Of a DNA stretch of 64,000 nt, positions 1 to 64,000 are shown piece after piece. Each line of letters starts with the position of its first letter. Positions within the stretch are counted from its first letter, which is position 1. Where the stretch lies: the NCBI RefSeq assembly GCF_022267315.1, contig NZ_JAIKLE010000001.1, positions 1-64,000 of the forward strand. Direction: 5' to 3'. The notes beneath the pieces were generated by a model that made no database searches, was not told the DNA's origin, and worked only from the letters and a program-made list of their open reading frames with translations. The DNA comes from Maribellus maritimus. Lineage in GTDB: Bacteria > Bacteroidota > Bacteroidia > Bacteroidales > Prolixibacteraceae. The translations under genes and the position numbers were made by a program.

Positions 1-75
1 CCCAAAAGGATTTTGTATTCGGGTAGGTATCTGAGAAATTTTTCAAATACTCAACTCTTCAAATACATAATCAGA

Positions 76-106
76 CTTTTGGGACAGCCTCTTTTCCTAT
101 ATGTTT
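76..106. mobile_element. Possible insertion-sequence terminal repeat at left edge
   Basis: The plus strand carries CTTTTGGGACAGCCTC; read on the minus strand this is GAGGCTGTCCCAAAAG. From memory, strings of this form occur at the ends of some transposase-bearing elements in Bacteroidota. No transposase reading frame is present in positions 1-113, so only an element end, or a chance match, could be inside the window. The second end would lie outside it. Confidence 0.2.
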
Positions 107-113
107 TTACAAC

Positions 114-437
114 TTACTCTTTCTTTAACAAAGCACTGGTTACAAGGTATGCAACAATTAACCCCAAACCTCCGCAAAACAGTATCATTGTAAAAAATGC
201 TGCAACTTCGTCAATTACCCCTGACAAAGCGTAGCCGGTAATTACACCTACAGCAAGAGCAATCAAAAATATACCCCATTTTAACAATGCATATTTTGAT
301 TCCCCGCCCTTAAAAATACTGGCATCTGCCCCTTTATCAATTAAAGCCAAACGTTCTTTTGTTCTTGTAGTCCAGTACACATACAAAATGGCAAACAGTG
401 CCAGAAAAAATCCTATTGGTACAAATATTCCTTCCAT
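114..437 (-). CDS. DUF6249-like small membrane protein
   Basis: This 107-residue protein has three predicted membrane segments, at about residues 3-21, 50-70 and 78-100. A short charged cytoplasmic stretch (TRTKERLALIDKGADASIF) lies between the first two. The layout fits the DUF6249 family of Bacteroidota, which has no assigned function and often lies beside ECF sigma-factor genes. Here it is transcribed divergently from such a gene at 579, and the 141-bp gap between them contains a nested inverted repeat. The ATG at 437 is the only reasonable start. A link to the sigma factor is inferred from position only. Confidence 0.7.
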   Translation of the reverse strand: MEGIFVPIGFFLALFAILYVYWTTRTKERLALIDKGADASIFKGGESKYALLKWGIFLIALAVGVITGYALSGVIDEVAAFFTMILFCGGLGLIVAYLVTSALLKKE

Positions 438-500
438 GATATTCAGTTTTTAAATGTTTATTTTTTCGTTTTCTGCCTTTTGGACGCAACTTTGTTTTTG

Positions 501-550
501 CGGTTACACTTTTTTACAAAATTCTTTTTTTTGTAATTTTATTGTAACCG
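501..550. promoter_or_regulatory. Nested dyad in a divergent promoter region
   Basis: CGGTTACA at 501-508 is matched exactly by its reverse complement TGTAACCG at 543-550. Inside this pair, TTACAAAA at 514-521 is matched by TTTTGTAA at 529-536. The two arm pairs share one centre to within a base. The element lies between the divergent genes starting at 437 (minus) and 579 (plus). It could be an operator for a dimeric regulator or a transcribed hairpin; I cannot tell which. Confidence 0.5.
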
Positions 551-578
551 GAAAACTATTTTTTCGTCAAAGTGACAG

Positions 579-1145
579 ATGGAAAGTAAAGACGATATTT
601 ACTATATTGAAAAAGTAAAAAACGGGCAAACCCAATATTACTCTTATATTGTTGAAAAATATAAGGATATTGTTTTTTCCATTGCACTAAAAGTTCTTAA
701 AAATCGTGAAGATGCTGAAGAAATGGCACAGGAAAGTTTTATAAAAGCTTTTAAATCGTTGCATACCTTTAAAGGAAAAGCAAAGTTTTCTACCTGGATC
801 TACCGAATTACTTATAATAATTGCATATCGGAGGTCAGGAAAAGGAAAATACATTTTGCTTCCACTGAAAGTATTGAAATTAAAGACGATGACAGTGATT
901 TTAACCTTGACGGACTTCCCGAAGAAAACCGGGAAAAATACATAAAAGCTGCGTTGGAAAAACTTCCCGAAGATGAATATACACTTGTTTTACTTTACTA
1001 TTTTGAAGACCATAGTATTGAGGAAATCAGCAAAGTGACTCGTCTTTCGGAAAGTAATGCAAAAGTAAAATTGTTCAGAGCAAGAAAAAAGCTTTATACA
1101 ATTTTGAATGATATGTTAAAAGAAGAAATTTATACGATATTATGA
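579..1145 (+). CDS. ECF-family RNA polymerase sigma factor
   Basis: The 188-residue protein has the two domains of an ECF sigma factor. Region 2 spans about residues 19-91 and includes the NREDAEEMAQESFIKAF helix and the FSTWIYRITYN segment. Region 4 spans about 128-172, with the recognition helix in RLSESNAKVKLFRARKKL. It should direct RNA polymerase to a small regulon that cannot be named from sequence. The stop codon overlaps the start of the next gene (ATGA at 1142-1145), so the two are translationally coupled. That neighbour is a probable membrane anti-sigma partner. The nested dyad at 501-550 lies just upstream. Confidence 0.93.
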   Translation: MESKDDIYYIEKVKNGQTQYYSYIVEKYKDIVFSIALKVLKNREDAEEMAQESFIKAFKSLHTFKGKAKFSTWIYRITYNNCISEVRKRKIHFASTESIEIKDDDSDFNLDGLPEENREKYIKAALEKLPEDEYTLVLLYYFEDHSIEEISKVTRLSESNAKVKLFRARKKLYTILNDMLKEEIYTIL

Positions 1146-1549
1146 AAACCTTTGAAGAAGATAAGAAATTGAAATCGGTATTAAAATCGGTAAAACTGGA
1201 GTCGCCCGGGAATGATTTTTCATTGAATGTGATGAACAGAATCTTCCATGAAGAATCTCTTCTTGAAAAGGCAAAACGGGAAAAGGTTCTTGGAAAAGGA
1301 TTTTGGATAATACTGGCTTTATTTATTGCTCTCTTTGCTGCAATGTTTATATTTTCATCAGCAGGAGGTGATACCGGCGAACTTGGAAAATATATTCCTG
1401 GACTAAATACAAATACGGTTACTCAGGATTATGAAAATTTCTTTCAGAGAATAGGATCTGTGCCGCTAAGTATTGCCGGCATCCTTCTGGCATCTTCTTT
1501 TCTGGTATTTATTGACAGATTTCTAAGTTCAAAAATCAGAACATTATAA
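1142..1549 (+). CDS. Membrane protein, probable anti-sigma partner
   Basis: The 135-residue protein has a soluble charged N-terminus of about 50 residues, a membrane segment near 54-75, a periplasmic loop, and a second membrane segment near 107-127. It overlaps the ECF sigma gene by 4 bp. A cytoplasmic N-terminal region followed by a membrane anchor, coupled to an ECF gene, is the usual layout of an anti-sigma factor. The classic zinc-binding HxxxCxxC motif is absent, so the role rests on context. A factor-independent terminator follows at 1559-1582. Confidence 0.6.
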   Translation: MKTFEEDKKLKSVLKSVKLESPGNDFSLNVMNRIFHEESLLEKAKREKVLGKGFWIILALFIALFAAMFIFSSAGGDTGELGKYIPGLNTNTVTQDYENFFQRIGSVPLSIAGILLASSFLVFIDRFLSSKIRTL

Positions 1550-1558
1550 AATAGGGAT

Positions 1559-1582
1559 TCCCGGTTTCCAGCCGGGATTTTT
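1559..1582 (+). terminator. Rho-independent terminator of the sigma-factor operon
   Basis: TCCCGG (1559-1564) pairs with CCGGGA (1572-1577) around a 7-base loop and is followed by five T residues. It sits between the converging genes ending at 1549 and 1582. Confidence 0.75.
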
Positions 1583-2262
1583 CATTCGTATTGTTTCAAA
1601 AGTCCGGTCATTATCAGATACTGTGCCCCGATGTAAGTCACCATTACAAAAATCCCTTCATAAGGAATTGTCACAAGAAACTTATTTATTGCAATCATGG
1701 TATCGGACAAAACAAATAAAACCGAACCGAAAAAAACCAAACTAAAACTGATAGGATGCCCATTCCCAAAACGGTTTAATGCCATCACCGACATCCCCAA
1801 AAGAGCAAGCATATAAACAAAGACAGCCACTCTCAAAATCGCATCCAACTGTTCAAATAGTAGAATATAAATTATAAGTCCGTAAGCGATATAAGCAATC
1901 AGCCAAAATGGTCGTTTCTTTAAAAAAGGCTTTTTACCTGAAAGATTGATTGTATGCAAAAACAGATTCATATATATAATTTGAGCTACCAGAAAAGCCG
2001 CCAAACCGAGAACAAAAAATAAGAATTTGTCGTTTCCGAACATCAGCAAAATATCGCCAAACCATGAAAACAAAAAAGCAAAAACTGCAAATTGCACCAC
2101 TTTTCGGTCAACATTCCGGCTATAAAAAAGAAAAAATCCGGCAATCCAAACCATAATCAGAGGTTTGAAAATATAATCCAACTTCTCAAGCTGAAACAAC
2201 TCTCCGGCCAGATCTCCGGCGACAATTAAAAAAAAGACGACATGAAGGAGAACTTTTCTCAT
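1582..2262 (-). CDS. Lysoplasmalogenase (YhhN/TMEM86 family)
   Basis: This 226-residue protein is almost entirely hydrophobic, with seven or eight predicted membrane helices. Polar residues typical of the YhhN family sit in or near helices (WFGDILLMFG near 66-75, FVLSDTMIAINKF near 183-195). Family members hydrolyse the vinyl-ether bond of lysoplasmalogens at the inner membrane, releasing an aldehyde and a glycerophospho head group. It stands alone, converging with the sigma-factor operon. The ATG at 2262 directly precedes the first helix. Confidence 0.82.
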   Translation of the reverse strand: MRKVLLHVVFFLIVAGDLAGELFQLEKLDYIFKPLIMVWIAGFFLFYSRNVDRKVVQFAVFAFLFSWFGDILLMFGNDKFLFFVLGLAAFLVAQIIYMNLFLHTINLSGKKPFLKKRPFWLIAYIAYGLIIYILLFEQLDAILRVAVFVYMLALLGMSVMALNRFGNGHPISFSLVFFGSVLFVLSDTMIAINKFLVTIPYEGIFVMVTYIGAQYLIMTGLLKQYE

Positions 2263-2335
2263 TCTTAATATTTTCTATAAAAATAGAACTATTCGACTGA
2301 AATAAAAATAATGGAGTTTGAGAACAAATTGAAAA

Positions 2336-3301
2336 TTAATAGCATGTGTCGGCCAGCAAATACTTCCCTACATAGTTTTCCACGCCTTCCTCCAACTCTG
2401 TAAATGGTTTTGTATATCCAATTTCCCTGAGTTTATGAATATCAGCTTCTGTGAAATACTGATATCTTCCCCGCAACTCAACAGGAGTGTCAATAAATGA
2501 AATTTCGGGGTTCAATTTCATGCTATTAAAAACAGAACGCGTTAAATCGAGGAAAGTGCGTGCATGCCCTGTTCCAACGTTATAAATTCCAGGATTTTCC
2601 TGTGTTTCCATAAAATGAATCATTACATCGGCAATATCATCTACATATACAAAATCGCGAAGTTGCTCACCATCTCTGTAATCTTTATGATGCGAACGGA
2701 ACAACTTCATTTTCCCGGTTTCTTTAATCTTCTGATACGCATGCAATACAACAGAAGCCATCCGCTTTTTGTGATATTCGTTGGGCCCATAAACATTAAA
2801 AAATTTCATCCCTGCCCAGAAAGGAGGGGTATGTGTTTGTTTTAGCGCCCAAACGTCAAAATCGTGCTTCGACCATCCATATAAATTTAGCGGACGAAGA
2901 TTAGGGATCCTTAAGTGTGAATCAGAAAAACCATCTTCACCGTTCCCATAAGTTGCGGCAGAAGAAGCATACAAAAGCGGCACCTGAATCTCTGCACATA
3001 TATTCCAAAGCCGCTGCGAATAAATAACATTCAACTGTTGGTATAACTCAGGCTCCTGCCCCACTGTATCAGTTCTGGCTCCCAAATGGAATATAAAATC
3101 CACTTTTGACGAGTGTTTTATCAACCATTTGAAAAAATTATCACGGTCTATAAATTTCCGATACTTCTTGTGAAGAATATTTAAATCTTTTAGAGGGTCA
3201 TCCATTCTATCAACCAAAATAAGGTCGTTATAACCTGCCTGATTGAGCTTCCCAACTAAATAACTACCGATAAATCCGGCTGCTCCTGTAATAACTATCA
3301 T
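2336..3301 (-). CDS. hldD: ADP-glyceromanno-heptose 6-epimerase
   Basis: This is a 321-residue extended short-chain dehydrogenase. The nucleotide-binding motif GAAGFIGS is at residues 6-13. The catalytic set is Ser113/Ser114 in YASSAATYG with Tyr141 and Lys145 in YGWSKHDF. The length and the DFVYVDDIADVM segment match ADP-L-glycero-D-manno-heptose 6-epimerases, which convert ADP-D-glycero- to ADP-L-glycero-manno-heptose for the lipopolysaccharide inner core. No other heptose genes are adjacent. A related nucleotide-sugar epimerase is possible, but the heptose epimerase fits best. Confidence 0.85.
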   Translation of the reverse strand: MIVITGAAGFIGSYLVGKLNQAGYNDLILVDRMDDPLKDLNILHKKYRKFIDRDNFFKWLIKHSSKVDFIFHLGARTDTVGQEPELYQQLNVIYSQRLWNICAEIQVPLLYASSAATYGNGEDGFSDSHLRIPNLRPLNLYGWSKHDFDVWALKQTHTPPFWAGMKFFNVYGPNEYHKKRMASVVLHAYQKIKETGKMKLFRSHHKDYRDGEQLRDFVYVDDIADVMIHFMETQENPGIYNVGTGHARTFLDLTRSVFNSMKLNPEISFIDTPVELRGRYQYFTEADIHKLREIGYTKPFTELEEGVENYVGKYLLADTCY

Positions 3302-3488
3302 TTATCTAAGCGGTTTGTCTGGTACAGCAATTATCTCTGTTTTCTGAAATTTGGCTGTAATTAAAACTTACATTATTTGGGTTTATTGCCCAAATGTTTA
3401 GAAAATTCTAATTTTTTTTGTATTTCTCCGCGATAAAAAGTCTGACCAGAAAAATATCCTAAAGAAAACGTCCGCAAAATTAAAAAAA

Positions 3489-4175
3489 TCAATGAACTGA
3501 AATAGTGACTTTCGTCAAAACTTCCAAAACTGATGTTTTCAGATTTTCCAGAGCAAGAGGTATATTCCAGTGAGCAACTTCCCGGGGTGCAACATAATTT
3601 GAGATAGCTCTTATTTCATAACACGGAATTCCGTACCAAATACAAACGTACAAAACCGCAGCTCCTTCCATTGACTCGATTTGAGCCGAAAATTTTTCTT
3701 TTAAAGCTGTTATACTCGAATTTTTTCCGTGGCTTTTATTTGTAGTAATTCCACGTACTTTATTAAGGTTCATCAACCCGTTGGATGGAGTTGCTTTTAA
3801 AATCCCATTTTCAAAAGGAAACTCATTGCCTTCCATAAATCCTGATTCAAAAAGAGTCAAAAACTGTTTCTTCTCCTCAACTCCGAGGTCGGCAAACTCT
3901 TCCGAAATTACATTTACAACCTCTCCTATTTTTAAATCGTTCGTAAAACTTGCTGCAACACCAATGTTCAACACCAAATGATAATTGGTTTTCTGCAATG
4001 TGGTTGTTAAATGAAAAGTAGTAAAGGTTGTTCCAATGCCGGCAATCAATACATCAATTCTATTTCCTGCCAGTTGATATTCATATAAAAAGTGAGTCTT
4101 CTCTGCTAAATAATCGAATTCATCGATTAATAATTTTACCTCCATCCAGGTAGCCGCAACAATTAAAATCTTCAT
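3489..4175 (-). CDS. mqnB: Futalosine hydrolase
   Basis: The 228-residue protein belongs to the nucleoside phosphorylase/MTA-SAH nucleosidase fold. Family features include GIGTTFTTFHL near 46-56, NIGVAASF near 72-79 and the substrate-binding ESMEGAAVLYVC near 168-179, followed by RAISNYV. Futalosine hydrolase releases hypoxanthine from futalosine in the alternative menaquinone pathway. This implies menaquinone-based respiration by the futalosine route. It is divergent from folE with a 104-bp gap. A 5'-methylthioadenosine nucleosidase is the main alternative; the sequence looks closer to MqnB. Confidence 0.82.
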   Translation of the reverse strand: MKILIVAATWMEVKLLIDEFDYLAEKTHFLYEYQLAGNRIDVLIAGIGTTFTTFHLTTTLQKTNYHLVLNIGVAASFTNDLKIGEVVNVISEEFADLGVEEKKQFLTLFESGFMEGNEFPFENGILKATPSNGLMNLNKVRGITTNKSHGKNSSITALKEKFSAQIESMEGAAVLYVCIWYGIPCYEIRAISNYVAPREVAHWNIPLALENLKTSVLEVLTKVTISVH

Positions 4176-4279
4176 AATTAAAAACTGGTAAAATTTTCCA
4201 TTTACGAAAAGCGTACAACCTTTCTTACTGATTTTATGAAAAAAAGTTAATCTTTGTGTTAAATTTTTATTTATAAATT

Positions 4280-4903
4280 ATGTGTTCGCCTAAAATTGAT
4301 ACTTCCAACGGGTACGAAAAAATTGAAAATTTTGATGAAACCCTCACCAAAGAGCTTTCAAAAAACTACAAGAATATACTTTCATTAATTGGTGAAGATA
4401 TTTTTAGAGAAGGTTTGGATAAAACTCCGGAGCGAGTAGCAAAATCAATGCAGTTTTTGTTACAGGGATACAAAACCGATCCGGTTGAAATCCTAAAATC
4501 GGCGATGTTCAAAGAAGACTACCGACAAATGGTAATTGTAAAAGATATTGAAATATATTCTATGTGTGAGCACCATCTTTTACCTTTTTTTGGCAAAGCA
4601 CATGTTGCATATATTCCCAACGGAACGATTACCGGCCTGAGTAAAATTGCGCGTGTTGTCGACGTTTTCTCACGCCGCTTACAAGTACAGGAACGGTTGA
4701 CCTCGCAGATAAAAGACTGTATTCAGGATACGTTAAACCCCCTTGGAGTAGCTGTTGTAATTGAGGCACAACATCTTTGTATGCAAATGCGTGGAATTCA
4801 AAAACAGCATTCTATTACAACAACATCTGATTTTACGGGTGCATTTCAAAAAGAGGCAACCCGCGATGAATTCATTAAACTGATTAGCACAAAACTTAGT
4901 TAA
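4280..4903 (+). CDS. folE: GTP cyclohydrolase I
   Basis: This 207-residue enzyme converts GTP to 7,8-dihydroneopterin triphosphate, the first step of folate or tetrahydropterin synthesis. The family signature is clear: [18 protein letters not shown] carries zinc-ligand Cys and His residues, [23 protein letters not shown] follows, and QHLCMQMRG carries the third zinc ligand. The final 8 bp overlap tail-to-tail with the lactonase gene on the other strand, leaving no room for a separate terminator. Confidence 0.96.
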
Positions 4904-6020
4904 GAAACTCCAAACAAACAGGTGCCGGAAGTTGAATTTGTTTTCCTGTAAATTCCGGAAATCCGGTTTCTTCATTTATTTTAAAAACAGTAATATTCCC
5001 GCTACGTTGGTTAGCTACCAACATAAATTTATTGTCAGGACTTAGCGTAAAGTTGCGTGGCCAGTTCCCTTCTACACCGACCGTTCCTTTGTATGTCAAC
5101 TTCTGCGTTAAATTGTCAATCGCAAAAATAGTTACAGAATTGTGTCCCCGGTTTGAGCCATACAAAAAACGAGCGTCATTGGAGATGTGCACATCGGCAC
5201 AATAACTTTCCGCTGTAAAATCACCAGGCAAAGAAGAAATATTCTGAACAACCTTCCATTCGCCATTTTGATTTTTCACAACAGAAACCGTTGAATTTAA
5301 TTCATTAATAACATAGATTATTTCCCCATTCGGATGAAAATCAAAATGACGTGGTCCCGATCCCTCAGGTATTTTCACAAACTTCTGTTCTGTTTTTGTC
5401 AACTTTTCATTTTTTAGTAAAAAGATATCAAGCTGATCGGTTCCTAAATCGGCAGAAAAAACACTTGAGTCAAAAGGCGAGAATTTTATGGAATGCGCAT
5501 GAGGCGAAGCTTGTCGTGATTTATCAGGACCTGAACCTTCATTTTGATTTACCGAGCAGGCTGGATTTACGGTCCCGTCCTGAGCCACCGGATACAGCGC
5601 TGTTGTTCCACTGGTGTAATTAGCAACGGCAACAAACTTACCATCCGCCGAAACATCCACATGACAAGGGTCTTTTCCATGCGAAATCTGTTTATTTAGA
5701 AATGAAATATCGCCATTTATCTCAATCTTATAAGCGTAAATATATCCCCCGCTTTTTTCAATCTTTTCGTTTGCCCTTCCGGCAACATAGATGTATTTTT
5801 TATCCGGCGATATCTTCAAAAAGGAGGGATCATCTATTGCCTTAAACGTTCTTTCGAGCTGAATATCTCCTGTTTTAGGATTAAAATTACAAAGATAAAT
5901 TCCCTCTGCCCCTTCCGAAGTAAAAGTTCCAACATATAACTTTTCCCAACCTTCCGTATTCTGGGCAAACCCCGTTAAAGTAACACTAAACAGCAGTAAA
6001 CAAAGAAGTAAGTTTTTCAT
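4896..6020 (-). CDS. Exported lactonase-family seven-bladed propeller
   Basis: The 374-residue protein starts with a clear Sec signal peptide ([11 protein letters not shown]...TGFAQ) followed by the repeats of the YbhE/lactonase family: [77 protein letters not shown] and [17 protein letters not shown]. Cytoplasmic relatives hydrolyse 6-phosphogluconolactone. Because this copy is exported, a role with periplasmic sugar lactones is more likely than the pentose phosphate pathway. Its 3' end overlaps folE. Confidence 0.85.
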
Positions 6021-6065
6021 TTTTGATTTTATTTTGCTGAAAACATTTTAATAAAAAAGTTTTCA

Positions 6066-6098
6066 TTTGCGAAATGGTTTGAAACTTAGTAACTTTTG
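6066..6098 (+). promoter_or_regulatory. Bacteroidota-type promoter candidate
   Basis: TTTG at 6066-6069 is followed after 20 bases by TAACTTTTG at 6090-6098. This resembles the TTTG / TAnnTTTG elements of the Bacteroidota housekeeping sigma factor, with one extra base in the -7 element. It ends 24 bp before the start codon at 6123. Confidence 0.35.
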
Positions 6099-6122
6099 AG
6101 TTAAATATATAATGATTTAACC

Positions 6123-6953
6123 ATGAAAGCAATTTTAATCATTTTCATCTTTATTTTTAGTCTTGGTATTTTTTCTTCCAAAGCAATAAGATTAGAAAAG
6201 GTTTGGGAAACAAAAGCGGACTTAAAAACTCCCGAATCAGTGTTGTATGATGCTGAAAGCGATGTTATTTATGTTGCGAATATTGATGGAGACCCTTTGG
6301 AAAAAGATGGAAATGGCTTTATCAGTATTTTAAATCCTGATGGAAGCGAAAAAGATTTATACTGGATAAAAAAATTAAATGCTCCTAAAGGGATGGCCAT
6401 TTTTGACGGTAAATTATATGTATCAGACATCGATCAACTCATTGAGATAGATATAAAAAAAGGGAAAATCATAAAAAAATATGAAGCGGCAGGAGCCAAA
6501 TTCTTAAATGACGTTGCAGTATGCATGAACGGGATGATTTTTGTATCGGACTCTGAAACAGCAAAAATTTATGTTTTAAACCACGGTGAGTTTAAAGTTT
6601 GGATGGTAGGAGAACCTTTCGTATCGCCCAATGGCTTATTTACTGAAAAAGGAAAACTATATGTTGGCGACACAGACATATACGAAGTTGACATCCTGAC
6701 ACAAAAGATTAATTCCGTTGTTGAAGATGCCGGTGGTGTTGACGGACTGGAAAAAAATAGTGATGGTGATTTTATATTCTCAAACTGGCCGGGGCGTATC
6801 TTTATCAATCAAAATGGAAAAACAATCAAACTTCTGGATTCAACAGCCCGGGAAATTAATACAGCTGATATTGATTTTGCATTAAAATATGAGTTAATTT
6901 TGGTACCTACATTTTATGACAATCATGTGGTAGCATATAAAATAATTAACTAA
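6123..6953 (+). CDS. Exported SMP-30/NHL-like beta-propeller protein
   Basis: The 276-residue protein has a Sec signal peptide (MKAILIIFIFIFSLGIFSSKA) and repeated propeller strands such as PESVLYDAESDVIYVANID, PKGMAIFDGKLYVSDID, LNDVAVCMNGMIFVSDSE, PNGLFTEKGKLYVGDTD and GVDGLEKNSDGDFIFSNW. This matches the SMP-30/gluconolactonase/NHL class. The regularly placed Asp and Asn residues suggest a metal site, but the substrate cannot be told from sequence. It may be co-transcribed with the CDGSH gene 27 bp downstream. Confidence 0.75.
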   Translation: MKAILIIFIFIFSLGIFSSKAIRLEKVWETKADLKTPESVLYDAESDVIYVANIDGDPLEKDGNGFISILNPDGSEKDLYWIKKLNAPKGMAIFDGKLYVSDIDQLIEIDIKKGKIIKKYEAAGAKFLNDVAVCMNGMIFVSDSETAKIYVLNHGEFKVWMVGEPFVSPNGLFTEKGKLYVGDTDIYEVDILTQKINSVVEDAGGVDGLEKNSDGDFIFSNWPGRIFINQNGKTIKLLDSTAREINTADIDFALKYELILVPTFYDNHVVAYKIIN

Positions 6954-6980
6954 AAAAAGAACCTTTAAATTTGTTAAACT

Positions 6981-7217
6981 ATGACAAAACCGAAAATTGC
7001 AGCAAAAAGTCCAATTCAAGTATCACTTGAGCCCGGAACACACTTCTGGTGTGCCTGCGGACAAAGTAACAACCAACCTTTCTGCGACGGCTCGCACAGG
7101 GGCACTGAGTTTACTCCTGTGATGTTCAAAATTGAAGAAAAACAAGATGCCTGGCTTTGCAGGTGTAAACAAACAGGAAATAAACCGTACTGCGACGGAA
7201 CCCACAATTCTTTGTAA
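6981..7217 (+). CDS. Double CDGSH-type iron-sulfur protein
   Basis: This 78-residue protein consists of little more than two CDGSH motifs, CACGQSNNQPFCDGSH and CRCKQTGNKPYCDGTH. Each supplies three Cys and one His to a redox-active, pH-sensitive [2Fe-2S] cluster. Tandem bacterial CDGSH proteins fold as a single-chain pseudo-dimer. The partner is unknown. It lies 23 bp from, and converges with, the flavin reductase-rubredoxin fusion. Confidence 0.93.
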   Translation: MTKPKIAAKSPIQVSLEPGTHFWCACGQSNNQPFCDGSHRGTEFTPVMFKIEEKQDAWLCRCKQTGNKPYCDGTHNSL

Positions 7218-7239
7218 TAAATAACAGAAATTAGTACTG

Positions 7240-7989
7240 TTAATCCTCTCTGAAGTAATCTTTAGACGCATTACAAATCGGACACTTGTAGTCATCGGGT
7301 AGATCTTCGAACGGAGTGCCGGGAGGAATTCCCATTGTTGGATCTCCTTCTTCGGGATCGTAGCGAAACCCGCAAATTGTACAAGTGAAAGTACTCATAT
7401 TGTCCGAACCGGACTCTCTCTCAGGTTGCTTTTCTGGTTCTTCCTGTATTTCCGCTTTTGGTTCTTCTTCTCTGTCAAGCCGATCTCTTTCAACATAAGT
7501 GGGTGAATTTTTGGGTGACAGCATTTTGTACTTCTCGCGATAATACGCATAGGTCAACGGTTCTTCTCCTGAAAGGACATCACTATCCACAACCTCTCCA
7601 ATAATTAATATATGAGAACCGACATCAACAGTATTAACGACCTTGCAATCAAACCAGGCAATACAGGAATCTGTTACAATTGGGGCTCCGGTTTTTGAAG
7701 TTTTGGTTTCTATGTTTCTGAATTTATCGATATCCGTACTCGACATAAAACCAAATTCACCTATCAACGTGGTATTTACTTCTTTTTTTAAAACCGATAA
7801 CGAAAATTTCTTGCTGTTAATAATCTTATCAGTAGAGTTATTTTTTTTATGACTGCTAATGGCAATTTGTGAAGGACTTGAAGTTATCTGAAAAGCAGTA
7901 TTTCCAATATATCCGTATTTTTTCCCTTCAAGCTCTGTAGCGATTAGATACAGTCCATATGACAACCTATGAAAAGCTTTGTATTTCAT
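7240..7989 (-). CDS. Flavin reductase-rubredoxin fusion
   Basis: Residues 1 to about 155 form a flavin-reductase-like FMN-binding domain of the flavoredoxin type, starting [16 protein letters not shown] with [14 protein letters not shown] near 37-50. An acidic, Pro/Glu-rich linker follows (about 165-195). Residues 197-247 are a complete rubredoxin with two Fe(SCys)4 half-sites, [15 protein letters not shown] and [13 protein letters not shown]. Fusions like this probably pass electrons from FMN to the rubredoxin iron and on to an oxygen- or peroxide-reducing partner. No rubrerythrin or flavodiiron gene is in the window. Confidence 0.9.
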
Positions 7990-8222
7990 AATATTCTATT
8001 TGTTGGTTTATTTTAAAAATTCAATAAATCAATTTGAGTATTTCGCCTAGCGAACATTAACCGAACCAATAAAACATTTTAGTCGGCGTGTTTATTCACA
8101 AAATCGAAAACTTATCCAAATAACGAGATTTTTTTACATTTATAAAACTAATTCCTGAAATATGAAATTCGTCGGATAATATATATTTTTCGGAGATAAA
8201 ACACGAAGTAATATCTAAAATT

Positions 8223-9302
8223 ATGAAAAAATCAACACTGCTAGTTACACTTTTCACACTATGTGCATTATTTACGAATGCACAAAACACAGATTCTTTA
8301 AAAAAAGAAATTGAGCAACTGCAGAACTCAAATGAAAACATGGATCACCGGATAGATCAGTTGGCAAAAATGATTGATGACATTCTTTGGTCTAACAAAG
8401 TTGGTGATATTGCACATGTTGACAAACTTTATATCTATGGCCCTCCTAAATGGAAAGAAGAAAATCCAACAGCAAAAGGCGCCGGAAATCCGGTAAAATT
8501 CTGGACCTACGTTTTTATCCCGTCAAACATTGATTTATCAAAAAAATACCCTCTAATTGTTTTGCCACACGGTGGAGTTCATTCCGATTTCACAACTTAT
8601 TATGCACACATAGTACGTGAATTAATTAGCGAGGGCTATGTAATTGTAGCTCCTGAATACAGGGGAAGTACGGGTTACGGAAAAGGTCATTATGAAAAAA
8701 TAGACTACGGTGGGCTCGAAACCGAAGATGTATATTACAGCCGAAATTATATGATTGAGAATTACAGTTTCATCGATAAAAACCGGGTAGGAATTATTGG
8801 ATGGAGCCATGGTGGTTTAATTACATTGATGAATATCTTTGATCATCCTGATGATTACCAGGTGGCCTTTGCAGGAGTCCCTGTCAGCGATCTGATCGCA
8901 AGGATGGGGTACCACAAGCAAAGTTATCGCGACTTATACGAGGCTGATTACCACATTGGGAAAAGTGCCAATGACAATGTACAGGAATACAGAAGAAGAT
9001 CACCTGTATGGAACACTCATAAATTCGACGGAACACCATTATTGATTCACACCAACACCAACGATGATGATGTAAACGTTCTGGAAGTGGAACACCTCAT
9101 CAAATCGTTAAAAGCTGAAGGAAAACCATTTGAATACAAAATCTTTAAAGATTTGCCGGGAGGACATTCGTTTGACAGAATGGATACTAAAATCGCGAAA
9201 AAGATAAGGTTAACAATCCACCAGCATCTTGCCAAATACCTAAAACCAGAAAATCCGATTAAAACATTGGAAGATTTACAAAAGGCTGCATACAAATTTT
9301 AA
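8223..9302 (+). CDS. Secreted S9-type alpha/beta hydrolase
   Basis: The 359-residue protein has a signal peptide (MKKSTLLVTLFTLCALFTNAQ), a short coiled stretch (about 25-55), and an alpha/beta-hydrolase domain of the prolyl-oligopeptidase type. The oxyanion region is LPHGGVHSD and the nucleophile is Ser195 in GWSHGG. The acid is probably in HTNTNDDDVNV and the His in LPGGHSFD. The usual N-terminal propeller of large S9 peptidases is missing, so it is either a small peptidase or an esterase. It stands alone. Confidence 0.8.
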   Translation: MKKSTLLVTLFTLCALFTNAQNTDSLKKEIEQLQNSNENMDHRIDQLAKMIDDILWSNKVGDIAHVDKLYIYGPPKWKEENPTAKGAGNPVKFWTYVFIPSNIDLSKKYPLIVLPHGGVHSDFTTYYAHIVRELISEGYVIVAPEYRGSTGYGKGHYEKIDYGGLETEDVYYSRNYMIENYSFIDKNRVGIIGWSHGGLITLMNIFDHPDDYQVAFAGVPVSDLIARMGYHKQSYRDLYEADYHIGKSANDNVQEYRRRSPVWNTHKFDGTPLLIHTNTNDDDVNVLEVEHLIKSLKAEGKPFEYKIFKDLPGGHSFDRMDTKIAKKIRLTIHQHLAKYLKPENPIKTLEDLQKAAYKF

Positions 9303-9366
9303 TTGAAAAATTCCCAAAAACTAAAATTTTCTTCCAATAAGAGAAAAAAATAAGAAAAAATTCCTA

Positions 9367-9397
9367 TTTTGAGACAGATTTACAAAATTTGCATTTG
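9367..9397 (+). promoter_or_regulatory. Promoter candidate for the NtrC-type regulator
   Basis: TTTTG (9367-9371) and TGCATTTG (9390-9397) are separated by 18 bases, close to the TTTG / TAnnTTTG spacing of Bacteroidota promoters. They lie 31 bp before the start codon. Confidence 0.3.
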
Positions 9398-9427
9398 GAA
9401 TAGTAGAAAACACCAAAATTTCACCAC

Positions 9428-10792
9428 ATGCCCAATCATAAAATAAACCACAATTACAAGATTTTTATTGTTGAAGACAACGAATTGTATGCACAAGTTT
9501 TAAAAAAACAACTGGTTAGCGATCAGTTTCAGGTTAAAGTATTTTATAACGGTAAGGATTGTATCGCAAATTTAGGTGAAAATCCCCACATCATTACCCT
9601 CGACTATACTTTGCCCGATATGACAGGACAAGAAGTTTTAAAACAAATACAACAAAAACTACCTGACACACATGTTATTGTAATCTCAGCCCAGGAAAAT
9701 ATAACTACAGCAATAGAACTGATGAAGAGCGGTGCTTACGATTACATTATGAAAGCGCCCGATACCCGGGAAAAGCTGAGCAACATCATAAAAAACATAT
9801 ACAAAAGCGACCAACTGAAGAATGAAAATATTCTTCTAAAAGATGCGGTGAAAGAAAAATACAATTTCAGAAAATTGATTAAAGGAAACAGCCGCGAGAT
9901 CGATCATGTTTTTGACCTGATGGAAAAAGCCATTCAAACTCAAATATCCATTTCGGTTTCAGGTGAAACAGGCACAGGAAAGGAACTGGTGGCAAAAGGT
10001 ATTCATTATAATTCCAAAAGAAGCACAAAACCTTTTGTAGCGGTTAATGTTTCGGCTATTCCTGAAACCCTTGTTGAAAGTGAACTTTTTGGACACGAAA
10101 AAGGCGCATTTACAGGTGCTGATTTTAGAAAAATAGGAAAATTTGAACAGGCAAATTCAGGAACTTTGTTTCTTGATGAAATTGCCGACCTGGACATCGC
10201 CATTCAGGCTAAATTATTGCGGGTAATCCAGGAACGCGAAGTTACCCGCTTAGGAGGAAGCGAAACCATCCCCCTGGACGTTAGAATAATAACAGCTACC
10301 CATAAAAACCTTTCTAACCTGGTGGGCGAAGGACAATTCAGACAGGATTTGTATTACCGCCTGCTGGGGCTGCCCATTGAACTTCCCCCATTAAGAGAAC
10401 GCGGCAATGATATCATCCTCCTGGCAAAATATTTTGTTGATGAATTTTGCAAGGAAAATGAAATGGAGCCCAAATCGATTTCCGATGAAGCTAAAAAAAT
10501 GCTACTGACGTACCACTTTCCCGGAAATATAAGGGAATTAAAAGCTGTTATGGAGTTGGCCTGTGTAATGACAAACCGCGATGTTATAAAACCAAGTCAC
10601 TTAAATATGAATGTAGATGACAGCGTTCAGAATTTGCTCGCCAATGAAAAAACACTTGAAGAATATAACAATGAAATTATAAAACATTTTCTGAACAAAT
10701 ACAATCAAAATGTACGACTGGTAGCATCAAAACTTGGGATTGGAAAATCGACAATTTACAGAATGTTGCAAAAGAAAACACTGGTTACTTAA
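9428..10792 (+). CDS. Sigma-54-dependent response regulator (NtrC family)
   Basis: The 454-residue protein has three domains. A receiver (about 10-125) carries the phosphoacceptor Asp59 in TLDYTLPDMTG. An AAA+ domain (about 145-385) has Walker A GETGTGKE, the sigma-54 contact motif GAFTGA, Walker B TLFLDEIADL and an arginine-finger region. A C-terminal Fis-type helix-turn-helix (about 420-450) ends in RLVASKLGIGKSTIYRML. It should activate sigma-54 promoters when phosphorylated. No cognate kinase is adjacent. A sigma-54-like promoter is present 7 kb away at 17856; a direct link is only speculative. Confidence 0.93.
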   Translation: MPNHKINHNYKIFIVEDNELYAQVLKKQLVSDQFQVKVFYNGKDCIANLGENPHIITLDYTLPDMTGQEVLKQIQQKLPDTHVIVISAQENITTAIELMKSGAYDYIMKAPDTREKLSNIIKNIYKSDQLKNENILLKDAVKEKYNFRKLIKGNSREIDHVFDLMEKAIQTQISISVSGETGTGKELVAKGIHYNSKRSTKPFVAVNVSAIPETLVESELFGHEKGAFTGADFRKIGKFEQANSGTLFLDEIADLDIAIQAKLLRVIQEREVTRLGGSETIPLDVRIITATHKNLSNLVGEGQFRQDLYYRLLGLPIELPPLRERGNDIILLAKYFVDEFCKENEMEPKSISDEAKKMLLTYHFPGNIRELKAVMELACVMTNRDVIKPSHLNMNVDDSVQNLLANEKTLEEYNNEIIKHFLNKYNQNVRLVASKLGIGKSTIYRMLQKKTLVT

Positions 10793-10795
10793 ATA

Positions 10796-10824
10796 AAAAA
10801 TCCCGGAAGAATTTCCGGGATTTT
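10796..10824. terminator. Bidirectional terminator
   Basis: TCCCGGAA (10801-10808) pairs with TTCCGGGA (10813-10820) around a 4-base loop. It is flanked by an A-run on the left and TTTT on the right, so it can act on both converging genes, the regulator ending at 10792 and fabD ending at 10851. Confidence 0.8.
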
Positions 10825-10850
10825 GCTTTCTATCTATTTCTTTTTCTTTC

Positions 10851-11738
10851 TTATCCTTCAAAGCTATTTACTCCTGATGTTTCCATCGCCCGGTCAACTT
10901 TTTTAACCAGACCTTGTAATACTTTTCCCGGCCCGATTTCAGTAAACGAAGTGGCGCCATCTGCAATCATATTCTGAACTGTTTGTGTCCAGCGAACCGG
11001 CGCAGTCAACTGAGCAATCAGGTTCTTTTTAACGGTATCCGGATCTGTCACAGGTTTTGCGTTTACATTCTGATAAACCGGACAAACAGGATTACTGAAA
11101 ACAGTTGATTCAATTGCCGCCGCCAATTCTTCCCGGGCAGGCTCCATAAGTGGAGAATGAAAAGCTCCTCCAACTACTAATTTCAATGCTCTTTTCGCAC
11201 CTTTTTCTGTCAAAATTTCACAAACTTTGTCAATACCCGCCATTGAGCCGGAAATTACCAACTGCCCCGGACAATTATAATTGGCCGGAACTACAACCTC
11301 TTCAATACTGCTGCAAACCTCTTCAACTACCTCATCATCCAATCCAACAATTGCGGCCATTGTTGAAGGCTCAATTTCACAGGCTTTTTGCATCGCCATC
11401 GCACGTTTTGAAACCAGTGTTAAACCATCTTCAAAACTTAATACACCATTGGCGACCAATGCTGAAAATTCACCCAATGAATGGCCTGCAACCATATCTG
11501 GAGAAAAATCTTTTAATGTTTTTGCCAGTAAAACCGAATGCAAAAATATAGCCGGTTGTGTTACTTTGGTTTGTTTCAGATCGTCAACCGAGCCTTCAAA
11601 CATAATATTGGTAATATTAAAACCCAGAATTTCATTTGCTTTATCAAATAAAGCTTTTGCTTCTGCCGAATTTTCATACAAATCTTTTCCCATTCCCGGG
11701 TACTGTGCTCCCTGACCGGGAAAAACAAATGCCTTCAT
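10851..11738 (-). CDS. fabD: Malonyl-CoA:ACP transacylase
   Basis: The 295-residue protein has all FabD hallmarks: FPGQGAQYPGMG at the N-terminus, nucleophile Ser87 in AGHSLGE, the substrate-binding Arg in SKRAMAMQKAC, catalytic His in GGAFHSPLM, and the C-terminal TEIGPGKVLQGL. It loads malonyl groups onto acyl carrier protein for fatty acid synthesis. It stands apart from other fab genes here. A -7-like TATATTTG lies 24 bp upstream of the ATG, suggesting its own promoter and a short leader. Confidence 0.96.
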   Translation of the reverse strand: MKAFVFPGQGAQYPGMGKDLYENSAEAKALFDKANEILGFNITNIMFEGSVDDLKQTKVTQPAIFLHSVLLAKTLKDFSPDMVAGHSLGEFSALVANGVLSFEDGLTLVSKRAMAMQKACEIEPSTMAAIVGLDDEVVEEVCSSIEEVVVPANYNCPGQLVISGSMAGIDKVCEILTEKGAKRALKLVVGGAFHSPLMEPAREELAAAIESTVFSNPVCPVYQNVNAKPVTDPDTVKKNLIAQLTAPVRWTQTVQNMIADGATSFTEIGPGKVLQGLVKKVDRAMETSGVNSFEG

Positions 11739-11761
11739 AATTCTATTTTTTAAATTCGGTG

Positions 11762-11769
11762 CAAATATA
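11762..11769 (-). promoter_or_regulatory. -7 element for fabD
   Basis: TATATTTG on the minus strand matches the Bacteroidota -7 consensus TAnnTTTG exactly. The -33 region is a weak match. Confidence 0.4.
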
Positions 11770-11856
11770 AAGCTTTTTCATTGGCCAGATAAAATTTGAC
11801 ATTCCCACACGAATCTTTCCTTCAAAATTAATCGGGAAAAACGGAGTCAGCAATGG

Positions 11857-12390
11857 CTAAAAAATCAAACTCAGAATTACATATTTCAGAATCAATCCTA
11901 TCAAACTGAAAACAATCAAATCTCTTAATTTGTACTTCAGCATTCCTGCAACCAACGCAATAACAGGCGATGACAACGGGAATAAATTAAAAATAAAAAT
12001 GGTTAGATTGCCATACTTCCGAATGTGTTTCTCAGCTTTTATGAGGCGTTTTTCGCCTACAAAATTGCGTATAAACTTTAAACTGAATGAATATCCAATC
12101 AGGTAGTCAATTAGTTGCGCGACAAAAGCAGTTCCCAAAGCAATTGCTATAAGTTTCGACTCTTCGTAAAATGAAAGATAATATACAAAAGCCGCTTCAA
12201 CGGGCATCAGCAGAAAAAACAGGTAACCGGCAAAATGAACTGCTCCAAAAGAAAACATGCTGTCGCTTTTCCCTTCGTAAAATTCCTTCCCCACAGTAAA
12301 AGAAACAATAAGAACAGCTAGAATTATTGTAACACAAAAAATAATAATCTTTGAAAGTTTTACTTTCTTTTCGCCTGTACTGGAATTCAT
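11857..12390 (-). CDS. VTT/DedA-like small membrane protein
   Basis: The 177-residue protein has about five hydrophobic segments. It carries the amphipathic loop and glycine-rich motifs seen in VTT-domain (DedA/YqaA) proteins, for example AQLIDYLIGYSFSLKFIRNFVGEKR and the later FNLFPLSSPVIALVAGMLKYKLRDL. That family includes lipid scramblase or flippase-like proteins of the inner membrane. The sequence is shorter than a full DedA protein, closer to YqaA. The assignment rests on motif resemblance. A good promoter match lies just upstream. Confidence 0.6.
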   Translation of the reverse strand: MNSSTGEKKVKLSKIIIFCVTIILAVLIVSFTVGKEFYEGKSDSMFSFGAVHFAGYLFFLLMPVEAAFVYYLSFYEESKLIAIALGTAFVAQLIDYLIGYSFSLKFIRNFVGEKRLIKAEKHIRKYGNLTIFIFNLFPLSSPVIALVAGMLKYKLRDLIVFSLIGLILKYVILSLIF

Positions 12391-12414
12391 ATAGTTTAGC
12401 TATACCGGATAATA

Positions 12415-12445
12415 CAAAGGTGATTTATTTTTAATCTTATCCAAA
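12415..12445 (-). promoter_or_regulatory. Bacteroidota-type promoter
   Basis: On the minus strand TTTG (12445-12442) is followed after exactly 19 bases by CACCTTTG (12422-12415). This matches TTTG-N19-TAnnTTTG except for the first base of the -7 box. It lies 25 bp upstream of the gene starting at 12390. Confidence 0.5.
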
Positions 12446-12579
12446 GCTAATTTTTACAATTTGTATTGAAAAAAATAATCGATGAAAAGCACTTCCTGAC
12501 AGACTACCAAATCAAACCGAAGGTTAAAATATAATCTCCTACCCTCTTTTAAGTAAAAACCTTATTTCAGGACAATGCT

Positions 12580-14418
12580 TCATTCCACTGTAACCGACTT
12601 CGCCAAATTGCGGGGCTGGTCAACATTACATCCACGTAACTGGGCGATGTGATAAGCAAGCAATTGCAACGGCAAAACTGCCAGCAATGGTGCTACTGCA
12701 GGATGTGATTTCGGAATTTCAATAACATCGTTTGCCATTTCCTTTAATCCTTTGTCACCCTCAGTCACAATGGCAATTACATTCCCTTTTCGTGCTTTTA
12801 CCTCCTGAATATTGCTTACAATTTTTTCATAATATGCATCGTGTGGAGCAACCACAACCACCGGCAAATTATCGTCTACCAAAGCAATTGGTCCGTGTTT
12901 CATTTCGCCGGCTGCATAACCTTCAGCATGGATATATGAAATCTCTTTCAGTTTCAAAGCACCTTCCAAAGCCACCGGAAACAAATATCCGCGTCCCAAA
13001 TACAATGCATTTACAGCGTCTTTATATTTTTCGGCCACCTGTTTAATCGCTTCATTATTTTCCAGAACCTGCTTTCCTTTTTCCGGAATTTCCGACAACT
13101 CTTTCACCAGCTCCTGGTATTCTTCTTCGCCAATATTGCCTTTTGCTTTAGCGAGCTTCAAGGCAAACATGGTTAAAACTGTTACCTGAGCAGTAAATGC
13201 TTTTGTTGAGGCAACACCAATTTCAACCCCGGCATGTGTATAAACTCCGGCATCGGTTTCACGCGACAACGACGAACCAACCACATTACAAATTCCCAAC
13301 ACCAGCGCACCTTTTTCCTTTGCCAGATGCAAAGCTGCCATTGTATCGGCAGTTTCGCCACTTTGGCTGATAAAAATAACAGCATCTTTTTTGCCCAGCA
13401 CCGGTTTGCGGTATCTAAACTCGGAGGCATATTCCACTTCTACCGGAACACGTGCATATTCCTCCAGCATATATTCACCAATTAACGCCGCATGCCACGA
13501 AGTACCACATCCTACAATAACAATCCGTTCGGCTTCCATAATCCGTGGAAACACGTTTAACAAACCGCCAAGAACGATTTCTGAATATTCAGGTTTTAAG
13601 CGGCCACGGAATGTTTCTTCAATGGTTTTGGGTTGTTCATAAATTTCTTTCAGCATAAAATGCTCAAAATCACCTTTATCGAGTTCACCAATTTCAAGGT
13701 CAAGATTGGTAATTTTCATTGAAACCGGATTGTTTTGTATATTTTTCAATGTAAAATTATTCTTGTCAAGTACAGCAACATCTTCATCGTTCAGATAGAC
13801 AACATGGTTTGTAAATTCGGCAATTGGAGAGGCATCGCTGGCAACAAAATATTCGCCATTTCCCAGGCCAACCACCAGCGGGCTTCCTTTGCGGGCTACA
13901 ATAATCTTATCTTTTTCTTCGCTACACAAAACGGCAACTCCATAAGCGCCAATAACTTTCGAAAGAGCAAGCCGAACCGCAGTTTCTGCAGTGATATCAT
14001 CACCCTGATTATAAAAAAACTCAAATAAGTTGGCCAACACCTCGGTGTCAGTTTCGCTTGAAAAAGTAAAGCCATGTTTAACGAGATCTTCTTTTAGTTT
14101 GGCATAATTCTCTATTATCCCATTGTGAACCACAGAAAATTTCCCATTCATTGATAAATGAGGATGAGCATTTACATCACTTGGTTCGCCATGTGTGGCC
14201 CAGCGGGTATGACCAATGCCAACATTACCTTGCACTTTTTGGGAAAGAACAAACTCCTCTAACTCACCTACTTTACCTTGCTGTTTATAAACATCCAGTG
14301 TTCCGTTTAAAATGGCAACCCCTGCTGAATCGTAACCGCGATATTCCAATCGCTTTAATCCATTTATCAAAACAGGGAATGCTTCCTTGTTACCAATATA
14401 ACCTACAATTCCACACAT
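12580..14418 (-). CDS. glmS: Glutamine-fructose-6-phosphate aminotransferase
   Basis: The 612-residue enzyme makes glucosamine-6-phosphate from fructose-6-phosphate and glutamine, the entry to peptidoglycan and lipid A precursors. The N-terminal glutaminase begins MCGIVGYIG with Cys2 as nucleophile and shows GIGHTRWATHGEPS and HNGIIEN. Two SIS isomerase domains follow (about 290-430 and 460-600) with SQSGETADTMAAL and LGRGYLFPVALEGALKLKEISY. The C-terminus PRNLAKSVTVE is typical. It follows the DUF4954 gene after about 20 bp and is probably co-transcribed with it. Confidence 0.97.
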   Translation of the reverse strand: MCGIVGYIGNKEAFPVLINGLKRLEYRGYDSAGVAILNGTLDVYKQQGKVGELEEFVLSQKVQGNVGIGHTRWATHGEPSDVNAHPHLSMNGKFSVVHNGIIENYAKLKEDLVKHGFTFSSETDTEVLANLFEFFYNQGDDITAETAVRLALSKVIGAYGVAVLCSEEKDKIIVARKGSPLVVGLGNGEYFVASDASPIAEFTNHVVYLNDEDVAVLDKNNFTLKNIQNNPVSMKITNLDLEIGELDKGDFEHFMLKEIYEQPKTIEETFRGRLKPEYSEIVLGGLLNVFPRIMEAERIVIVGCGTSWHAALIGEYMLEEYARVPVEVEYASEFRYRKPVLGKKDAVIFISQSGETADTMAALHLAKEKGALVLGICNVVGSSLSRETDAGVYTHAGVEIGVASTKAFTAQVTVLTMFALKLAKAKGNIGEEEYQELVKELSEIPEKGKQVLENNEAIKQVAEKYKDAVNALYLGRGYLFPVALEGALKLKEISYIHAEGYAAGEMKHGPIALVDDNLPVVVVAPHDAYYEKIVSNIQEVKARKGNVIAIVTEGDKGLKEMANDVIEIPKSHPAVAPLLAVLPLQLLAYHIAQLRGCNVDQPRNLAKSVTVE

Positions 14419-14439
14419 ATTTATTTTATTATCTGGTGA

Positions 14440-16473
14440 TTAATCCTGATTCACGTGAACTCGTTTGCTTATTGTTTTTTTCATCCGGTTTATAAGCTCG
14501 TCTCCCAATCTTTCTTTCGTCTCCATATGCACTTTTATAGCCTTTACCGTAACATTCTCTTCAAATTCTCCTCTAACTTGTGTAAAGTCCATTTCCCTGT
14601 CGCCATTTTGCCCGTCAACTCCAAAACCAGTCATTTTAGTAAGCGAAAACTCTTTTTGTGCGTCTTCATAGAGCAGCCTGTCAATTCCCAAAACGCTTCC
14701 TTTCCATTTTTCAACAATATCAATAACATCCTCGGCTGTAAAATCCTCCGGTTTCCGGCAGTAATACCTTCCCAAAACATCATGCGCCCAGGTCCATTCA
14801 TAATTGTAATAATTTTTATGCAGTGCTGTCAGAGCTGAATTAACTTCTTCCAATGAGGTTATGACTTTATCTTCAATAGACTTTAAAAGATTATTCAAAG
14901 CTTCATAGGGACAAATAAGACCTGACAAGTCGACCCACAAACCAACTCCCAGCGCTGTGTCTTTTTTCATTGTTTTACGAATCTCATCATCATTTTTATA
15001 CTCCTTACCCTGAAGGCGTGTAATCAGTGAGTTACCCAAAAACTTCCAGATGGCCATTTCATACAAATCAATTCCACGGTCCAAAGCCTTCTTTTCGATT
15101 TTCATTTTTTCGTAGCTGTACTCGCTGGCAAATTCACCCGATGTCTTCCGGATGGCTTTCAATTTTTTCCGTCCATTCATCATTTTCTGAATGGTGTAAG
15201 GACTAAGCAAATTAAAATTGATTAAATCGAGCAGGTTTGAATCTTTCCGGTTATCGCGTTTAGGCCACTTTTGCGAATCGCGAATAGTACCTATACTTTT
15301 TAGGTTTATAGCAGGCACTAGAATACTCTCATCTTTACTCTCAATAAGATATGAAAATGGGAAATCAGTAGTATCACTGTGTTTATAATGCCGCCCCATC
15401 ACAAGCGAAAATGCTCCAATTCGCGAAGGCCACAAAACATAAGAGTCGCTGGTTGTTTTGGCGCCTCGCTCCATAATTCCCTGGTGGATAGGCCCCAGTT
15501 TATACAAATGATTACTTTGATTGGAACCACTCCCTGCATTTAAAAAAGAGTACATCCCGGCAATGAGTAAAGTGGATTTATGATGCGTTACCGTATACGG
15601 CCCGGCAAATATGGAACATGCCTCTCCGTGAAACCCCTGACAGTTGGCAAAAAACAATGAGTTTACCGCTGAATAGTGTTTATCAAGGATACACCCCTGA
15701 CCGATAAAACATTTTGAAACCAGCGTTGCATCGGTAACCCGGGAGCCGGAACAAACAATAAAATCCTCCATTATCACACCTTCCCCTATCTCCACCGGTG
15801 CTTCAAAATTACTGTTAATGCTGCCATTCTTCAATTTTTTACCGCCATCGACAACGGTTGCCGGTCCCATTTTCACATTTAAAATGGTATTGCAGTTTAT
15901 AATTCTCGAATGTGCACCAATCACTCCAACATCATTTTTTACGTAGCCGGAATATTCATCCACCATTTGAACAAGGGCTTCCACCAATTTAGGACGATGA
16001 CGGTACAAAGCCATCATATAGGCGACATGTGTTGACAGATGATCATAAATTGGAATTTCACGACCACCTCCCTCGTTAATTGTCTCAACACGAATTCCGT
16101 TTCCAAAGGTAGTTTCACCGTCAACTGCAACTGTGGTTACATTATGGATAATTACACCCTCACCAATATTGTAATTAGCAATATAACTCCGCACATTGTG
16201 AATAAGTGCATTCTTTCCTACTTCGCAATTGTGCAACCAGGCATTGTAAATTCCGGCCTTAAAAGTTATACCACCTATTAACTCAACTGTTTGACTAAAA
16301 CTGTTTAACCGGATATGACCTGTTAGCTTGCAGTTCTCAACATTATCGGGAATAAAATCATTTGAAACTCTTACAAGACTCCAGTCAGTGGAAGAACACC
16401 CCTGATGCACCAACTGACCTATTTCTTCATCATATAACGAACGGTAAGATTTTTTTTCTGTGAATTTGGACAT
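14440..16473 (-). CDS. DUF4954 family protein with left-handed beta-helix
   Basis: The 677-residue protein matches DUF4954, a family common in Bacteroidota and spirochaetes. Residues of about 55-320 are rich in hexapeptide-repeat positions (IGEGVIMEDFIVCSGSRV, ATLVSKCFIGQGCILD), pointing to a left-handed beta-helix as in sugar-nucleotide acyl- and nucleotidyltransferases. The C-terminal half is helical. It lies directly upstream of glmS, so a role in amino-sugar or envelope precursor metabolism is plausible but unproven. I chose the ATG at 16473; the TTG eight codons earlier is less likely. Confidence 0.82.
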   Translation of the reverse strand: MSKFTEKKSYRSLYDEEIGQLVHQGCSSTDWSLVRVSNDFIPDNVENCKLTGHIRLNSFSQTVELIGGITFKAGIYNAWLHNCEVGKNALIHNVRSYIANYNIGEGVIIHNVTTVAVDGETTFGNGIRVETINEGGGREIPIYDHLSTHVAYMMALYRHRPKLVEALVQMVDEYSGYVKNDVGVIGAHSRIINCNTILNVKMGPATVVDGGKKLKNGSINSNFEAPVEIGEGVIMEDFIVCSGSRVTDATLVSKCFIGQGCILDKHYSAVNSLFFANCQGFHGEACSIFAGPYTVTHHKSTLLIAGMYSFLNAGSGSNQSNHLYKLGPIHQGIMERGAKTTSDSYVLWPSRIGAFSLVMGRHYKHSDTTDFPFSYLIESKDESILVPAINLKSIGTIRDSQKWPKRDNRKDSNLLDLINFNLLSPYTIQKMMNGRKKLKAIRKTSGEFASEYSYEKMKIEKKALDRGIDLYEMAIWKFLGNSLITRLQGKEYKNDDEIRKTMKKDTALGVGLWVDLSGLICPYEALNNLLKSIEDKVITSLEEVNSALTALHKNYYNYEWTWAHDVLGRYYCRKPEDFTAEDVIDIVEKWKGSVLGIDRLLYEDAQKEFSLTKMTGFGVDGQNGDREMDFTQVRGEFEENVTVKAIKVHMETKERLGDELINRMKKTISKRVHVNQD

Positions 16474-16671
16474 GTTTATCTTTTTAGAATGCTTCAAATA
16501 TATTTTAAATCAATCTAAAAACATAATAAAAAAACAATACATCAACTCATACATAATCTAATAAAAATATACAATATTAATATAAATAAATATAAAACAA
16601 CACATTAAAGAACATAATAACACTACAAATAAAATATACAAATACAAATAAACACTACAATAAACAGAAAT

Positions 16672-17664
16672 TCAAATGTGGTCTACATATTCCTTTAAGC
16701 GTTCCTCCCGTTGAAGTTTCAATTTTTTACGAAGCCTGCCTCTGGAGACTTCAACACTTTTGGAATTGATATTTTGCAAACCGGCAATTTCCTTACTTGA
16801 AAGACCGAGACGAAGATAAGAACACAACTTTTCTTCTTTTGAGCTTAAATTCGGGTGTTTAAGTTTTAGCCTGTCGATGAAACCGGGGTGCAAATTCTCG
16901 AGTTGTTGAACAACCATTTCCCAATCGACTGGTGATATAGAAACACTTTCCAATGTTTTCAACAGAGCGGATGCTTTTTGATGAGCCTGCTGAGAAGTCC
17001 CCGAAACAATTTTTTTTAGCTGTTTCTGAACCAATGCCAAAAGTTCGTTTTTTTGCGAAAGCTGCAACAAAGAGGATATCACTTCACGCTCCTTGTTGTC
17101 CAATTTCGATTTCATCCGCCATTTTGCACGGTTTTCAAATTCTTTTCCTTCAGAAAGTTCCTGAATATGTCCCAACGCCCTTTTCAAACGAGTGATATCA
17201 TGTACAGACGCTCGAATTCCCAAATATCTTCCTTGTTTATTATATACTCCACGCACATTCACCGAACACCAGCAAAGTTGTTTATGGCGGGTCAAAATGC
17301 GAAACTCCAGCGATTGATTCATTATTAGTTGATCGAGCGAATCGGAAATAAAATGGTTAAATTTTTCCCTGTCTGGCTCATAAATCAATAAAACACTAAT
17401 ATTTTCAGAAGCAATCACCTGGTTTGCAGTAAAACCTGTTAAGTCCTGGCAAGAAGGAGAACAATACTTTATTTTTCCCGACGGATCGAGCCACAACTCC
17501 CAGCCAAAAGTAAAATCGGCCACAAACTGATAAAACTGCCGCTGGTTCTTTTCTTCCTCCAACGCAGCCAGGATTTCCTCCATCTCCATTTTTATTTCGG
17601 AAAGTTGCGTTTCAAAATCCTTTTCCTCCCTAAAACTATCGTCTCTGTTTTTTTGAATTACCAT
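16672..17664 (-). CDS. PAS-domain LuxR-type transcriptional regulator
   Basis: The 330-residue protein has an N-terminal coiled coil (about 15-45), a PAS domain with PAC segment (about 45-160: WELWLDPSGKIKYCSPSC, then FRILTRHKQLCWCSVNVRG and GIRASVHDIT), a helical linker, and a C-terminal LuxR/GerE-like helix-turn-helix (about 270-325: LSSKEEKLCSYLRLGLSS, then NINSKSVEVSRGRLRKKL). It has no receiver, so it probably senses a ligand or redox signal through the PAS domain. It is divergent from the NifX/Nif11-like cassette. The ATG at 17664 replaces a TTG one codon earlier. Confidence 0.82.
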   Translation of the reverse strand: MVIQKNRDDSFREEKDFETQLSEIKMEMEEILAALEEEKNQRQFYQFVADFTFGWELWLDPSGKIKYCSPSCQDLTGFTANQVIASENISVLLIYEPDREKFNHFISDSLDQLIMNQSLEFRILTRHKQLCWCSVNVRGVYNKQGRYLGIRASVHDITRLKRALGHIQELSEGKEFENRAKWRMKSKLDNKEREVISSLLQLSQKNELLALVQKQLKKIVSGTSQQAHQKASALLKTLESVSISPVDWEMVVQQLENLHPGFIDRLKLKHPNLSSKEEKLCSYLRLGLSSKEIAGLQNINSKSVEVSRGRLRKKLKLQREERLKEYVDHI

Positions 17665-17755
17665 CAAAATACTTTCTGAGATTATTCTCTAAAAATACTA
17701 CCAAAAGCCAGGAAAAGCAAACCACCAAATATCTGTTGAAAAAGAAATATAAAAA

Positions 17756-17769
17756 CTACATTTATGTAG
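17756..17769. promoter_or_regulatory. Dyad in divergent intergenic region
   Basis: CTACA and TGTAG form a perfect 5-bp inverted repeat with a TTTA spacer, between the PAS-LuxR regulator and the NifX-like cassette. It lies about 87 bp upstream of the sigma-54-like promoter, a distance at which an activator could bind. The dyad is short, so chance is possible. Confidence 0.25.
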
Positions 17770-17855
17770 GTTCCGCTTAAAAATTCTTACAAAAATGAAA
17801 GACTTCCATTCTTTAAATTAAACTAAACTACTAAAAATCAACAAACGATATTTTA

Positions 17856-17870
17856 TGGCACCGGGTTTGT
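17856..17870 (+). promoter_or_regulatory. Sigma-54-like (-24/-12) promoter
   Basis: TGGCAC (17856-17861), five bases, then TTGT (17867-17870) matches the sigma-54 consensus TGGCAC-N5-TTGC except that the last base is T. Transcription would start about 17882, giving a leader of about 18 nt before the ATG at 17900. The neighbouring NifX/Nif11-like genes make a sigma-54 promoter reasonable. Confidence 0.5.
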
Positions 17871-17899
17871 CTGCTTTTTTGCATTCAAAAAATTAAAAT

Positions 17900-18301
17900 A
17901 TGAAAGTATTGCTACCTGTAAAAGATGATACAACGAGAAGGAACGAGGTTGCAGAGGGATTTCACAACCTCGGACATGTTTGTATTCACGACACTGATTT
18001 AAAAACGACGGAATGGATTTCGGCAAAAGAGATTAGCGAAACACCAGGCGGGCTGAACTCAGGGTTGTTGGAAAAAAATATTTTTTCCATCATAAGCATG
18101 AACATCACCCCCATGGTTTTGTCGATGTTTAACAGAAATGGCATAAACGTATTTAAAGCCCGGAGTTTTGATGTTGAAAAAAACATCAGGTTGTTTCAGG
18201 CAAGTGAACTGAAATCTTTTACAACAGAGGAATCAAGACTTATCTCTTCATCATCGTGTAATAGCAACTCATGCTCAAGCTGTGGTTCTACATGCAATTA
18301 A
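17900..18301 (+). CDS. NifX/NifB-like cofactor-binding domain protein, Cys-rich tail
   Basis: The 133-residue protein starts MKVLLPVKDD and continues VAEGFHNLGHVCIHDTDLKT, resembling the dinitrogenase Fe-Mo cofactor biosynthesis domain (NifX/NafY/NifB C-terminus), which carries iron-sulfur cofactor precursors. Later IISMNITPMVLSMFNRNGINVFKA fits the same fold. The C-terminus is unusual: a Ser/Asn/Cys-rich tail, SSSCNSNSCSSCGSTCN, with four Cys residues that could bind a metal cluster. No nitrogenase genes are in the window. The tail and family call should be confirmed by profile search. Confidence 0.6.
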   Translation: MKVLLPVKDDTTRRNEVAEGFHNLGHVCIHDTDLKTTEWISAKEISETPGGLNSGLLEKNIFSIISMNITPMVLSMFNRNGINVFKARSFDVEKNIRLFQASELKSFTTEESRLISSSSCNSNSCSSCGSTCN

Positions 18302-18312
18302 AATAAAAAAGT

Positions 18313-18534
18313 ATGGCACTTGGAAAAGCAATAAAATTTGTAAAACAGATAGGAGTTGATAATGAACTCCGTAAATCATGCTATAAATACAATTCGAAAG
18401 AAGAACTTCTAAAAAAGCTCGATTTCAACGAAGGCGAGTTTGAAGATGCCATTAATATGGAACTGGTAAAATGCCAGACATATGAACAGGCCGAACGTTT
18501 TCAGCAGCTAAAAATGTGGTTTTTAATCCTTTAA
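18313..18534 (+). CDS. Nif11-like small protein
   Basis: The 73-residue protein resembles the Nif11 domain: AIKFVKQIGVDNELRKSC, then SKEELLKKLDFNEGEFEDAI, then VKCQTYEQAERFQQLKMWFLIL. Nif11 proteins were first seen near nitrogen-fixation genes, and the domain also serves as a leader for ribosomal peptides. There is no double-Gly cleavage site or core peptide here, so the leader role is unlikely. It lies 11 bp after the NifX-like gene and 10 bp before a third small gene, so the three form an operon. Confidence 0.55.
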   Translation: MALGKAIKFVKQIGVDNELRKSCYKYNSKEELLKKLDFNEGEFEDAINMELVKCQTYEQAERFQQLKMWFLIL

Positions 18535-18544
18535 AATTAACAAT

Positions 18545-18847
18545 ATGAAATTTAGAAATCTTGAAGCCGTACGCGAGATTGTAAAAGAAGCTACAGGACT
18601 TGATATTACTTATGCCTATGATGATTTAGTCTTCCCTGAACATATGGCCTTTTTAATCCAGTTTGACGACAGCAACGATAAAAATTTATTTTGCTTTTTC
18701 CATGTCGATTGTAATCCTAATGATAAAAAGGATTTGTACAGCCGAATGACTGAGGTTTCTTCAGAAAATAATTATTCGCTTGTAAACAAGGGAATCTTTA
18801 ATCTTTCGCAAAAAGGAGAAGATGTCGAAATCAGATTTCGGCGTTAA
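18545..18847 (+). CDS. Small protein of unknown function, Nif11-linked cassette
   Basis: I do not recognise this 100-residue protein. It has an alternating strand-helix pattern (MKFRNLEAVREIVKEATGL, then FPEHMAFLIQFDD, then LFCFFHVDCNP) and no signal peptide or membrane segment, so it is a small cytoplasmic alpha/beta protein. It ends the three-gene cassette behind the sigma-54-like promoter at 17856. The only Cys residues are C70 and C77 or nearby, and no binding motif is evident. Confidence 0.7.
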   Translation: MKFRNLEAVREIVKEATGLDITYAYDDLVFPEHMAFLIQFDDSNDKNLFCFFHVDCNPNDKKDLYSRMTEVSSENNYSLVNKGIFNLSQKGEDVEIRFRR

Positions 18848-18884
18848 CACCTTTCAAAAAAAGAAATAAAAGAGTTTATCGTGT

Positions 18885-20165
18885 CTAGGTATTTTTTGAT
18901 TTCGGACGAATAATCAATCGTAATGATTGATCGTAGGTCATATAATTCCAGAGCCAGTTAATAAAAATAACAAGTCGGTTTTTTACACCTACAATCGACA
19001 TCAGGTGGACAAACATCCACACCAGCCAGGCGGGAAAACCTGAAAATTTGAATCCGGGCAAATCAACTACTGCGCGGTTTCGCCCTACAGTTGCCATTGA
19101 ACCTTTGTCGCGATATTGAAACGGAACCAGGTTGTTCCCGTTTTTAATATTTATCAGATTTTTTGCCAACAGAGCTGCCTGCTGGAGCGCAACCTGTGCG
19201 ACCTGCGGATGCCCTTTGGGATAATCTTTTGTTTCCGTGTATGCGATATCGCCAATTGCAAAAATTTCGGGAAAGTCTTCTAAGCGATTGAATTCATCGA
19301 CTTTTAAGCGATTACCTGCAACTATATTGTCAGCAGAGATTCCGTCGGGCATTTGGCCTTTCACTCCGGCCGCCCAAATTAAGGTTCGTGTTTGGAAATT
19401 CTCCTGATCTTCAAGCTCAATTTCCTTTCCATCGTAACTCTTTACTTTGTGATTTAACTTTACTTTTACTCCCAGACTTGTAAGGTATTCGAGCGCTTTT
19501 ACACCAGCCTCCCGGCTCATTCCGTGCAAAAGCTGTTCGTTGGCTTCTACAAGAGTAATTGTCATTAAATTAAAATCCAAATCGGGGTAATCTTTGGGAA
19601 GGACAAATTTTTTCATTTCTGCAAGTGCCCCGCATACTTCAACACCGGTTGGTCCACCTCCCACAACTACGACGCTCAGCAAACGATCAATTTCGTCCCG
19701 ATCACGAAGTGTTACCGCTGTTTCAAAATTTTCAAGCAGCTTATTTCGTAAAAACAAAGCCTCCGAAGTTGACTTCATGGGAATACCGTTCTTTTCAAAA
19801 CTATCTACGCCAAAAAAGTTGGTTGTAGCACCGGAGGCAATCACCAGGTAATCATACCAAGCTGTCCCCAGGCTGGTTTCAATAATCTTCTCCTGCGGGT
19901 TAATTTTTTTTACTTCGGCAACCCGGATAAATACATTTTTTACTTTTTGAAAAACCTTTCGTAAAGGAAAAGAAATTGAACTCGGCTCCAAACCAGATGT
20001 AGCCACCTGGTAAAACAGCGGCTGAAACTGATGATAGTTGTTCCTGTCGATTAATACGATTTGAAAATCGTGTTTATATAATTTTCGTGCCAGCCGCAAT
20101 CCGGCAAATCCGGCACCAATAATCAGAACTCGGGGCTGACTTGTTTCTGGAATATTTACGGGCAT
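18885..20165 (-). CDS. Type II NADH dehydrogenase (NDH-2)
   Basis: The 426-residue flavoprotein has an FAD-binding Rossmann motif VLIIGAGFAGLRLAR near 13-27, the second (NADH-binding) Rossmann motif VVVVGGGPTGVEVCGALAE near 165-183, and the FAIGDIAYTE motif near 290. A C-terminal membrane-binding stretch (about 370-410) includes FPAWLVWMFVHLMSIVG. NDH-2 passes electrons from NADH to menaquinone without proton pumping. This fits the menaquinone route inferred from mqnB. It converges with the Nif11-like cassette. Confidence 0.9.
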   Translation of the reverse strand: MPVNIPETSQPRVLIIGAGFAGLRLARKLYKHDFQIVLIDRNNYHQFQPLFYQVATSGLEPSSISFPLRKVFQKVKNVFIRVAEVKKINPQEKIIETSLGTAWYDYLVIASGATTNFFGVDSFEKNGIPMKSTSEALFLRNKLLENFETAVTLRDRDEIDRLLSVVVVGGGPTGVEVCGALAEMKKFVLPKDYPDLDFNLMTITLVEANEQLLHGMSREAGVKALEYLTSLGVKVKLNHKVKSYDGKEIELEDQENFQTRTLIWAAGVKGQMPDGISADNIVAGNRLKVDEFNRLEDFPEIFAIGDIAYTETKDYPKGHPQVAQVALQQAALLAKNLINIKNGNNLVPFQYRDKGSMATVGRNRAVVDLPGFKFSGFPAWLVWMFVHLMSIVGVKNRLVIFINWLWNYMTYDQSLRLIIRPKSKNT

Positions 20166-20457
20166 TGTTTTTTGCTTTTGTCACCATTTCAACAATACTT
20201 TAAATAGATTGTTTTCCTTTAAGTAAGACTACACAATGAATTAATATTTTCTTAAAACCAGAATTTTAAAATAAGCATAACTCAATCTCCAACCGAGTTA
20301 AACATTTTGCAAAACCACAAACCCACTTATATACTTTTTGAAATAAATATTAAAATTTTATTATCAAAATGACAACATAGAAGACAATAACTATCATTAT
20401 GTAATTAATTTTCTTATTTTTAATTATTCACAAAGGGTTAAACAAATTTCCAAAGGA

Positions 20458-21933
20458 ATGAAAACAGGGGAAGAGACAAAAAAAAACGGATTATTTAACA
20501 ACTATCCGAAAATTCAAAATATGTTTGATGAAGTATTTTCTGCAAACGGAAAGGTGCTCGAATACTATCAACAGTTGATTTCTACATTTGACACGATTAA
20601 CGACACCGAATACGAAATCATCAACGAATCGGCAAAAAATTCTTTTCTGAACCAGGGAATTACCTTTGCAACATATAACGAAAATCCCAAAGGAGTGGAA
20701 AGGATATTTCCATTTGATCTTTTCCCTCGAATTATCCACAAGTCTGAATGGAATACCATTGAAAAAGGATTACTACAGCGAGGGCATGCTATAAACCTGT
20801 TTTTGCACGATTTATACCACGACAAAAAAATCCTGAAAGATAAAATCATTCCGGCTGACTTGGTTTTTTCGTCGGCACACATGCTAAAAGAAATGAACGG
20901 CTTTACTCCACCGGGCGGAAGCTATTGTCATATTTCAGGCACCGATCTTATCAGACACTCAGATGGAAACTACTATATTCTAGAAGATAATATTCGCTGC
21001 CCGTCTGGTGTAAGTTATGTACTTGCAAACCGCGAGGCAATGAAACGCACGCTTTCGCACATTTTTAAGCAATTCGATGTTTCAACAATTGTGGAATATC
21101 CTTCGGCACTGTTAAAACTTTTACACTCGGTACGCCCTACCGGTGTTGATGAACCGGTTTGTGTTATTCTCACTCCGGGAATGTATAATTCTGCGTATTA
21201 TGAACATTCCGCGCTGGCACAAAAAATGGGAGTTGAGCTGGTTGAAGGGCGTGATTTATTTGTTGATCATGATTTTGTTTACATGAATACGATTGATGGT
21301 CCCGTTAAGGTCGACGTAATTTACCGCCGTATTGACGACGCGTTCATCGATCCACTGGCTTTTATGCCTGAATCAGTTTTGGGAGTGCCCGGATTAATGG
21401 GGGCCTACCGGAAAGGAAACGTTACTCTGGTGAATGCCCCCGGAACAGGAGTTGCTGACGACAAAGCAGTGTATACATTTATTCCGGATGTTATAAAATA
21501 CTACTTGGGAGAAGATCCTATTTTAAACAATGTTCCCACGTATCGTTGCAACATCGAAAAAGAAGCTAAATATGTTCTGGAAAACCTTGATAAGTTAGTA
21601 GTTAAGCCGGTCGATCAATCGGGAGGGTACGGGATATTTATCGGAGCAAAAGAGACAAAAGAAAATATTGAAAAACAAAAGGAAATAATAAAGAAAAATC
21701 CGCGTGGATACATTGCTCAGCCCATTATGAACCTATCGTTACATTCAACTTATATCGAAGGAAAAAAAGCATTTGAACCCCGGCATGTTGATCTACGGAC
21801 TTTTAGCTTAATCGGGAATAAATATGAGTTTGTTTTAAAGGGAGGTTTATCGCGTGTAGCGTTAAAAGAAGGAAGTTTGATTGTAAATTCTTCGCAGGGA
21901 GGTGGTTCAAAAGATACCTGGATAGTGGATTAA
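20458..21933 (+). CDS. Circularly permuted ATP-grasp type 2 protein
   Basis: The 491-residue protein belongs to the circularly permuted ATP-grasp family. Diagnostic segments are GRDLFVDHDFVYMNTIDGP, VDVIYRRIDDAFIDPLAF, GAYRKGNVTLVNAPGTGVADDKAVY and, late in the chain, KPVDQSGGYGIFIG and RHVDLRTFSLIG. Enzymes of this fold ligate an amine to a carboxylate using ATP. It is the first gene of a four-gene operon ending in Anbu, where this family is a standard partner. Its substrate is not established from sequence; a peptide-forming activity is plausible. Confidence 0.9.
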   Translation: MKTGEETKKNGLFNNYPKIQNMFDEVFSANGKVLEYYQQLISTFDTINDTEYEIINESAKNSFLNQGITFATYNENPKGVERIFPFDLFPRIIHKSEWNTIEKGLLQRGHAINLFLHDLYHDKKILKDKIIPADLVFSSAHMLKEMNGFTPPGGSYCHISGTDLIRHSDGNYYILEDNIRCPSGVSYVLANREAMKRTLSHIFKQFDVSTIVEYPSALLKLLHSVRPTGVDEPVCVILTPGMYNSAYYEHSALAQKMGVELVEGRDLFVDHDFVYMNTIDGPVKVDVIYRRIDDAFIDPLAFMPESVLGVPGLMGAYRKGNVTLVNAPGTGVADDKAVYTFIPDVIKYYLGEDPILNNVPTYRCNIEKEAKYVLENLDKLVVKPVDQSGGYGIFIGAKETKENIEKQKEIIKKNPRGYIAQPIMNLSLHSTYIEGKKAFEPRHVDLRTFSLIGNKYEFVLKGGLSRVALKEGSLIVNSSQGGGSKDTWIVD

Positions 21934-21974
21934 AAAAAGTAGTTAGTTATTTCTTCTAAAATCAAAAGAATACA

Positions 21975-22913
21975 ATGTTATCAAGAGCAGCAGAAAATCT
22001 TTTTTGGATGGGCAGGTACCTCGAACGCACCGAACACCTGGCAAGATATATCAATGTTGAATATTTTTCTTCACTTGACAGTTCACACCCAAAACAACAT
22101 GAACTGGCACTGTTATCAATTGCTGATATGATTGGTTTCCCCGTACCGGAAATGGGTGAAAACATCAACGAGGAAGAAGTACTTGTTGCTGCAGCTTTAG
22201 ACGACAATAATCCAGTATCGATTGTATCTGCGGTATTTATGGCACGTGAAAATGCGCGCAGTGTACGCGACGCAATTTCCACAGAATTATGGGAAGCCAT
22301 CAATAATTTCTACCATTTTATTGCCAATTATCCCGTAGATATTTATAAAACAAAAGGACTGTCTGACTTTACCTACAATGTTATCGGCAGCTGCTCAAAT
22401 GTACGCGGAAGGATTCAATATACTTTATTGTATAATGTGGGCTGGTATTTTATTCAGCTTGGCCTTTTTCTGGAAAGTGCTTCACAGGTCGTACGAATCA
22501 TGATTAGTAAACTAAATGATATCAATGAAATCAGTAAACTAAAAATTGGAGATGCCATACACGAACGCGAATGGGATATTTTACTCGATTGTGTTGAGGC
22601 AAAAGACATGTGCAATAAATATTACACCAGTATTCCCAACCGGCAAAATACAATAGAATTTCTTTTGTTTAACAAATCTTTTCCGCGGTCGGTAGTGAAC
22701 CGATTGGATATGGCGCTTGATTGTATTAGCAAAATTTCTCCGGAACATTCATTAAATAAAAAGAGTCTTCATTTTAGAGTTGCCAAAATTATTACCCCGT
22801 TTCAATATATGGATGTTGATGAAATTGATGATAACTTAACTGAATTTCTGGAAGATTTATTATCAAAAATTTATTTAATTAGCGACCTGATTGCTGATGA
22901 ATATTTTAAATAG
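21975..22913 (+). CDS. Alpha-E domain protein
   Basis: The 312-residue all-helical protein starts MLSRAAENLFWMGRYLERTE, the signature of the alpha-E (DUF403) family. ARENARSVRDAISTELWEAIN, around residue 92, is also typical. The family always accompanies circularly permuted ATP-grasp proteins and transglutaminases, and its biochemical role is open. It follows the ATP-grasp gene after 41 bp and ends 2 bp before the transglutaminase gene. Confidence 0.92.
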   Translation: MLSRAAENLFWMGRYLERTEHLARYINVEYFSSLDSSHPKQHELALLSIADMIGFPVPEMGENINEEEVLVAAALDDNNPVSIVSAVFMARENARSVRDAISTELWEAINNFYHFIANYPVDIYKTKGLSDFTYNVIGSCSNVRGRIQYTLLYNVGWYFIQLGLFLESASQVVRIMISKLNDINEISKLKIGDAIHEREWDILLDCVEAKDMCNKYYTSIPNRQNTIEFLLFNKSFPRSVVNRLDMALDCISKISPEHSLNKKSLHFRVAKIITPFQYMDVDEIDDNLTEFLEDLLSKIYLISDLIADEYFK

Positions 22914-22915
22914 AA

Positions 22916-23773
22916 ATGCCTGTCTATCAAATAACTTATCACACAACCAATGAATATTCTGAATTCATTCACGAGGCCATACTCGAATTTCTGGTATTTC
23001 CGGCAAGTATTCCCGGTCAAAAAATAAAAAGTATTCATTTCGAGCACCAACCGGTTTCACAATATTATACCAGCGAAAATTGTTTTGGATTTGAACTTTT
23101 ACGTTTCAGAATTAAAAATCTGGAAAAAAACTTCTCTTTTACTTTAAAAGCATCGGTTGAAAAAGAAGAGACTAATCCTTTTGAGTTTTCTTTTTTGCCG
23201 GTTGAAGAAGAATACAAAATAATAAACACTCCCGGGTTCCAAATAGATAATTATCTTTTTCTAAATATTGGTGAACATACTCAAATCCCGGTTAGATTTG
23301 ATTTTCCAAAAAAAGAAAAAACAGAAGGAGTCTTTCAGTTTGTTCAACAGGTCAATCAGTTTGTACACTCGGAAATAAAATACGACAACCTGGTAGACGA
23401 TCCTCACCGATTACTTCAGGCAACCATTAACGAAAGACGTGGTGTTTGCCAGGATTATGCACATTTAATGCTGGCTATTTTGCGGAAAAATAAAATTCCG
23501 GCCCGATATGTAAGCGGTTATTTAAACCCGGGCGAAAATGCGGTGGGCGCAAGTGCAGTTCATGCCTGGGTTGAAGCTTATGTTCCAAATGCTGGTTGGA
23601 TTGGTTTTGATCCCACCAATAACCTGCTGGAAGATCATCATTATGTAAAGATTGCGCATGGTATTGACATCAACGATTGTACAACCTTAAAAGGAGTAAT
23701 AAAAGGACGCGGCACAAACCAAACCAATTACCACGTTTTGGTTGAAGAACAAAATAAAGAAGCAAATCAATGA
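22916..23773 (+). CDS. Transglutaminase-like cysteine protease
   Basis: The 285-residue protein has an N-terminal beta domain (about 1-120) and a transglutaminase core with the triad Cys178 (RRGVCQDYAH), His217 (SAVHAWVEAYV) and Asp232 (WIGFDPTNN). Family members act as cysteine peptidases or amide-forming enzymes. No signal peptide is present, so it works in the cytoplasm with its operon partners. Its stop overlaps the Anbu start (ATGA), so translation is coupled. Confidence 0.92.
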   Translation: MPVYQITYHTTNEYSEFIHEAILEFLVFPASIPGQKIKSIHFEHQPVSQYYTSENCFGFELLRFRIKNLEKNFSFTLKASVEKEETNPFEFSFLPVEEEYKIINTPGFQIDNYLFLNIGEHTQIPVRFDFPKKEKTEGVFQFVQQVNQFVHSEIKYDNLVDDPHRLLQATINERRGVCQDYAHLMLAILRKNKIPARYVSGYLNPGENAVGASAVHAWVEAYVPNAGWIGFDPTNNLLEDHHYVKIAHGIDINDCTTLKGVIKGRGTNQTNYHVLVEEQNKEANQ

Positions 23774-24498
23774 CATACTGTTTAGGAATCCGTTTAAAAG
23801 AAGGGCTGGTAGCTTTAAGCGACACCCGAATAACTTCAGGTAACCAAACCGTTACTGCAAAAAAATACAAATTATATAAAAAAGGCGACTATAATATTTT
23901 CCTGATGACTTCGGGTTTGCGTTCGGTGCGTGACAAAACACTGACTTATTTTTCTGAAATAATGGAAGAAAAATTAAAAGACATGACCCGAATGCACCAG
24001 GTGGTTAATGCGCTGGGAGAACAGATAAAACGCGTTGCAAAAGAAGACAAAAAAATGCTGGAAGACAGTGGTATCGAATTTAGCATAAATACCATTATTG
24101 GAGGGCAATTGGATGGCGACGAGGAACAGAAACTATATCTTCTATATCCGCAGGGAAACTGGATAAAAATTGGCAAAGGTTATCCTTTTACTATCATCGG
24201 AAATTCAGGGTACGGAACTCCGGTTTTACGACGAACCATAAGTTATTATGAATCGAGTATCCGTTTTGCATTAAAAACAGGCTTTTTGTCTTTTGACTCA
24301 ACTCGGGTTTCTGCCAACGATGTAGGTTTTCCAATCGACGTAATTGTTTATCCAAAAGGAAGTAAAAACCTGATTATAAAACGTTTTGAAGAAAGAGAGC
24401 TTTCTGAAATATCACACCTTTGGGGTGACAAGCTCACTCAGGCTGTTCAGGAAATTCCGGATGATTGGGCGGATAGTGTAATTCATGGTTCTGATTAA
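23770..24498 (+). CDS. Anbu-type proteasome-like peptidase
   Basis: The 242-residue protein is an N-terminal-nucleophile hydrolase. Thr2 follows the initiator Met directly (MTYCLGIRLKEGLVALSDTR), and the conserved Asp and Lys of the proteasome active site appear in ALSDTRITSG and TAKKYKLYK. No propeptide is evident. This is the ancestral beta-subunit (Anbu) family, which forms open-helical or ring-like assemblies. The operon of ATP-grasp, alpha-E and transglutaminase is its characteristic context. It ends 3 bp from the converging permease gene. Confidence 0.92.
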   Translation: MTYCLGIRLKEGLVALSDTRITSGNQTVTAKKYKLYKKGDYNIFLMTSGLRSVRDKTLTYFSEIMEEKLKDMTRMHQVVNALGEQIKRVAKEDKKMLEDSGIEFSINTIIGGQLDGDEEQKLYLLYPQGNWIKIGKGYPFTIIGNSGYGTPVLRRTISYYESSIRFALKTGFLSFDSTRVSANDVGFPIDVIVYPKGSKNLIIKRFEERELSEISHLWGDKLTQAVQEIPDDWADSVIHGSD

Positions 24499-24501
24499 AA
24501 A

Positions 24502-27500
24502 TTACTCCACCCTCAACCCGGTCACCAAAGTTTTCTTCTGAAGCGAAATCCAGGTCAGGCCAAAAATCCAGAAAAAACCATTGACTAAAATCAATGCGGT
24601 GATTATAGACACCGTGCTGAAAGACGCATCGGAATTAGTGGATAAAAATGCAGGAAGCGTAGCTACCACTGCGGTTATAAAGCCGATGATTACACCGATT
24701 ACCAATAAAATTAAATATTCAGTAGTTATAATTTTAAAAATAGGTTTATTGTTAAAACCAATGGCCTGCATCACCGAAATTTCGCGGCGTCGTTCCAAAA
24801 GTGTCCTGGCCAGAATTACTGCCAATCCAATGGTTCCAAGAATTAATCCCAAAGCTCCTAACGCCAGAAAAATAGAAAGGTAAGTATTTGTTACCGAGTA
24901 GAATTCAACCAAACGTTTGGCTGTCGATTCCATTTCCCATCCATAATCGCGAAAAACTGACTGAAGCTCGTCTCCTATTTGCTGCGCATTTTCCGGATCT
25001 CCATCAATCAAAAAAATATGAGAGCCACTGTTTGTTGGATAATTTTTTAAAAAATTCTGATTGCCAATAAGCACGTACCCCTGAAAAATAGAAGGTGTTG
25101 TTCCTGCAATCAATTTTAACCGCAGTGTGTCTCCCAGTTCGTTTTGATATAAAAGTACATCGCCCACTTTTTTGCCAAGTCCCCATTGAATTACCGTTTG
25201 ATCGGCAATGGCGGGAATCGTTCCATCATCAAAGGTTTGGTTCAGCACCTGCCAGGGTTCTTCATCGCCTAAGTCTTTTATTTTTGCAGCAAAAGAAAAA
25301 CGTCCCTGCAAGGTCTCTGAATCAACGCCTAAAATTGCCGGTTGAGATATTCGATTGAGGTTCAAGCAACTGGCATCGTCACCTTCCACCTTCCGAAACT
25401 GAACGGCATTAAATTCCTCAAAGATACCTTCTTCCGCCCGCTTTTCCTGATTATTCAAATCAAATAAAACAGGCATTGTAGTTTCTGCAAAATAAAGAAA
25501 TCCACCTGTGCCACTCGACTTATTTTGTGCATTGGCAAATAAATCCATTTTGTAGGAACCGGTTGAAATAACCGTAAAAGTTCCCAATGCAAACAAAATA
25601 ACCACTGTTAAAGACCGCCCTTTGTTACGCGAAAGGTTGAGTTGAGCCAAACGTCCCAACCAGAGTGTTTCTTTTTTACTGTTTTCCATTTTACTAATAA
25701 AACGCCGGAAAACAAGCAGTAATCCAATTAACAGTAACCCGCCAACAACAAAAAACAAGGACGAATCCATTTGATTGGAGAAGAAAATCTGAAAGCCAAA
25801 AATCGCGACTGAGACAAACAGAGTGAATCCCATTACTACGCTCCATATTCTTTCCTTTGTTTTATTCTTTGCTGCCAGTGTTTGTTTTTGAAGTTCAGAA
25901 GTTTTTTGCTTCTGGAAACGGGAAACTGAAATATAAATTGCTGCAAGTGACACGAGTATACTTATAACCAAACCTAAAAATGCGGTAAGCGGATAAATTT
26001 TTATAAGTAAAACATCCGTCCTGACAATATCAAACCAAAGTGTATTCAGAACTTTAAAAACCAGCTGGGTATAAAATACCGACACAATTATTCCTAAAAT
26101 TCCACCAAACAGTGCAACAATAAGACCTTCCCACAAATAAAACCCTCGTACCTGCTTCTGCTTAAATCCCAATGCATCGAGCAGTCCAATCTGCGAGGAA
26201 CGGGTTTCCAGATTTAACCGGAACAACAATGAAGTGAGCACAACTCCTGCAACCAACAAAAAGAAACTCAGTCCGATAAAAAGCCCGCTAAAATCAGTTC
26301 CGTTCTTTGCTGCACTTACACCCATTTCACGGATAGGCTCGACTGATATTCCCAAATCGCCTGGTGTAATATTTTCAGCAAAAACTTTTTTATATTCTTC
26401 AAGGTCAAAAGAATTTACAGAGTAACGTACTGCCGTATAATCACCAAAGCGGTTTGACCAAATTTCCAAAGCTTTCTCCAACGAAATATATGCTTTGGGT
26501 GCTCCTTTATAATCATTCCAATAATCTTCATCTTTATCGCGAATGGCATCCAAATCTATCGGAACACCGGCTTCCCATTCGCGGCAATGACCTGCATCTG
26601 AAAGTCCGGGAAGATTGGGAATTCGTGTGCTGTCTGCCCAACCGGGAACCATGGGAACAATTTTTGTTAAAACAAAATCAGACTTTTTCTCAATCAGCTT
26701 ACGGAGTGGGCCAATTTCCCAGTATTTTAGCCGTATGGAATCGCCAACCTGAACACCCAAATCATTTGCCGCCCATTGGTTTAGAATAATCTCATCTTTG
26801 TTTGCTCGGGAAACCAAAGTTGAAACAAAAGAATATGGGATCCCGGCTTTGTTTTCCTGACTTCCTGCTTCCAACTTCGAAACTTCATTAACAAAATAGG
26901 TTAACATCGGCTGGGCGCTTGGCAATTTTTGAAGTGTTTTCGCCACTTTTTCTTCCATAAATACACGCTCGGTAGAAACTTCTATTTCGTCGGTGGCTTC
27001 AATATTTTTTATTTTTAAGCCTGCATCAGAGGGAGTCAAACAATTTTTTACAGCTTGAAACACTTCTGCAGTTTCCAGATTGGTTGAAATAAGAATCTGA
27101 TTTGCTTTTCCTTCAAATTCCATTAACTGATTTAACTGTGAAATGGGAAGAAAAATATTGTAGGGAGCTGTTTGCGAATTTTTTAAACTAAACCGCCCCA
27201 ACTCATCACGTTGAACAATTTGTTTAACCGTTGCCCGCAATGAAACGCTGGTTTCTTCTGCTGAGATAAACGGTGCGTTCAGTGGAATTAGACTGGCCTT
27301 TTTTACCCGTACCAATAAATTGTCACCCTCATTTATTTCAAGCCGCTCAGCCAAATTCTGACTCACAATTATTTCACTGTTTTCAATTTCAGAAAAAACA
27401 GTTGTTTTTGAAATCTTTTCGAAATCCTTATCAACGCCAACAATCTGTACTTTATTTGCACGGCGCTGGCCACCGTCGGCCACAGCAACACCCTCAAGAA

Positions 27501-27828
27501 GCAAAACCGGGGCAGCCTCAATTTGCGGATTGTCAGCTTCTATTTCTTCTGCCATTTCCTGTCTGAAATAACGTTCCACAACCGAAACCAAATGTGTTGT
27601 TTCTCCCAAGCGGTAAAATGTAGATTGCTCCAGACTGTACCGCACTGAATCGCCAATAATGAGCGAACCGGTTAAAACCATAGTACTGACTACCACACCA
27701 AGTGCTACCAGCAAATTAGCTTTAAAATAATGAAAGAATGTTTTTAATACAAAGCTCCCTCTGGCTCCCCCAAAAGGGGAGAAAAATAAAGAACGATTTT
27801 TATTTAAATACGATTTTTTTGATTTCAC
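24502..27828 (-). CDS. ABC transporter permease with two FtsX domains
   Basis: The 1108-residue protein has an N-terminal membrane segment (about 34-57), a large periplasmic domain, three helices with FtsX-type sequence (about 510-660), a further pair near 690-735, a second periplasmic part, and a final FtsX block (about 985-1100). This is the LolCE/MacB-like mechanotransducing class, working on envelope lipoproteins or export. Its ATPase is the next gene upstream. There is no ATG near the 5' end: the usable start is a GTG at 27828, and residues about 15-27 (FFSPFGGARGSFV) are encoded by a dispersed C/G-rich repeat. Confidence 0.88.
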   Translation of the reverse strand: MKSKKSYLNKNRSLFFSPFGGARGSFVLKTFFHYFKANLLVALGVVVSTMVLTGSLIIGDSVRYSLEQSTFYRLGETTHLVSVVERYFRQEMAEEIEADNPQIEAAPVLLLEGVAVADGGQRRANKVQIVGVDKDFEKISKTTVFSEIENSEIIVSQNLAERLEINEGDNLLVRVKKASLIPLNAPFISAEETSVSLRATVKQIVQRDELGRFSLKNSQTAPYNIFLPISQLNQLMEFEGKANQILISTNLETAEVFQAVKNCLTPSDAGLKIKNIEATDEIEVSTERVFMEEKVAKTLQKLPSAQPMLTYFVNEVSKLEAGSQENKAGIPYSFVSTLVSRANKDEIILNQWAANDLGVQVGDSIRLKYWEIGPLRKLIEKKSDFVLTKIVPMVPGWADSTRIPNLPGLSDAGHCREWEAGVPIDLDAIRDKDEDYWNDYKGAPKAYISLEKALEIWSNRFGDYTAVRYSVNSFDLEEYKKVFAENITPGDLGISVEPIREMGVSAAKNGTDFSGLFIGLSFFLLVAGVVLTSLLFRLNLETRSSQIGLLDALGFKQKQVRGFYLWEGLIVALFGGILGIIVSVFYTQLVFKVLNTLWFDIVRTDVLLIKIYPLTAFLGLVISILVSLAAIYISVSRFQKQKTSELQKQTLAAKNKTKERIWSVVMGFTLFVSVAIFGFQIFFSNQMDSSLFFVVGGLLLIGLLLVFRRFISKMENSKKETLWLGRLAQLNLSRNKGRSLTVVILFALGTFTVISTGSYKMDLFANAQNKSSGTGGFLYFAETTMPVLFDLNNQEKRAEEGIFEEFNAVQFRKVEGDDASCLNLNRISQPAILGVDSETLQGRFSFAAKIKDLGDEEPWQVLNQTFDDGTIPAIADQTVIQWGLGKKVGDVLLYQNELGDTLRLKLIAGTTPSIFQGYVLIGNQNFLKNYPTNSGSHIFLIDGDPENAQQIGDELQSVFRDYGWEMESTAKRLVEFYSVTNTYLSIFLALGALGLILGTIGLAVILARTLLERRREISVMQAIGFNNKPIFKIITTEYLILLVIGVIIGFITAVVATLPAFLSTNSDASFSTVSIITALILVNGFFWIFGLTWISLQKKTLVTGLRVE
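27751..27786 (+). repeat. Dispersed C/G-rich palindromic repeat, copy 1
   Basis: AAAGCTCCCTCTGGCTCCCC followed by a GGGGAG arm. CTCCCC (27765-27770) pairs with GGGGAG (27776-27781). The copy lies inside the permease coding sequence and faces copy 2 at 27863. Confidence 0.7.
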
Positions 27829-27858
27829 GTTGAATACGAATTTATTACCACTACTCTC

Positions 27859-28557
27859 TTATTCCCCTCCAATGGAGGGGGCAGGGGAGGCTTTTCCATT
27901 CTTAAGTAAATATTTTTTATCCATCTGCTCTGCCAAAACCGATGAGTGTGTTACGCTTACGAGCGTCACACCTTCATCGTCGCTCAACTGCTTTAGCAAA
28001 TCGGTTAAGGCAGTTGCATTTTCTTCATCGAGCGCGCCGGTTGGTTCGTCGGCCAGGATCAATTTGGGTTTATTGATTAATGCGCGAACCACCGCAGTTC
28101 TCTGACACTCTCCTCCCGACATCTCTGATGGTTTCTGGTATCGCTGTTCCCAAATCCCCACTTTTTTAGTCAGATACTCGGCCCAGTCTTTTTGTTCTTT
28201 TGAAATTTTATTTCCCTGTGGCAAAATCGGCAACAGCACATTTTCCCATAAACTAAGCTGCGGCATTAAATGGTGCAACTGAAAAACAAAACCCAGATGT
28301 TTATTTCGAAAAGTTGCTAATTCTGTTTTTGAATACCCGGTAATTTCTTTCCCTTCAAAAAGAATTTTGCCGGATTCCGGCTGGTCGAGCGCTCCAATCA
28401 GATTCAGCAAAGTTGTCTTCCCGGAACCACTTGGCCCTACGATAGCCACTTTCGTTCCCCGCACTAGTTCAAAATTTAAATCTTTCAGAACCGCCCGGTA
28501 ACTGTGTGTCCCCGGTTCACCGTATCCTTTTGTTATGTTTTGTAGTTGTAGTAGCAT
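27859..28557 (-). CDS. ABC transporter ATP-binding protein (LolD/MacB type)
   Basis: The 232-residue ATPase has Walker A GPSGSGKTTLLN, Q-loop FVFQLHHLMPQLS, signature MSGGECQRTAVVRAL, Walker B LILADEPTGALDEENA and the H-loop SVTHSSVLAE. It energises the FtsX-type permease gene 30 bp downstream. Only this pair is present and no periplasmic adaptor is adjacent. The last residues (KASPAPSIGGE) are encoded by a C/G-rich repeat copy and probably replaced the original C-terminus. Confidence 0.93.
   Translation of the reverse strand: MLLQLQNITKGYGEPGTHSYRAVLKDLNFELVRGTKVAIVGPSGSGKTTLLNLIGALDQPESGKILFEGKEITGYSKTELATFRNKHLGFVFQLHHLMPQLSLWENVLLPILPQGNKISKEQKDWAEYLTKKVGIWEQRYQKPSEMSGGECQRTAVVRALINKPKLILADEPTGALDEENATALTDLLKQLSDDEGVTLVSVTHSSVLAEQMDKKYLLKNGKASPAPSIGGE
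27863..27897 (-). repeat. Dispersed C/G-rich palindromic repeat, copy 2
   Basis: CCCCTCC (27864-27870), AAT and GGAGGGG (27874-27880) form a perfect 7-bp hairpin, followed by GGGGAGGC. It is inverted relative to copy 1 and covers the 3' end of the ATPase gene. Confidence 0.7.
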
Positions 28558-28566
28558 TTTTTCTCT

Positions 28567-28642
28567 GTCACCCTAAGCGTAGTCGAAGGGTGTTTTATTT
28601 TAATTTGTTTGTTACTCATCCTTCAACTTCACTCAGGGTGAC
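28567..28642. repeat. Inverted pair of a GTCACCCT...GAAGG repeat
   Basis: Positions 28567-28592 and the reverse complement of 28617-28642 agree at 21 of 26 bases (GTCACCCTAAGCGTAGTCGA against GTCACCCTGAGTGAAGTTGA over the first 20). The pair would form a long hairpin with a loop of about 24 bases. Similar strings are widespread between genes in Bacteroidota. The stop codon of the glycosyltransferase gene lies inside the right copy. Confidence 0.65.
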
Positions 28643-29921
28643 GAAGACTTTCGTATAAAGTTATAATTTCTTTGGCGTGATTGTGAATATTGAACTTTTT
28701 AGTTACTCCTTCATAACCATTTTTGCTCAATTCTTCTAATTTTCCCGGGTTCGATAATAACTCAGCCCAGGTTTCACTTAATTTCTTAGGTGTATTTGGC
28801 ATGTAATTAACTCCGCCACCAGAGAGTTCAACTATTTCGGGAAATGCTCCCAAAGCAGGCTGAACCACCGGAACACCGGAAGCCATGGATTCAATCATGT
28901 ACATTCCAAAGGCTTCTCCAATTCGAACAGGCACCGAAACCAACGAAACCCTTTTGAAAAAATCATTCACTTCTTTTCCTTCAAAATCGGGTAAAATTTC
29001 AAATGAATTCAGTAAGTTGTTTTCCTTTAGTTTGTGTTTTTGTTCTTTATTAAATTTTGTATCATCGCCGGTTGAACCGCCTGTGGCAATCAATTTCACA
29101 TCTTCAAAACCGGGTTTCTTTTTTAACTCAATAAACGCATCAACCACAATATCAAAACCATCTTTGTGGCACATCCGCGAAATATAACCGACATTCCGGT
29201 CTTTTTCCTTTGTTGAAATATACTCGTAATCATCAATATCAACGCCCAAATGAATCGTAGTAATTTTCTCATCCGAAAGATTCATCCGCTCTTTCATAAC
29301 GTCGGCAAAAAAGTCGCTCACCGAAACCAGCATATCCACATCCTCCGCCCGCTGGTGCATCAAATCCCAGATTTTCTTCTGAAATTTAGGTTGCATGGGG
29401 TCAATCCACACATCTTCATCCTGCAAGGTACAAAGCACGGGAACACCAATTTTTTCCTTTAAACGCTTTGCTAATCCCAGAAGTAATGCATTTGAAATAT
29501 GAATAATATCGGGCTGACAATGTTCGGCAATCCAGGTTACCATGTGGTCGAGTTCTTCTTTTTGCTGTCCTTCTTCGCCCAAAAGCATGGAAACAGTCAT
29601 ATCCTCCAATCCCTTGGCTCGTGTGGAACCTGCCATGGAAGCCGCCATTTTCATCATCGGTTTTGAATTTAACAATTTGTCCAACCACGCCGGCGCTTTC
29701 CGAAAAATCGGATACACCTGTTTTAGGTACAAACTGATAGCTCCATAAAAAATGGGCACTTCCGAAATGTCATGTTCATCGGCAAACAGTGGCAAATACA
29801 TGGGAATTTTCGTCACGTTATGGCCTTCAGCGCGCAAAGCATTAAAATATTTGCTGTCGCGAAGACAGTTTCCGCAATAAAAACTGCCTCCGGAACCCGG
29901 AATAATTTGTATGATGTTCAT
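28629..29921 (-). CDS. Glycosyltransferase family 4 protein
   Basis: After correction to the ATG at 29921 the protein has 430 residues and starts MNIIQIIPGSGGSFYCGNC. The N-terminal acceptor domain contains HISNALLLGLAKRL and the C-terminal domain has VGYISRMCHKDGFDIVVDAF and the donor-binding EAFGMYMIESMASGVPVV. This is a retaining GT-B enzyme of the GT4 type. The sugar and acceptor are unknown. A TTG nine codons upstream would translate a repeat element and is rejected. The C-terminal residues LRHPE and the stop codon fall in another repeat. Neighbours do not define a pathway. Confidence 0.86.
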   Translation of the reverse strand: MNIIQIIPGSGGSFYCGNCLRDSKYFNALRAEGHNVTKIPMYLPLFADEHDISEVPIFYGAISLYLKQVYPIFRKAPAWLDKLLNSKPMMKMAASMAGSTRAKGLEDMTVSMLLGEEGQQKEELDHMVTWIAEHCQPDIIHISNALLLGLAKRLKEKIGVPVLCTLQDEDVWIDPMQPKFQKKIWDLMHQRAEDVDMLVSVSDFFADVMKERMNLSDEKITTIHLGVDIDDYEYISTKEKDRNVGYISRMCHKDGFDIVVDAFIELKKKPGFEDVKLIATGGSTGDDTKFNKEQKHKLKENNLLNSFEILPDFEGKEVNDFFKRVSLVSVPVRIGEAFGMYMIESMASGVPVVQPALGAFPEIVELSGGGVNYMPNTPKKLSETWAELLSNPGKLEELSKNGYEGVTKKFNIHNHAKEIITLYESLRHPE

Positions 29922-29927
29922 AATAAG

Positions 29928-29959
29928 AAGCCCCTCCAACTCCCCCAAAGGGGAGAGTT
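29928..29959 (+). repeat. Dispersed C/G-rich palindromic repeat, copy 3
   Basis: AAGCCCCTCCAACTCCCCC then AAAGGGGAG: CTCCCC (29940-29945) pairs with GGGGAG (29950-29955). It lies just upstream of the glycosyltransferase start and faces copy 4. Confidence 0.75.
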
Positions 29960-30009
29960 TTAAGAATTCATAATTATATTAAATTTTATCTTTTTTACTA
30001 AATTCCAAT

Positions 30010-30042
30010 TTCTCCCCTTGGGGGAGATTAAGAGGGGCTTTA
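30010..30042 (-). repeat. Dispersed C/G-rich palindromic repeat, copy 4
   Basis: CTCCCC (30012-30017) and GGGGAG (30021-30026) form a hairpin with a 3-base loop, and AGAGGGGCTTT follows. On the minus strand it reads AAAGCCCCTCTTAATCTCCC, very close to copy 3 in inverted orientation 50 bp away. It reaches the stop codon of the propeller gene at 30040. Confidence 0.75.
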
Positions 30043-31149
30043 TTCCCCAAAACAGTACACGTTTCCATCGTAAGCCCCCACAAAAATCTTCCCTGAAGCA
30101 ACGGCAGGATTACTTATTATCTGACTGCCGATTTCATAACTCCAAACCAATTTCCCGTCTGAAAGGTTCACAATTGCCAGATCACCACGCATATTGCCAA
30201 TAATCACTTTATCTTTTACAACTACCGGCGATGCTTCTACCTGCCGACCGGTATTGTATTCCCACATTTTTTCGCCTGAATTTTTATCAAAACAATACAA
30301 AAATTTGTTGTAATTGGCAGTCAAAACTTTGTCGCCAATCAACGCGGGAGAAGAAATAAACTGCAGGTGTGTTTTATCATCTTCCCAAACCCAGGTTGTC
30401 TTTTTTGTTTTCAAATCCACCTGAAAAAAACGGCCATCATAATCGCCTATGTAAGCTTTATCGTTTTCCACCGCAACGGAACCTGCAACATAGGTAGCTA
30501 CATCGATTTTTTCATCGAGTTTACCGGTAGCAACATCTACAACATGTAAAAAACCATCGCAGCCACCAAACATCGCTTTGCCGTTGGCACTCGCGGCCGC
30601 ACCGTTAATGTAATTATCCGATTCATATTTCCATTTCAAATCTCCGGTTTTGGCATCCACACAGTGCAGGTAAAAATCATAACTTCCTGCAAAAATGAAA
30701 GTTGATTTTCCGTCGCTCCACCAATTTGGGGAACCAATTATTTGGTTATCACACTCGTATTCCCACAATTTTTTACCTGAATCCAATTCAAATGCATACA
30801 GCATACCATCAAGATTTCCAACGTACACCACTCCATTGTGAATCAAAGCCGGAGCTTCAATAGTGTTATTCGTTTCAAATTTCCAAAAGAGTTTTCCATT
30901 CATATCAAGACAATATACAAAACCATCGGTGGAACCGACAACTATTTTTCCATCTTCAACAACCGGAGCAGATTTAATATTGTCTCCGGTTTGAAAAGTC
31001 CACAATAATTTGGGACTATCGGGAATTATTGTTTCTGAAACGCCGGTTAACTGCTGATTACCACGAAAAATGGGCCATGAATTGCTTGATTGGGCAAAAG
31101 TTTGAAATGCCAAGCAAACTGAAATTGTTATAAGTAATAATTTTTTCAT
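30040..31149 (-). CDS. Exported PQQ-like beta-propeller protein (FRG type)
   Basis: Using the ATG at 31149 (not the GTG nine codons earlier) the protein has 369 residues and a Sec signal (MKKLLLITISVCLAFQTFAQ). It then has the WPIFRGNQQLTGV motif near the mature N-terminus and seven or eight propeller strands of the type FVYCLDMNGKLFWKFET, MLYAFELDSGKKLWEYEC and FLYCFDKNSGEKMWEYNTG. These are BamB/PQQ-dehydrogenase-like blades, but no enzymatic residues are evident. It is the last propeller gene of the redox cluster and starts 35 bp after the GltD-like gene ends. Confidence 0.85.
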   Translation of the reverse strand: MKKLLLITISVCLAFQTFAQSSNSWPIFRGNQQLTGVSETIIPDSPKLLWTFQTGDNIKSAPVVEDGKIVVGSTDGFVYCLDMNGKLFWKFETNNTIEAPALIHNGVVYVGNLDGMLYAFELDSGKKLWEYECDNQIIGSPNWWSDGKSTFIFAGSYDFYLHCVDAKTGDLKWKYESDNYINGAAASANGKAMFGGCDGFLHVVDVATGKLDEKIDVATYVAGSVAVENDKAYIGDYDGRFFQVDLKTKKTTWVWEDDKTHLQFISSPALIGDKVLTANYNKFLYCFDKNSGEKMWEYNTGRQVEASPVVVKDKVIIGNMRGDLAIVNLSDGKLVWSYEIGSQIISNPAVASGKIFVGAYDGNVYCFGE

Positions 31150-31183
31150 CTTTATTTTTTTAACCACAGAGGGCACAGAGAAG

Positions 31184-32734
31184 TTAAATTTCCCTCATCG
31201 AAATTGCTCCTGTTGGACATGCATTTGCCACTTTTTCAGCAGTTGCAGTCAAGCCTTGTTCCAACTCTTCGTTGAAAGGCACTCCAATTTCCACATCAAA
31301 ACCACGACCAATGTATGTGAAGCCAAACTTCTCAGTATATTTTTCTGTAAGTCGAACGCAGATACCACATTTAATACATTTTTGTGGTTCATAAACAACC
31401 GAACCATGATTCATTTTTTTTGTGATACTTCGCCGTTCACTGGTTTTAAATCGCTTCTGATCCGCCTGATATTTATCTGAATATGTTCGTAATTTACAAT
31501 CATCGATGGCACGGCAATCGCAGTGCAGGCAACGTTTTGCTTCTTCTATCGCCTCTTCACTTGAAAAACCTGAACGTCCCCCCTTCTCGGGAAACGTCCG
31601 TTTCTCATTCACCGATTCTTTTAGATATTCAGCAAATTCATTGGCTACCAACTTTCCGAAACGCGAATTAAACATTCGAGGTTCGCCTTTCGGTTCCTGC
31701 CCATTTAAATATTGCATCACCGAAAAAGCAACTTCTTTTCCCTGCCCGACGGAACGTACTGCCAAACGCGACGAGCGCAACACATTTCCGATTGCAAATA
31801 CTTTTTCATCAGATGCCTGATATGAATCTTTATCAACAAGAATTCCTTTCGGACTAGCTTTCAAATCGTATTTTTCTGAGTTTTCAGAAACGGTTCCGGT
31901 TGCTAAGACAAGCGCATCAAAGTCCTTTTTCATCGATTCAAACTCCGTTATATTGATTTCTTTTCCTCCCTGAAAATCAACACCCGTATTTAAAATCGTT
32001 TCAATTTCTTTATCCAATATATTTTTTGGAAGAATCTCATCATTTATTTCAGTACGAAGCAAACCGCCCGCTTTTTCATTTTTATCGAATAAAGTAACCT
32101 GAATGCCTTTTAATTGTAAATAGTAAGCGGCAGCTAATCCTGCTGGTCCGGCTCCAAGAACAGCAACTTTTTTTCCGATCTGCTCAGCAGGAATAATCTG
32201 AGGTGAATTTCCATCTTCTCCAACAAATCGTTTCAGCAAACAAATAGAGACCGGATCATCTACCGTTTTCCGATGGCAAGCGCCTTCACACGGAGCAGGG
32301 CAGATACGCCCCAGAACTGCGGGCAAAGCGATATCTTGCTTAACTACTTCCAAAGATTCATCAAACTTTCCGGTAGCAATTAAACGATTCATTAAAGGAA
32401 TGTTCATGTGAGCCGGACACGCTATCTGACATGGTGCTTCGCAGTCGCCGGTGTGCTCGCTTAACAAAAGTTCAAGCGCTGTTTGGCGCGCCTCCTTAAT
32501 TTCCGCATCGTCGGTAATAATTTCCAATCCTTCCGTTGCTTTCACCGAGCATGAAGGGAAAAGTTTTCCATTTTTTTTATCTTTTACCAAACACAACATA
32601 CAGGAAGTAAAATGCTCCAGTTCATCGTGCCAGCATAAATTAGGAATATCAATGCCCATTTTCTGTGCAGCTTTCATCACTGAAGTTCCTTCTTCTACCT
32701 GAATTTCCGTGTTATTTATTTTGACTGTAATCAT
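31184..32734 (-). CDS. [2Fe-2S]-GltD-like FAD oxidoreductase
   Basis: The 516-residue protein (start moved to the ATG at 32734) is a three-part fusion. Residues about 1-80 form a NuoG/HydA-type [2Fe-2S] domain with Cys in LCWHDELEHFTSCMLCLV and PSCSV. Residues about 95-175 form the GltD-type Fe-S domain, with CEAPCQIACPAHMNIP and GRICPAPCEGACHR. An FAD-binding Rossmann motif follows, VAVLGAGPAGLAAAYYL, with VFAIGNVLRSSRLAVRSVGQG later. The C-terminus adds CIKCGIC...CPTGAI. The combination with the NuoE-NuoF fusion resembles flavin-based bifurcating Bfu enzymes. No hydrogenase domain is present. Confidence 0.83.
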   Translation of the reverse strand: MITVKINNTEIQVEEGTSVMKAAQKMGIDIPNLCWHDELEHFTSCMLCLVKDKKNGKLFPSCSVKATEGLEIITDDAEIKEARQTALELLLSEHTGDCEAPCQIACPAHMNIPLMNRLIATGKFDESLEVVKQDIALPAVLGRICPAPCEGACHRKTVDDPVSICLLKRFVGEDGNSPQIIPAEQIGKKVAVLGAGPAGLAAAYYLQLKGIQVTLFDKNEKAGGLLRTEINDEILPKNILDKEIETILNTGVDFQGGKEINITEFESMKKDFDALVLATGTVSENSEKYDLKASPKGILVDKDSYQASDEKVFAIGNVLRSSRLAVRSVGQGKEVAFSVMQYLNGQEPKGEPRMFNSRFGKLVANEFAEYLKESVNEKRTFPEKGGRSGFSSEEAIEEAKRCLHCDCRAIDDCKLRTYSDKYQADQKRFKTSERRSITKKMNHGSVVYEPQKCIKCGICVRLTEKYTEKFGFTYIGRGFDVEIGVPFNEELEQGLTATAEKVANACPTGAISMREI

Positions 32735-32762
32735 TGTCTTTCTGCTCGTTTCAGATTCATTC

Positions 32763-33839
32763 TTATTCAATACGCTTTTTCAAAACTGGATACAGTTCCC
32801 TGGCAATATTCATAAAACCTAAATCGGTTAAATGAACACCGTCAACCGTCGCTTCCTGACTATCCCCAATTAAATCGTCAGCTTTTACGTAAAAAACATT
32901 CTTGTCGCCCTTTGCCTTCTGTTCTTTGAAAATCTGCTTCAACGTTTCATTTTTCTCCAAGATCAGTTTATGAACATTTTGATCAAAATACATGTACGGA
33001 TACAAAATATTTTCAATCATTATTATTGGAACTTCCTGATTCTTCTTGCGAATTGTCTCATAAAACCGAACATATTTTTCATTCATTAATTCAGTCGTTA
33101 CATTCGGCAAACAATCAATAACAAAACAGGAAGCATCAATAGCTGCCATTGCTTCAGCCACTTCAAGATCAAGTTTCCCATTGCCACTAAAACCAAGGTT
33201 AACAATCTCCCGATCCAACATTCGCGACAAAATATTCGGATAAGCCATCCCAGCCCGGGACGCACAACCTCCCTGGGTAATACTTGTTCCATAAAAAACG
33301 ACAGGTTTTCCTTTTTTGGGGGAATTTATTTCCGGCGGCAAAATCTCTGCATTTTCAGCCACACCAATCTCTATACTTTCCAAACCATCATACAATGGCA
33401 AATACAACATGTACTCCTTTTCTTGTTCCGGCATATTTTGAATAATTACCACCTTTGAGACTTTTGCCGAAGGACGTGCAGTGTTTACAAATTGCCATTC
33501 GCCGTTTTCAAGACAATACAAATCCAACCCTTTGATTCCGGTCATTGTAAAATGATTCATAAAAGCGTCGTTGGTTACTTCCCACTCTGCTCCAATAACC
33601 GTTGAATTGGTGCGAAAACGGATTGCTAAACCGCTACAATTTTTCGACAAATTCCACACCGGCGGGCGGGTTATGTTTTCCAATTGTGCCGGCAAACGGT
33701 CATACCGGTTTTGAGTATCTTCGAACCCTTTCCCAATCAATGGAAGAGTAGCCGCGTCAACATATTTTAAACTATCTGCAGAAACTGCCATTCCCGCTAC
33801 CGGGAAAATTAAAATCAGAAAAAGTATTAAATATTTCAT
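32763..33839 (-). CDS. Secreted SGNH/GDSL hydrolase with N-terminal beta domain
   Basis: From the ATG at 33839 the protein has 358 residues and a signal peptide (MKYLILFLILIFPVAGMAV). An N-terminal beta domain (about 25-165) precedes an SGNH hydrolase with block I VVFYGTSITQGGCAS carrying the nucleophile Ser, block II NLGFSGNGKLD and block V DGVHLTDLGF. Relatives deacetylate or de-esterify carbohydrates. It is wedged between the two NADH-oxidoreductase genes, which is unexpected for a secreted esterase. Two upstream in-frame starts (TTG 33887, ATG 33875) would only lengthen the signal region. Confidence 0.8.
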   Translation of the reverse strand: MKYLILFLILIFPVAGMAVSADSLKYVDAATLPLIGKGFEDTQNRYDRLPAQLENITRPPVWNLSKNCSGLAIRFRTNSTVIGAEWEVTNDAFMNHFTMTGIKGLDLYCLENGEWQFVNTARPSAKVSKVVIIQNMPEQEKEYMLYLPLYDGLESIEIGVAENAEILPPEINSPKKGKPVVFYGTSITQGGCASRAGMAYPNILSRMLDREIVNLGFSGNGKLDLEVAEAMAAIDASCFVIDCLPNVTTELMNEKYVRFYETIRKKNQEVPIIMIENILYPYMYFDQNVHKLILEKNETLKQIFKEQKAKGDKNVFYVKADDLIGDSQEATVDGVHLTDLGFMNIARELYPVLKKRIE

Positions 33840-33896
33840 CTTTTTAATATTCTTCAGATTACTCAATTTATTCATTTTAATACACAAACCTTTTTT

Positions 33897-36239
33897 TTAT
33901 TTGACGTCAATTGCATCAACGGGGCAAGCAGCACGGCAAGAATCGCATTTAATACACAACTCAGTATCAATGCTGTGTTTCTCATGTGGTGTAAACGGAA
34001 TGGCATCAACCGGACATTTTTGAACACATTTGGTACAGCCAATACAATTGTCGTTTACTGAATAAGTAATCAGTTCAGTACACTTCCCTGTCGGACAGAC
34101 TCCGTTTATGTGCGCTTCGTACTCGTCTCTGAAATATTTTAATGTACTCAACACAGGATTTGGCGCTGTCTTTCCGAGTCCACACAAACTTCCTTTTTTT
34201 GTCCACTCGGCCAATTTCTCCAAGTCTTCGATATCCCCTTGTTTGCCTTTCCCTTTTGTAATATTATCCAGAATATCGAGCATACGTTTTGTGCCCACAC
34301 GGCAGAACGTGCATTTCCCACAAGATTCTTCCTGAGTGAACGACAAAAAATAACGGGCAATATCAACCATACAATCGGTGTCGTCGAGTACAACTAAACC
34401 ACCTGACCCCATCATTGCCCCCATTTCACTTAACGATTCGTAATTAATTGGTGTGTCGGCATGCTCCGCAGGAATACAGCCGCCGGAAGGACCACCAATT
34501 TGAACCGCTTTAAATTTTCTGCCATTGGCAATACCTCCACCTATTTCTTCAATTACCTGTTTAATACTGATTCCCATAGGAACCTCTATCAAACCGCCAC
34601 GAGCCACTTTTCCAGCCAGCGCAAAAACTTTTGTTCCGGTACTTTTCCCTTCACCAATATTTTTGAATTTTTCGGAACCTTCTCTTAAAATATATGAAAT
34701 CTGGGCAAATGTCTCTGTATTGTTTACCAATGTAGGATATCCCCACAAACCGCTTTCTGCCGGAAATGGTGGCCGAATTCTCGGAAAACCGCGCTTTCCC
34801 TCAATCGAAGCCATTAAAGCGGATTCCTCTCCACAAACAAATGCACCAGCGCCTTCGTATATCATTAGCTCAAAACCGAAATCAGTGCCAAGAATATTTC
34901 CCCCCAGCAAATTATTCTCTTTGCATATTTTCAATGCCTCACGAATTCGTTTTACCGCCAACGGATATTCAGCGCGGATATATAAATAACCGTGACTGAT
35001 TTCAGCGGCAAAGGCCGCAATCAAAATCCCTTCAATTACCCGATAAGGGTAAGACTCAAGCAACATCCGATCCATAAATGCACCGGGGTCACCTTCATCT
35101 CCGTTACAAATCAGATATTTTGTATCGTTTTTTTGTTTTTTTACCAATTCCCACTTAATCCCCGTAGGAAAACCAGCTCCTCCTCGTCCGCGAATTCCAC
35201 TGTCTTTCACTTCTCTGATTACTTCATCAGGAGACATTGATTCAATTACTTTTTTTAATGCAGTAAAACCTCCGCGTTTTTTATATTCGTTAATATCCAG
35301 CGGATTAATCATTCCACGATATTCCGTAGCAATTGGAATTTGTTTTCCAAGAAAAGAAGCGACCGGTTTTTCACGCATACTTATTTCGTAACGTTCAATG
35401 CCATCCCAGTTACGGTCGGTTTGAATGTCTTCTACCAAGTGCAGCAATTTGTTTTTGGTTTTGGTGAAAAAGCCAGGTGCTTCAAAGTGTGATTCGACAA
35501 TGTTTTTCACATCCTCCGGCTTTACCTTGGCATACAAGGTCGGCTCGCCTTCGTTTGGAACGACCTCAACAAGAGGAACCTGGTGGCACATGCCTACACA
35601 ACCGACGTGTTTGAGGTGTACCCGCAGCCCACTTTCATTTACAACGCTTTCCACTTCCTCCCGAATTTCTTCACTACCACTAGCCACACAACAAGAACCG
35701 AGTCCAATCCGGATCTCCCCCTTGATTTCCGAGCCATCAGCTTTTCTTGCTTTTTTCGGATTTTTATTTCCTTTGTTGCTTTCAAAATCTGTAATAATCT
35801 GCCCCACCTGGTCTGTGGCTACATGTCCATATGTTATATTATCAATCTGAACTACCGGTGCCAATGTGCAACATCCCAAACAACTTACTTTCTCCAGCGT
35901 ATATTTTCCTGATTCCTCTGTATTTACACCCTCCGGCAACTTTAATTCGCGACGGAATGCATCGTAAACCTGAACTGCTCCTTTTACATGACAAGCAGTT
36001 CCCACACAAACTTTAACCATGTGTTCACCAACCGGTTGCAACCGAAACTGCGAATAAAAACTAGCTACACCAATAATATCCGAAGCCGTAATAGATGTTT
36101 TCTCGGCCACATACCGTAATACATCCTCAGGCAGATAATTATATTCTTTCTGAATAGCCTGTAAAATCGGAATCAAGCTCTTTTTTGTGAAACCTTTCTC
36201 CTGAATTAACTGGTCAATATTTTGAAAATTATTTGTCAT
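33897..36239 (-). CDS. NuoE-NuoF-ferredoxin fusion, NADH-oxidising subunit
   Basis: The 780-residue protein fuses four parts. Residues about 1-155 are a NuoE/HydC domain with [2Fe-2S] Cys in CVGTACHVKG and CLGCCTLAP. Residues about 170-260 are a second thioredoxin-like [2Fe-2S] domain (GSCCVASG, HVGCVGMCHQ). Residues about 300-690 are NuoF/HydB with GRGGAGFPTGIKWELVKKQ, the FMN/NADH site CNGDEGDPGAFMDRMLLE and the [4Fe-4S] motif SCGKCTFCRVGTKRM. The C-terminus has CPTGKC and two ferredoxin motifs, CIGCTKCVQKCP and CIKCDSCRAACP. It oxidises NADH and is expected to pair with the GltD-like subunit. Confidence 0.9.
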   Translation of the reverse strand: MTNNFQNIDQLIQEKGFTKKSLIPILQAIQKEYNYLPEDVLRYVAEKTSITASDIIGVASFYSQFRLQPVGEHMVKVCVGTACHVKGAVQVYDAFRRELKLPEGVNTEESGKYTLEKVSCLGCCTLAPVVQIDNITYGHVATDQVGQIITDFESNKGNKNPKKARKADGSEIKGEIRIGLGSCCVASGSEEIREEVESVVNESGLRVHLKHVGCVGMCHQVPLVEVVPNEGEPTLYAKVKPEDVKNIVESHFEAPGFFTKTKNKLLHLVEDIQTDRNWDGIERYEISMREKPVASFLGKQIPIATEYRGMINPLDINEYKKRGGFTALKKVIESMSPDEVIREVKDSGIRGRGGAGFPTGIKWELVKKQKNDTKYLICNGDEGDPGAFMDRMLLESYPYRVIEGILIAAFAAEISHGYLYIRAEYPLAVKRIREALKICKENNLLGGNILGTDFGFELMIYEGAGAFVCGEESALMASIEGKRGFPRIRPPFPAESGLWGYPTLVNNTETFAQISYILREGSEKFKNIGEGKSTGTKVFALAGKVARGGLIEVPMGISIKQVIEEIGGGIANGRKFKAVQIGGPSGGCIPAEHADTPINYESLSEMGAMMGSGGLVVLDDTDCMVDIARYFLSFTQEESCGKCTFCRVGTKRMLDILDNITKGKGKQGDIEDLEKLAEWTKKGSLCGLGKTAPNPVLSTLKYFRDEYEAHINGVCPTGKCTELITYSVNDNCIGCTKCVQKCPVDAIPFTPHEKHSIDTELCIKCDSCRAACPVDAIDVK

Positions 36240-36266
36240 ACTATTTTTTGCAAAAACAGAAATACA

Positions 36267-36452
36267 TTACGATTCTTTCTTCTTAAAAATGACACGTAAA
36301 GGCAACATTATTCCGACACCGAAACATATTCCTGCAAAAAACCCAACAATTTCTTCGTCCCAATTAATGGTCGAGTTTTCCAACAAAAAGTGAATAACAA
36401 TTGCCGACAAAATCAATAAAACCGATACTGCTATTGTAGTTATTTTATTCAT
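36267..36452 (-). CDS. Small two-helix membrane protein
   Basis: The 61-residue protein has two membrane segments (about 3-22 and 35-54) separated by a short polar turn, NSTINWDEE, and a charged C-terminus KKKES. I do not recognise a family. It lies 27 bp upstream of the NuoE-NuoF fusion and 31 bp downstream of the membrane-anchored propeller gene, so it is probably co-transcribed with them and could help anchor a complex. Confidence 0.6.
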   Translation of the reverse strand: MNKITTIAVSVLLILSAIVIHFLLENSTINWDEEIVGFFAGICFGVGIMLPLRVIFKKKES

Positions 36453-36483
36453 TTTTTTTAAGTCTCAGTTTTAACAAATCATC

Positions 36484-38370
36484 TTATTTGCCGATACAAT
36501 ATAAATTGTTTTCTCCGCGGATATAAATATATCCGTCCATATAAGCCGGGGTTGTTCCGGCAGTTTCACCGAGTTCATTTTCGCTGATTTTTTTCATTTC
36601 CTTTGAACACTCATAAATCCGCATTACTCCGTCGTTATCCATCAAATACATTTTCCCATCGGCAATGGTCGGCGACGAATAAATAGCAGAACCGGTATCA
36701 TCTTCCCAATATTCCTCTCCGGTTTTCAAATCATAGCAAACAATAACACCATAACTTGTAGCAATAAACAAAAGCCCGTTATAAGCTACCGGACTGGAAG
36801 CCTCGGGCAAATACATATCGTCTTCCCAAAGCGTTTCTCCCGTTTTTATATCAATGGCAACCATTCTTGCATATTCATTGGCAGCCACAACAATTCCATC
36901 TGAATAAGCCACTGAAGGACCAACTTCACCCATCATACAATCCACTGACCACAGTTCCTTTCCTGTTTCCACATCGTAACCCGCAACAATGGGATCAGCC
37001 GTTAAAACCAACTGGTATTTGCCATCAACTTCTGCCAAAACAGGGCTGGCCCACGAAATCTTAGACTGTCTTACGGTTTCCCAGGCTGTATTTCCGGTTG
37101 CGGCTTCTAATGCTATAACCTTACCACCACGATTGGTATCAAACTGAACAAAAAGCTTGTTTGTCCATGTAATCAATGATGAAGAATGCCCGTAGTGATT
37201 TTCCGGAACTCCCAGATTTTTTGCCCAAACACGGTTCCCGTTCATATCAAAAGCAACAACATCACCTGTAGCAAAAATGGCATAAACCCGTTTCCCATCA
37301 GTTGTTAAAGTGGAGGCTGAAAGACCAGTATCTGGTGTAACCCTGGGCATTGAGGACGGTGACCCCTGAATATTATCGGCCTTTGCTGTCCATAGTAATT
37401 TCCCGTCGGCCCGACTATAGCAATATATTTCCCGGGAGGAAGCATCTGCACCTGCAATAAATATTTTATCTCCCCAAATCACGGGAGAGTTAAATCCATG
37501 TTTTGGGATGGGTGATTTCCAAACTACATTTGTTCCGGCAGTTCCATCCCATTCTGTTGGTATATTTTTACTGTAACTTATTCCCTGCGCTAACGGACCT
37601 CGAAATGAGTTATAATTTTTCCGAATTTCGGCGAAGAAATTGTTGGAAGTTGCCGCTGTTGAAGGTTTGGGTTCTGTTTTCTTCACCACTTTTTCTTCAT
37701 TCTCATTGACTCCGGAATCCACCTCTTTTTCTGCCGAAGTTTCCACGGGTTGCGATTGTTCCGGTGTCGGTTCCTGAAGAGCTTGTTCCTGTTCACTTTT
37801 GGTATCTGCCTCCTCAACATTTTCACCAACTTCAATCACTTCAATCCCCTCTTCTTCCGGTGTTGGCACAGCCTGCGCAACACTATTCTCTGCATCGTAA
37901 TAATTTAAATGATTTACAGTAGCAAACGAAGCTCCCAGCCCCAAAACAAGTACTAACGCACCAACTATTATTATCCCTTTTTGCGCCAGAATCCTACTGG
38001 CAATTTCATTCTCATGCTGTGTATCAGGCACTTCAATTTTTGATTTCAAAGAATAATAGTATCGCAGCGCGAGCGCTAAAACAATGGCTCCGAACAATAG
38101 AAGATATGCGCCTGTTTTTACCTGCCACTGACTATTAAAATAAGCTTTTCTGGCTAACAGGTCGAAATTACGGATTTCTGCCTTTAATTCTTCGTTGTTG
38201 GGTTCCTGTTTTAATCGTTCCACCAAAGCTTCAATTACTTTACTTTCTGTCGGGTCGCTTTTTGACATCTGCCAAAAGTTTAGAAGCAACAACAACGCTA
38301 CAGTAACGCAAAAAATGCCGGAAAATACTGCTACGTTTTGTGAAAGTTTGATTTTATCTTTTAGTTCCAT
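36484..38370 (-). CDS. Membrane-anchored PQQ-like beta-propeller protein
   Basis: The 628-residue protein differs from the other propeller proteins here: it has three membrane segments (about 11-32, 83-106, 128-150), then a Glu/Pro/Gln-rich flexible linker (about 165-240), and then an outer propeller. The propeller begins NYNSFRGPLAQGISYSKNIP and has strands VVWKSPIPKHGFNSPVIWGD, VYAIFATGDVVAFDMNGN and LYLMDNDGVMRIYECS. It could hold a propeller close to the inner membrane beside the NapH-like protein encoded upstream. The ATG at 38370 is preceded by a 261-bp gap containing several repeats. Confidence 0.85.
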   Translation of the reverse strand: MELKDKIKLSQNVAVFSGIFCVTVALLLLLNFWQMSKSDPTESKVIEALVERLKQEPNNEELKAEIRNFDLLARKAYFNSQWQVKTGAYLLLFGAIVLALALRYYYSLKSKIEVPDTQHENEIASRILAQKGIIIVGALVLVLGLGASFATVNHLNYYDAENSVAQAVPTPEEEGIEVIEVGENVEEADTKSEQEQALQEPTPEQSQPVETSAEKEVDSGVNENEEKVVKKTEPKPSTAATSNNFFAEIRKNYNSFRGPLAQGISYSKNIPTEWDGTAGTNVVWKSPIPKHGFNSPVIWGDKIFIAGADASSREIYCYSRADGKLLWTAKADNIQGSPSSMPRVTPDTGLSASTLTTDGKRVYAIFATGDVVAFDMNGNRVWAKNLGVPENHYGHSSSLITWTNKLFVQFDTNRGGKVIALEAATGNTAWETVRQSKISWASPVLAEVDGKYQLVLTADPIVAGYDVETGKELWSVDCMMGEVGPSVAYSDGIVVAANEYARMVAIDIKTGETLWEDDMYLPEASSPVAYNGLLFIATSYGVIVCYDLKTGEEYWEDDTGSAIYSSPTIADGKMYLMDNDGVMRIYECSKEMKKISENELGETAGTTPAYMDGYIYIRGENNLYCIGK

Positions 38371-38411
38371 TTTATGTTTGTTCCTTTTTAATCCTGGTTT
38401 CTTTTTGCGGC

Positions 38412-38522
38412 GAATGGTTCCCGTCTTTTCGACTTGGCGGGAGTGAATGCGCCTTTTATTCGCTTTGTTTATTTTCCCGGAGTAAAAATTCCGGGCTATT
38501 TTTATTGAACTCCTTCGGAGTT
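38412..38522. repeat. Intergenic dyads and repeat-like sequence
   Basis: This stretch holds CCCGGA (38476-38481) with TCCGGG (38490-38495), and AACTCC (38508-38513) with GGAGTT (38517-38522) around TTC. The segment 38412-38467, including GCGCCTTTTATTCGCTTTG, resembles 40516-40575 (GCACCTTTTATTTCGCTTCG). No coding function is evident. Confidence 0.4.
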
Positions 38523-38594
38523 ACTGTAATCAAACTCTTTCAGAGCTCTCTTCGTTTCATTATTTCAACTTTCCCCAAACAACTCTATCCTTTA

Positions 38595-38630
38595 TCCCCC
38601 TCCTTAGGAGGGGTTAGGGGAGGCAGCTTT
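38595..38630 (-). repeat. Dispersed C/G-rich palindromic repeat, copy 5
   Basis: CCCCTCC (38597-38603), TTA, GGAGGGG (38607-38613) followed by TTAGGGGAGGCAGC. It matches copy 2 in arms and orientation, and lies just beyond the stop codon of the NapH-like gene. Confidence 0.75.
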
Positions 38631-38631
38631 T

Positions 38632-39894
38632 TCATTTTTCTACCGGGCAATAATCCATACAGCGCCCGCAACTATAACAATTTCCTTTGTGTGGTTCGTA
38701 GTCCTGTCTTTTTCGAAAAACAACCGTATTTAATAGAGTCATACCAATTACCAATCCCAAAAATCCGCCGGCAATCATACTTCCGGTGTAGAACTTATCC
38801 TGAATTACTTCTGCTTCTTCAACAAGTGTCTCCATTGATTTTCCTGAAGCCAAAAAGGTTTGCACATCGATATTATCCGGATCATTTTTTACTTCGGGTT
38901 GCGAAATCAGCAATTCAGCCAGATAAACATCGGGATTTGCTTTTGACAAAAATGTGTGTGATTTTACACCAACAAAAACACCTGCCGCAATCCACAAAGG
39001 AATTATTAACGCATAGGTAATAAACCTTTTGGGGCCTAATCCTGACTTTACAACCTCTTTTTCATTGGTAGGATAATCAATTGCATCAAAAGGGCAGGAT
39101 TTTGAGCAAAGTTTACACTGAATACATTCAGAAGGTGTAATGGTTAAATGCCGCTTTGAAAACCGCGACATCCAACTCAGCAGAACTCCGTAGGGACAGA
39201 GAAAACGACAGTAGGGCCTTCCGATAAACATTCCCATCAACAACATGGCAACTCCCAGTATAATCATCAGAGCCTTCGCGTCCATGCGGAATATACCGAT
39301 AAAAGGATCGTAACGACAAATGATAAAATCGGTTCCTGTTGCTGCAAAAAGTACGGCAAGAGATAAGTAAACATAGGGAATCAACCCCAAAGTTTTATTT
39401 AACCATTTTGGTAGACTTAAAGGTTTGATAATCACTAAATCCTGGATAGCTCCCAGCGGACAAACACCTGCACAGAAGGTTCTTCCGTAAAAAAGCGTAA
39501 CAATAAGAGGCAATACAAAAAACAACAGTGCCGTTATTGATACTGCATACGTTGCATCGAAAAAAGACAAGGTAACATTCTGAATAGCACCAATGGAACA
39601 TATACAACCGTTCCGGTAAAAACCAAAATAAAGCAGGGCCAAAACAGAAAGCCACAAAATTCCTCTGCGCGAACGCTTTTTTATAATCAAATAAGATGCA
39701 ACGGCGAGAAAAATTGCCAGTATTAAAACATCAAAATATTCGAGTTGAAGCGCACGCGGCTCAGGTGTTATTGTACTGGGCTGTGTATAACCGGAGTCAA
39801 ACTCCGGTTTTGGAAACCTCTGTTGCTGAGCATACACCGAAACAGTCAGCAATAAAAAGGCAAAAGTGTAAAGTATGTATTTTAGTTTTTTCAT
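38632..39894 (-). CDS. NapH/NosR-like membrane [4Fe-4S] protein
   Basis: The 420-residue protein starts with a signal-like helix (MKKLKYILYTFAFLLLTVSV) and has about seven membrane segments. It carries the Cys motifs of the NapH/NosR/CcoG class: CICSIGAIQ, CAGVCPLGAIQDL, CRFLCPYGVLLSW, the ferredoxin motif CIQCKLCSKSCPFDAI, and a C-terminal half motif CYSCGRCMDYCPVEK. Such proteins move electrons from quinol or cytoplasmic donors across the inner membrane to periplasmic carriers. The gene follows a Tat-like ferredoxin gene after 19 bp. No nitrate or nitrous-oxide reductase is present, so its terminal acceptor is unknown. Confidence 0.85.
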   Translation of the reverse strand: MKKLKYILYTFAFLLLTVSVYAQQQRFPKPEFDSGYTQPSTITPEPRALQLEYFDVLILAIFLAVASYLIIKKRSRRGILWLSVLALLYFGFYRNGCICSIGAIQNVTLSFFDATYAVSITALLFFVLPLIVTLFYGRTFCAGVCPLGAIQDLVIIKPLSLPKWLNKTLGLIPYVYLSLAVLFAATGTDFIICRYDPFIGIFRMDAKALMIILGVAMLLMGMFIGRPYCRFLCPYGVLLSWMSRFSKRHLTITPSECIQCKLCSKSCPFDAIDYPTNEKEVVKSGLGPKRFITYALIIPLWIAAGVFVGVKSHTFLSKANPDVYLAELLISQPEVKNDPDNIDVQTFLASGKSMETLVEEAEVIQDKFYTGSMIAGGFLGLVIGMTLLNTVVFRKRQDYEPHKGNCYSCGRCMDYCPVEK

Positions 39895-39913
39895 GTCTAA
39901 CTCAAATCCTTAA

Positions 39914-40489
39914 TCAGATAGTTGGTTTTGTCCAGTCTCCTTTAATATTGTAGGCTTCACTTGCCTTCACTCTTTTTATTGCATCAGAAGGGCACATCCT
40001 TGCAATGGAACATTCATTACAATTCAGGCAAATGTCGTGGATAATCTGAAGGTGCAGCGAGCCGTTTCCAAACGATGTACAACCTTTTACACATTTGGCA
40101 CAACCAATACAAAGGTCTTCGTTGATATGATATTCAAAATAAGGCTCTTCGATAAACTTTCGCTCAATAGCGGCAGTGGGACACAACTGATTTTCTGCCG
40201 CAGTTGTTCTTGCATTTGAGTCGGGTTTCAGATAACCTCCACATAAATCGCAGTAACCACATAAATCATAGGCATGTACACATTTCACAGCCGATGGATT
40301 CAAAACACACTCGGTGGCGCAACGTCCGCATTGTGTGCAGGCAAAAGGGTCGATCTGCCACACATAATCATCTTTGATTGCTTTACTTAACGACAATCCG
40401 CTAACACCTCCCAACGCGAGAGCAAGCGATAAACGTACTCCGCTTTGCAGAAATTCCCTTCGATTTTTTGATTTATTGTTTTTTTCCAT
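39914..40489 (-). CDS. Tat-like multi-[4Fe-4S] ferredoxin
   Basis: From the ATG at 40489 the protein has 191 residues. The N-terminus has a twin-arginine-like motif (NRREFLQSG) and a hydrophobic stretch ending near LSLSKA, suggesting export by the Tat system. Cys motifs follow: CTQCGRCATEC, CGYCDLCGG, CIGCAKCVKGC and CLNCNECSIARMCPSDA, enough for three or four [4Fe-4S] clusters, as in NapG/NapF-type ferredoxins. It lies upstream of the NapH-like gene and is its likely periplasmic partner. The longer frame from 40522 (MHRTTREP...) is less likely. Confidence 0.83.
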   Translation of the reverse strand: MEKNNKSKNRREFLQSGVRLSLALALGGVSGLSLSKAIKDDYVWQIDPFACTQCGRCATECVLNPSAVKCVHAYDLCGYCDLCGGYLKPDSNARTTAAENQLCPTAAIERKFIEEPYFEYHINEDLCIGCAKCVKGCTSFGNGSLHLQIIHDICLNCNECSIARMCPSDAIKRVKASEAYNIKGDWTKPTI

Positions 40490-40515
40490 GTCTCTTAATG
40501 GTTCTCTCGTTGTGC

Positions 40516-40575
40516 GATGCATGGAACACCGTTTTCAAAAATACGGGCGTAGATGCACCTTTTATTTCGCTTCGC
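40516..40575. repeat. Intergenic sequence related to 38412-38467
   Basis: The stretch ending GCACCTTTTATTTCGCTTCG resembles the intergenic stretch before the membrane-anchored propeller gene. A shorter partial likeness (ACGGGCGTA) occurs at 40819. This may be a low-copy repeat. Confidence 0.3.
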
Positions 40576-40594
40576 TCACCGAACTTCTGAAACT

Positions 40595-40786
40595 CTATCT
40601 TTTTTCCCTTTCGGTTTTAACTTCCGGATTGACACAGTCGGAATAAATTCCACAGCTTTTGCAGGTAGAAGAAACACTGCAGTTTAAGCTTACCTTTTTA
40701 TTGACAACCAAATATCCTGTGGATACTGCTATTCCTCCCAACAGGAATAATCTCCCTCCGGTTTTAAAAAATTCTTTTCGATTCAT
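40595..40786 (-). CDS. Small Tat-like Cys-containing protein
   Basis: The 63-residue protein starts MNRKEFFKTGGRLFLLGGIA, close in pattern to the Tat-like N-terminus of the downstream ferredoxin, then has a short mature part with four Cys residues (LNCSVSSTCKSCGIYSDC). Those Cys could bind one Fe-S cluster. It lies 105 bp upstream of the Tat-like ferredoxin gene, and both encode a similar leader, so it may belong to the same electron-transfer complex. I do not know a named family. Confidence 0.6.
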   Translation of the reverse strand: MNRKEFFKTGGRLFLLGGIAVSTGYLVVNKKVSLNCSVSSTCKSCGIYSDCVNPEVKTEREKR

Positions 40787-40862
40787 AATTTCAAGTCGGA
40801 ATTCTGAATTGGAAAACGGGCGTATATCCCATTCCCAATTTTACCATTCCATTATTGATTCT

Positions 40863-41822
40863 TCATTTCAATTCAAAAACACGTATTATTTTTCGCTCAA
40901 AATCGAGCGCGTAAATATTTCCCAAACTATCTGCGGCTATATCCGGCGCTTGGTCCTCGGTGTCAAATTTAACCGGTGGTGCTACAACGCCCAGCAATTC
41001 CCCCGATGGTTTATGCACTTTTATTCTAACCAGCCCTTTTTCGCTGGTGACAAAATTCCCATCGGGCAAAAAAGTAAAATGTGCCGGATTACAACACCCG
41101 CTGAATCCGTCTATTTTCATGCTTGTGTTCTCCCAAAAAGCCCGCAAGTCACCATCAAATGTATAATTTTCAAGTGCATGCATCCCGGGGTTTACTACCC
41201 ATAATTCACCTTCACCATTTATATCTATGTCAAAATATGGACTTGGAATGATAAAACCGTGTAAGATATCATCGCCGGCTTTGCCTTCAAATTCTGCAAT
41301 TTTTTCTCCTGCTTTTGAGAAACGAATAATTCTCCTGTTTCCGGCATCTGCAACAAAAATATCGTTTCCAAAAACCGCGACAGAAGTAAGATATGTATTC
41401 TCACCAGGCAGATCCATTTTTAAAAGTTCATCGCCATTTTCAGAAAAAACCAAAACCTGTTTTTCAAGTGTTACATAAACACTGCCTCCTTCAATCTTTA
41501 ATGAATGAGATTTTCCGGGTAAGCTGAATTCATTTTGTAAAACCCCGGAAAAATCAATAATTTTCAAACTACCGTCTCCGGAAACTAAAATCTTTCCCTC
41601 TCCCGCAGCAACAGCATCTGGTTCATCAAAACCTATTTTGAAATTTTTTGTCTCTTTATATAAAACCAAATCGTCATCTACATCCTTAAATTCATCGATA
41701 TTATATTCATAAGGATTTGCCTTGCTTTTATTGGGTTTATCCGACATATATTCACCCACAAAAACAGCCACAATTACCAAGGCCAGAATTACCAAAAAAA
41801 TAACGATTCCTTTGTTTTTCAT
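40863..41822 (-). CDS. NHL-repeat beta-propeller, membrane anchored
   Basis: The 319-residue protein has an uncleaved N-terminal membrane anchor (about 5-24), a polar spacer with YEYNIDEFKDVDDD, and then six NHL blades, e.g. EPDAVAAGEGKILVSGDGSLKI, LTSVAVFGNDIFVADAGNRRI, YFDIDINGEGELWVVNPGMHAL, HFTFLPDGNFVTSEKGL and PDIAADSLGNIYALDFERKI. NHL propellers bind partners rather than catalyse. It begins 9 bp after the stop of the 41832 propeller gene and belongs to the same operon. Confidence 0.8.
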   Translation of the reverse strand: MKNKGIVIFLVILALVIVAVFVGEYMSDKPNKSKANPYEYNIDEFKDVDDDLVLYKETKNFKIGFDEPDAVAAGEGKILVSGDGSLKIIDFSGVLQNEFSLPGKSHSLKIEGGSVYVTLEKQVLVFSENGDELLKMDLPGENTYLTSVAVFGNDIFVADAGNRRIIRFSKAGEKIAEFEGKAGDDILHGFIIPSPYFDIDINGEGELWVVNPGMHALENYTFDGDLRAFWENTSMKIDGFSGCCNPAHFTFLPDGNFVTSEKGLVRIKVHKPSGELLGVVAPPVKFDTEDQAPDIAADSLGNIYALDFERKIIRVFELK

Positions 41823-41831
41823 TTTGATAAA

Positions 41832-43256
41832 TTAGACGTTCAAATCAATACAAACCATTGTTTTTGAATCCCTCATAATTAAATATCCATCAGACAGGGC
41901 AAACGGAGCCCAGGCATCGTGCCCGTCTTCAATTACTTTCACCTGATCGAGCTGAATATAACTTTGGGTACTTGGTTTTACAATAGTAAGTGTACCGTCA
42001 TCGCTCAACACAAACATTTTGTTGTCGGCCATAAAGTAAGGGCCCAAACCAAAACGAACCTCTTTACCACTCGACCATACTACTTTTCTTGTATCGGAGG
42101 GGTCTACACAAATCAACTGATTCCTGAGAGCACCACCATCTTTAGGTAAAATTCCAAAAAGATGATTCTCCCAAAGAATTGGCGTTTGCTGCTCACAAGC
42201 TAATCCATCCTTTGGTGCATATTCATACAAAGGCTCAATGGAATAAATGCCATTGTTTTCAGAAAGCTGAAGCACCATACTTCCTGCACCGTAACCGGCA
42301 GTCATAAATATCTTCCCATCGGACATACATACCGGTGAGGGCGCAACAACAGAGTGGTTCCAGGCGGGTGTTTCCCAAAGTATTTGTCCGGCATCGTCGC
42401 CTTCAGCAGCCACAGCAACCATTCCACCAACTGCACTGTAGACATACATCTTTCTCCCTCCAAAAGTGAAAGGAATTACTGAAGAATGCGACATTAACCA
42501 ATTGTTTGGATTAGGCGTTTCCCAGATTTTTTCTCCGGTTGCACAATCAATTGCTACCATCAACGCTTTTCCTCCGGTTGCAATTATCGCTTTCCCGTCA
42601 TCGATTAGCGGACACTGACCGGTGTACCACAATGGAATTTCCGATTCATACTCCTTGGCCACATCCAATCCCCAAATTAAGTTGGCCGTTTCACGCTCCA
42701 AACACATTACGTGGCACATTGGCCCCATTGTTAAAATATAGTCTTCGGTTACGGCAGGAATTGTGCGCGACATTCCATGGTTTCGTTTGATATTTAAACT
42801 GTAACCACGCGCCCACATTTCTTTCCCTTCCACAACCGAAAAACAACGCAGCATATCAGCACGTTTTTCCTCATCGTAATCCAACACATAGGCAAGTCCC
42901 TTATATATAGCTGCTCCCGAGTGGCCTTCACCCAATTCAACGCTCCATAAAATCTTTGGTCCCTCTGCCGGGAATTTGTCAATCAACTTTACCGGAGACT
43001 TCGAGATGTTGTCAAAATCAGCTCCCCTGAATCTTGGCCAGGTTTCTGAAAGTTCGGTATATTCTGTATTATACTCGCGAATAATCTCACCTATATTTAC
43101 CATCTGAACCGAATCGCCCGCCCCGCGATTATCAGCACCTGCTTCGCTGACCTTAAAGTTATGGGTCGGATCATTGCTCAGCCACCAAAATATAATTCCG
43201 ACTCCAATGAAACCGGTGATCAGAAGAATGATTTTTATGGTTTTTTTGTCGTTCAT
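41832..43256 (-). CDS. PQQ-like beta-propeller protein (FRG type)
   Basis: The 474-residue protein has a signal or anchor helix (IKIILLITGFIGVGIIFWW), the WPRFRGADFDNI motif near 73-84, and propeller strands including GLAYVLDYDEEKRADMLR, VMCLERETANLIWGLDVA and LMVAIDCATGEKIWETPNP. It is longer than the 414-residue paralogues and has several Cys and Met residues (LTMGPMCHVMCLERE). The gene ends 9 bp before the NHL gene and begins 1 bp after the stop of the preceding propeller gene, so translation may be coupled. Confidence 0.85.
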   Translation of the reverse strand: MNDKKTIKIILLITGFIGVGIIFWWLSNDPTHNFKVSEAGADNRGAGDSVQMVNIGEIIREYNTEYTELSETWPRFRGADFDNISKSPVKLIDKFPAEGPKILWSVELGEGHSGAAIYKGLAYVLDYDEEKRADMLRCFSVVEGKEMWARGYSLNIKRNHGMSRTIPAVTEDYILTMGPMCHVMCLERETANLIWGLDVAKEYESEIPLWYTGQCPLIDDGKAIIATGGKALMVAIDCATGEKIWETPNPNNWLMSHSSVIPFTFGGRKMYVYSAVGGMVAVAAEGDDAGQILWETPAWNHSVVAPSPVCMSDGKIFMTAGYGAGSMVLQLSENNGIYSIEPLYEYAPKDGLACEQQTPILWENHLFGILPKDGGALRNQLICVDPSDTRKVVWSSGKEVRFGLGPYFMADNKMFVLSDDGTLTIVKPSTQSYIQLDQVKVIEDGHDAWAPFALSDGYLIMRDSKTMVCIDLNV

Positions 43257-43257
43257 T

Positions 43258-44502
43258 CTAAGCTTTTATGTTATAAACCATCAGAACATCGCCATGCCTA
43301 ATAAAAAGCATTCCGTTGTAAATGGCAGGATGCGCCCAGTGTGGTCCTACTCCTTTGTCAACCTTAAAAGTACTTATAATTTTTAATTTTTCAGGAGAAG
43401 GTTTGACAAGAGCAACATTTCCTCTTTTTTCTTCAAAAAGATAAAGCATTCCATCCGCAAAAATAATGGAGCCTTTATTTTCCCAATCTGTTTCCCAGTT
43501 TGTTTTACCGGTATCCCAATTTACACTGGCCCACTTTCCCCGTGCGTTATTTGTCCAGGTTGAGCCGTAAATATTCCCATCAACCAAAACTGTTCCGCCA
43601 TGGTGTGTATCCAAAGTATCATTTTCCCATTTTATTTCTACGGATTCACCATCTTCAGAAAGAGAAAACAGTATACCTGGATGATTGTAGCCACTGGTTT
43701 GAAAGATTTCTCCGTTATGGTATAAAGGTGGATTTGTTTGCGCACCAACTCCAATACTTTCCGTGTGAAATTGTAAAAGGTCAAAACTCCAGATAATCCT
43801 GCCATCTTCCGGAGCAACTGCGATGAAGTCCTCCGATGTTTGTGCCAGAATTATTTTTTTTCCGTTATGATTTATTAAAACCGGCGATGCGTATGATTTT
43901 GCACCTCCCATACTTTTTGTTTTCCAAACAAGCGAGCCGTCTTTTTTATTTAAGGCAACCAGTGCATTTTCTTCTCCTCCTGTTGTATATAAAACGGCGT
44001 CATCGATCAGTAACAACGCCTCTGCATCGCCATGCTTAAAAATTTCGCCTCCATATTTTTTTATGGCATCAACCTGCCAAACTACTTTTCCTGTAAGTGC
44101 ATCAATACAATTTACCTGTCCGGTGCCACTTGACACATACAATTTTTTGTTTTCATAAGTTGGTGTGCTGCGGCTGTCGATATAAGAGGCCGTCCAGGAA
44201 CGCCCGTAAGGAACATCCCAAAGCAACTCCCCTTTTAAATTATATGCTGAAAGAATATCGATGGTATCTTCTTTTATACCTGTAATAAAAATTGTTTCAT
44301 CAGCCAAAATTGGTTGAGAATATCCTTTCCCGACTCCTTCAATTTCAAGGAAAACTTCTGGTCCGCTTTCAGACCACTCTTTTAAGAGGCCCGATTCGTT
44401 ATAAATACCTGAACGATTATCTCCTCGAAACTCAATAATTTCCTGAGCAAACAGTACTTCTCCAGACAGCAACAACAATAGTATGGTAAATATGAATCTC
44501 AT
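43258..44502 (-). CDS. Exported PQQ-like beta-propeller protein (WRG family)
   Basis: The 414-residue protein has a Sec signal (MRFIFTILLLLLSGEVLFAQ), an early FRGDNRSGIYNESGLLKEW motif, propeller strands (KLYVSSGTGQVNCIDALTGK, ENALVALNKKDGSLVWKTK) and the ending GPHWAHPAIYNGMLFIRHGD. It is the same length as the next upstream gene at 44546 and shares both end motifs with it, so the two arose by tandem duplication. No ligand is visible. The gene runs directly into the 41832 gene. Confidence 0.86.
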   Translation of the reverse strand: MRFIFTILLLLLSGEVLFAQEIIEFRGDNRSGIYNESGLLKEWSESGPEVFLEIEGVGKGYSQPILADETIFITGIKEDTIDILSAYNLKGELLWDVPYGRSWTASYIDSRSTPTYENKKLYVSSGTGQVNCIDALTGKVVWQVDAIKKYGGEIFKHGDAEALLLIDDAVLYTTGGEENALVALNKKDGSLVWKTKSMGGAKSYASPVLINHNGKKIILAQTSEDFIAVAPEDGRIIWSFDLLQFHTESIGVGAQTNPPLYHNGEIFQTSGYNHPGILFSLSEDGESVEIKWENDTLDTHHGGTVLVDGNIYGSTWTNNARGKWASVNWDTGKTNWETDWENKGSIIFADGMLYLFEEKRGNVALVKPSPEKLKIISTFKVDKGVGPHWAHPAIYNGMLFIRHGDVLMVYNIKA

Positions 44503-44545
44503 GAATTAAGTTCGTTGATAAAAAGCAAAATTATTCCTTTAATTT

Positions 44546-45790
44546 TTATTTGTTTTTGATATCGTAAACCATCAAAACCTCACCATGGCGCATAAATAAT
44601 TTACTGTCGGCAATAAACGGATGCGCCCAGTGTGTTCCGGCACCTTTACTAATTCTAAATTGACTAACGACTTCAAATCCATCAGGATCCGGTTTTACTA
44701 AGCCTACATTTCCTCTTTCGTTGTATGCATACAACATACCGTCGGCCATTACAAGCGATCCTTTGGTATCCCAGTCGGCAACATATTTAATTTCGCCGGT
44801 ATTCCAACTCATACAAACCCAGCGGCCTCTTTTGTTATCAAACCAGTTTGAACCGTATAAATAACCATCATACAGAATAACTCCATGGTGATGATTATCA
44901 AAAGTATGATCGACAAATACTTCAGAAACACCGGATCCCAATGAATCCATTTCAAGCATTACCGCCGGATAATCATAGCCCATGGTTATAAAGATTCGAT
45001 TGTCTTTACAAAGAGGAGTATTTGTCCAGATTAAACCATTGTCCTGCCATTTCCATTCTTTCGGTTTCCAATATTGATACGTCCATTTTATTTCCCCTGA
45101 ATTCGGATCCAGGGCAATCAGGTGCGAAGCAATCACAGCCAACACAAACCGATGTCCGTTAAATTCATAAACGGTTGCAGAGGCGTAAGCTCTTGGTCCT
45201 CCTATCGATTCACTTTGCCAGGCCAGTTCCCCGGTCATTTTATCAAAAGCAACCACGCTTGTTTTCTGTCCGCCGGGAGTACAAATAACTTTGTCATCAA
45301 CAATAAGCGGAGTCTCAGCATTTCCCCAAACGTGGTACTGGCATTCAAATTCTTTGTCCACATCCACGGCCCAAATTTCTTTACCGGTTTCCCGGTTTAA
45401 ACAAACCAGTCTGCCGGTTCCGCTTTGTACATAAATACGGTCGTCTTCAACTGTGGGAGTACTTCTTGTGTCAGGAAATGACTGGTTCCAAGAGCGGCCA
45501 TATGACACCTGCCACTTTATATTTCCGTCCATATCAATAGCTGACAGATAATCAAGGGTATCAATCATTCCTGTTGTGTAAATCATGTTATTGTAAAAGA
45601 TCGGAGATGACCAACCTTTGCCAATTTTTTCCACTTCCAGAATTTGTGCGGGCCCATCGGCAGGCCATTCTTTTAACAAGCCTGTCTCATTAAAAATCCC
45701 ATCACGGTTCGGGCCACGCCATTGCGCGAGTTGAGCACTTAAACTCAAAGCGGACATAAGCAAAATAAAGATTGTAATCGTTGTTCTCAT
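44546..45790 (-). CDS. Exported PQQ-like beta-propeller protein (WRG family)
   Basis: The 414-residue protein has a Sec signal (MRTTITIFILLMSALSLSAQ), the QWRGPNRDGIFNETGLLKEW motif, strands such as RIYVQSGTGRLVCLNRETGK and KTSVVAFDKMTGELAWQSE, and the ending GTHWAHPFIADSKLFMRHGE. It is a tandem paralogue of the 43258 protein. It begins 20 bp after the response regulator gene ends, so the LytTR regulator and the propeller genes are likely in one transcript or closely controlled. Confidence 0.86.
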   Translation of the reverse strand: MRTTITIFILLMSALSLSAQLAQWRGPNRDGIFNETGLLKEWPADGPAQILEVEKIGKGWSSPIFYNNMIYTTGMIDTLDYLSAIDMDGNIKWQVSYGRSWNQSFPDTRSTPTVEDDRIYVQSGTGRLVCLNRETGKEIWAVDVDKEFECQYHVWGNAETPLIVDDKVICTPGGQKTSVVAFDKMTGELAWQSESIGGPRAYASATVYEFNGHRFVLAVIASHLIALDPNSGEIKWTYQYWKPKEWKWQDNGLIWTNTPLCKDNRIFITMGYDYPAVMLEMDSLGSGVSEVFVDHTFDNHHHGVILYDGYLYGSNWFDNKRGRWVCMSWNTGEIKYVADWDTKGSLVMADGMLYAYNERGNVGLVKPDPDGFEVVSQFRISKGAGTHWAHPFIADSKLFMRHGEVLMVYDIKNK

Positions 45791-45810
45791 TATTAGTTTT
45801 TTGATTGATA

Positions 45811-46539
45811 TTATTTATTTATAAATCCGTTATAATCAAGGCGTTTAAATACCGCTTCTTTATAACTTGTGCCGATCGGAAATTCCTTTTCACCAATATA
45901 AATACTTACCGGACTGAAACTTGTTATTCTCTCTGTTGCCACGATAAAAGAACGATGAATACGCAGAAAAACGTCGGAAGGGAGAATATCACCGATGGAA
46001 GAAATTGTATAACGAATGTTTATTTCCCTATTTTCAGTAACCACTTTCAGGTTGTCGCCCATACTCTCGGTAAACACAATTTCGGAGACCGGAATTTTAT
46101 GAATTATATTTTTTTCTCTTAAGTATAAAAATGCTTCGTTTGTTCCTTTTCTACGAACGGATACTTCACTGCCGGATACAAAAAACGCGTTAAACTTATC
46201 AACTGCCTGCATAAACCGTTCAAACGAAATAGGTTTTAACAAATAGTCGAGGACATTTAAGTCGTAGCCCTGAAGGGCATATTGCCGATGGGCGGTTGTT
46301 AATATTACATGAGGCGGATTTTTGAGCGTTTTGATGAGTTCTGTTCCTTTCATTTCAGGCATATGAATATCAAGAAACATTAAATCAACTTTATTTTGGG
46401 CTAAAAAATTAAAGGCATCATAAGCGTCACAGGCAGTTCCTGCAATTTCAATGGAATCTATTTTACTGAGGTGTGTTTTCAACACTTCAATCGCAAGAGG
46501 TTCATCATCTACTATTAAACATTTTGCCTTTTTATCCAT
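45811..46539 (-). CDS. LytTR-family response regulator
   Basis: The 242-residue protein has a receiver (about 5-120) with Asp57 as phosphoacceptor (DLMFLDIHMPEMKG) and a C-terminal LytTR DNA-binding domain (about 140-240) with IVFTESMGDNLKVVTENREI and FLRIHRSFIVATERI. It lies 6 bp after the sensor kinase gene and 20 bp before a propeller gene. This kind of pair controls local operons in Bacteroidota, so it probably regulates the propeller/redox cluster. Confidence 0.95.
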   Translation of the reverse strand: MDKKAKCLIVDDEPLAIEVLKTHLSKIDSIEIAGTACDAYDAFNFLAQNKVDLMFLDIHMPEMKGTELIKTLKNPPHVILTTAHRQYALQGYDLNVLDYLLKPISFERFMQAVDKFNAFFVSGSEVSVRRKGTNEAFLYLREKNIIHKIPVSEIVFTESMGDNLKVVTENREINIRYTISSIGDILPSDVFLRIHRSFIVATERITSFSPVSIYIGEKEFPIGTSYKEAVFKRLDYNGFINK

Positions 46540-46545
46540 CGTTAA

Positions 46546-47598
46546 TTAATTATTCCAAAATATTTTTAAATCTACCTCAAAATGTTTTTTATCAAATTTG
46601 ATAAGCAAATCGTGCAAATCAGGATATATCAGTTCAAGTCTTCTTTTTACATTTTTCAAGCCTATTCCTTCGCCAACAGTTTCGTCTTTTTTAGTCTCTC
46701 CCGGAACTGTATTGAGCACATTTAACCGCAAAAATTTTTCACCAACTTTTAAGCTTATTTTAATGTTGGGCTTTGCTCTATCGTTACTTGCACCGTGTTT
46801 AAAACTGTTTTCGATAAAAGGCAACAAAATAAGCGGTGCTATCTGATGACTATCAATATCTCCTTCAATTTTATAATCTAATTCAAGTCTTTGGTTATAC
46901 CTCATCTTTTCCAATTCAATATAGCTTTCCAATATATCCAGTTCTTTTTCCAGCGGTACATAATCGTCATTACTTTTATAAATCATGTAATCAAGCAAAC
47001 CGGCAAGTTTTAATACTATATCCGGTGTTTTTTCTGATTTTATTAAAGTAAGCGCATACAAATTATTGAGTGTGTTAAAAAGAAAATGCGGATGAACCTG
47101 GGCTCTCAAAAAACTCAACTCTGCGGCCAGTTTTTCTTCTGCAAGCTTTTTATTTTTTTGCTCATCGACATACCATTTCTTAAAAATTATTATTGCAGTT
47201 GCCAAAACCGGAATTCCATAATTTGAAATTAACTTGTTGAAGATTTTAGGGAGATAAAAAAGCGAGTAATGAGAAAAGTCATAATACCCGGTATATCTGT
47301 TTGTAAAATAATAAGAACTCCAAATGATAAAACCATAAAGAACAGCGTGGAAAACGGCAAGAATTCCAAAAGTAACGAACTTCTTTTTCTCCGTTGCAAA
47401 GGGAAGAATCAAGTATATGAAGACATACGTACCAATAATCCGCGACGGTAACAAGGTAAGGCTAATAATAAGTTCTTCATGATAACGATCGAGGTAGCCT
47501 CCATAGGTAATCCAATACATCAGAAAAATCAGCACCCAAAATAAAAGATGCCACAAAAAGCGGAACCTGAAAAATATAGGAAGCTGATTTTCTGCCAT
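46546..47598 (-). CDS. LytS-type sensor histidine kinase
   Basis: The 350-residue protein has four predicted membrane helices (about 13-31, 43-66, 74-97, 119-139), a short coiled coil (about 145-162) and the His_kinase domain with His171 in QVHPHFLFNTLNNLY. A GHKL ATPase follows (about 240-350) with PFIENSFKHGAS and GIGLKNVKRRLELIYP. There is no large sensor domain, so it probably senses through its membrane helices. It is cotranscribed with the LytTR regulator. Confidence 0.94.
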   Translation of the reverse strand: MAENQLPIFFRFRFLWHLLFWVLIFLMYWITYGGYLDRYHEELIISLTLLPSRIIGTYVFIYLILPFATEKKKFVTFGILAVFHAVLYGFIIWSSYYFTNRYTGYYDFSHYSLFYLPKIFNKLISNYGIPVLATAIIIFKKWYVDEQKNKKLAEEKLAAELSFLRAQVHPHFLFNTLNNLYALTLIKSEKTPDIVLKLAGLLDYMIYKSNDDYVPLEKELDILESYIELEKMRYNQRLELDYKIEGDIDSHQIAPLILLPFIENSFKHGASNDRAKPNIKISLKVGEKFLRLNVLNTVPGETKKDETVGEGIGLKNVKRRLELIYPDLHDLLIKFDKKHFEVDLKIFWNN

Positions 47599-47727
47599 TT
47601 TAATTTTTGATTTTTACCAAACTTACTTCATGCCTGATAAACAAACAAATTGCTGCGACGAACACATAATAAAAGAAGATGTTTAGATGTTTTAAGCTCC
47701 TCTTTCTATGTTATTTAGAATGAGTCT

Positions 47728-48942
47728 TTATTTGATTTTATAGGCAATCAGCACATTTCCATGTCTTACATATAACTTACCGTCGTTTATCACCGGATGA
47801 GCCCAATGTTGGGCTGAACCTAACTCTACCTTTGTTTGACTTATAACATCAAATTTTTCAGGAGTGGTTTTCACCAGTGCCAGTTCTCCTCGTTCGCTGT
47901 AACAATACAACATTTCGTCGGCATAAATTAACGTGCCTTTTGTTAAATCTTTTGATGCATATTTTTCTTCACCTGTTTTCCAATCAACGCATCTCCATTC
48001 GCGGGCGTTGTCACCGGAGCCGTATAAATATCCGTCAACCATTACCATTCCACCAATGCGGCTATCAAGTTTCTCACTTTTCCATACTTCCTTCACGCTG
48101 CTTCCGTCGGCACTAAGTTCAAGTTTTTCCCCTCCTTGTCCGTATCCGCTGAAACAAAATATCCCCCCTGCTTCATAAATTGGTGTATTAGGATGAACGG
48201 CCCAACGATTGGTATGTGGATAAGACCATAGTAATTTACCATCGGCAGCATCAAGTCCGATCAAATGATCGGCGGTGTGAGTAACCAAAAGTTTCCTTGC
48301 GGGCAATTCCACTACCAGAGGCGTGCAATAAGCAGAAAGCTCACCTTTCCCTTCCGATGACCATATCACATCTCCGTTAAAACGGTTTAAAGCAACTACG
48401 TTATTTCTTTTCCCTCCGGGTGTAACAAAAACCCTGTCCCCGTCAACAACTACCGTTTCAGTAACTCCCCACTGAATATTTCTGCCATCAAAATCATTCA
48501 ACATATCTTTTCGCCATTTTAAGGAACCATCTTTTGCATCCATACAGGTGAGAACTCCGTAACCGGAATAAATGTATAACAAATTGCCAACTACGGTTGG
48601 CGAAGACCGAACGCCGGGGTAGCTTTCAAAAAATTCTTTTCCGTATGATTCTTCCCATAACAATTTTCCGTTCTTATCGAGAACAATAACATACCCTTCA
48701 TTATCTTTCCCTCCGGTTATATAAATCATATCGTTCGCAAAAACAGGAGATGAGAATCCTTCTCCCAAATCATCAAAATGCCAAATTATTTCGGGTCCTG
48801 ATGCCGGCCATTCTTTTAACAAACCAGTTTCATCATAGATTCCATTTCCATGTGGACCACGCCACTTGGTAGGAATTTGTGCATCAGAAACAAAGCTTGT
48901 TAGCAAAAGGATAAAAACTAGCAACAAAGTATTTTTACTCAT
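47728..48942 (-). CDS. Exported PQQ-like beta-propeller protein (WRG family)
   Basis: The 404-residue protein has a Sec signal (SKNTLLLVFILLLTSFVSDA), the TKWRGPHGNGIYDETGLLKEW motif region (about 25-45), strands like LLYIYSGYGVLTCMDAKDG and RNNVVALNRFNGDVIWSSE, and the ending AQHWAHPVINDGKLYVRHGN. It is the third member of the WRG group, separated from the other two by the two-component genes. It is probably the first gene of the cluster; the 185 bp upstream hold no obvious promoter. Confidence 0.85.
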   Translation of the reverse strand: MSKNTLLLVFILLLTSFVSDAQIPTKWRGPHGNGIYDETGLLKEWPASGPEIIWHFDDLGEGFSSPVFANDMIYITGGKDNEGYVIVLDKNGKLLWEESYGKEFFESYPGVRSSPTVVGNLLYIYSGYGVLTCMDAKDGSLKWRKDMLNDFDGRNIQWGVTETVVVDGDRVFVTPGGKRNNVVALNRFNGDVIWSSEGKGELSAYCTPLVVELPARKLLVTHTADHLIGLDAADGKLLWSYPHTNRWAVHPNTPIYEAGGIFCFSGYGQGGEKLELSADGSSVKEVWKSEKLDSRIGGMVMVDGYLYGSGDNAREWRCVDWKTGEEKYASKDLTKGTLIYADEMLYCYSERGELALVKTTPEKFDVISQTKVELGSAQHWAHPVINDGKLYVRHGNVLIAYKIK

Positions 48943-49078
48943 GACTTTAAGGTTTATATTAAACGTCTAAAATAAAATCAATGCGCATCATTTGCAATGG
49001 GTGAATTCAATTTATTACATGTCTAAATAGTAATATATGTTTACATTTTATTAAGATCTTGTTAACAAATGCAGACAT

Positions 49079-49106
49079 AAAAAAAGCCCTGCAAAACAGA
49101 GCTTTA
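49079..49106 (-). terminator. typA: Rho-independent terminator of typA
   Basis: On the minus strand AAAGCTCTG (49105-49097) pairs with CAGGGCTTT (49091-49083), allowing one G-U pair, with a 5-base loop and a run of T residues after it. It lies 22 bp beyond the typA stop codon. Confidence 0.75.
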
Positions 49107-49127
49107 AATTATTTTTGAATATCAGTC

Positions 49128-50942
49128 TTATTCCTGAGTAACCGATTTTGCCTGTCGTTTCCGGTCGTGCTCATTTAACAGGATTTTTCTCAAACGCATA
49201 TATTTTGGCGTAATCTCAATATATTCATCATTGCGAATATATTCCATAGCTTCTTCCAGCGAAAATTTTATAGCCGGAGCAATTGCGGTTTTATCGTCGG
49301 AACCGGCAGCACGCATATTGGTAAGCTTTTTTGTTTTTACAATATTGAGGGTCAAATCATCCTGGCGGGTATTTTCTCCGATTACCTGGCCAGCATAAAC
49401 ATCTTCGCCTGGTTCAACAAAAAATTTTCCCCGATCTTGCATCTTATCAATTGAATAGGCAATGGCTGTTCCGGTTTCCAGCGAAATCAGGGCTCCGTTT
49501 CTGCGAACTCCCAAATCGCCTTTCCAGGGTTCGTACCCATAAAAACGATGGGCCATTATTGCTTCTCCCTCGGTTGCTGTTAACATTTGGTTTCGCAACC
49601 CGATTAATCCACGCGCCGGGATTAAAAAATCAAGATGAGCGCGGTCCTCCTTGATCTCAATATTGGCAATATCTCCTTTCCGCTGTGTAACCAGTTCAAT
49701 CACCTTTCCCGAGAATACGTCGGGAACATGCACTGTTAAAGCTTCAATGGGCTCGTGTTTTTTTCCGTCAATTTCTTTTGTGAGTACTTTCGGTTGTCCA
49801 ACCTGCAACTCAAAACCTTCACGACGCATGGTTTCTACCAAAATAGACAAGTGAAGAATTCCCCGGCCATAAACCAAAAAAGAATCGGCCGATGCAGTAT
49901 CTTCAACCCGAAGTGCAAGATTTTTTTCTGTTTCCTTATACAATCGGTCTCTTAACTGGCGCGAGGTAACAAACTTTCCATCTCTCCCAAAAAAAGGTGA
50001 GTTGTTTGCTACAAAATACATACTCATCGTTGGTTCGTCCACTTTTATCGGCGTTAATCCCTCCGGCTCTTCTCCGTCGGCAATGGTATCGCCAATATCA
50101 AATCCTTCCAAACCAAGCACGGCACAAATTTCACCTGAAGGAACCGGCTCTTTTGTTTTTTCTTTTCCCAAACCTTCAAAAAGGTAAATTTCTTTGGCCA
50201 CGGTTTTTACCACTTTTCCGTCGCGTTTAACCAGCGAAACCTGAGAACCGGGCACCAATTGACCACGTGTTACTTTTCCAACAGCAATCCGCCCGGTGTA
50301 AGACGAATAATCCAGTGAGGTAATGCGCATTTGTAATGTTCCCTCTTTATGTTGGGCTGCAGGAATATGTTCTATTATTTCATCCAAAAGATAACTGATA
50401 TCACTGGTGGGTTCTTTCCAGTCGGATCCCATCCAGCCAGCTTTTGATGAACCAAAAACGGTGGGAAAATCCAGCTGATCTTCGGTTGCCTCCAGGCTGA
50501 ACATCAGATCAAACACTTTTTCCTGTGCAATTTCAGGTGTGCAGTTTGGCTTGTCAACCTTATTGATCACAACAATTGGTTTTAAACCAAGATCAATAGC
50601 TTTCTGCAACACAAAACGGGTTTGTGGCATCGGGCCTTCAAAAGCATCAACAATCAGTAACACTCCATCGGCCATGTTTAACACACGCTCTACCTCGCCT
50701 CCAAAATCGGAGTGACCGGGGGTATCGATAATATTGATTTTTGTGTCTTTGTAACGTACCGAAACGTTTTTGGAAAGAATGGTAATTCCACGTTCACGCT
50801 CCAGTTCATTATTATCCAAAATCAAATCCTGAACTTCCTGGTTTTCACGAAAAAGATTCACCTGGTGTAAAATCCTGTCAACCAGTGTCGTTTTCCCATG
50901 GTCAACGTGTGCAATAATTGCAATATTTCTAATTTCTGTCAT
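49128..50942 (-). CDS. typA: Ribosome-associated GTPase TypA/BipA
   Basis: The 604-residue translational GTPase (ATG at 50942; a TTG two codons upstream is less likely) has G1 [13 protein letters not shown]2/switch I near [12 protein letters not shown]3 [14 protein letters not shown]4 NKVDKP and the EF-G-like domains. The C-terminus has [20 protein letters not shown] and the typical TypA domain. It acts on 50S subunit assembly and stress or cold adaptation. A typical single-gene unit with its own terminator downstream. Confidence 0.96.
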
Positions 50943-51282
50943 TTTCAAATTTTACTAAAAACTAAAACCATGTTTACCTAAAAATGTTCTCATTCTTTGT
51001 TTGCACTTTAAACTGAATCAGAATGATTTAAGTAAATTGGCGCGCAAAAGTAAGAAAGTTTTTTTTCAGAAAAATCAAATTACGGTTAAATCGGTATTTA
51101 TATGTAGAAAATTAATATCGGATTCTGAATACACAAAACAATAAGTTTTAAACTTCCAATATTTTCAAAATGGAATCTCTTATCTACTCAGTCCAAACAG
51201 TTAAATATTCGATTAGAACCGAAAAATTAAGGGTTAATTCTTCGGTTTTAATCGAAACAATATACATTTTATAAAAAAGTAA
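50943..51282. other. 340-bp intergenic region, typA upstream
   Basis: No gene is seen. On the minus strand TACTTTTG (51052-51045) matches the -7 consensus and could drive typA with a leader of about 95 nt, but the nearest -33 match is 23 bases away. At the right end is a strong inverted repeat (51208-51256). Confidence 0.35.
51208..51256 (+). promoter_or_regulatory. 49-nt strong inverted repeat / hairpin
   Basis: TTCGATTAGAACCGAA (51208-51223) pairs with TTCGGTTTTAATCGAA (51241-51256), and inside it AATTAA (51225-51230) pairs with TTAATT (51234-51239), with a GGG loop. In plus-strand RNA the only imperfection is one A-C mismatch plus one G-U pair. It sits 26 bp before the ATG at 51283. It could be an RNA leader structure, a MITE-like element or an operator. 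Confidence 0.6.
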
Positions 51283-52411
51283 ATGATACCAAGAATTCTG
51301 GAGCATACAATAACAGAAGATTTTAAACTCAAAAAAAGCAATCGTTCTGACTGGCGCCCGACAGGTTGGAAAAACAACTTTATTACAAAAACTTGTTTCT
51401 GATTATAAACATGTGAAAATAATAAACGGAGACGAGCCTGATTCCAATGAACAACTTGTAAATCTGACGTCTTCCCGCTTAAAATCGACAATTGGTAACG
51501 CCCAAGCAATTTTAATTGATGAAGCTCAGCTAATTCCCGATATAGGAATTGCATTAAAACGTATCACAGATTATTTAAAAGATGTACAATTATTTGTCTC
51601 AGGTTCCTCGTCTATTGAACTTGCCAATAATATAAACGAACCACTCACAGGAAGAAAATTAGAATATCAACTTTTCCCCCTTTCTTTTGAAGAAATGGTT
51701 AATTACACAAATCTGACAGAAGAAAAACGACAGTTAAAACATCGCATGATTTTTGGTTATTATCCCGACATTGTAACAAATCCGGGAAATAAAATAAAAC
51801 TATTAAAAAGCCTGGCCGGAAGCTATTTATACAAAGATATTCTCTCTTTTGGGACCATTCAAAAGCCTGTGCTACTTGACAAATTACTAAAAGCACTGGC
51901 ACTCCAACTTGGTAATGAAGTATCGTTCAACGAGCTAAGCCAAATAGTTGGAGCTGATAAAGAAACTGTTGAACGCTATATCAACCTACTCGAAAAAGCA
52001 TTTATTATCTTCCAACTAAACGCCCTTAACCGAAACATCAGAAATGAAATAAAAAAAGGCAAAAAAATCTATTTTTATGATAATGGGATCAGAAATGCGC
52101 TAATAGGTAATTTTCAGCAGTTTGAACTACGAACCGATAAAGGAGCTCTTTGGGAAAACTTTATTATAAGCGAAAGAATTAAAAAATTGAATTATAATCA
52201 ATTTTATGGAAACTACTATTTCTGGAGAACTTTCAGACAACAGGAAATAGATTTCATTGAGGAAGCAGATGGGAAATTTTCAGCATTTGAATTTAAGTTA
52301 AACTCAAAAAAAAGAGTTCGCTTTTCAAAAACGTTTACTGAAGCCTACCCTATTAATACAACAAAAACGATTTCACCTGAAAACATTGAGGAGTTTCTAT
52401 TTTCCCAATAA
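51283..52411 (+). pseudogene. AAA/DUF4143-type ATPase, frameshifted
   Basis: The long frame from 51413 is preceded in the same frame by codons for AIVLTGARQVGKTTLLQKLV (51338-51397), the Walker A motif of this family, but a stop at 51311 blocks that frame. The natural start MIPRILEHTITEDFKL lies at 51283 in another frame. Deleting one A from the seven-A run at 51331-51337 would join the two into a protein of about 375 residues with Walker B LIDEAQ and the C-terminal DUF4143 nuclease-like domain. This is a disrupted gene, a sequencing error, or a slippage site. Confidence 0.8.
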
Positions 52412-52422
52412 GCAGGTTCCTT

Positions 52423-53694
52423 CTACTCTATCAAATACAAATTCTTTTCTGTACGCAGTAGTAATTTATCCTGAATAAAAACGGGAACCGCTTTTACAGT
52501 TTCATCGATATCATTTTCTGCTATTTTTTGGAATGTGTCTCCGGGTTTAACAATCGAACAAAAACCTTTCACATTGATAAAATAAATATTTCCACCTGCG
52601 TAAACAGGAGAAGAATTAAAATTCCCTCTTAGTTTTTCTTTCCAGATCACTTCTCCGGTCATTGCATCAAGGCAGGTAACCATTCCACGATCGTGTACCA
52701 TGTACATTTTCCCGTCAATAATCACCGGAGTTGGAATTTGCGGTACTTCATCTTCATACATCCATTTAATATGAGTTTCTGTAACATTTCCTTTTCCTGT
52801 AGGGTCTACCGCATATTGCCGTGTAAAATAGGGTTTATTATCCAAAAAAATCCAGCCTGAGTTTACAAATACCAATCCGTTCCAAAAAAGTGGCTGGCTG
52901 ACGGTAGAATCGTAGCCATATTCAATCGTCCAAATTACCTCACCAGTATTAATATCGTGTGCGAAACACATAAATGAAGAGTTACTGATTAACAAATCAC
53001 GACCGTTTACATTCACTACAATTGGCGTTTGGTACGATTTGCGGTACACCGGTTCCAGCTTATCATAAACTTCCTTTGGCCGCACACTTTTCCAAATGGT
53101 TTCACCTGTAAACTTATCAAGCGCAACAACATACGGATCTTCCGTTCCCTCCAAATGCACAATCAATTTATCTTTATAAATAATAGGCGATGATGCCGGT
53201 CCCTGCATGTGGTCGCATTTTAAATCTTCGCGTTTCCAAACTACGTCAAAATTATTCGTGTTGATGCAAGCTGTACCAAATGTTCCGTAATGTACATATA
53301 CAAAATCGTCTTCGATACAAGGTGTGGGCGTTGCATAAGAATTGGTGCTGTGAATGCGTTGTGGTTCCACGCAGGAAAAGATTGTTTTTTCATCCAACAA
53401 CTTTCCTGAATTTAAATCGAAACAAAACGTATAAAATTCTTTCCCATCTTCCGTTGCCGAAGTGAGCCAAATCTGATTGCCAAAAACAACCGGAGATGAC
53501 CAGCCCGTTCCTTTTACCGGAACTTTCCATACAACATTTGTGGAATCGCTCCAATGTAAAGGTGCTTTTGTAACCTGCGCGTGTCCGTCCATATTAGAGC
53601 CTCGAAAATGTGTCCAGCTATTCGGATTCTGAGCAAAACTTACAACACAAAAAAGTAAAATGGGAAATACCGTGGCTGTGATTTTTCGTTTCAT
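52423..53694 (-). CDS. Exported PQQ-like beta-propeller protein (FRG type)
   Basis: The 423-residue protein has a Sec signal (about 1-21), the SWTHFRGSNMDGHAQV motif and blades including FVYVHYGTFGTACINTNN, YVVALDKFTGETIWKSVRP and MYMVHDRGMVTCLDAMTGE. It is more distant from the WRG trio than they are from each other. It is a seventh PQQ-like gene but is separated from the main cluster by typA and the ATPase. A promoter candidate lies 27 bp upstream. Confidence 0.85.
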   Translation of the reverse strand: MKRKITATVFPILLFCVVSFAQNPNSWTHFRGSNMDGHAQVTKAPLHWSDSTNVVWKVPVKGTGWSSPVVFGNQIWLTSATEDGKEFYTFCFDLNSGKLLDEKTIFSCVEPQRIHSTNSYATPTPCIEDDFVYVHYGTFGTACINTNNFDVVWKREDLKCDHMQGPASSPIIYKDKLIVHLEGTEDPYVVALDKFTGETIWKSVRPKEVYDKLEPVYRKSYQTPIVVNVNGRDLLISNSSFMCFAHDINTGEVIWTIEYGYDSTVSQPLFWNGLVFVNSGWIFLDNKPYFTRQYAVDPTGKGNVTETHIKWMYEDEVPQIPTPVIIDGKMYMVHDRGMVTCLDAMTGEVIWKEKLRGNFNSSPVYAGGNIYFINVKGFCSIVKPGDTFQKIAENDIDETVKAVPVFIQDKLLLRTEKNLYLIE

Positions 53695-53720
53695 AAACTT
53701 AGGTTTAGGTTACAAGCAAC

Positions 53721-53753
53721 CAAAGTTAACCTAAAAATTATTACAGCCTCAAA
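53721..53753 (-). promoter_or_regulatory. Bacteroidota-type promoter candidate
   Basis: On the minus strand TTTG (53753-53750) is followed after 21 bases by TAACTTTG (53728-53721), a perfect TAnnTTTG. It precedes the propeller gene starting at 53694. Confidence 0.45.
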
Positions 53754-53790
53754 ATAAAAGCATACTTTTATTCCAACTTAAACGAACGTT

Positions 53791-54432
53791 ATGTACAAAT
53801 ATCTAATTATAATCATTGCTCTGATCGGTTTTTCAGGGTTTCAGCAAAAACAAAAGAAAATCTTAATTATCGGAGACTCCATTTCGATTGGCTACACTCC
53901 GTTTGTAAAAGAGGCGTTGGCAGATAAAGCGCTCATAGTTCATAACGAAGGAAACGGCCAACACACAGGCAACGGATTGGAAAAACTGGACTCGTGGATA
54001 AATAATGAAAAATGGGATGTAATTCAGTTCAACTGGGGTTTGTGGGATTTATGTTACCGAAGTCAGGATTCCAAAGAACAGGGAAACCGCGATAAAATAA
54101 ATGGAAAAATTACCTATTCAGTTGAAGAGTATCAGCAAAATCTGGAACAACTCGTAAAAGAACTAAAAATGACCGGAGCTAAATTAATTTTTGTGACAAC
54201 TTCTTATGTTCCCGAAAACGAAGCGGGAAGATTTCCCGGCGACGAGTTGAAATACAATAAAATGGCAAAACAAATTATGAAAGAAAACGGAATTTTGGTA
54301 AACGATATTTGGAAAGCCACTAAAAAAATCCACAAAAAATACGGGCAAGCGCCAAACAATGTCCATTATACCCCGGAAGGATATAAACAAATTGCCGACA
54401 AAATCACTTCTTTTTTAAAAAAGGAATTATAA
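53791..54432 (+). CDS. Secreted SGNH/GDSL hydrolase
   Basis: The 213-residue protein has a short N-terminal signal (MYKYLIIIIALIGFSGF) and an SGNH core: block I ILIIGDSISIGYTP with nucleophile Ser, block II HNEGNGQHTGNG, block III region QFNWGLWDL and block V NNVHYTPEGYKQIADK with the catalytic Asp/His pattern. It is a single-domain esterase. It lies 7 bp before an EEP-family gene. Together with the 32763 protein, a carbohydrate-ester role is plausible. Confidence 0.85.
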   Translation: MYKYLIIIIALIGFSGFQQKQKKILIIGDSISIGYTPFVKEALADKALIVHNEGNGQHTGNGLEKLDSWINNEKWDVIQFNWGLWDLCYRSQDSKEQGNRDKINGKITYSVEEYQQNLEQLVKELKMTGAKLIFVTTSYVPENEAGRFPGDELKYNKMAKQIMKENGILVNDIWKATKKIHKKYGQAPNNVHYTPEGYKQIADKITSFLKKEL

Positions 54433-54438
54433 TATTTT

Positions 54439-55215
54439 ATGAAAAAATGTATCTTTTTTCTTTCCGCTTTTTTGATTTTCACAGGAGTTAAATCGCAGGA
54501 AGAGCAAACAATTCGGGTGTTAACCTTTAATATTTTACATGGCGCAACAACCAAAGGAGATTTTGATTTGGATAAAATTGCATCTGTGATCAAACAAACC
54601 AATCCCGACGTGGTGGCTTTGCAGGAGGTAGATTTCAAAACCAGGCGTGCCCGGGGTTACGATTTAGCCACAGAACTCGGCTGGCGCACAAAAATGGCAC
54701 CACTGTTTGGAAAAGCCATGGATTATGATTGCGGCGGTTATGGGGAAGGCGTTTTGTCAAAATATCCGATTATCTCCAGCAAAAATGTTTTGCTTCCTCA
54801 TTCTCCGAAAAATGAGCCACGCGCAGCATTGGAAATTACAATAGAACTCCCTTCCGGCGACACCATTTGTTTTATTGGCACTCACCTTGATCATCTGGCA
54901 AATAGTGTTGACCGAATTACGCAAACCCAAAAAATTAATCGTGTTTTTTCTGAAAACAAATATCCCACAATTTTAGCCGGCGATTTAAATGCTACTCCTG
55001 AAAGTGAAGCCATCGGTATTTTAGAATCTGTTTGGACAGATGTTTATCAAACCGAAGCTCCTTTTACCTTTCCTTCGGATAAGCCAAACAGAAAAATTGA
55101 CTACATACTTTACAAACCAGCAAGCAAATGGAAAGTAATTGAAACCAAAATAATTTGCGACAGTATCGCTTCAGATCACTGCGCTCATTTTGCGATACTA
55201 AAACTGCAAAAATAA
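54439..55215 (+). CDS. Secreted endonuclease/exonuclease/phosphatase family protein
   Basis: The 258-residue protein has a signal peptide (MKKCIFFLSAFLIFTGVKS) and the EEP fold: TFNILHG, DVVALQEVD with the metal-binding Glu, GTHLDHLANSVDRI, LAGDLNATPES with Asp and Asn, and the final DSIASDHCAHFAI with the catalytic Asp-His. Members cleave phosphodiesters in nucleic acids, lipids or inositol phosphates; the exact substrate is not readable. It lies in a two-gene unit with the SGNH esterase and converges with the ALDH gene. Confidence 0.88.
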   Translation: MKKCIFFLSAFLIFTGVKSQEEQTIRVLTFNILHGATTKGDFDLDKIASVIKQTNPDVVALQEVDFKTRRARGYDLATELGWRTKMAPLFGKAMDYDCGGYGEGVLSKYPIISSKNVLLPHSPKNEPRAALEITIELPSGDTICFIGTHLDHLANSVDRITQTQKINRVFSENKYPTILAGDLNATPESEAIGILESVWTDVYQTEAPFTFPSDKPNRKIDYILYKPASKWKVIETKIICDSIASDHCAHFAILKLQK

Positions 55216-55230
55216 AAAGCACCAATATCG

Positions 55231-56787
55231 CTACACGTCAAATTTTATTCCCTGCGCCAGAGGCAAATTTGTACTAAAATTGATGGTATTTGTCTGCCGC
55301 CACATATAACTTTTCCAGGCGTCGGAACCCGATTCCCTTCCGCCACCTGTTTCTTTCTCTCCGCCAAAAGCACCGCCAATTTCGGCTCCCGAAGTTCCAA
55401 TGTTTACATTTGCAATTCCGCAATCAGAACCTTCGTGTGACAAAAATTTTTCAGTTTCCAATAAATTGGTTGAAAACATTGCGGATGACAATCCTTGTGG
55501 AACGGCGTTGTGCAAACGAATCGCCTCATCCAATTCCGTATATTTTATCATATAAAGCAAAGGTGCAAAAGTTTCTTCCTGAACGATTGAAAAATGGTTT
55601 TCAACTTCAGCAATCGACGGGCTAACAAAACATCCTGACTCAAATTCATCACCAGTCAAAACTTCTCCTTTCAAAATCATTTTTCCACCTTCTTCTTCCA
55701 CTCGCTGAATGGCATTCAAATAATTTTGCACTGCTTTTTTATCAACCAGCGGACCAACCAGCTTTTGTGGGTCGAGTGCATGACCAATAGCAAGTTGTTT
55801 GTAAACCTCCACCAACTTTTCTTTAAACATTTCAAAAATAGATTGATGAACGATGATTCTCCGCGTTGAAGTACATCGCTGCCCGCAAGTTCCCACAGCG
55901 CCAAAAACAACGGCGCGGAGTGCCATTTCCGGATGGGCATTTTTAGTAACTATGATTGCATTGTTTCCGCCCAGTTCGAGAATTGCTTTTCCAAGTCTTC
56001 CGCCGACAAGTCGCCCTACTTTTTTCCCCACTTTTGTTGAGCCGGTAAAAGAAATAAGCGGAATATTTCTATTACTGAGAAATTCGTCGCCGAATTGATT
56101 GGAATCGGCAGCCACTAGGTTTACAACTCCTTCCGGCACATTATTTTCTTTCAAAACATTGGCAATAATTTTATGCACGGCAACCGCACACAAATATACT
56201 TTTGAAGACGGTTTCCAAACCACTACATCGCCACAAACCAGCGCAATCATCGCATTCCACGCCCAAACAGCCACCGGAAAATTGAATGCTGAGATCACGC
56301 CCACAACTCCAAGCGGATGATACTGGTCATACATTCTGTGTTTTTCGCGTTCAGAATGCATGGTAAATCCGTACAACTGCCTCGATTGACCAACAGCAAA
56401 ATCGCAGATATCGATCATTTCCTGAACCTCTCCCAAACCTTCCTGCAAAATTTTTCCCATTTCATAAGAAACCAATCTGCCCAGCGGTTCTTTGTATTTT
56501 CTCAATTCCAAACCAATCTGCCGCACAATTTCACCACGTTTGGGAGCAGGAATCATTCTCCAGGTTCCGAATGCATTTTTAGCTGTTTGAATCACTTCAT
56601 AAAAATCTTTGGGAGAAGCCTGGTAAACGCCGCCTATTAATTTCCCATCAGAAGGAGAAAACGACTTCACAAAATTCCCGGTCGTTTTTTTCCATTTTGT
56701 TCCGGTACAAATACCATAACTTTCTTTTTCAACCCCCAGTTTTTGAAGGTCTGCATTTATATCAAATTGAAATTTCATTGTTTTCAT
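55231..56787 (-). CDS. Aldehyde dehydrogenase, ALDH7-like (aminoadipate semialdehyde)
   Basis: The 518-residue enzyme has the ALDH family residues: general base Glu271 in LELGGNN, nucleophile Cys305 in GQRCTSTRR and the NAD-binding PLGVVGVISAFNFP with WKPSSK. The overall sequence is closest in type to ALDH7, which oxidises alpha-aminoadipate semialdehyde. The divergent neighbour at 57158 is a saccharopine dehydrogenase-like enzyme, which produces that aldehyde, so lysine degradation is the likely pathway. An alternative initiator Met lies three codons downstream (56778). Confidence 0.85.
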   Translation of the reverse strand: MKTMKFQFDINADLQKLGVEKESYGICTGTKWKKTTGNFVKSFSPSDGKLIGGVYQASPKDFYEVIQTAKNAFGTWRMIPAPKRGEIVRQIGLELRKYKEPLGRLVSYEMGKILQEGLGEVQEMIDICDFAVGQSRQLYGFTMHSEREKHRMYDQYHPLGVVGVISAFNFPVAVWAWNAMIALVCGDVVVWKPSSKVYLCAVAVHKIIANVLKENNVPEGVVNLVAADSNQFGDEFLSNRNIPLISFTGSTKVGKKVGRLVGGRLGKAILELGGNNAIIVTKNAHPEMALRAVVFGAVGTCGQRCTSTRRIIVHQSIFEMFKEKLVEVYKQLAIGHALDPQKLVGPLVDKKAVQNYLNAIQRVEEEGGKMILKGEVLTGDEFESGCFVSPSIAEVENHFSIVQEETFAPLLYMIKYTELDEAIRLHNAVPQGLSSAMFSTNLLETEKFLSHEGSDCGIANVNIGTSGAEIGGAFGGEKETGGGRESGSDAWKSYMWRQTNTINFSTNLPLAQGIKFDV

Positions 56788-57157
56788 TTTAAGTATTAAA
56801 AAAAATCACCTCAACTCAGTAGTTGTGTTCACAGAAGAAAAAGTTGAAAGGGAAAAACTAATGCGAAAAGGTATCCTCATCGAGACATTCAGGCATCCCG
56901 ACATAAAAGAAAACCGGACATGAATACGATTGAATCATCTATTTAATTTACGAAAAGTTGTTCACTTAAAAAAAACAGATCGCAAAACCTTTTTATTTGT
57001 ACTATTTAGAAATGTTGTATAACAGCACGGTTTTTGTTTAAGTAACATTAAGTTCAGTTTTAATTCCAAAAAAATCACCAACTTTAACTTTCAAATAAAA
57101 GGGTGGCAGGAACTACAACAGAAAAACCAGTTCCTGATTTGAAAAACAAAATAAAAC
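56788..57157. other. 370-bp divergent promoter region
   Basis: No gene is seen. This divergent region must hold promoters for the two lysine-degradation genes. Only weak matches to Bacteroidota promoter elements are present, for example TAACTTTC at 57085-57092. TGGCAG near 57103 is not a good sigma-54 site because the -12 half is missing. Confidence 0.5.
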
Positions 57158-58489
57158 ATGAAAAAAGTACTTCTTTTTGGTGCGGGAATGGTAGCCAAAC
57201 CAATTGCAGATTATCTTCTCGACCACAAGTTTGAGCTAACCATTGCAAGCCGAACGAAAGAAAAAGCTGACAAGTTAATTCAAAACAGAAACAACGGGCG
57301 CGCAGTATCCTGGACTATTGAGCGCCGGGAAGAGCTGGATAAAATGGTTTCGGAACACGACCTTGTGGTTTCGTTGTTGCCTTATACCTACCATGTAAAC
57401 GTTGCCCAAGCCTGTCTGAAGTTCAAAAAAAATATGGTTACCACTTCCTATGTTTCGGAAGAAATGAAAGCCCTTCACGACGAGGCAAAAGACGCGGGAA
57501 TTATCATTTTAAATGAGATCGGCGTAGATCCGGGGTTTGATCACATGACTGCGATGCGAATTATTGACAAAGTACACAGCGACGGAGGAAAAATCAAAGA
57601 GTTTTACTCGTTGTGTGGTGCACTTGCTGCTCCTGAAGAAGCCGATAATCCTTTTCGATATAAATTTTCATGGTCCCCCCACGGTGTAATTATGGCCGGA
57701 AACAATGGAGCCAAATTTCTTAAAAAGGGAGAAATTGTTGAGATTCCAACTGAAAATCTCTTTAAAAATCCACTTCAGATTGATTTTCCCGAAGTTGGGA
57801 GAATGGAAGTTTACCCCAACCGCGATTCGCTGGCTTATATTGATATATACAATTTACCCGATATTGAAACGATGTTTCGCGGGACATTCCGTTACCCAAA
57901 CTGGTGCGAAACACTGGACGCTATAAAAGCACTGGGAATGGTAAGCTACGAAAAGAAGGACTTCAAAGGAAGAGCATATTGCGATATTATTGCTGAAAAT
58001 ATAAATGTTTACCCGGCACGGGTAAAGGAAAAAGTTGCGGAAAAATTAAAACTGGATTTGCTCAGTCCGGCAATTGTTGCGATGGAATGGCTGGGACTGT
58101 TCAGCAGAGAAAGAATCCAGTTAAAAGAGGGAAGCACATTTGACTTAACTGCCGACCTGATGTTAAAAAAGATGATGCTACCTGACGGAGCGCGTGACAT
58201 GGTAATAATGTTGCATTCATTTCTTGTTGAAAAAGCGAACGGCAAAACAGAAGTTATCAAATCGCATTTACTGGATTATGCAACCAAAGAGGATACGTCT
58301 ATAGCCCGGACTGTTGCGCTACCCGCCGCAATAGCTGTAAAAATGATACTGGAAGGAAAGATTAAAGATACCGGGGTGCATATTCCTGTAGCAAAATCAA
58401 TTTACGAGCCGGTTTTAAACGAACTGGAAAAACTTGGAATTGCGATGGTGGAAGACTGGGGCTTACCCGTATCAGAACAATTGGGATAA
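57158..58489 (+). CDS. Saccharopine dehydrogenase, glutamate-forming type
   Basis: The 443-residue protein starts KKVLLFGAGMVAKPIADYL, a dinucleotide-binding motif, followed by SLLPYTYHVNVAQACLKF and EIGVDPGFDHMTAMRII, the pattern of LYS9-type saccharopine dehydrogenases. The catalytic centre lies in the GVDPGFDHM and GLPAP-like segments (SLCGALAAPEEADNP). It should split saccharopine into glutamate and alpha-aminoadipate semialdehyde using NAD(P). The ALDH7-type enzyme next door would oxidise that aldehyde. The lysine-ketoglutarate reductase step is not in the window. Confidence 0.88.
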   Translation: MKKVLLFGAGMVAKPIADYLLDHKFELTIASRTKEKADKLIQNRNNGRAVSWTIERREELDKMVSEHDLVVSLLPYTYHVNVAQACLKFKKNMVTTSYVSEEMKALHDEAKDAGIIILNEIGVDPGFDHMTAMRIIDKVHSDGGKIKEFYSLCGALAAPEEADNPFRYKFSWSPHGVIMAGNNGAKFLKKGEIVEIPTENLFKNPLQIDFPEVGRMEVYPNRDSLAYIDIYNLPDIETMFRGTFRYPNWCETLDAIKALGMVSYEKKDFKGRAYCDIIAENINVYPARVKEKVAEKLKLDLLSPAIVAMEWLGLFSRERIQLKEGSTFDLTADLMLKKMMLPDGARDMVIMLHSFLVEKANGKTEVIKSHLLDYATKEDTSIARTVALPAAIAVKMILEGKIKDTGVHIPVAKSIYEPVLNELEKLGIAMVEDWGLPVSEQLG

Positions 58490-58568
58490 ACAATTTTTTC
58501 ATTCGAATATTGGCAACCAAACAATTGATTCCGCGTATATTTTTTAACATCGGATATATAACTGAGTC

Positions 58569-58817
58569 ATGAAAGATAAATTATTGAAGGCACTGGAATT
58601 GGATAAAAATGGTGATTGGGATGGAGCACACAAATTAGTTCAGGATGTTGGGAACAGGGACGCATATTGGATTCATGCATATCTTCACAGAAAAGAACCT
58701 GATTTAAGCAATGCTTCCTACTGGTATTACCGGGCGCAAAGACCAATGCCTAAAACCAGTTTTGATAAAGAATGGCAGGAAATCCACGATTTTATTGAGC
58801 AACACTATATTTCCTAA
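58569..58817 (+). CDS. Small conserved protein of unknown function
   Basis: The 82-residue protein is helical and rich in aromatic residues, for example DKNGDWDGAHKLVQDVGNRDA and SNASYWYYRAQRP. It looks like a small TPR-like or helical repeat protein without membrane segments. Proteins of this kind occur in many bacteria but I do not know a function. It lies 80 bp after the saccharopine dehydrogenase gene and 60 bp before the AI-2E-family gene. Confidence 0.65.
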   Translation: MKDKLLKALELDKNGDWDGAHKLVQDVGNRDAYWIHAYLHRKEPDLSNASYWYYRAQRPMPKTSFDKEWQEIHDFIEQHYIS

Positions 58818-58876
58818 AAATTATTTCATTATTATTACCTTTACGAATAATGCAAATATTGCCGTAAAACCTGTTC

Positions 58877-59923
58877 ATGGAAACATCAAAAAAGATTTAC
58901 ATTTTTCTTATTGTAATAACAGTGGTTGTGGTATTAATTTATGCCCAATCGATTATTATCCCTTTCATTCTGGCCATTCTGTTCTGGTTTATGATAAGGG
59001 TAATAAAAAAAATCCTTTCGAAAGTTAAATTTATAAGGCGCTGGCCAAAATGGATTCTGACTCTTATTTCCTCAATACTGTTGCTGAGCTTCCTGCTTTT
59101 TGCTGTGGAAATGATTTCAGCCAATATACAGCACATTTCAAAAACACTCCCGGTTTATGAAAAGAACGTGAATAAAATCACTCAGTCGATAAACGAACAG
59201 TTTGATGTGGACCTGATGACGATGCTAAATGATTTTGCAAAAGACCTGAATTTTGGAGATATTTTGTCCAAAATATTCTCAGCTCTCACCGGAGTATTTG
59301 GCGATGCATTCACAGTGCTCCTGTACCTGGTTTTTCTTTTGCTGGAGGAACCCATTTTCCCCAAAAAAGTTAGGGCCATGTATCCGGATAAAAAGCGATA
59401 TGACCAGGTAAATGAAATGATTGACAAAATAGATCACTCCATTGGCAATTATATTGCATTAAAAACACTGGTAAGTTTACTTACCGGATTTTTGAGCTAC
59501 TTTGTTTTGCTTCTTATTGGTATTGATGCCCCGCTTTTCTGGGCCTTTCTGATTTTTATTTTGAATTTTATTCCTACAATTGGTTCTCTTATAGCTACTA
59601 TTTTTCCCGCTATCTTTGCTATCCTCCAGTTTGGTGAATTCACACCCGGCTTGTTGGTTTTGGCAATTGTTGGAGCAATCCAATTGATTGTAGGAAATTT
59701 AGTGGAGCCTCGAGTCATGGGAAATACACTCAATATAAGTCCGTTGGTTGTATTTTTAACGCTTTCACTTTGGGGTGTGATGTGGGGAGTGATTGGTATG
59801 TTACTCAGTGTACCGATAACTGTAATTTTAATTATCATTATGTCTGAATTCCCGGGGACACGTCCGTTTGCAATTTTATTAAGTCAAAAAGGAAATATAA
59901 AAATACCTGTAGATCCGAAATAA
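58877..59923 (+). CDS. AI-2E family transporter
   Basis: The 348-residue membrane protein has two or three helices at the N-terminus, a cytoplasmic or periplasmic helical domain (about 90-150) and a C-terminal set of helices with the family motif GALIGIDAPLFWAFLIFIL-like segment (IGIDAPLFWAFLIFILNFIP) and GNLVEPRVMGNTLNISPL. Family members include the autoinducer-2 exporter YdgG (TqsA) and other exporters; the substrate is not known here. It starts 60 bp after the small helical gene and ends 12 bp before the AhpD-like gene. Confidence 0.9.
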   Translation: METSKKIYIFLIVITVVVVLIYAQSIIIPFILAILFWFMIRVIKKILSKVKFIRRWPKWILTLISSILLLSFLLFAVEMISANIQHISKTLPVYEKNVNKITQSINEQFDVDLMTMLNDFAKDLNFGDILSKIFSALTGVFGDAFTVLLYLVFLLLEEPIFPKKVRAMYPDKKRYDQVNEMIDKIDHSIGNYIALKTLVSLLTGFLSYFVLLLIGIDAPLFWAFLIFILNFIPTIGSLIATIFPAIFAILQFGEFTPGLLVLAIVGAIQLIVGNLVEPRVMGNTLNISPLVVFLTLSLWGVMWGVIGMLLSVPITVILIIIMSEFPGTRPFAILLSQKGNIKIPVDPK

Positions 59924-59934
59924 GTTAACGAACT

Positions 59935-60534
59935 ATGAGACAACCACTGGTATTTCCAAAAAAAGGAATCGAAGATCCTGAACTACAGAAACTAATTGAA
60001 TTTTATGAGGAGACACTGGGCTTTTGCCCGAACAGTATAAAAACCATGCATCACCGCCCGCGAATTGCCTACGCATTTATAGAAATGAATAAAGCAGTAA
60101 TGGAAAATAAGGGGCGTGTTACCAGCGCTTTAAAAAGAATGATTGCCTATATCAGCAGCAACACAGCAGGTTGCAAATATTGTCAGGCCCATGCCATACG
60201 GGCTGCAGAACGCTACGGTGCAAAAGAAGAACAATTGCAAAATATATGGGAATTTAAAACCCACCCGGCCTTTTCGGAAGCTGAACGAGCAGCACTCAAT
60301 TTTGCATTTACTTCCTCCACAGTCCCAAATTCTGTAAATGATGAAGTGGCTGAAAAACTCAGAAAATACTGGAATGAGGGTGAAATTGTGGAAATTACCG
60401 GTGTGATTGCACTTTTTGGCTACCTCAACCGCTGGAACGATTCAATGGGAACCGAGCTCGAAACAGATGCAAATGAATCAGGTGAAAAACTGCTTTCCCC
60501 AAAAGGCTGGACTCCGGGAAAACATACTTATTAG
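59935..60534 (+). CDS. Carboxymuconolactone decarboxylase/AhpD-like protein
   Basis: The 199-residue helical protein has the AhpD-type motif SNTAGCKYCQAHAIRAAERYG with a CxxC and downstream His, the redox-active site of the AhpD/CMD family. It belongs to the peroxidase-related subgroup, with FCPNSIKTMHHRPRIAYAF before the motif and later YLNRWNDSMG. Family members transfer reducing equivalents to peroxiredoxins or act as stand-alone thiol oxidoreductases. The gene lies 12 bp after the AI-2E gene. It converges with pepD. Confidence 0.86.
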   Translation: MRQPLVFPKKGIEDPELQKLIEFYEETLGFCPNSIKTMHHRPRIAYAFIEMNKAVMENKGRVTSALKRMIAYISSNTAGCKYCQAHAIRAAERYGAKEEQLQNIWEFKTHPAFSEAERAALNFAFTSSTVPNSVNDEVAEKLRKYWNEGEIVEITGVIALFGYLNRWNDSMGTELETDANESGEKLLSPKGWTPGKHTY

Positions 60535-60564
60535 TTGCAGTTGTTCGGTTCACAAATTCTTCTG

Positions 60565-60587
60565 AAAATATTAATAGAATATTTTTT
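60565..60587. terminator. AT-only hairpin, possible terminator
   Basis: AAAATATT (60565-60572) pairs exactly with AATATTTT (60578-60585), loop of 5, followed by more T residues. It lies between the converging AhpD-like and pepD genes. It is weak thermodynamically. Confidence 0.35.
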
Positions 60588-60589
60588 GA

Positions 60590-62044
60590 TTATATCTTTT
60601 CCAATACATCCACCAGGTGATCCCAAAATTTTCCGGTGGTGTGAATGTCCAGGCGTTCGTCTGGCGAGTGAGCGCCCTTTATCGTCGGACCAAAAGAAAC
60701 CATGTCGAGATGTGGGTATTTTTCCAAAAACAAGCCACATTCCAAACCGGCGTGAATTGACCGAACAACCGGCTCAACTCCAAACAGTTTTTTATAGGAA
60801 TCAACAGTTATCTTTAAAACTTTGGAATCGGGATTTGGAGTCCATCCGGGATAGCCATCGGTGTGTTCAACTTCTGCTCCGGCGAGTTTAAAAACCGACT
60901 CAACCATCCCGGCTGCCATAAACTTACGGCTTTCCAATTCACTGCGTTGACTGGTTGTTATATAAATTCTATTGTCCTCCAAAAATTTCACGGAAGCTAA
61001 ATTTGTAGAAGTTTCTACCATATCCTCCATTCGTGTACTCATTTCCAAAACTCCGTGAGGACAAGCATTTACTGCATTTATCAAATTATATTGTGTTTCC
61101 TCATCAATAACAAATTCCGGAGTTTCGCTTTCTTCTGCATTCAGTTTCAGATTTGGTTCAGATAGCTTATATTCAAATTTAAGCTTTTTAGTATATTTAT
61201 TAAAACTTCTTAGAAAACTCTCTTTTTCATCTTCGGGAATGACAACTAAGGCGAAAGCCTCGCGTGCTATAGCATTTCGCAAGTTTCCTCCATTAAATTC
61301 AGCTAAACGAAGTTTAAAATCCCCGGATGCCCTCCACAAAAAACGATTCAGAATTTTATTGGCATTTCCACGGTTTTTATGAATATCATCGCCGGAGTGA
61401 CCGCCCAATAAACCTGAAACAGAAAGTTTCAAAGACGTAGATTTTTCAGAAATCATACCTCCTTCAAACGACAATACAGCTACGGTATCAATTCCGCCGG
61501 CGCAACCGATAAAAATCTCCCCTTCATCTTCCGAATCCAGGTTAAGCAACACAGAACCTGTCATAAAACCAGGTCTTAATGAAAAAGCACCGGTAAGTCC
61601 GGTTTCCTCATCTACAGTAATCAAACATTCCAGCGGGCCATGTTTTATTTCTTTTGAGGTTAAAACCGCCATTTGAGCTGCAATCCCAATTCCACAGTCG
61701 GCTCCCAATGTAGTCCCGTTGGCTTTTACCCAACCATCTTCCAGCACTGGCTCTATCGCATCTTTTTCAAAATCAAAAGTTTTATCGCTATTTTTCTCAC
61801 ACACCATATCCATGTGAGTTTGTAAAATAACTTTGGGAGCATCTTCTCTTCCTGGTGTTGCCGGTTTTGAAATTAAAACATTCCCGACTTTATCTGTTTT
61901 AGCTTCTAAACTATTGTTGTTTGCAAAATCGAGCAAAAATTGCCTTATCTTTTCTTCCTTTTTGGAAGGTCGGGGAACCTGGCAAATTTGTTCAAAATAA
62001 TCAAATAAAGGCTGGGGGTTCAACTGCGCAAGTATTTTATTCAT
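60590..62044 (-). CDS. pepD: Aminoacyl-histidine dipeptidase (M20 family)
   Basis: From the ATG at 62044 the enzyme has 484 residues, the usual PepD length. Metal-binding motifs are LQTHMDMVCEK (His and Asp), GTTLGADCGIG (bridging Asp) and LITVDEETGLTGAF (catalytic Glu), and LLGGHSGDDIHKNRGNANK is the lid domain segment. It splits Xaa-His and other dipeptides in the cytoplasm. An upstream frame to 62080 (MIFCQFLKENCT) is in-frame but not needed. It is separated from the GH28 gene by 113 bp. Confidence 0.93.
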   Translation of the reverse strand: MNKILAQLNPQPLFDYFEQICQVPRPSKKEEKIRQFLLDFANNNSLEAKTDKVGNVLISKPATPGREDAPKVILQTHMDMVCEKNSDKTFDFEKDAIEPVLEDGWVKANGTTLGADCGIGIAAQMAVLTSKEIKHGPLECLITVDEETGLTGAFSLRPGFMTGSVLLNLDSEDEGEIFIGCAGGIDTVAVLSFEGGMISEKSTSLKLSVSGLLGGHSGDDIHKNRGNANKILNRFLWRASGDFKLRLAEFNGGNLRNAIAREAFALVVIPEDEKESFLRSFNKYTKKLKFEYKLSEPNLKLNAEESETPEFVIDEETQYNLINAVNACPHGVLEMSTRMEDMVETSTNLASVKFLEDNRIYITTSQRSELESRKFMAAGMVESVFKLAGAEVEHTDGYPGWTPNPDSKVLKITVDSYKKLFGVEPVVRSIHAGLECGLFLEKYPHLDMVSFGPTIKGAHSPDERLDIHTTGKFWDHLVDVLEKI

Positions 62045-62157
62045 GGTGCAATTTTCTTTTAAAAATTGACAAAAAATCAAGCCTGATACAGATACTCATC
62101 ATAAAGAACAAGAATACTCACTATCAAGAAAATCCTCTGTTCCTGGCGTTTAAAAAT

Positions 62158-63501
62158 TTACAAAAGTTTGCCGTTAACCACCACATTGTCTAACACAATT
62201 CCATCAAAAACAGCGGTGTCAATTCCCGGATTTTCAGCCTCAATCTCTACGTTTTCAAAAGTAAAGCTTTGCAAACGATCATGTTCCGTTATTCCAATGT
62301 TGGTAAAACTCTTCACCTTCATTTTTATATTCCGAAAGGTTATATTTTCCGAAACGGAAAGCGGTGGCGTTTCGCGGCCTTTTAAATCAAAAAACTGGGT
62401 CCAAGGACGAATATAAATACAATTTACGCCGTTTCCCTCTATGTTCTCCATCGTTATATACTCATATTTCTGAGGTGTGTCCGGCCGCATTTTCAAATGA
62501 ATCAAACGAGCAACCTCATCAACTTTACAATTGCGCATAAGAATATTTCGGTTGTGGATGGACTCACTCCCACACGTAAGCGCTGAATGACAAAATCCAA
62601 AGGTGTTATCTTCTATCAGAATATTCGTATTTTCCCCATTATCAGGATCGTTATCGGCCCACGGCCCTTTTCCTCCTTTTAATGCAATAGCGTCGTCGTT
62701 CACCGACATATAGCAGCCTCGAACCAAAATATTGGAACAAACATCCAAATCGATGGCATCAGAGCTAGGTGCCGGTATTGGTGTGCGCGGAGCAAAAATG
62801 TATACATCCAATATTTTTGCATAATTGCACTGATAAAGATGTGTGGTCCAGAAACCGGTATTTTGCAGGTGCACATCCTGAATATAAACACTATCACAGC
62901 CCCAAATAAACACCAGTCGAGGACGTGAAACTTCCAGGTTGGTACATTGTGGATTTTCTTTTCGACGTTGCCAGAAAGCTTCCCAATATTTTTTTCCGTT
63001 TCCGTCAATTGTTCCTTTACCTGTTATAGTAAAACCGGGAACATTGTATGCGTTTATCAACGCGGGAAAATATTCAAGATTCTGTCCCTCCATCCGCGAT
63101 GCCTGCATTGGATAATCAGAAATATCGTCTGAACCTTTTAAAATTCCGCCTTCTTCCAAATGCAAATGTGTATTGGTTTTAAAAAAGAGAGCCCCACTGC
63201 GAAAAGCTCCTTTCGGAATAACAATTACCCCTCCTCCTTCTGCCGAAACCTGATTGATAAGATTCTGAATGACCTCTGTATTCAAAGTAGAATCATCTGA
63301 TATAGCTCCGTAATCGGAAACTAAATACATTTTTCCAAGAATTGTTACATCTATTTTTGTGGTGTCCGAAAACCAGTTAGGGATTGCGGTTCCATCCGGA
63401 AAAGTATCTCTTACCTTCTGCTGACACGAAATAATTGTGAAAATGGAAATAAGAAAAACTAATAACCTGCTTACAAAATATCTTTTAAATAGAATACTCA
63501 T
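62158..63501 (-). CDS. GH28 polygalacturonase-type lipoprotein
   Basis: The 447-residue protein has a lipoprotein signal with lipobox IISC (Cys26) after LLVFLISIFT, then DYGAISDDSTLNTEVIQNLI, the start of the beta-helix typical of GH28. The active-site motifs are SVNDDAIALKGG (two catalytic Asp) and FCHSALTCGSES in the GHG position with a change to CHS. It cleaves or trims pectin-type galacturonan or rhamnogalacturonan, on the outer face of the cell. It is not in a polysaccharide-utilisation locus: no SusCD genes are near. Confidence 0.88.
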   Translation of the reverse strand: MSILFKRYFVSRLLVFLISIFTIISCQQKVRDTFPDGTAIPNWFSDTTKIDVTILGKMYLVSDYGAISDDSTLNTEVIQNLINQVSAEGGGVIVIPKGAFRSGALFFKTNTHLHLEEGGILKGSDDISDYPMQASRMEGQNLEYFPALINAYNVPGFTITGKGTIDGNGKKYWEAFWQRRKENPQCTNLEVSRPRLVFIWGCDSVYIQDVHLQNTGFWTTHLYQCNYAKILDVYIFAPRTPIPAPSSDAIDLDVCSNILVRGCYMSVNDDAIALKGGKGPWADNDPDNGENTNILIEDNTFGFCHSALTCGSESIHNRNILMRNCKVDEVARLIHLKMRPDTPQKYEYITMENIEGNGVNCIYIRPWTQFFDLKGRETPPLSVSENITFRNIKMKVKSFTNIGITEHDRLQSFTFENVEIEAENPGIDTAVFDGIVLDNVVVNGKLL

Positions 63502-63641
63502 TATTCTGTTTCTTTTGGGTTCTTTTTATTCTGAAGATAAAAGTATAAAATTTAGAGTTAATGGTACAATAAACCCCTATTCATTCATATTAAAAAAAAG
63601 AAAGTCAAGAGTTAAATCCTTCGGCTTTTACACAAAACAAA

Positions 63642-63682
63642 AGTCCGTGAATCAGGGAAATAATTTCCAATCATCACGGACT
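63642..63682 (-). terminator. Stem-loop, probable terminator of a minus-strand gene
   Basis: AGTCCGTGA (63642-63650) pairs perfectly with TCACGGACT (63674-63682). Within it GGAAA (63656-63660) pairs with TTTCC (63664-63668). Read on the minus strand the stem is followed by TTTTGTTTTG, the arrangement of a terminator, 69 bp beyond the stop of a small frame at 63751. Confidence 0.5.
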
Positions 63683-63750
63683 CAAGCTTCCTCATAAAAG
63701 TTAGCTTATCAAACGCATATTCTTATTTTTCACCCTACCAACCAATTTTA

Positions 63751-63906
63751 CTATTTACGTAAAGGCCTATGAAATCCGGACAAACCGGACTCCACAGACA
63801 CATATACAAGGGCTCTGTCACTCTCTCCAAGTATCAACCTCTTAAGTATATCTTCCAGAACCACCACAATCCCTATCGCTATTTTTATTACAATTTTTCT
63901 ATTCAT
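63751..63906 (-). CDS. Small ORF, 51 residues, of unknown function
   Basis: An ATG at 63906, after the weak Shine-Dalgarno-like AATAGGAAC, opens a frame of 51 codons. Its product has a hydrophobic start (NRKIVIKIAIGIVVVLEDIL) and a mixed tail (VESGLSGFHRPLRK). No family is recognised. The hairpin at 63642-63682 on the same strand would end its transcript. It could be genuine or a chance frame. Confidence 0.35.
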   Translation of the reverse strand: MNRKIVIKIAIGIVVVLEDILKRLILGESDRALVYVSVESGLSGFHRPLRK

Positions 63907-64000
63907 ATTTGTTCCTATTTACTTTTGAAAAATCATTTCATAAAGCTGTAAAGCAAATACCAGTTTCATGCCAAAAAACATAAAAAACTAGCCCACAACA

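Follow-up and report, generated by a model that had tools for sequence, protein, structure and literature searches.

What is a small cassette encoding NifX-like and Nif11-like proteins doing behind a promoter-like site of sigma-54 type, at a place in the Maribellus maritimus genome where no nitrogenase gene is in sight? The window analysed here, i.e. the whole stretch of 64,000 nucleotides, contains three such genes, hereafter P1, P2 and P3, and the original prediction considered them either a nif-linked gene set, with the 100-residue P3 as a possible new member, or a cassette serving another iron-sulfur or molybdenum task.

The layout itself was found as claimed: at 17856-18847 the motif TGGCAC-N5-TTGT is followed by three genes, all on the plus strand, with gaps of 11 bp between P1 and P2 and 10 bp between P2 and P3 (Table 1). 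The cassette is flanked on the left by a gene for a PAS-LuxR-type regulator, divergent from P1, and on the right by a convergent NADH dehydrogenase-like gene; a gene similar to that of the regulator occupies the same place in locus L007.

Table 1. Coordinates of the cassette and of the other elements located in this work. Positions without a locus handle are those of the window.
Feature	Position	Strand	Remarks
Sigma-54-type -24/-12 promoter-like site TGGCACCGGGTTTGT	17856-17870	+	Motif match; 18 of 18 same-genus loci
P1, 133 aa	17900-18301	+	Predicted NifX fold and C-terminal Cys tail (C120, C125, C128, C132)
P2, 73 aa	18313-18534	+	Small Nif11-type protein ending at the domain
P3, 100 aa	18545-18847	+	Unnamed nif-associated family, motif YAY[DE]DLVF
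PAS-LuxR-type regulator	16672-17667	-	
Sigma-54 activator	9427-10791	+	TIGR01817 match at 9809-10660; receiver-like start by eye
NifB of the same genome	L073:16722-18035		Cys-rich tail
NifX-like protein of the nif cluster	L073:18106-18513		Cys-rich tail
Palindrome ATGTTGTCGARCAT before nifH (example)	L047:1419-1432		Possible operator
135-150 aa protein	L131:9549-10001		HEPN-like by eye
135-150 aa protein	L151:9454-9858		HEPN-like by eye
135-150 aa protein	L094, about 10323		HEPN-like by eye
135-150 aa protein	L126, about 9548		HEPN-like by eye
80-86 aa unnamed protein	L131:10862-11101	+	
80-86 aa unnamed protein	L135:9121-9381	-	

Taken alone, the promoter-like site of the window is no more than chance would provide, as 0.27 matches are expected and at least one match occurred in 25 of 100 shuffles. 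The case for a sigma-54-type promoter comes from conservation: in all 18 same-genus loci TGGYAY-N5-TTGY precedes P1 by 43-51 nt, in the two forms TGGCAC and TGGTAT, versus 39 of 6948 (0.6%) background windows of 200 bp taken from the same loci. The sister genome G002 carries the -12 form TTTGC upstream of P1. Beyond the genus, after exclusion of two truncated loci (L089 and L105) from the 39 with P1 and of the 7 among the remaining 37 that were judged to repeat same-genus genomes, 30 further loci could be counted; 4 of them have the exact motif and 26 do not. All 18 same-genus loci preserve the order P1-P2-P3, whose conservation was a further point to be checked.

The absence of nif structural genes from the window is correct, and none was found on its whole contig; the description of the cassette as lacking nitrogenase nevertheless fails for the genome, since nifH, nifD, nifK, nifE, nifN and nifB are all present on another contig (C130). 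This cluster rules out the idea that the genome has no nitrogenase, and the search for nifHDK elsewhere that had been recommended thus gave a positive answer. The NifH match has an E-value of 2.8e-137, and the genes, all in the same orientation, are nifH, two P-II-like genes (so labelled by eye), nifD, nifK, nifE, nifN, nifB, a gene for a NifX-like protein and one for a 2Fe-2S ferredoxin. The products of nifD, nifK, nifE and nifB score above the NCBIfam cut-offs, that of nifN falls below both the nifN and the nifK cut-offs and is named from its position, and the NifX-like protein keeps the HFG motif and reaches 43.5 bits with TIGR02663, below the cut-off of 112. The regulators are also encoded: rpoN, above its profile cut-off, is on a third contig, and the best NifA match, on the nif contig, scores 492.7 bits, under the cut-off of 528.85. 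The window has a sigma-54 activator gene of its own (Table 1). In the sister genome G002, whose P1 is identical, cassette and nif cluster are genuinely unlinked: its single contig of 7.811 Mb has P1 at 1.199 Mb and nifH at 3.971 Mb. Of the two readings first offered, the nif-linked one is thereby strengthened, and there is little reason left to look to another iron-sulfur or molybdenum task, because a nif cluster sits in the same genome.

The comparison of fixing and non-fixing genomes, also suggested with the original prediction, points the same way at every depth considered, and its samples (relatives, order and phylum) share some genomes. Among 101 relatives P3 was found in 24 and nifH in 26; all 24 carriers of P3 have nifH, and the two nifH-positive relatives without P3 (G040 and G057) both have a strong nifD. 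Within the genus, P1, P3 and nifH occur together in 18 of 37 genomes and are all missing from the other 19, a match in 37 of 37. In the order sample of 393 genomes nifH matched at E<=1e-20 in 30, of which 26 also give a strong nifD match (E below 1e-190; the nifD search covered 53 chosen genomes) and four (G509, G602, G773 and G832) a weak one, with best E-values from 1.5e-33 to 4.8e-45; the genes of these four look nitrogenase-like. P3 occurs in 17 of the 26 genomes positive for both genes versus 1 of 367 others (0 of the 4 with weak nifD, 1 of the remaining 363), the lone exception, G729, being a draft 86% complete in which nifH and nifD were not found. At E<1e-20, 18 of the 26 and none of the four have P1; 22 of the 26 have P1 or P3, and the four weak-nifD genomes have neither. 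The 18 carriers of P3 in this sample are spread over ten families. Nine of the 26 are without P3 and four, including G543 and G790 of about 1 Mb, are without both proteins, so the cassette is no general requirement of nitrogenase. As a side observation, a count of nitrogen fixers by nifH alone comes out too high in this order, since G602, G773 and G832 pass the nifH cut-off with weak nifD matches.

In the phylum sample of 395 genomes, where strong nifH means a best E below 1e-100, 76 genomes have P3 and strong nifH, 4 only P3, 9 only strong nifH and 306 neither. The 4 with P3 only are drafts 77-85% complete, one of which, G454, has a nifD match of E 4.4e-143; G430, which is without P3, combines a strong nifD with a weak nifH match. 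Nearly all carriers of P3 in this sample belong to a single family, f59, which is probably Chlorobi, so that the 76 co-occurrences are not independent. In the order and phylum samples only the top candidates per genome were scored, and a few absences may therefore be false.

Adjacency provides a second line of evidence, and together with co-occurrence it bears out the suggestion that P3 adds a new member to the nif-linked gene sets. A profile scan with one genome per species, 84,980 species in all, returned 180 relatives of P3, the best 80 of which were examined. In the flanking DNA read around these best 80 of 180, at least one of nifH, nifD, nifK, nifE and nifN was found at 26 loci and any nif gene at 30, P1 at 39 and P2 at 37, and neither nif genes nor P1 or P2 at 21. 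The arrangements are diverse: P1-P2-P3 with nifH downstream (L091, L094, L096, L098, L102, L121); nifB, ferredoxin and small genes followed by P3 (L126, L128, L130, L131, L136, L150); P3 between nifK and nifE (L142, L151); and nifB, ferredoxin and P3 with P2-P1 on the opposite strand (L106 and others). Several nif clusters have P3 without P1 or P2. The cassette is also present in records titled Maribellus sediminis (L074) and Draconibacterium sediminis (L090). Relatives of P3 lie in or beside nif clusters of Bacteroidota, Desulfocapsa and Pontiella, group names being those of the record titles, which are loose for some metagenome-assembled genomes. In a Chlorobi locus (L135) P3 follows a NifO-like gene, whose product matches TIGR01616, 'nitrogenase-associated protein', with 130.6 bits (cut-off 109); a NifO-like gene is present in 15 of the best 80 of 180 loci.

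Two further small families were noticed around P3. A protein of 135-150 residues, HEPN-like by eye, is encoded in 16 of the best 80 of 180 loci, often directly beside P3; its copies in L131 and L151 have no Pfam match and the L131 copy no NCBIfam match, and it is another unnamed nif-linked family. A protein of 80-86 residues recurs in 15 of the same 80 loci, and its L131 copy has no match in Pfam, NCBIfam or PADLOC.

Are the cassette and the nif cluster under the same control? Upstream of nifH a sigma-54-type site, TGGCA(C/T) with a -12-like part, was found in 26 of 26 genomes when GG was held fixed and one other mismatch was allowed, a rule that also fits 8% of background 300-bp windows. Since the rule is so loose, the regular position of the site is the stronger point: it is 54-68 nt from the end of the sequence read, with one case at 87, and in most loci this sequence ends with ATG. 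Control is not alike in every respect, because a palindrome, ATGTTGTCGARCAT or a close variant, immediately precedes the -24 element of nifH in 13 of 18 genus loci and stands in front of P1 in none of 18; it is a candidate operator. TGT-N10-ACA, which we take to be the consensus of the upstream activator site of the sigma-54-dependent nif regulon, is absent from the 300 bp upstream of P1 in 18 of 18 loci. It is absent before nifH as well (25 of 26), so this consensus may not apply here. At 12 of 18 loci, the window's own not among them, the final 60 nt ahead of P1 contain the hexamer CCAAAC, which is also found before nifH in 7 of 18, the background being 3% of 60-nt windows; it is possibly a leader element shared by P1 and nifH.

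Presence and absence across genomes, adjacency in distant groups and conservation of the promoter within the genus make us very confident that the cassette belongs with nitrogenase. What its products do there is a more delicate matter, and it was approached through the proteins themselves.

For P1 (25 of the 39 P1 loci plus the window were aligned), the assignment of a NifX/NifB domain is sustained by its relatives and by its modelled fold and not by the window's protein itself, which matches PF02579 with E=0.13, below the Pfam cut-off, and is the only one of 26 members without a match at E<=0.1 (best 9e-7). The model, with a mean pLDDT of 84.4, points to a NifX-type alpha/beta fold: it aligns with 2qtd, a small NifX-domain protein (Z 13.7, 2.0 Å, 98 residues aligned), apo orange protein 2wfb (Z 12.4, 3.0 Å, 109), the NafY core 1p90 (Z 9.8, 2.6 Å, 96) and NifEN-bound NifX 9ian_F (Z 8.9, 3.0 Å, 95). 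The Cys-rich tail is a family trait, with Cys120, Cys125 and Cys128 in 26 of 26 members and Cys132 in 24, and the model has low confidence there (pLDDT about 45). NifB and the NifX-like protein of the nif cluster also end in Cys-rich tails, so that three NifX-domain proteins of this genome do so. None of the 26 members matches the NifX equivalog TIGR02663 at E<=0.01. In NifX, His35 is reported to coordinate NifB-co (PMC13128457). This residue falls in the HFG motif in the 9ian alignment, and at the corresponding column, carried to P1 through an alignment with TM1816, all 26 members have G, S, D, R or A. P1 thus combines a modelled NifX fold, without the known ligand, with a Cys tail, and a metal site elsewhere in the protein is possible.

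P3 was aligned from 31 of the best 80 of 180 loci plus the window. The profile check planned for the three proteins, which gave NifX and Nif11 types for the families of P1 and P2, assigned P3 to no family: at E<=0.1, any family of Pfam-A or NCBIfam that is hit at all is hit by a single one of the 32 members (best E 0.0028). Csm1, the sole Pfam hit of the window's P3, is weak and not found in relatives, and was rejected. Seven positions are invariant in the 32 members (L6, Y23, Y25, D27, L28, V29 and F30); these are hydrophobic, Tyr or Asp, and no Cys or His is invariant or nearly so. The model (mean pLDDT 89.8) has the order alpha-beta4-alpha-beta2; Foldseek gave no match at E<=0.001, and among PDB sequences nothing matched the P3 profile below E 0.37.

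P3 is most likely a small protein-protein adaptor or chaperone, and its partner would be a component of nitrogenase. Its conservation pattern suits the main rival explanation, in which the cassette protects or tunes nitrogenase, with P3 (and P2) binding NifH or NifDK in order to shield the enzyme or switch it off. Protective or regulatory partners that bind NifH or NifDK are known; P3 is accessory (17 of 26 nif-positive genomes) and it enters several nif clusters without P1 or P2, as such a binding protein without conserved metal ligands might. Its operon partner P1, by its predicted fold and Cys tail, argues for the handling of metalloclusters instead, and P3 has no named family in Pfam-A or NCBIfam, which also counts against protection or tuning, and we consider this explanation unlikely.

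P2 (24 of the 37 P2 loci plus the window) is a Nif11-type protein by virtue of its family, 19 of 25 members matching PF07862 at E<=0.1 (best 7.6e-8) and 11 of 25 matching TIGR03798 at E<=0.01; for the window's own P2 the claim does not hold, as it gives no match to PF07862. The sole Pfam hit of that protein, Calx-beta, is weak and not common to the relatives, and a PDB sequence search with the P2 profile gave no lead. Among the matches listed, the family is 72-90 residues long, most members having 72-81, and ends at the conserved domain; because no core peptide follows this domain, a role as precursor of a ribosomally made, modified peptide (RiPP) was dropped. P2 may be a partner of P1 and P3 used in part of the clade.

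A second rival takes P1 for a store of iron-sulfur or metal-sulfur material that would feed nitrogenase upon induction, helped by P2 and P3, by analogy with IssA, a member of the same wide protein family described in PMC5524996 as a store of Fe-S (thioferrate). Orange protein is among the closest folds of P1, and the MrpORP profile weakly matches 2 of 26 P1 members (best E 3.9e-4), as could be expected of such a store. The IssA tail, described as cationic with one Cys (PMC5524996), is unlike the four-Cys tail of P1, and a strict tie to nif genes would be unexpected for a general store; we regard this alternative as improbable. That P1-P3 are simple passengers of fixing lineages, joined to nif by shared ancestry, is hardly credible even though the counts ignore kinship and the phylum carriers are nearly all of f59, given presence and absence that agree throughout one genus, carriers in ten families of the order, and P3 in nif clusters of distant groups with differing arrangements.

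We therefore return to nitrogenase maturation. In the explanation that we favour, P1-P2-P3 would be an accessory nif-regulon operon that this genus encodes at a distance from the nif cluster, and RpoN with a NifA-type activator would switch it on together with that cluster. The most likely task of P1 is to carry or buffer a metal or an Fe-S unit during cofactor or cluster maturation, its four-Cys tail being used where NifX uses a single His. Against this stands the alignment-based observation that P1 is without the His ligand of NifX while the NifX-like protein of the nif cluster keeps HFG. As a whole, a nif-co-regulated accessory operon for nitrogenase maturation is the probable explanation; the specific part, with P1 as Cys-tailed carrier or buffer and P3 as adaptor in a cassette serving maturation, is held with slightly less assurance, a little above an even balance.

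A wider reading is offered tentatively and is, in our view, rather doubtful: anaerobic diazotrophs of several phyla (by record titles Bacteroidota, Chlorobi, Desulfobacterota and Kiritimatiellota) might use an assembly step absent from the Azotobacter model, in which P3 is a widespread and as yet unnamed nitrogenase-specific adaptor, joined in Bacteroidota by a Cys-tailed NifX-like carrier that delivers a cluster or metal unit other than that of NifX. A bolder form would make P3 a Crl-like factor acting on the transcription of nif genes. No sign of anti-phage defence was seen for six proteins in PADLOC at E<=0.1. The cassette is not named in the titles and beginnings of abstracts of the open-access literature searched, in which two motif strings of P3 occur in no paper, and the main text of a survey of nif genes in Bacteroidetes (PMC4356463) has no occurrence of nifX, Nif11, hypothetical, operon or sigma. 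The practical interest is in gene lists, because if the explanation is true, the P3 family and a NifX-like protein that has lost the known cluster ligand and gained a Cys tail extend the list for anaerobes. Moving nitrogen fixation to new hosts rests on lists from a few model organisms.

How does the cassette compare with known systems? Nitrogenase accessory proteins as such are a known kind, and P3 is a family without a profile in Pfam-A or NCBIfam. Its three best fold matches are to Crl, the sigma-S activator (6omf_J, Z 6.8, 3.0 Å, 82 residues; 3rpj_B, Z 6.8, 3.0 Å, 81; 4q11_B, Z 6.5, 3.4 Å, 84), nearly full length and all below the noise level of Z 7-8 that is typical of models without a clear match in this search, from whose rows a missing family is not thereby excluded. 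The likeness is limited further by an identity of 6-9%, by a fourth Crl entry, 2mz8, with Z 4.5, and by KA1 domains that tie (Z 6.2 and 6.1). P2 resembles Nif11 proteins and Nif11-type RiPP leaders in the PF07862 and TIGR03798 matches of its family; unlike the leaders, it is without a core peptide and is encoded in a nif-linked operon. The closest folds to P1 are MJ0327, MTH1175, TM1290 and orange protein, the first three of which also match the P1 profile by sequence. The archaeal and Thermotoga NifX-domain proteins and orange protein are chains of 104-124 residues aligned close to their ends, so that few residues remain for a P1-type tail. IssA does resemble P1 in having a C-terminal tail after the domain as well as in its wide family, but that tail is rich in glycine and aromatic residues (PMC5524996), and that of P1 is short and Cys-rich. 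With NifX and NafY, which carry NifB-co and FeMo-co, P1 shares the predicted fold, the PF02579 matches (25 of 26) and the link to nif genes; it differs from NifX in having neither a TIGR02663 match nor the His that binds NifB-co, and in the Cys tail that it adds.
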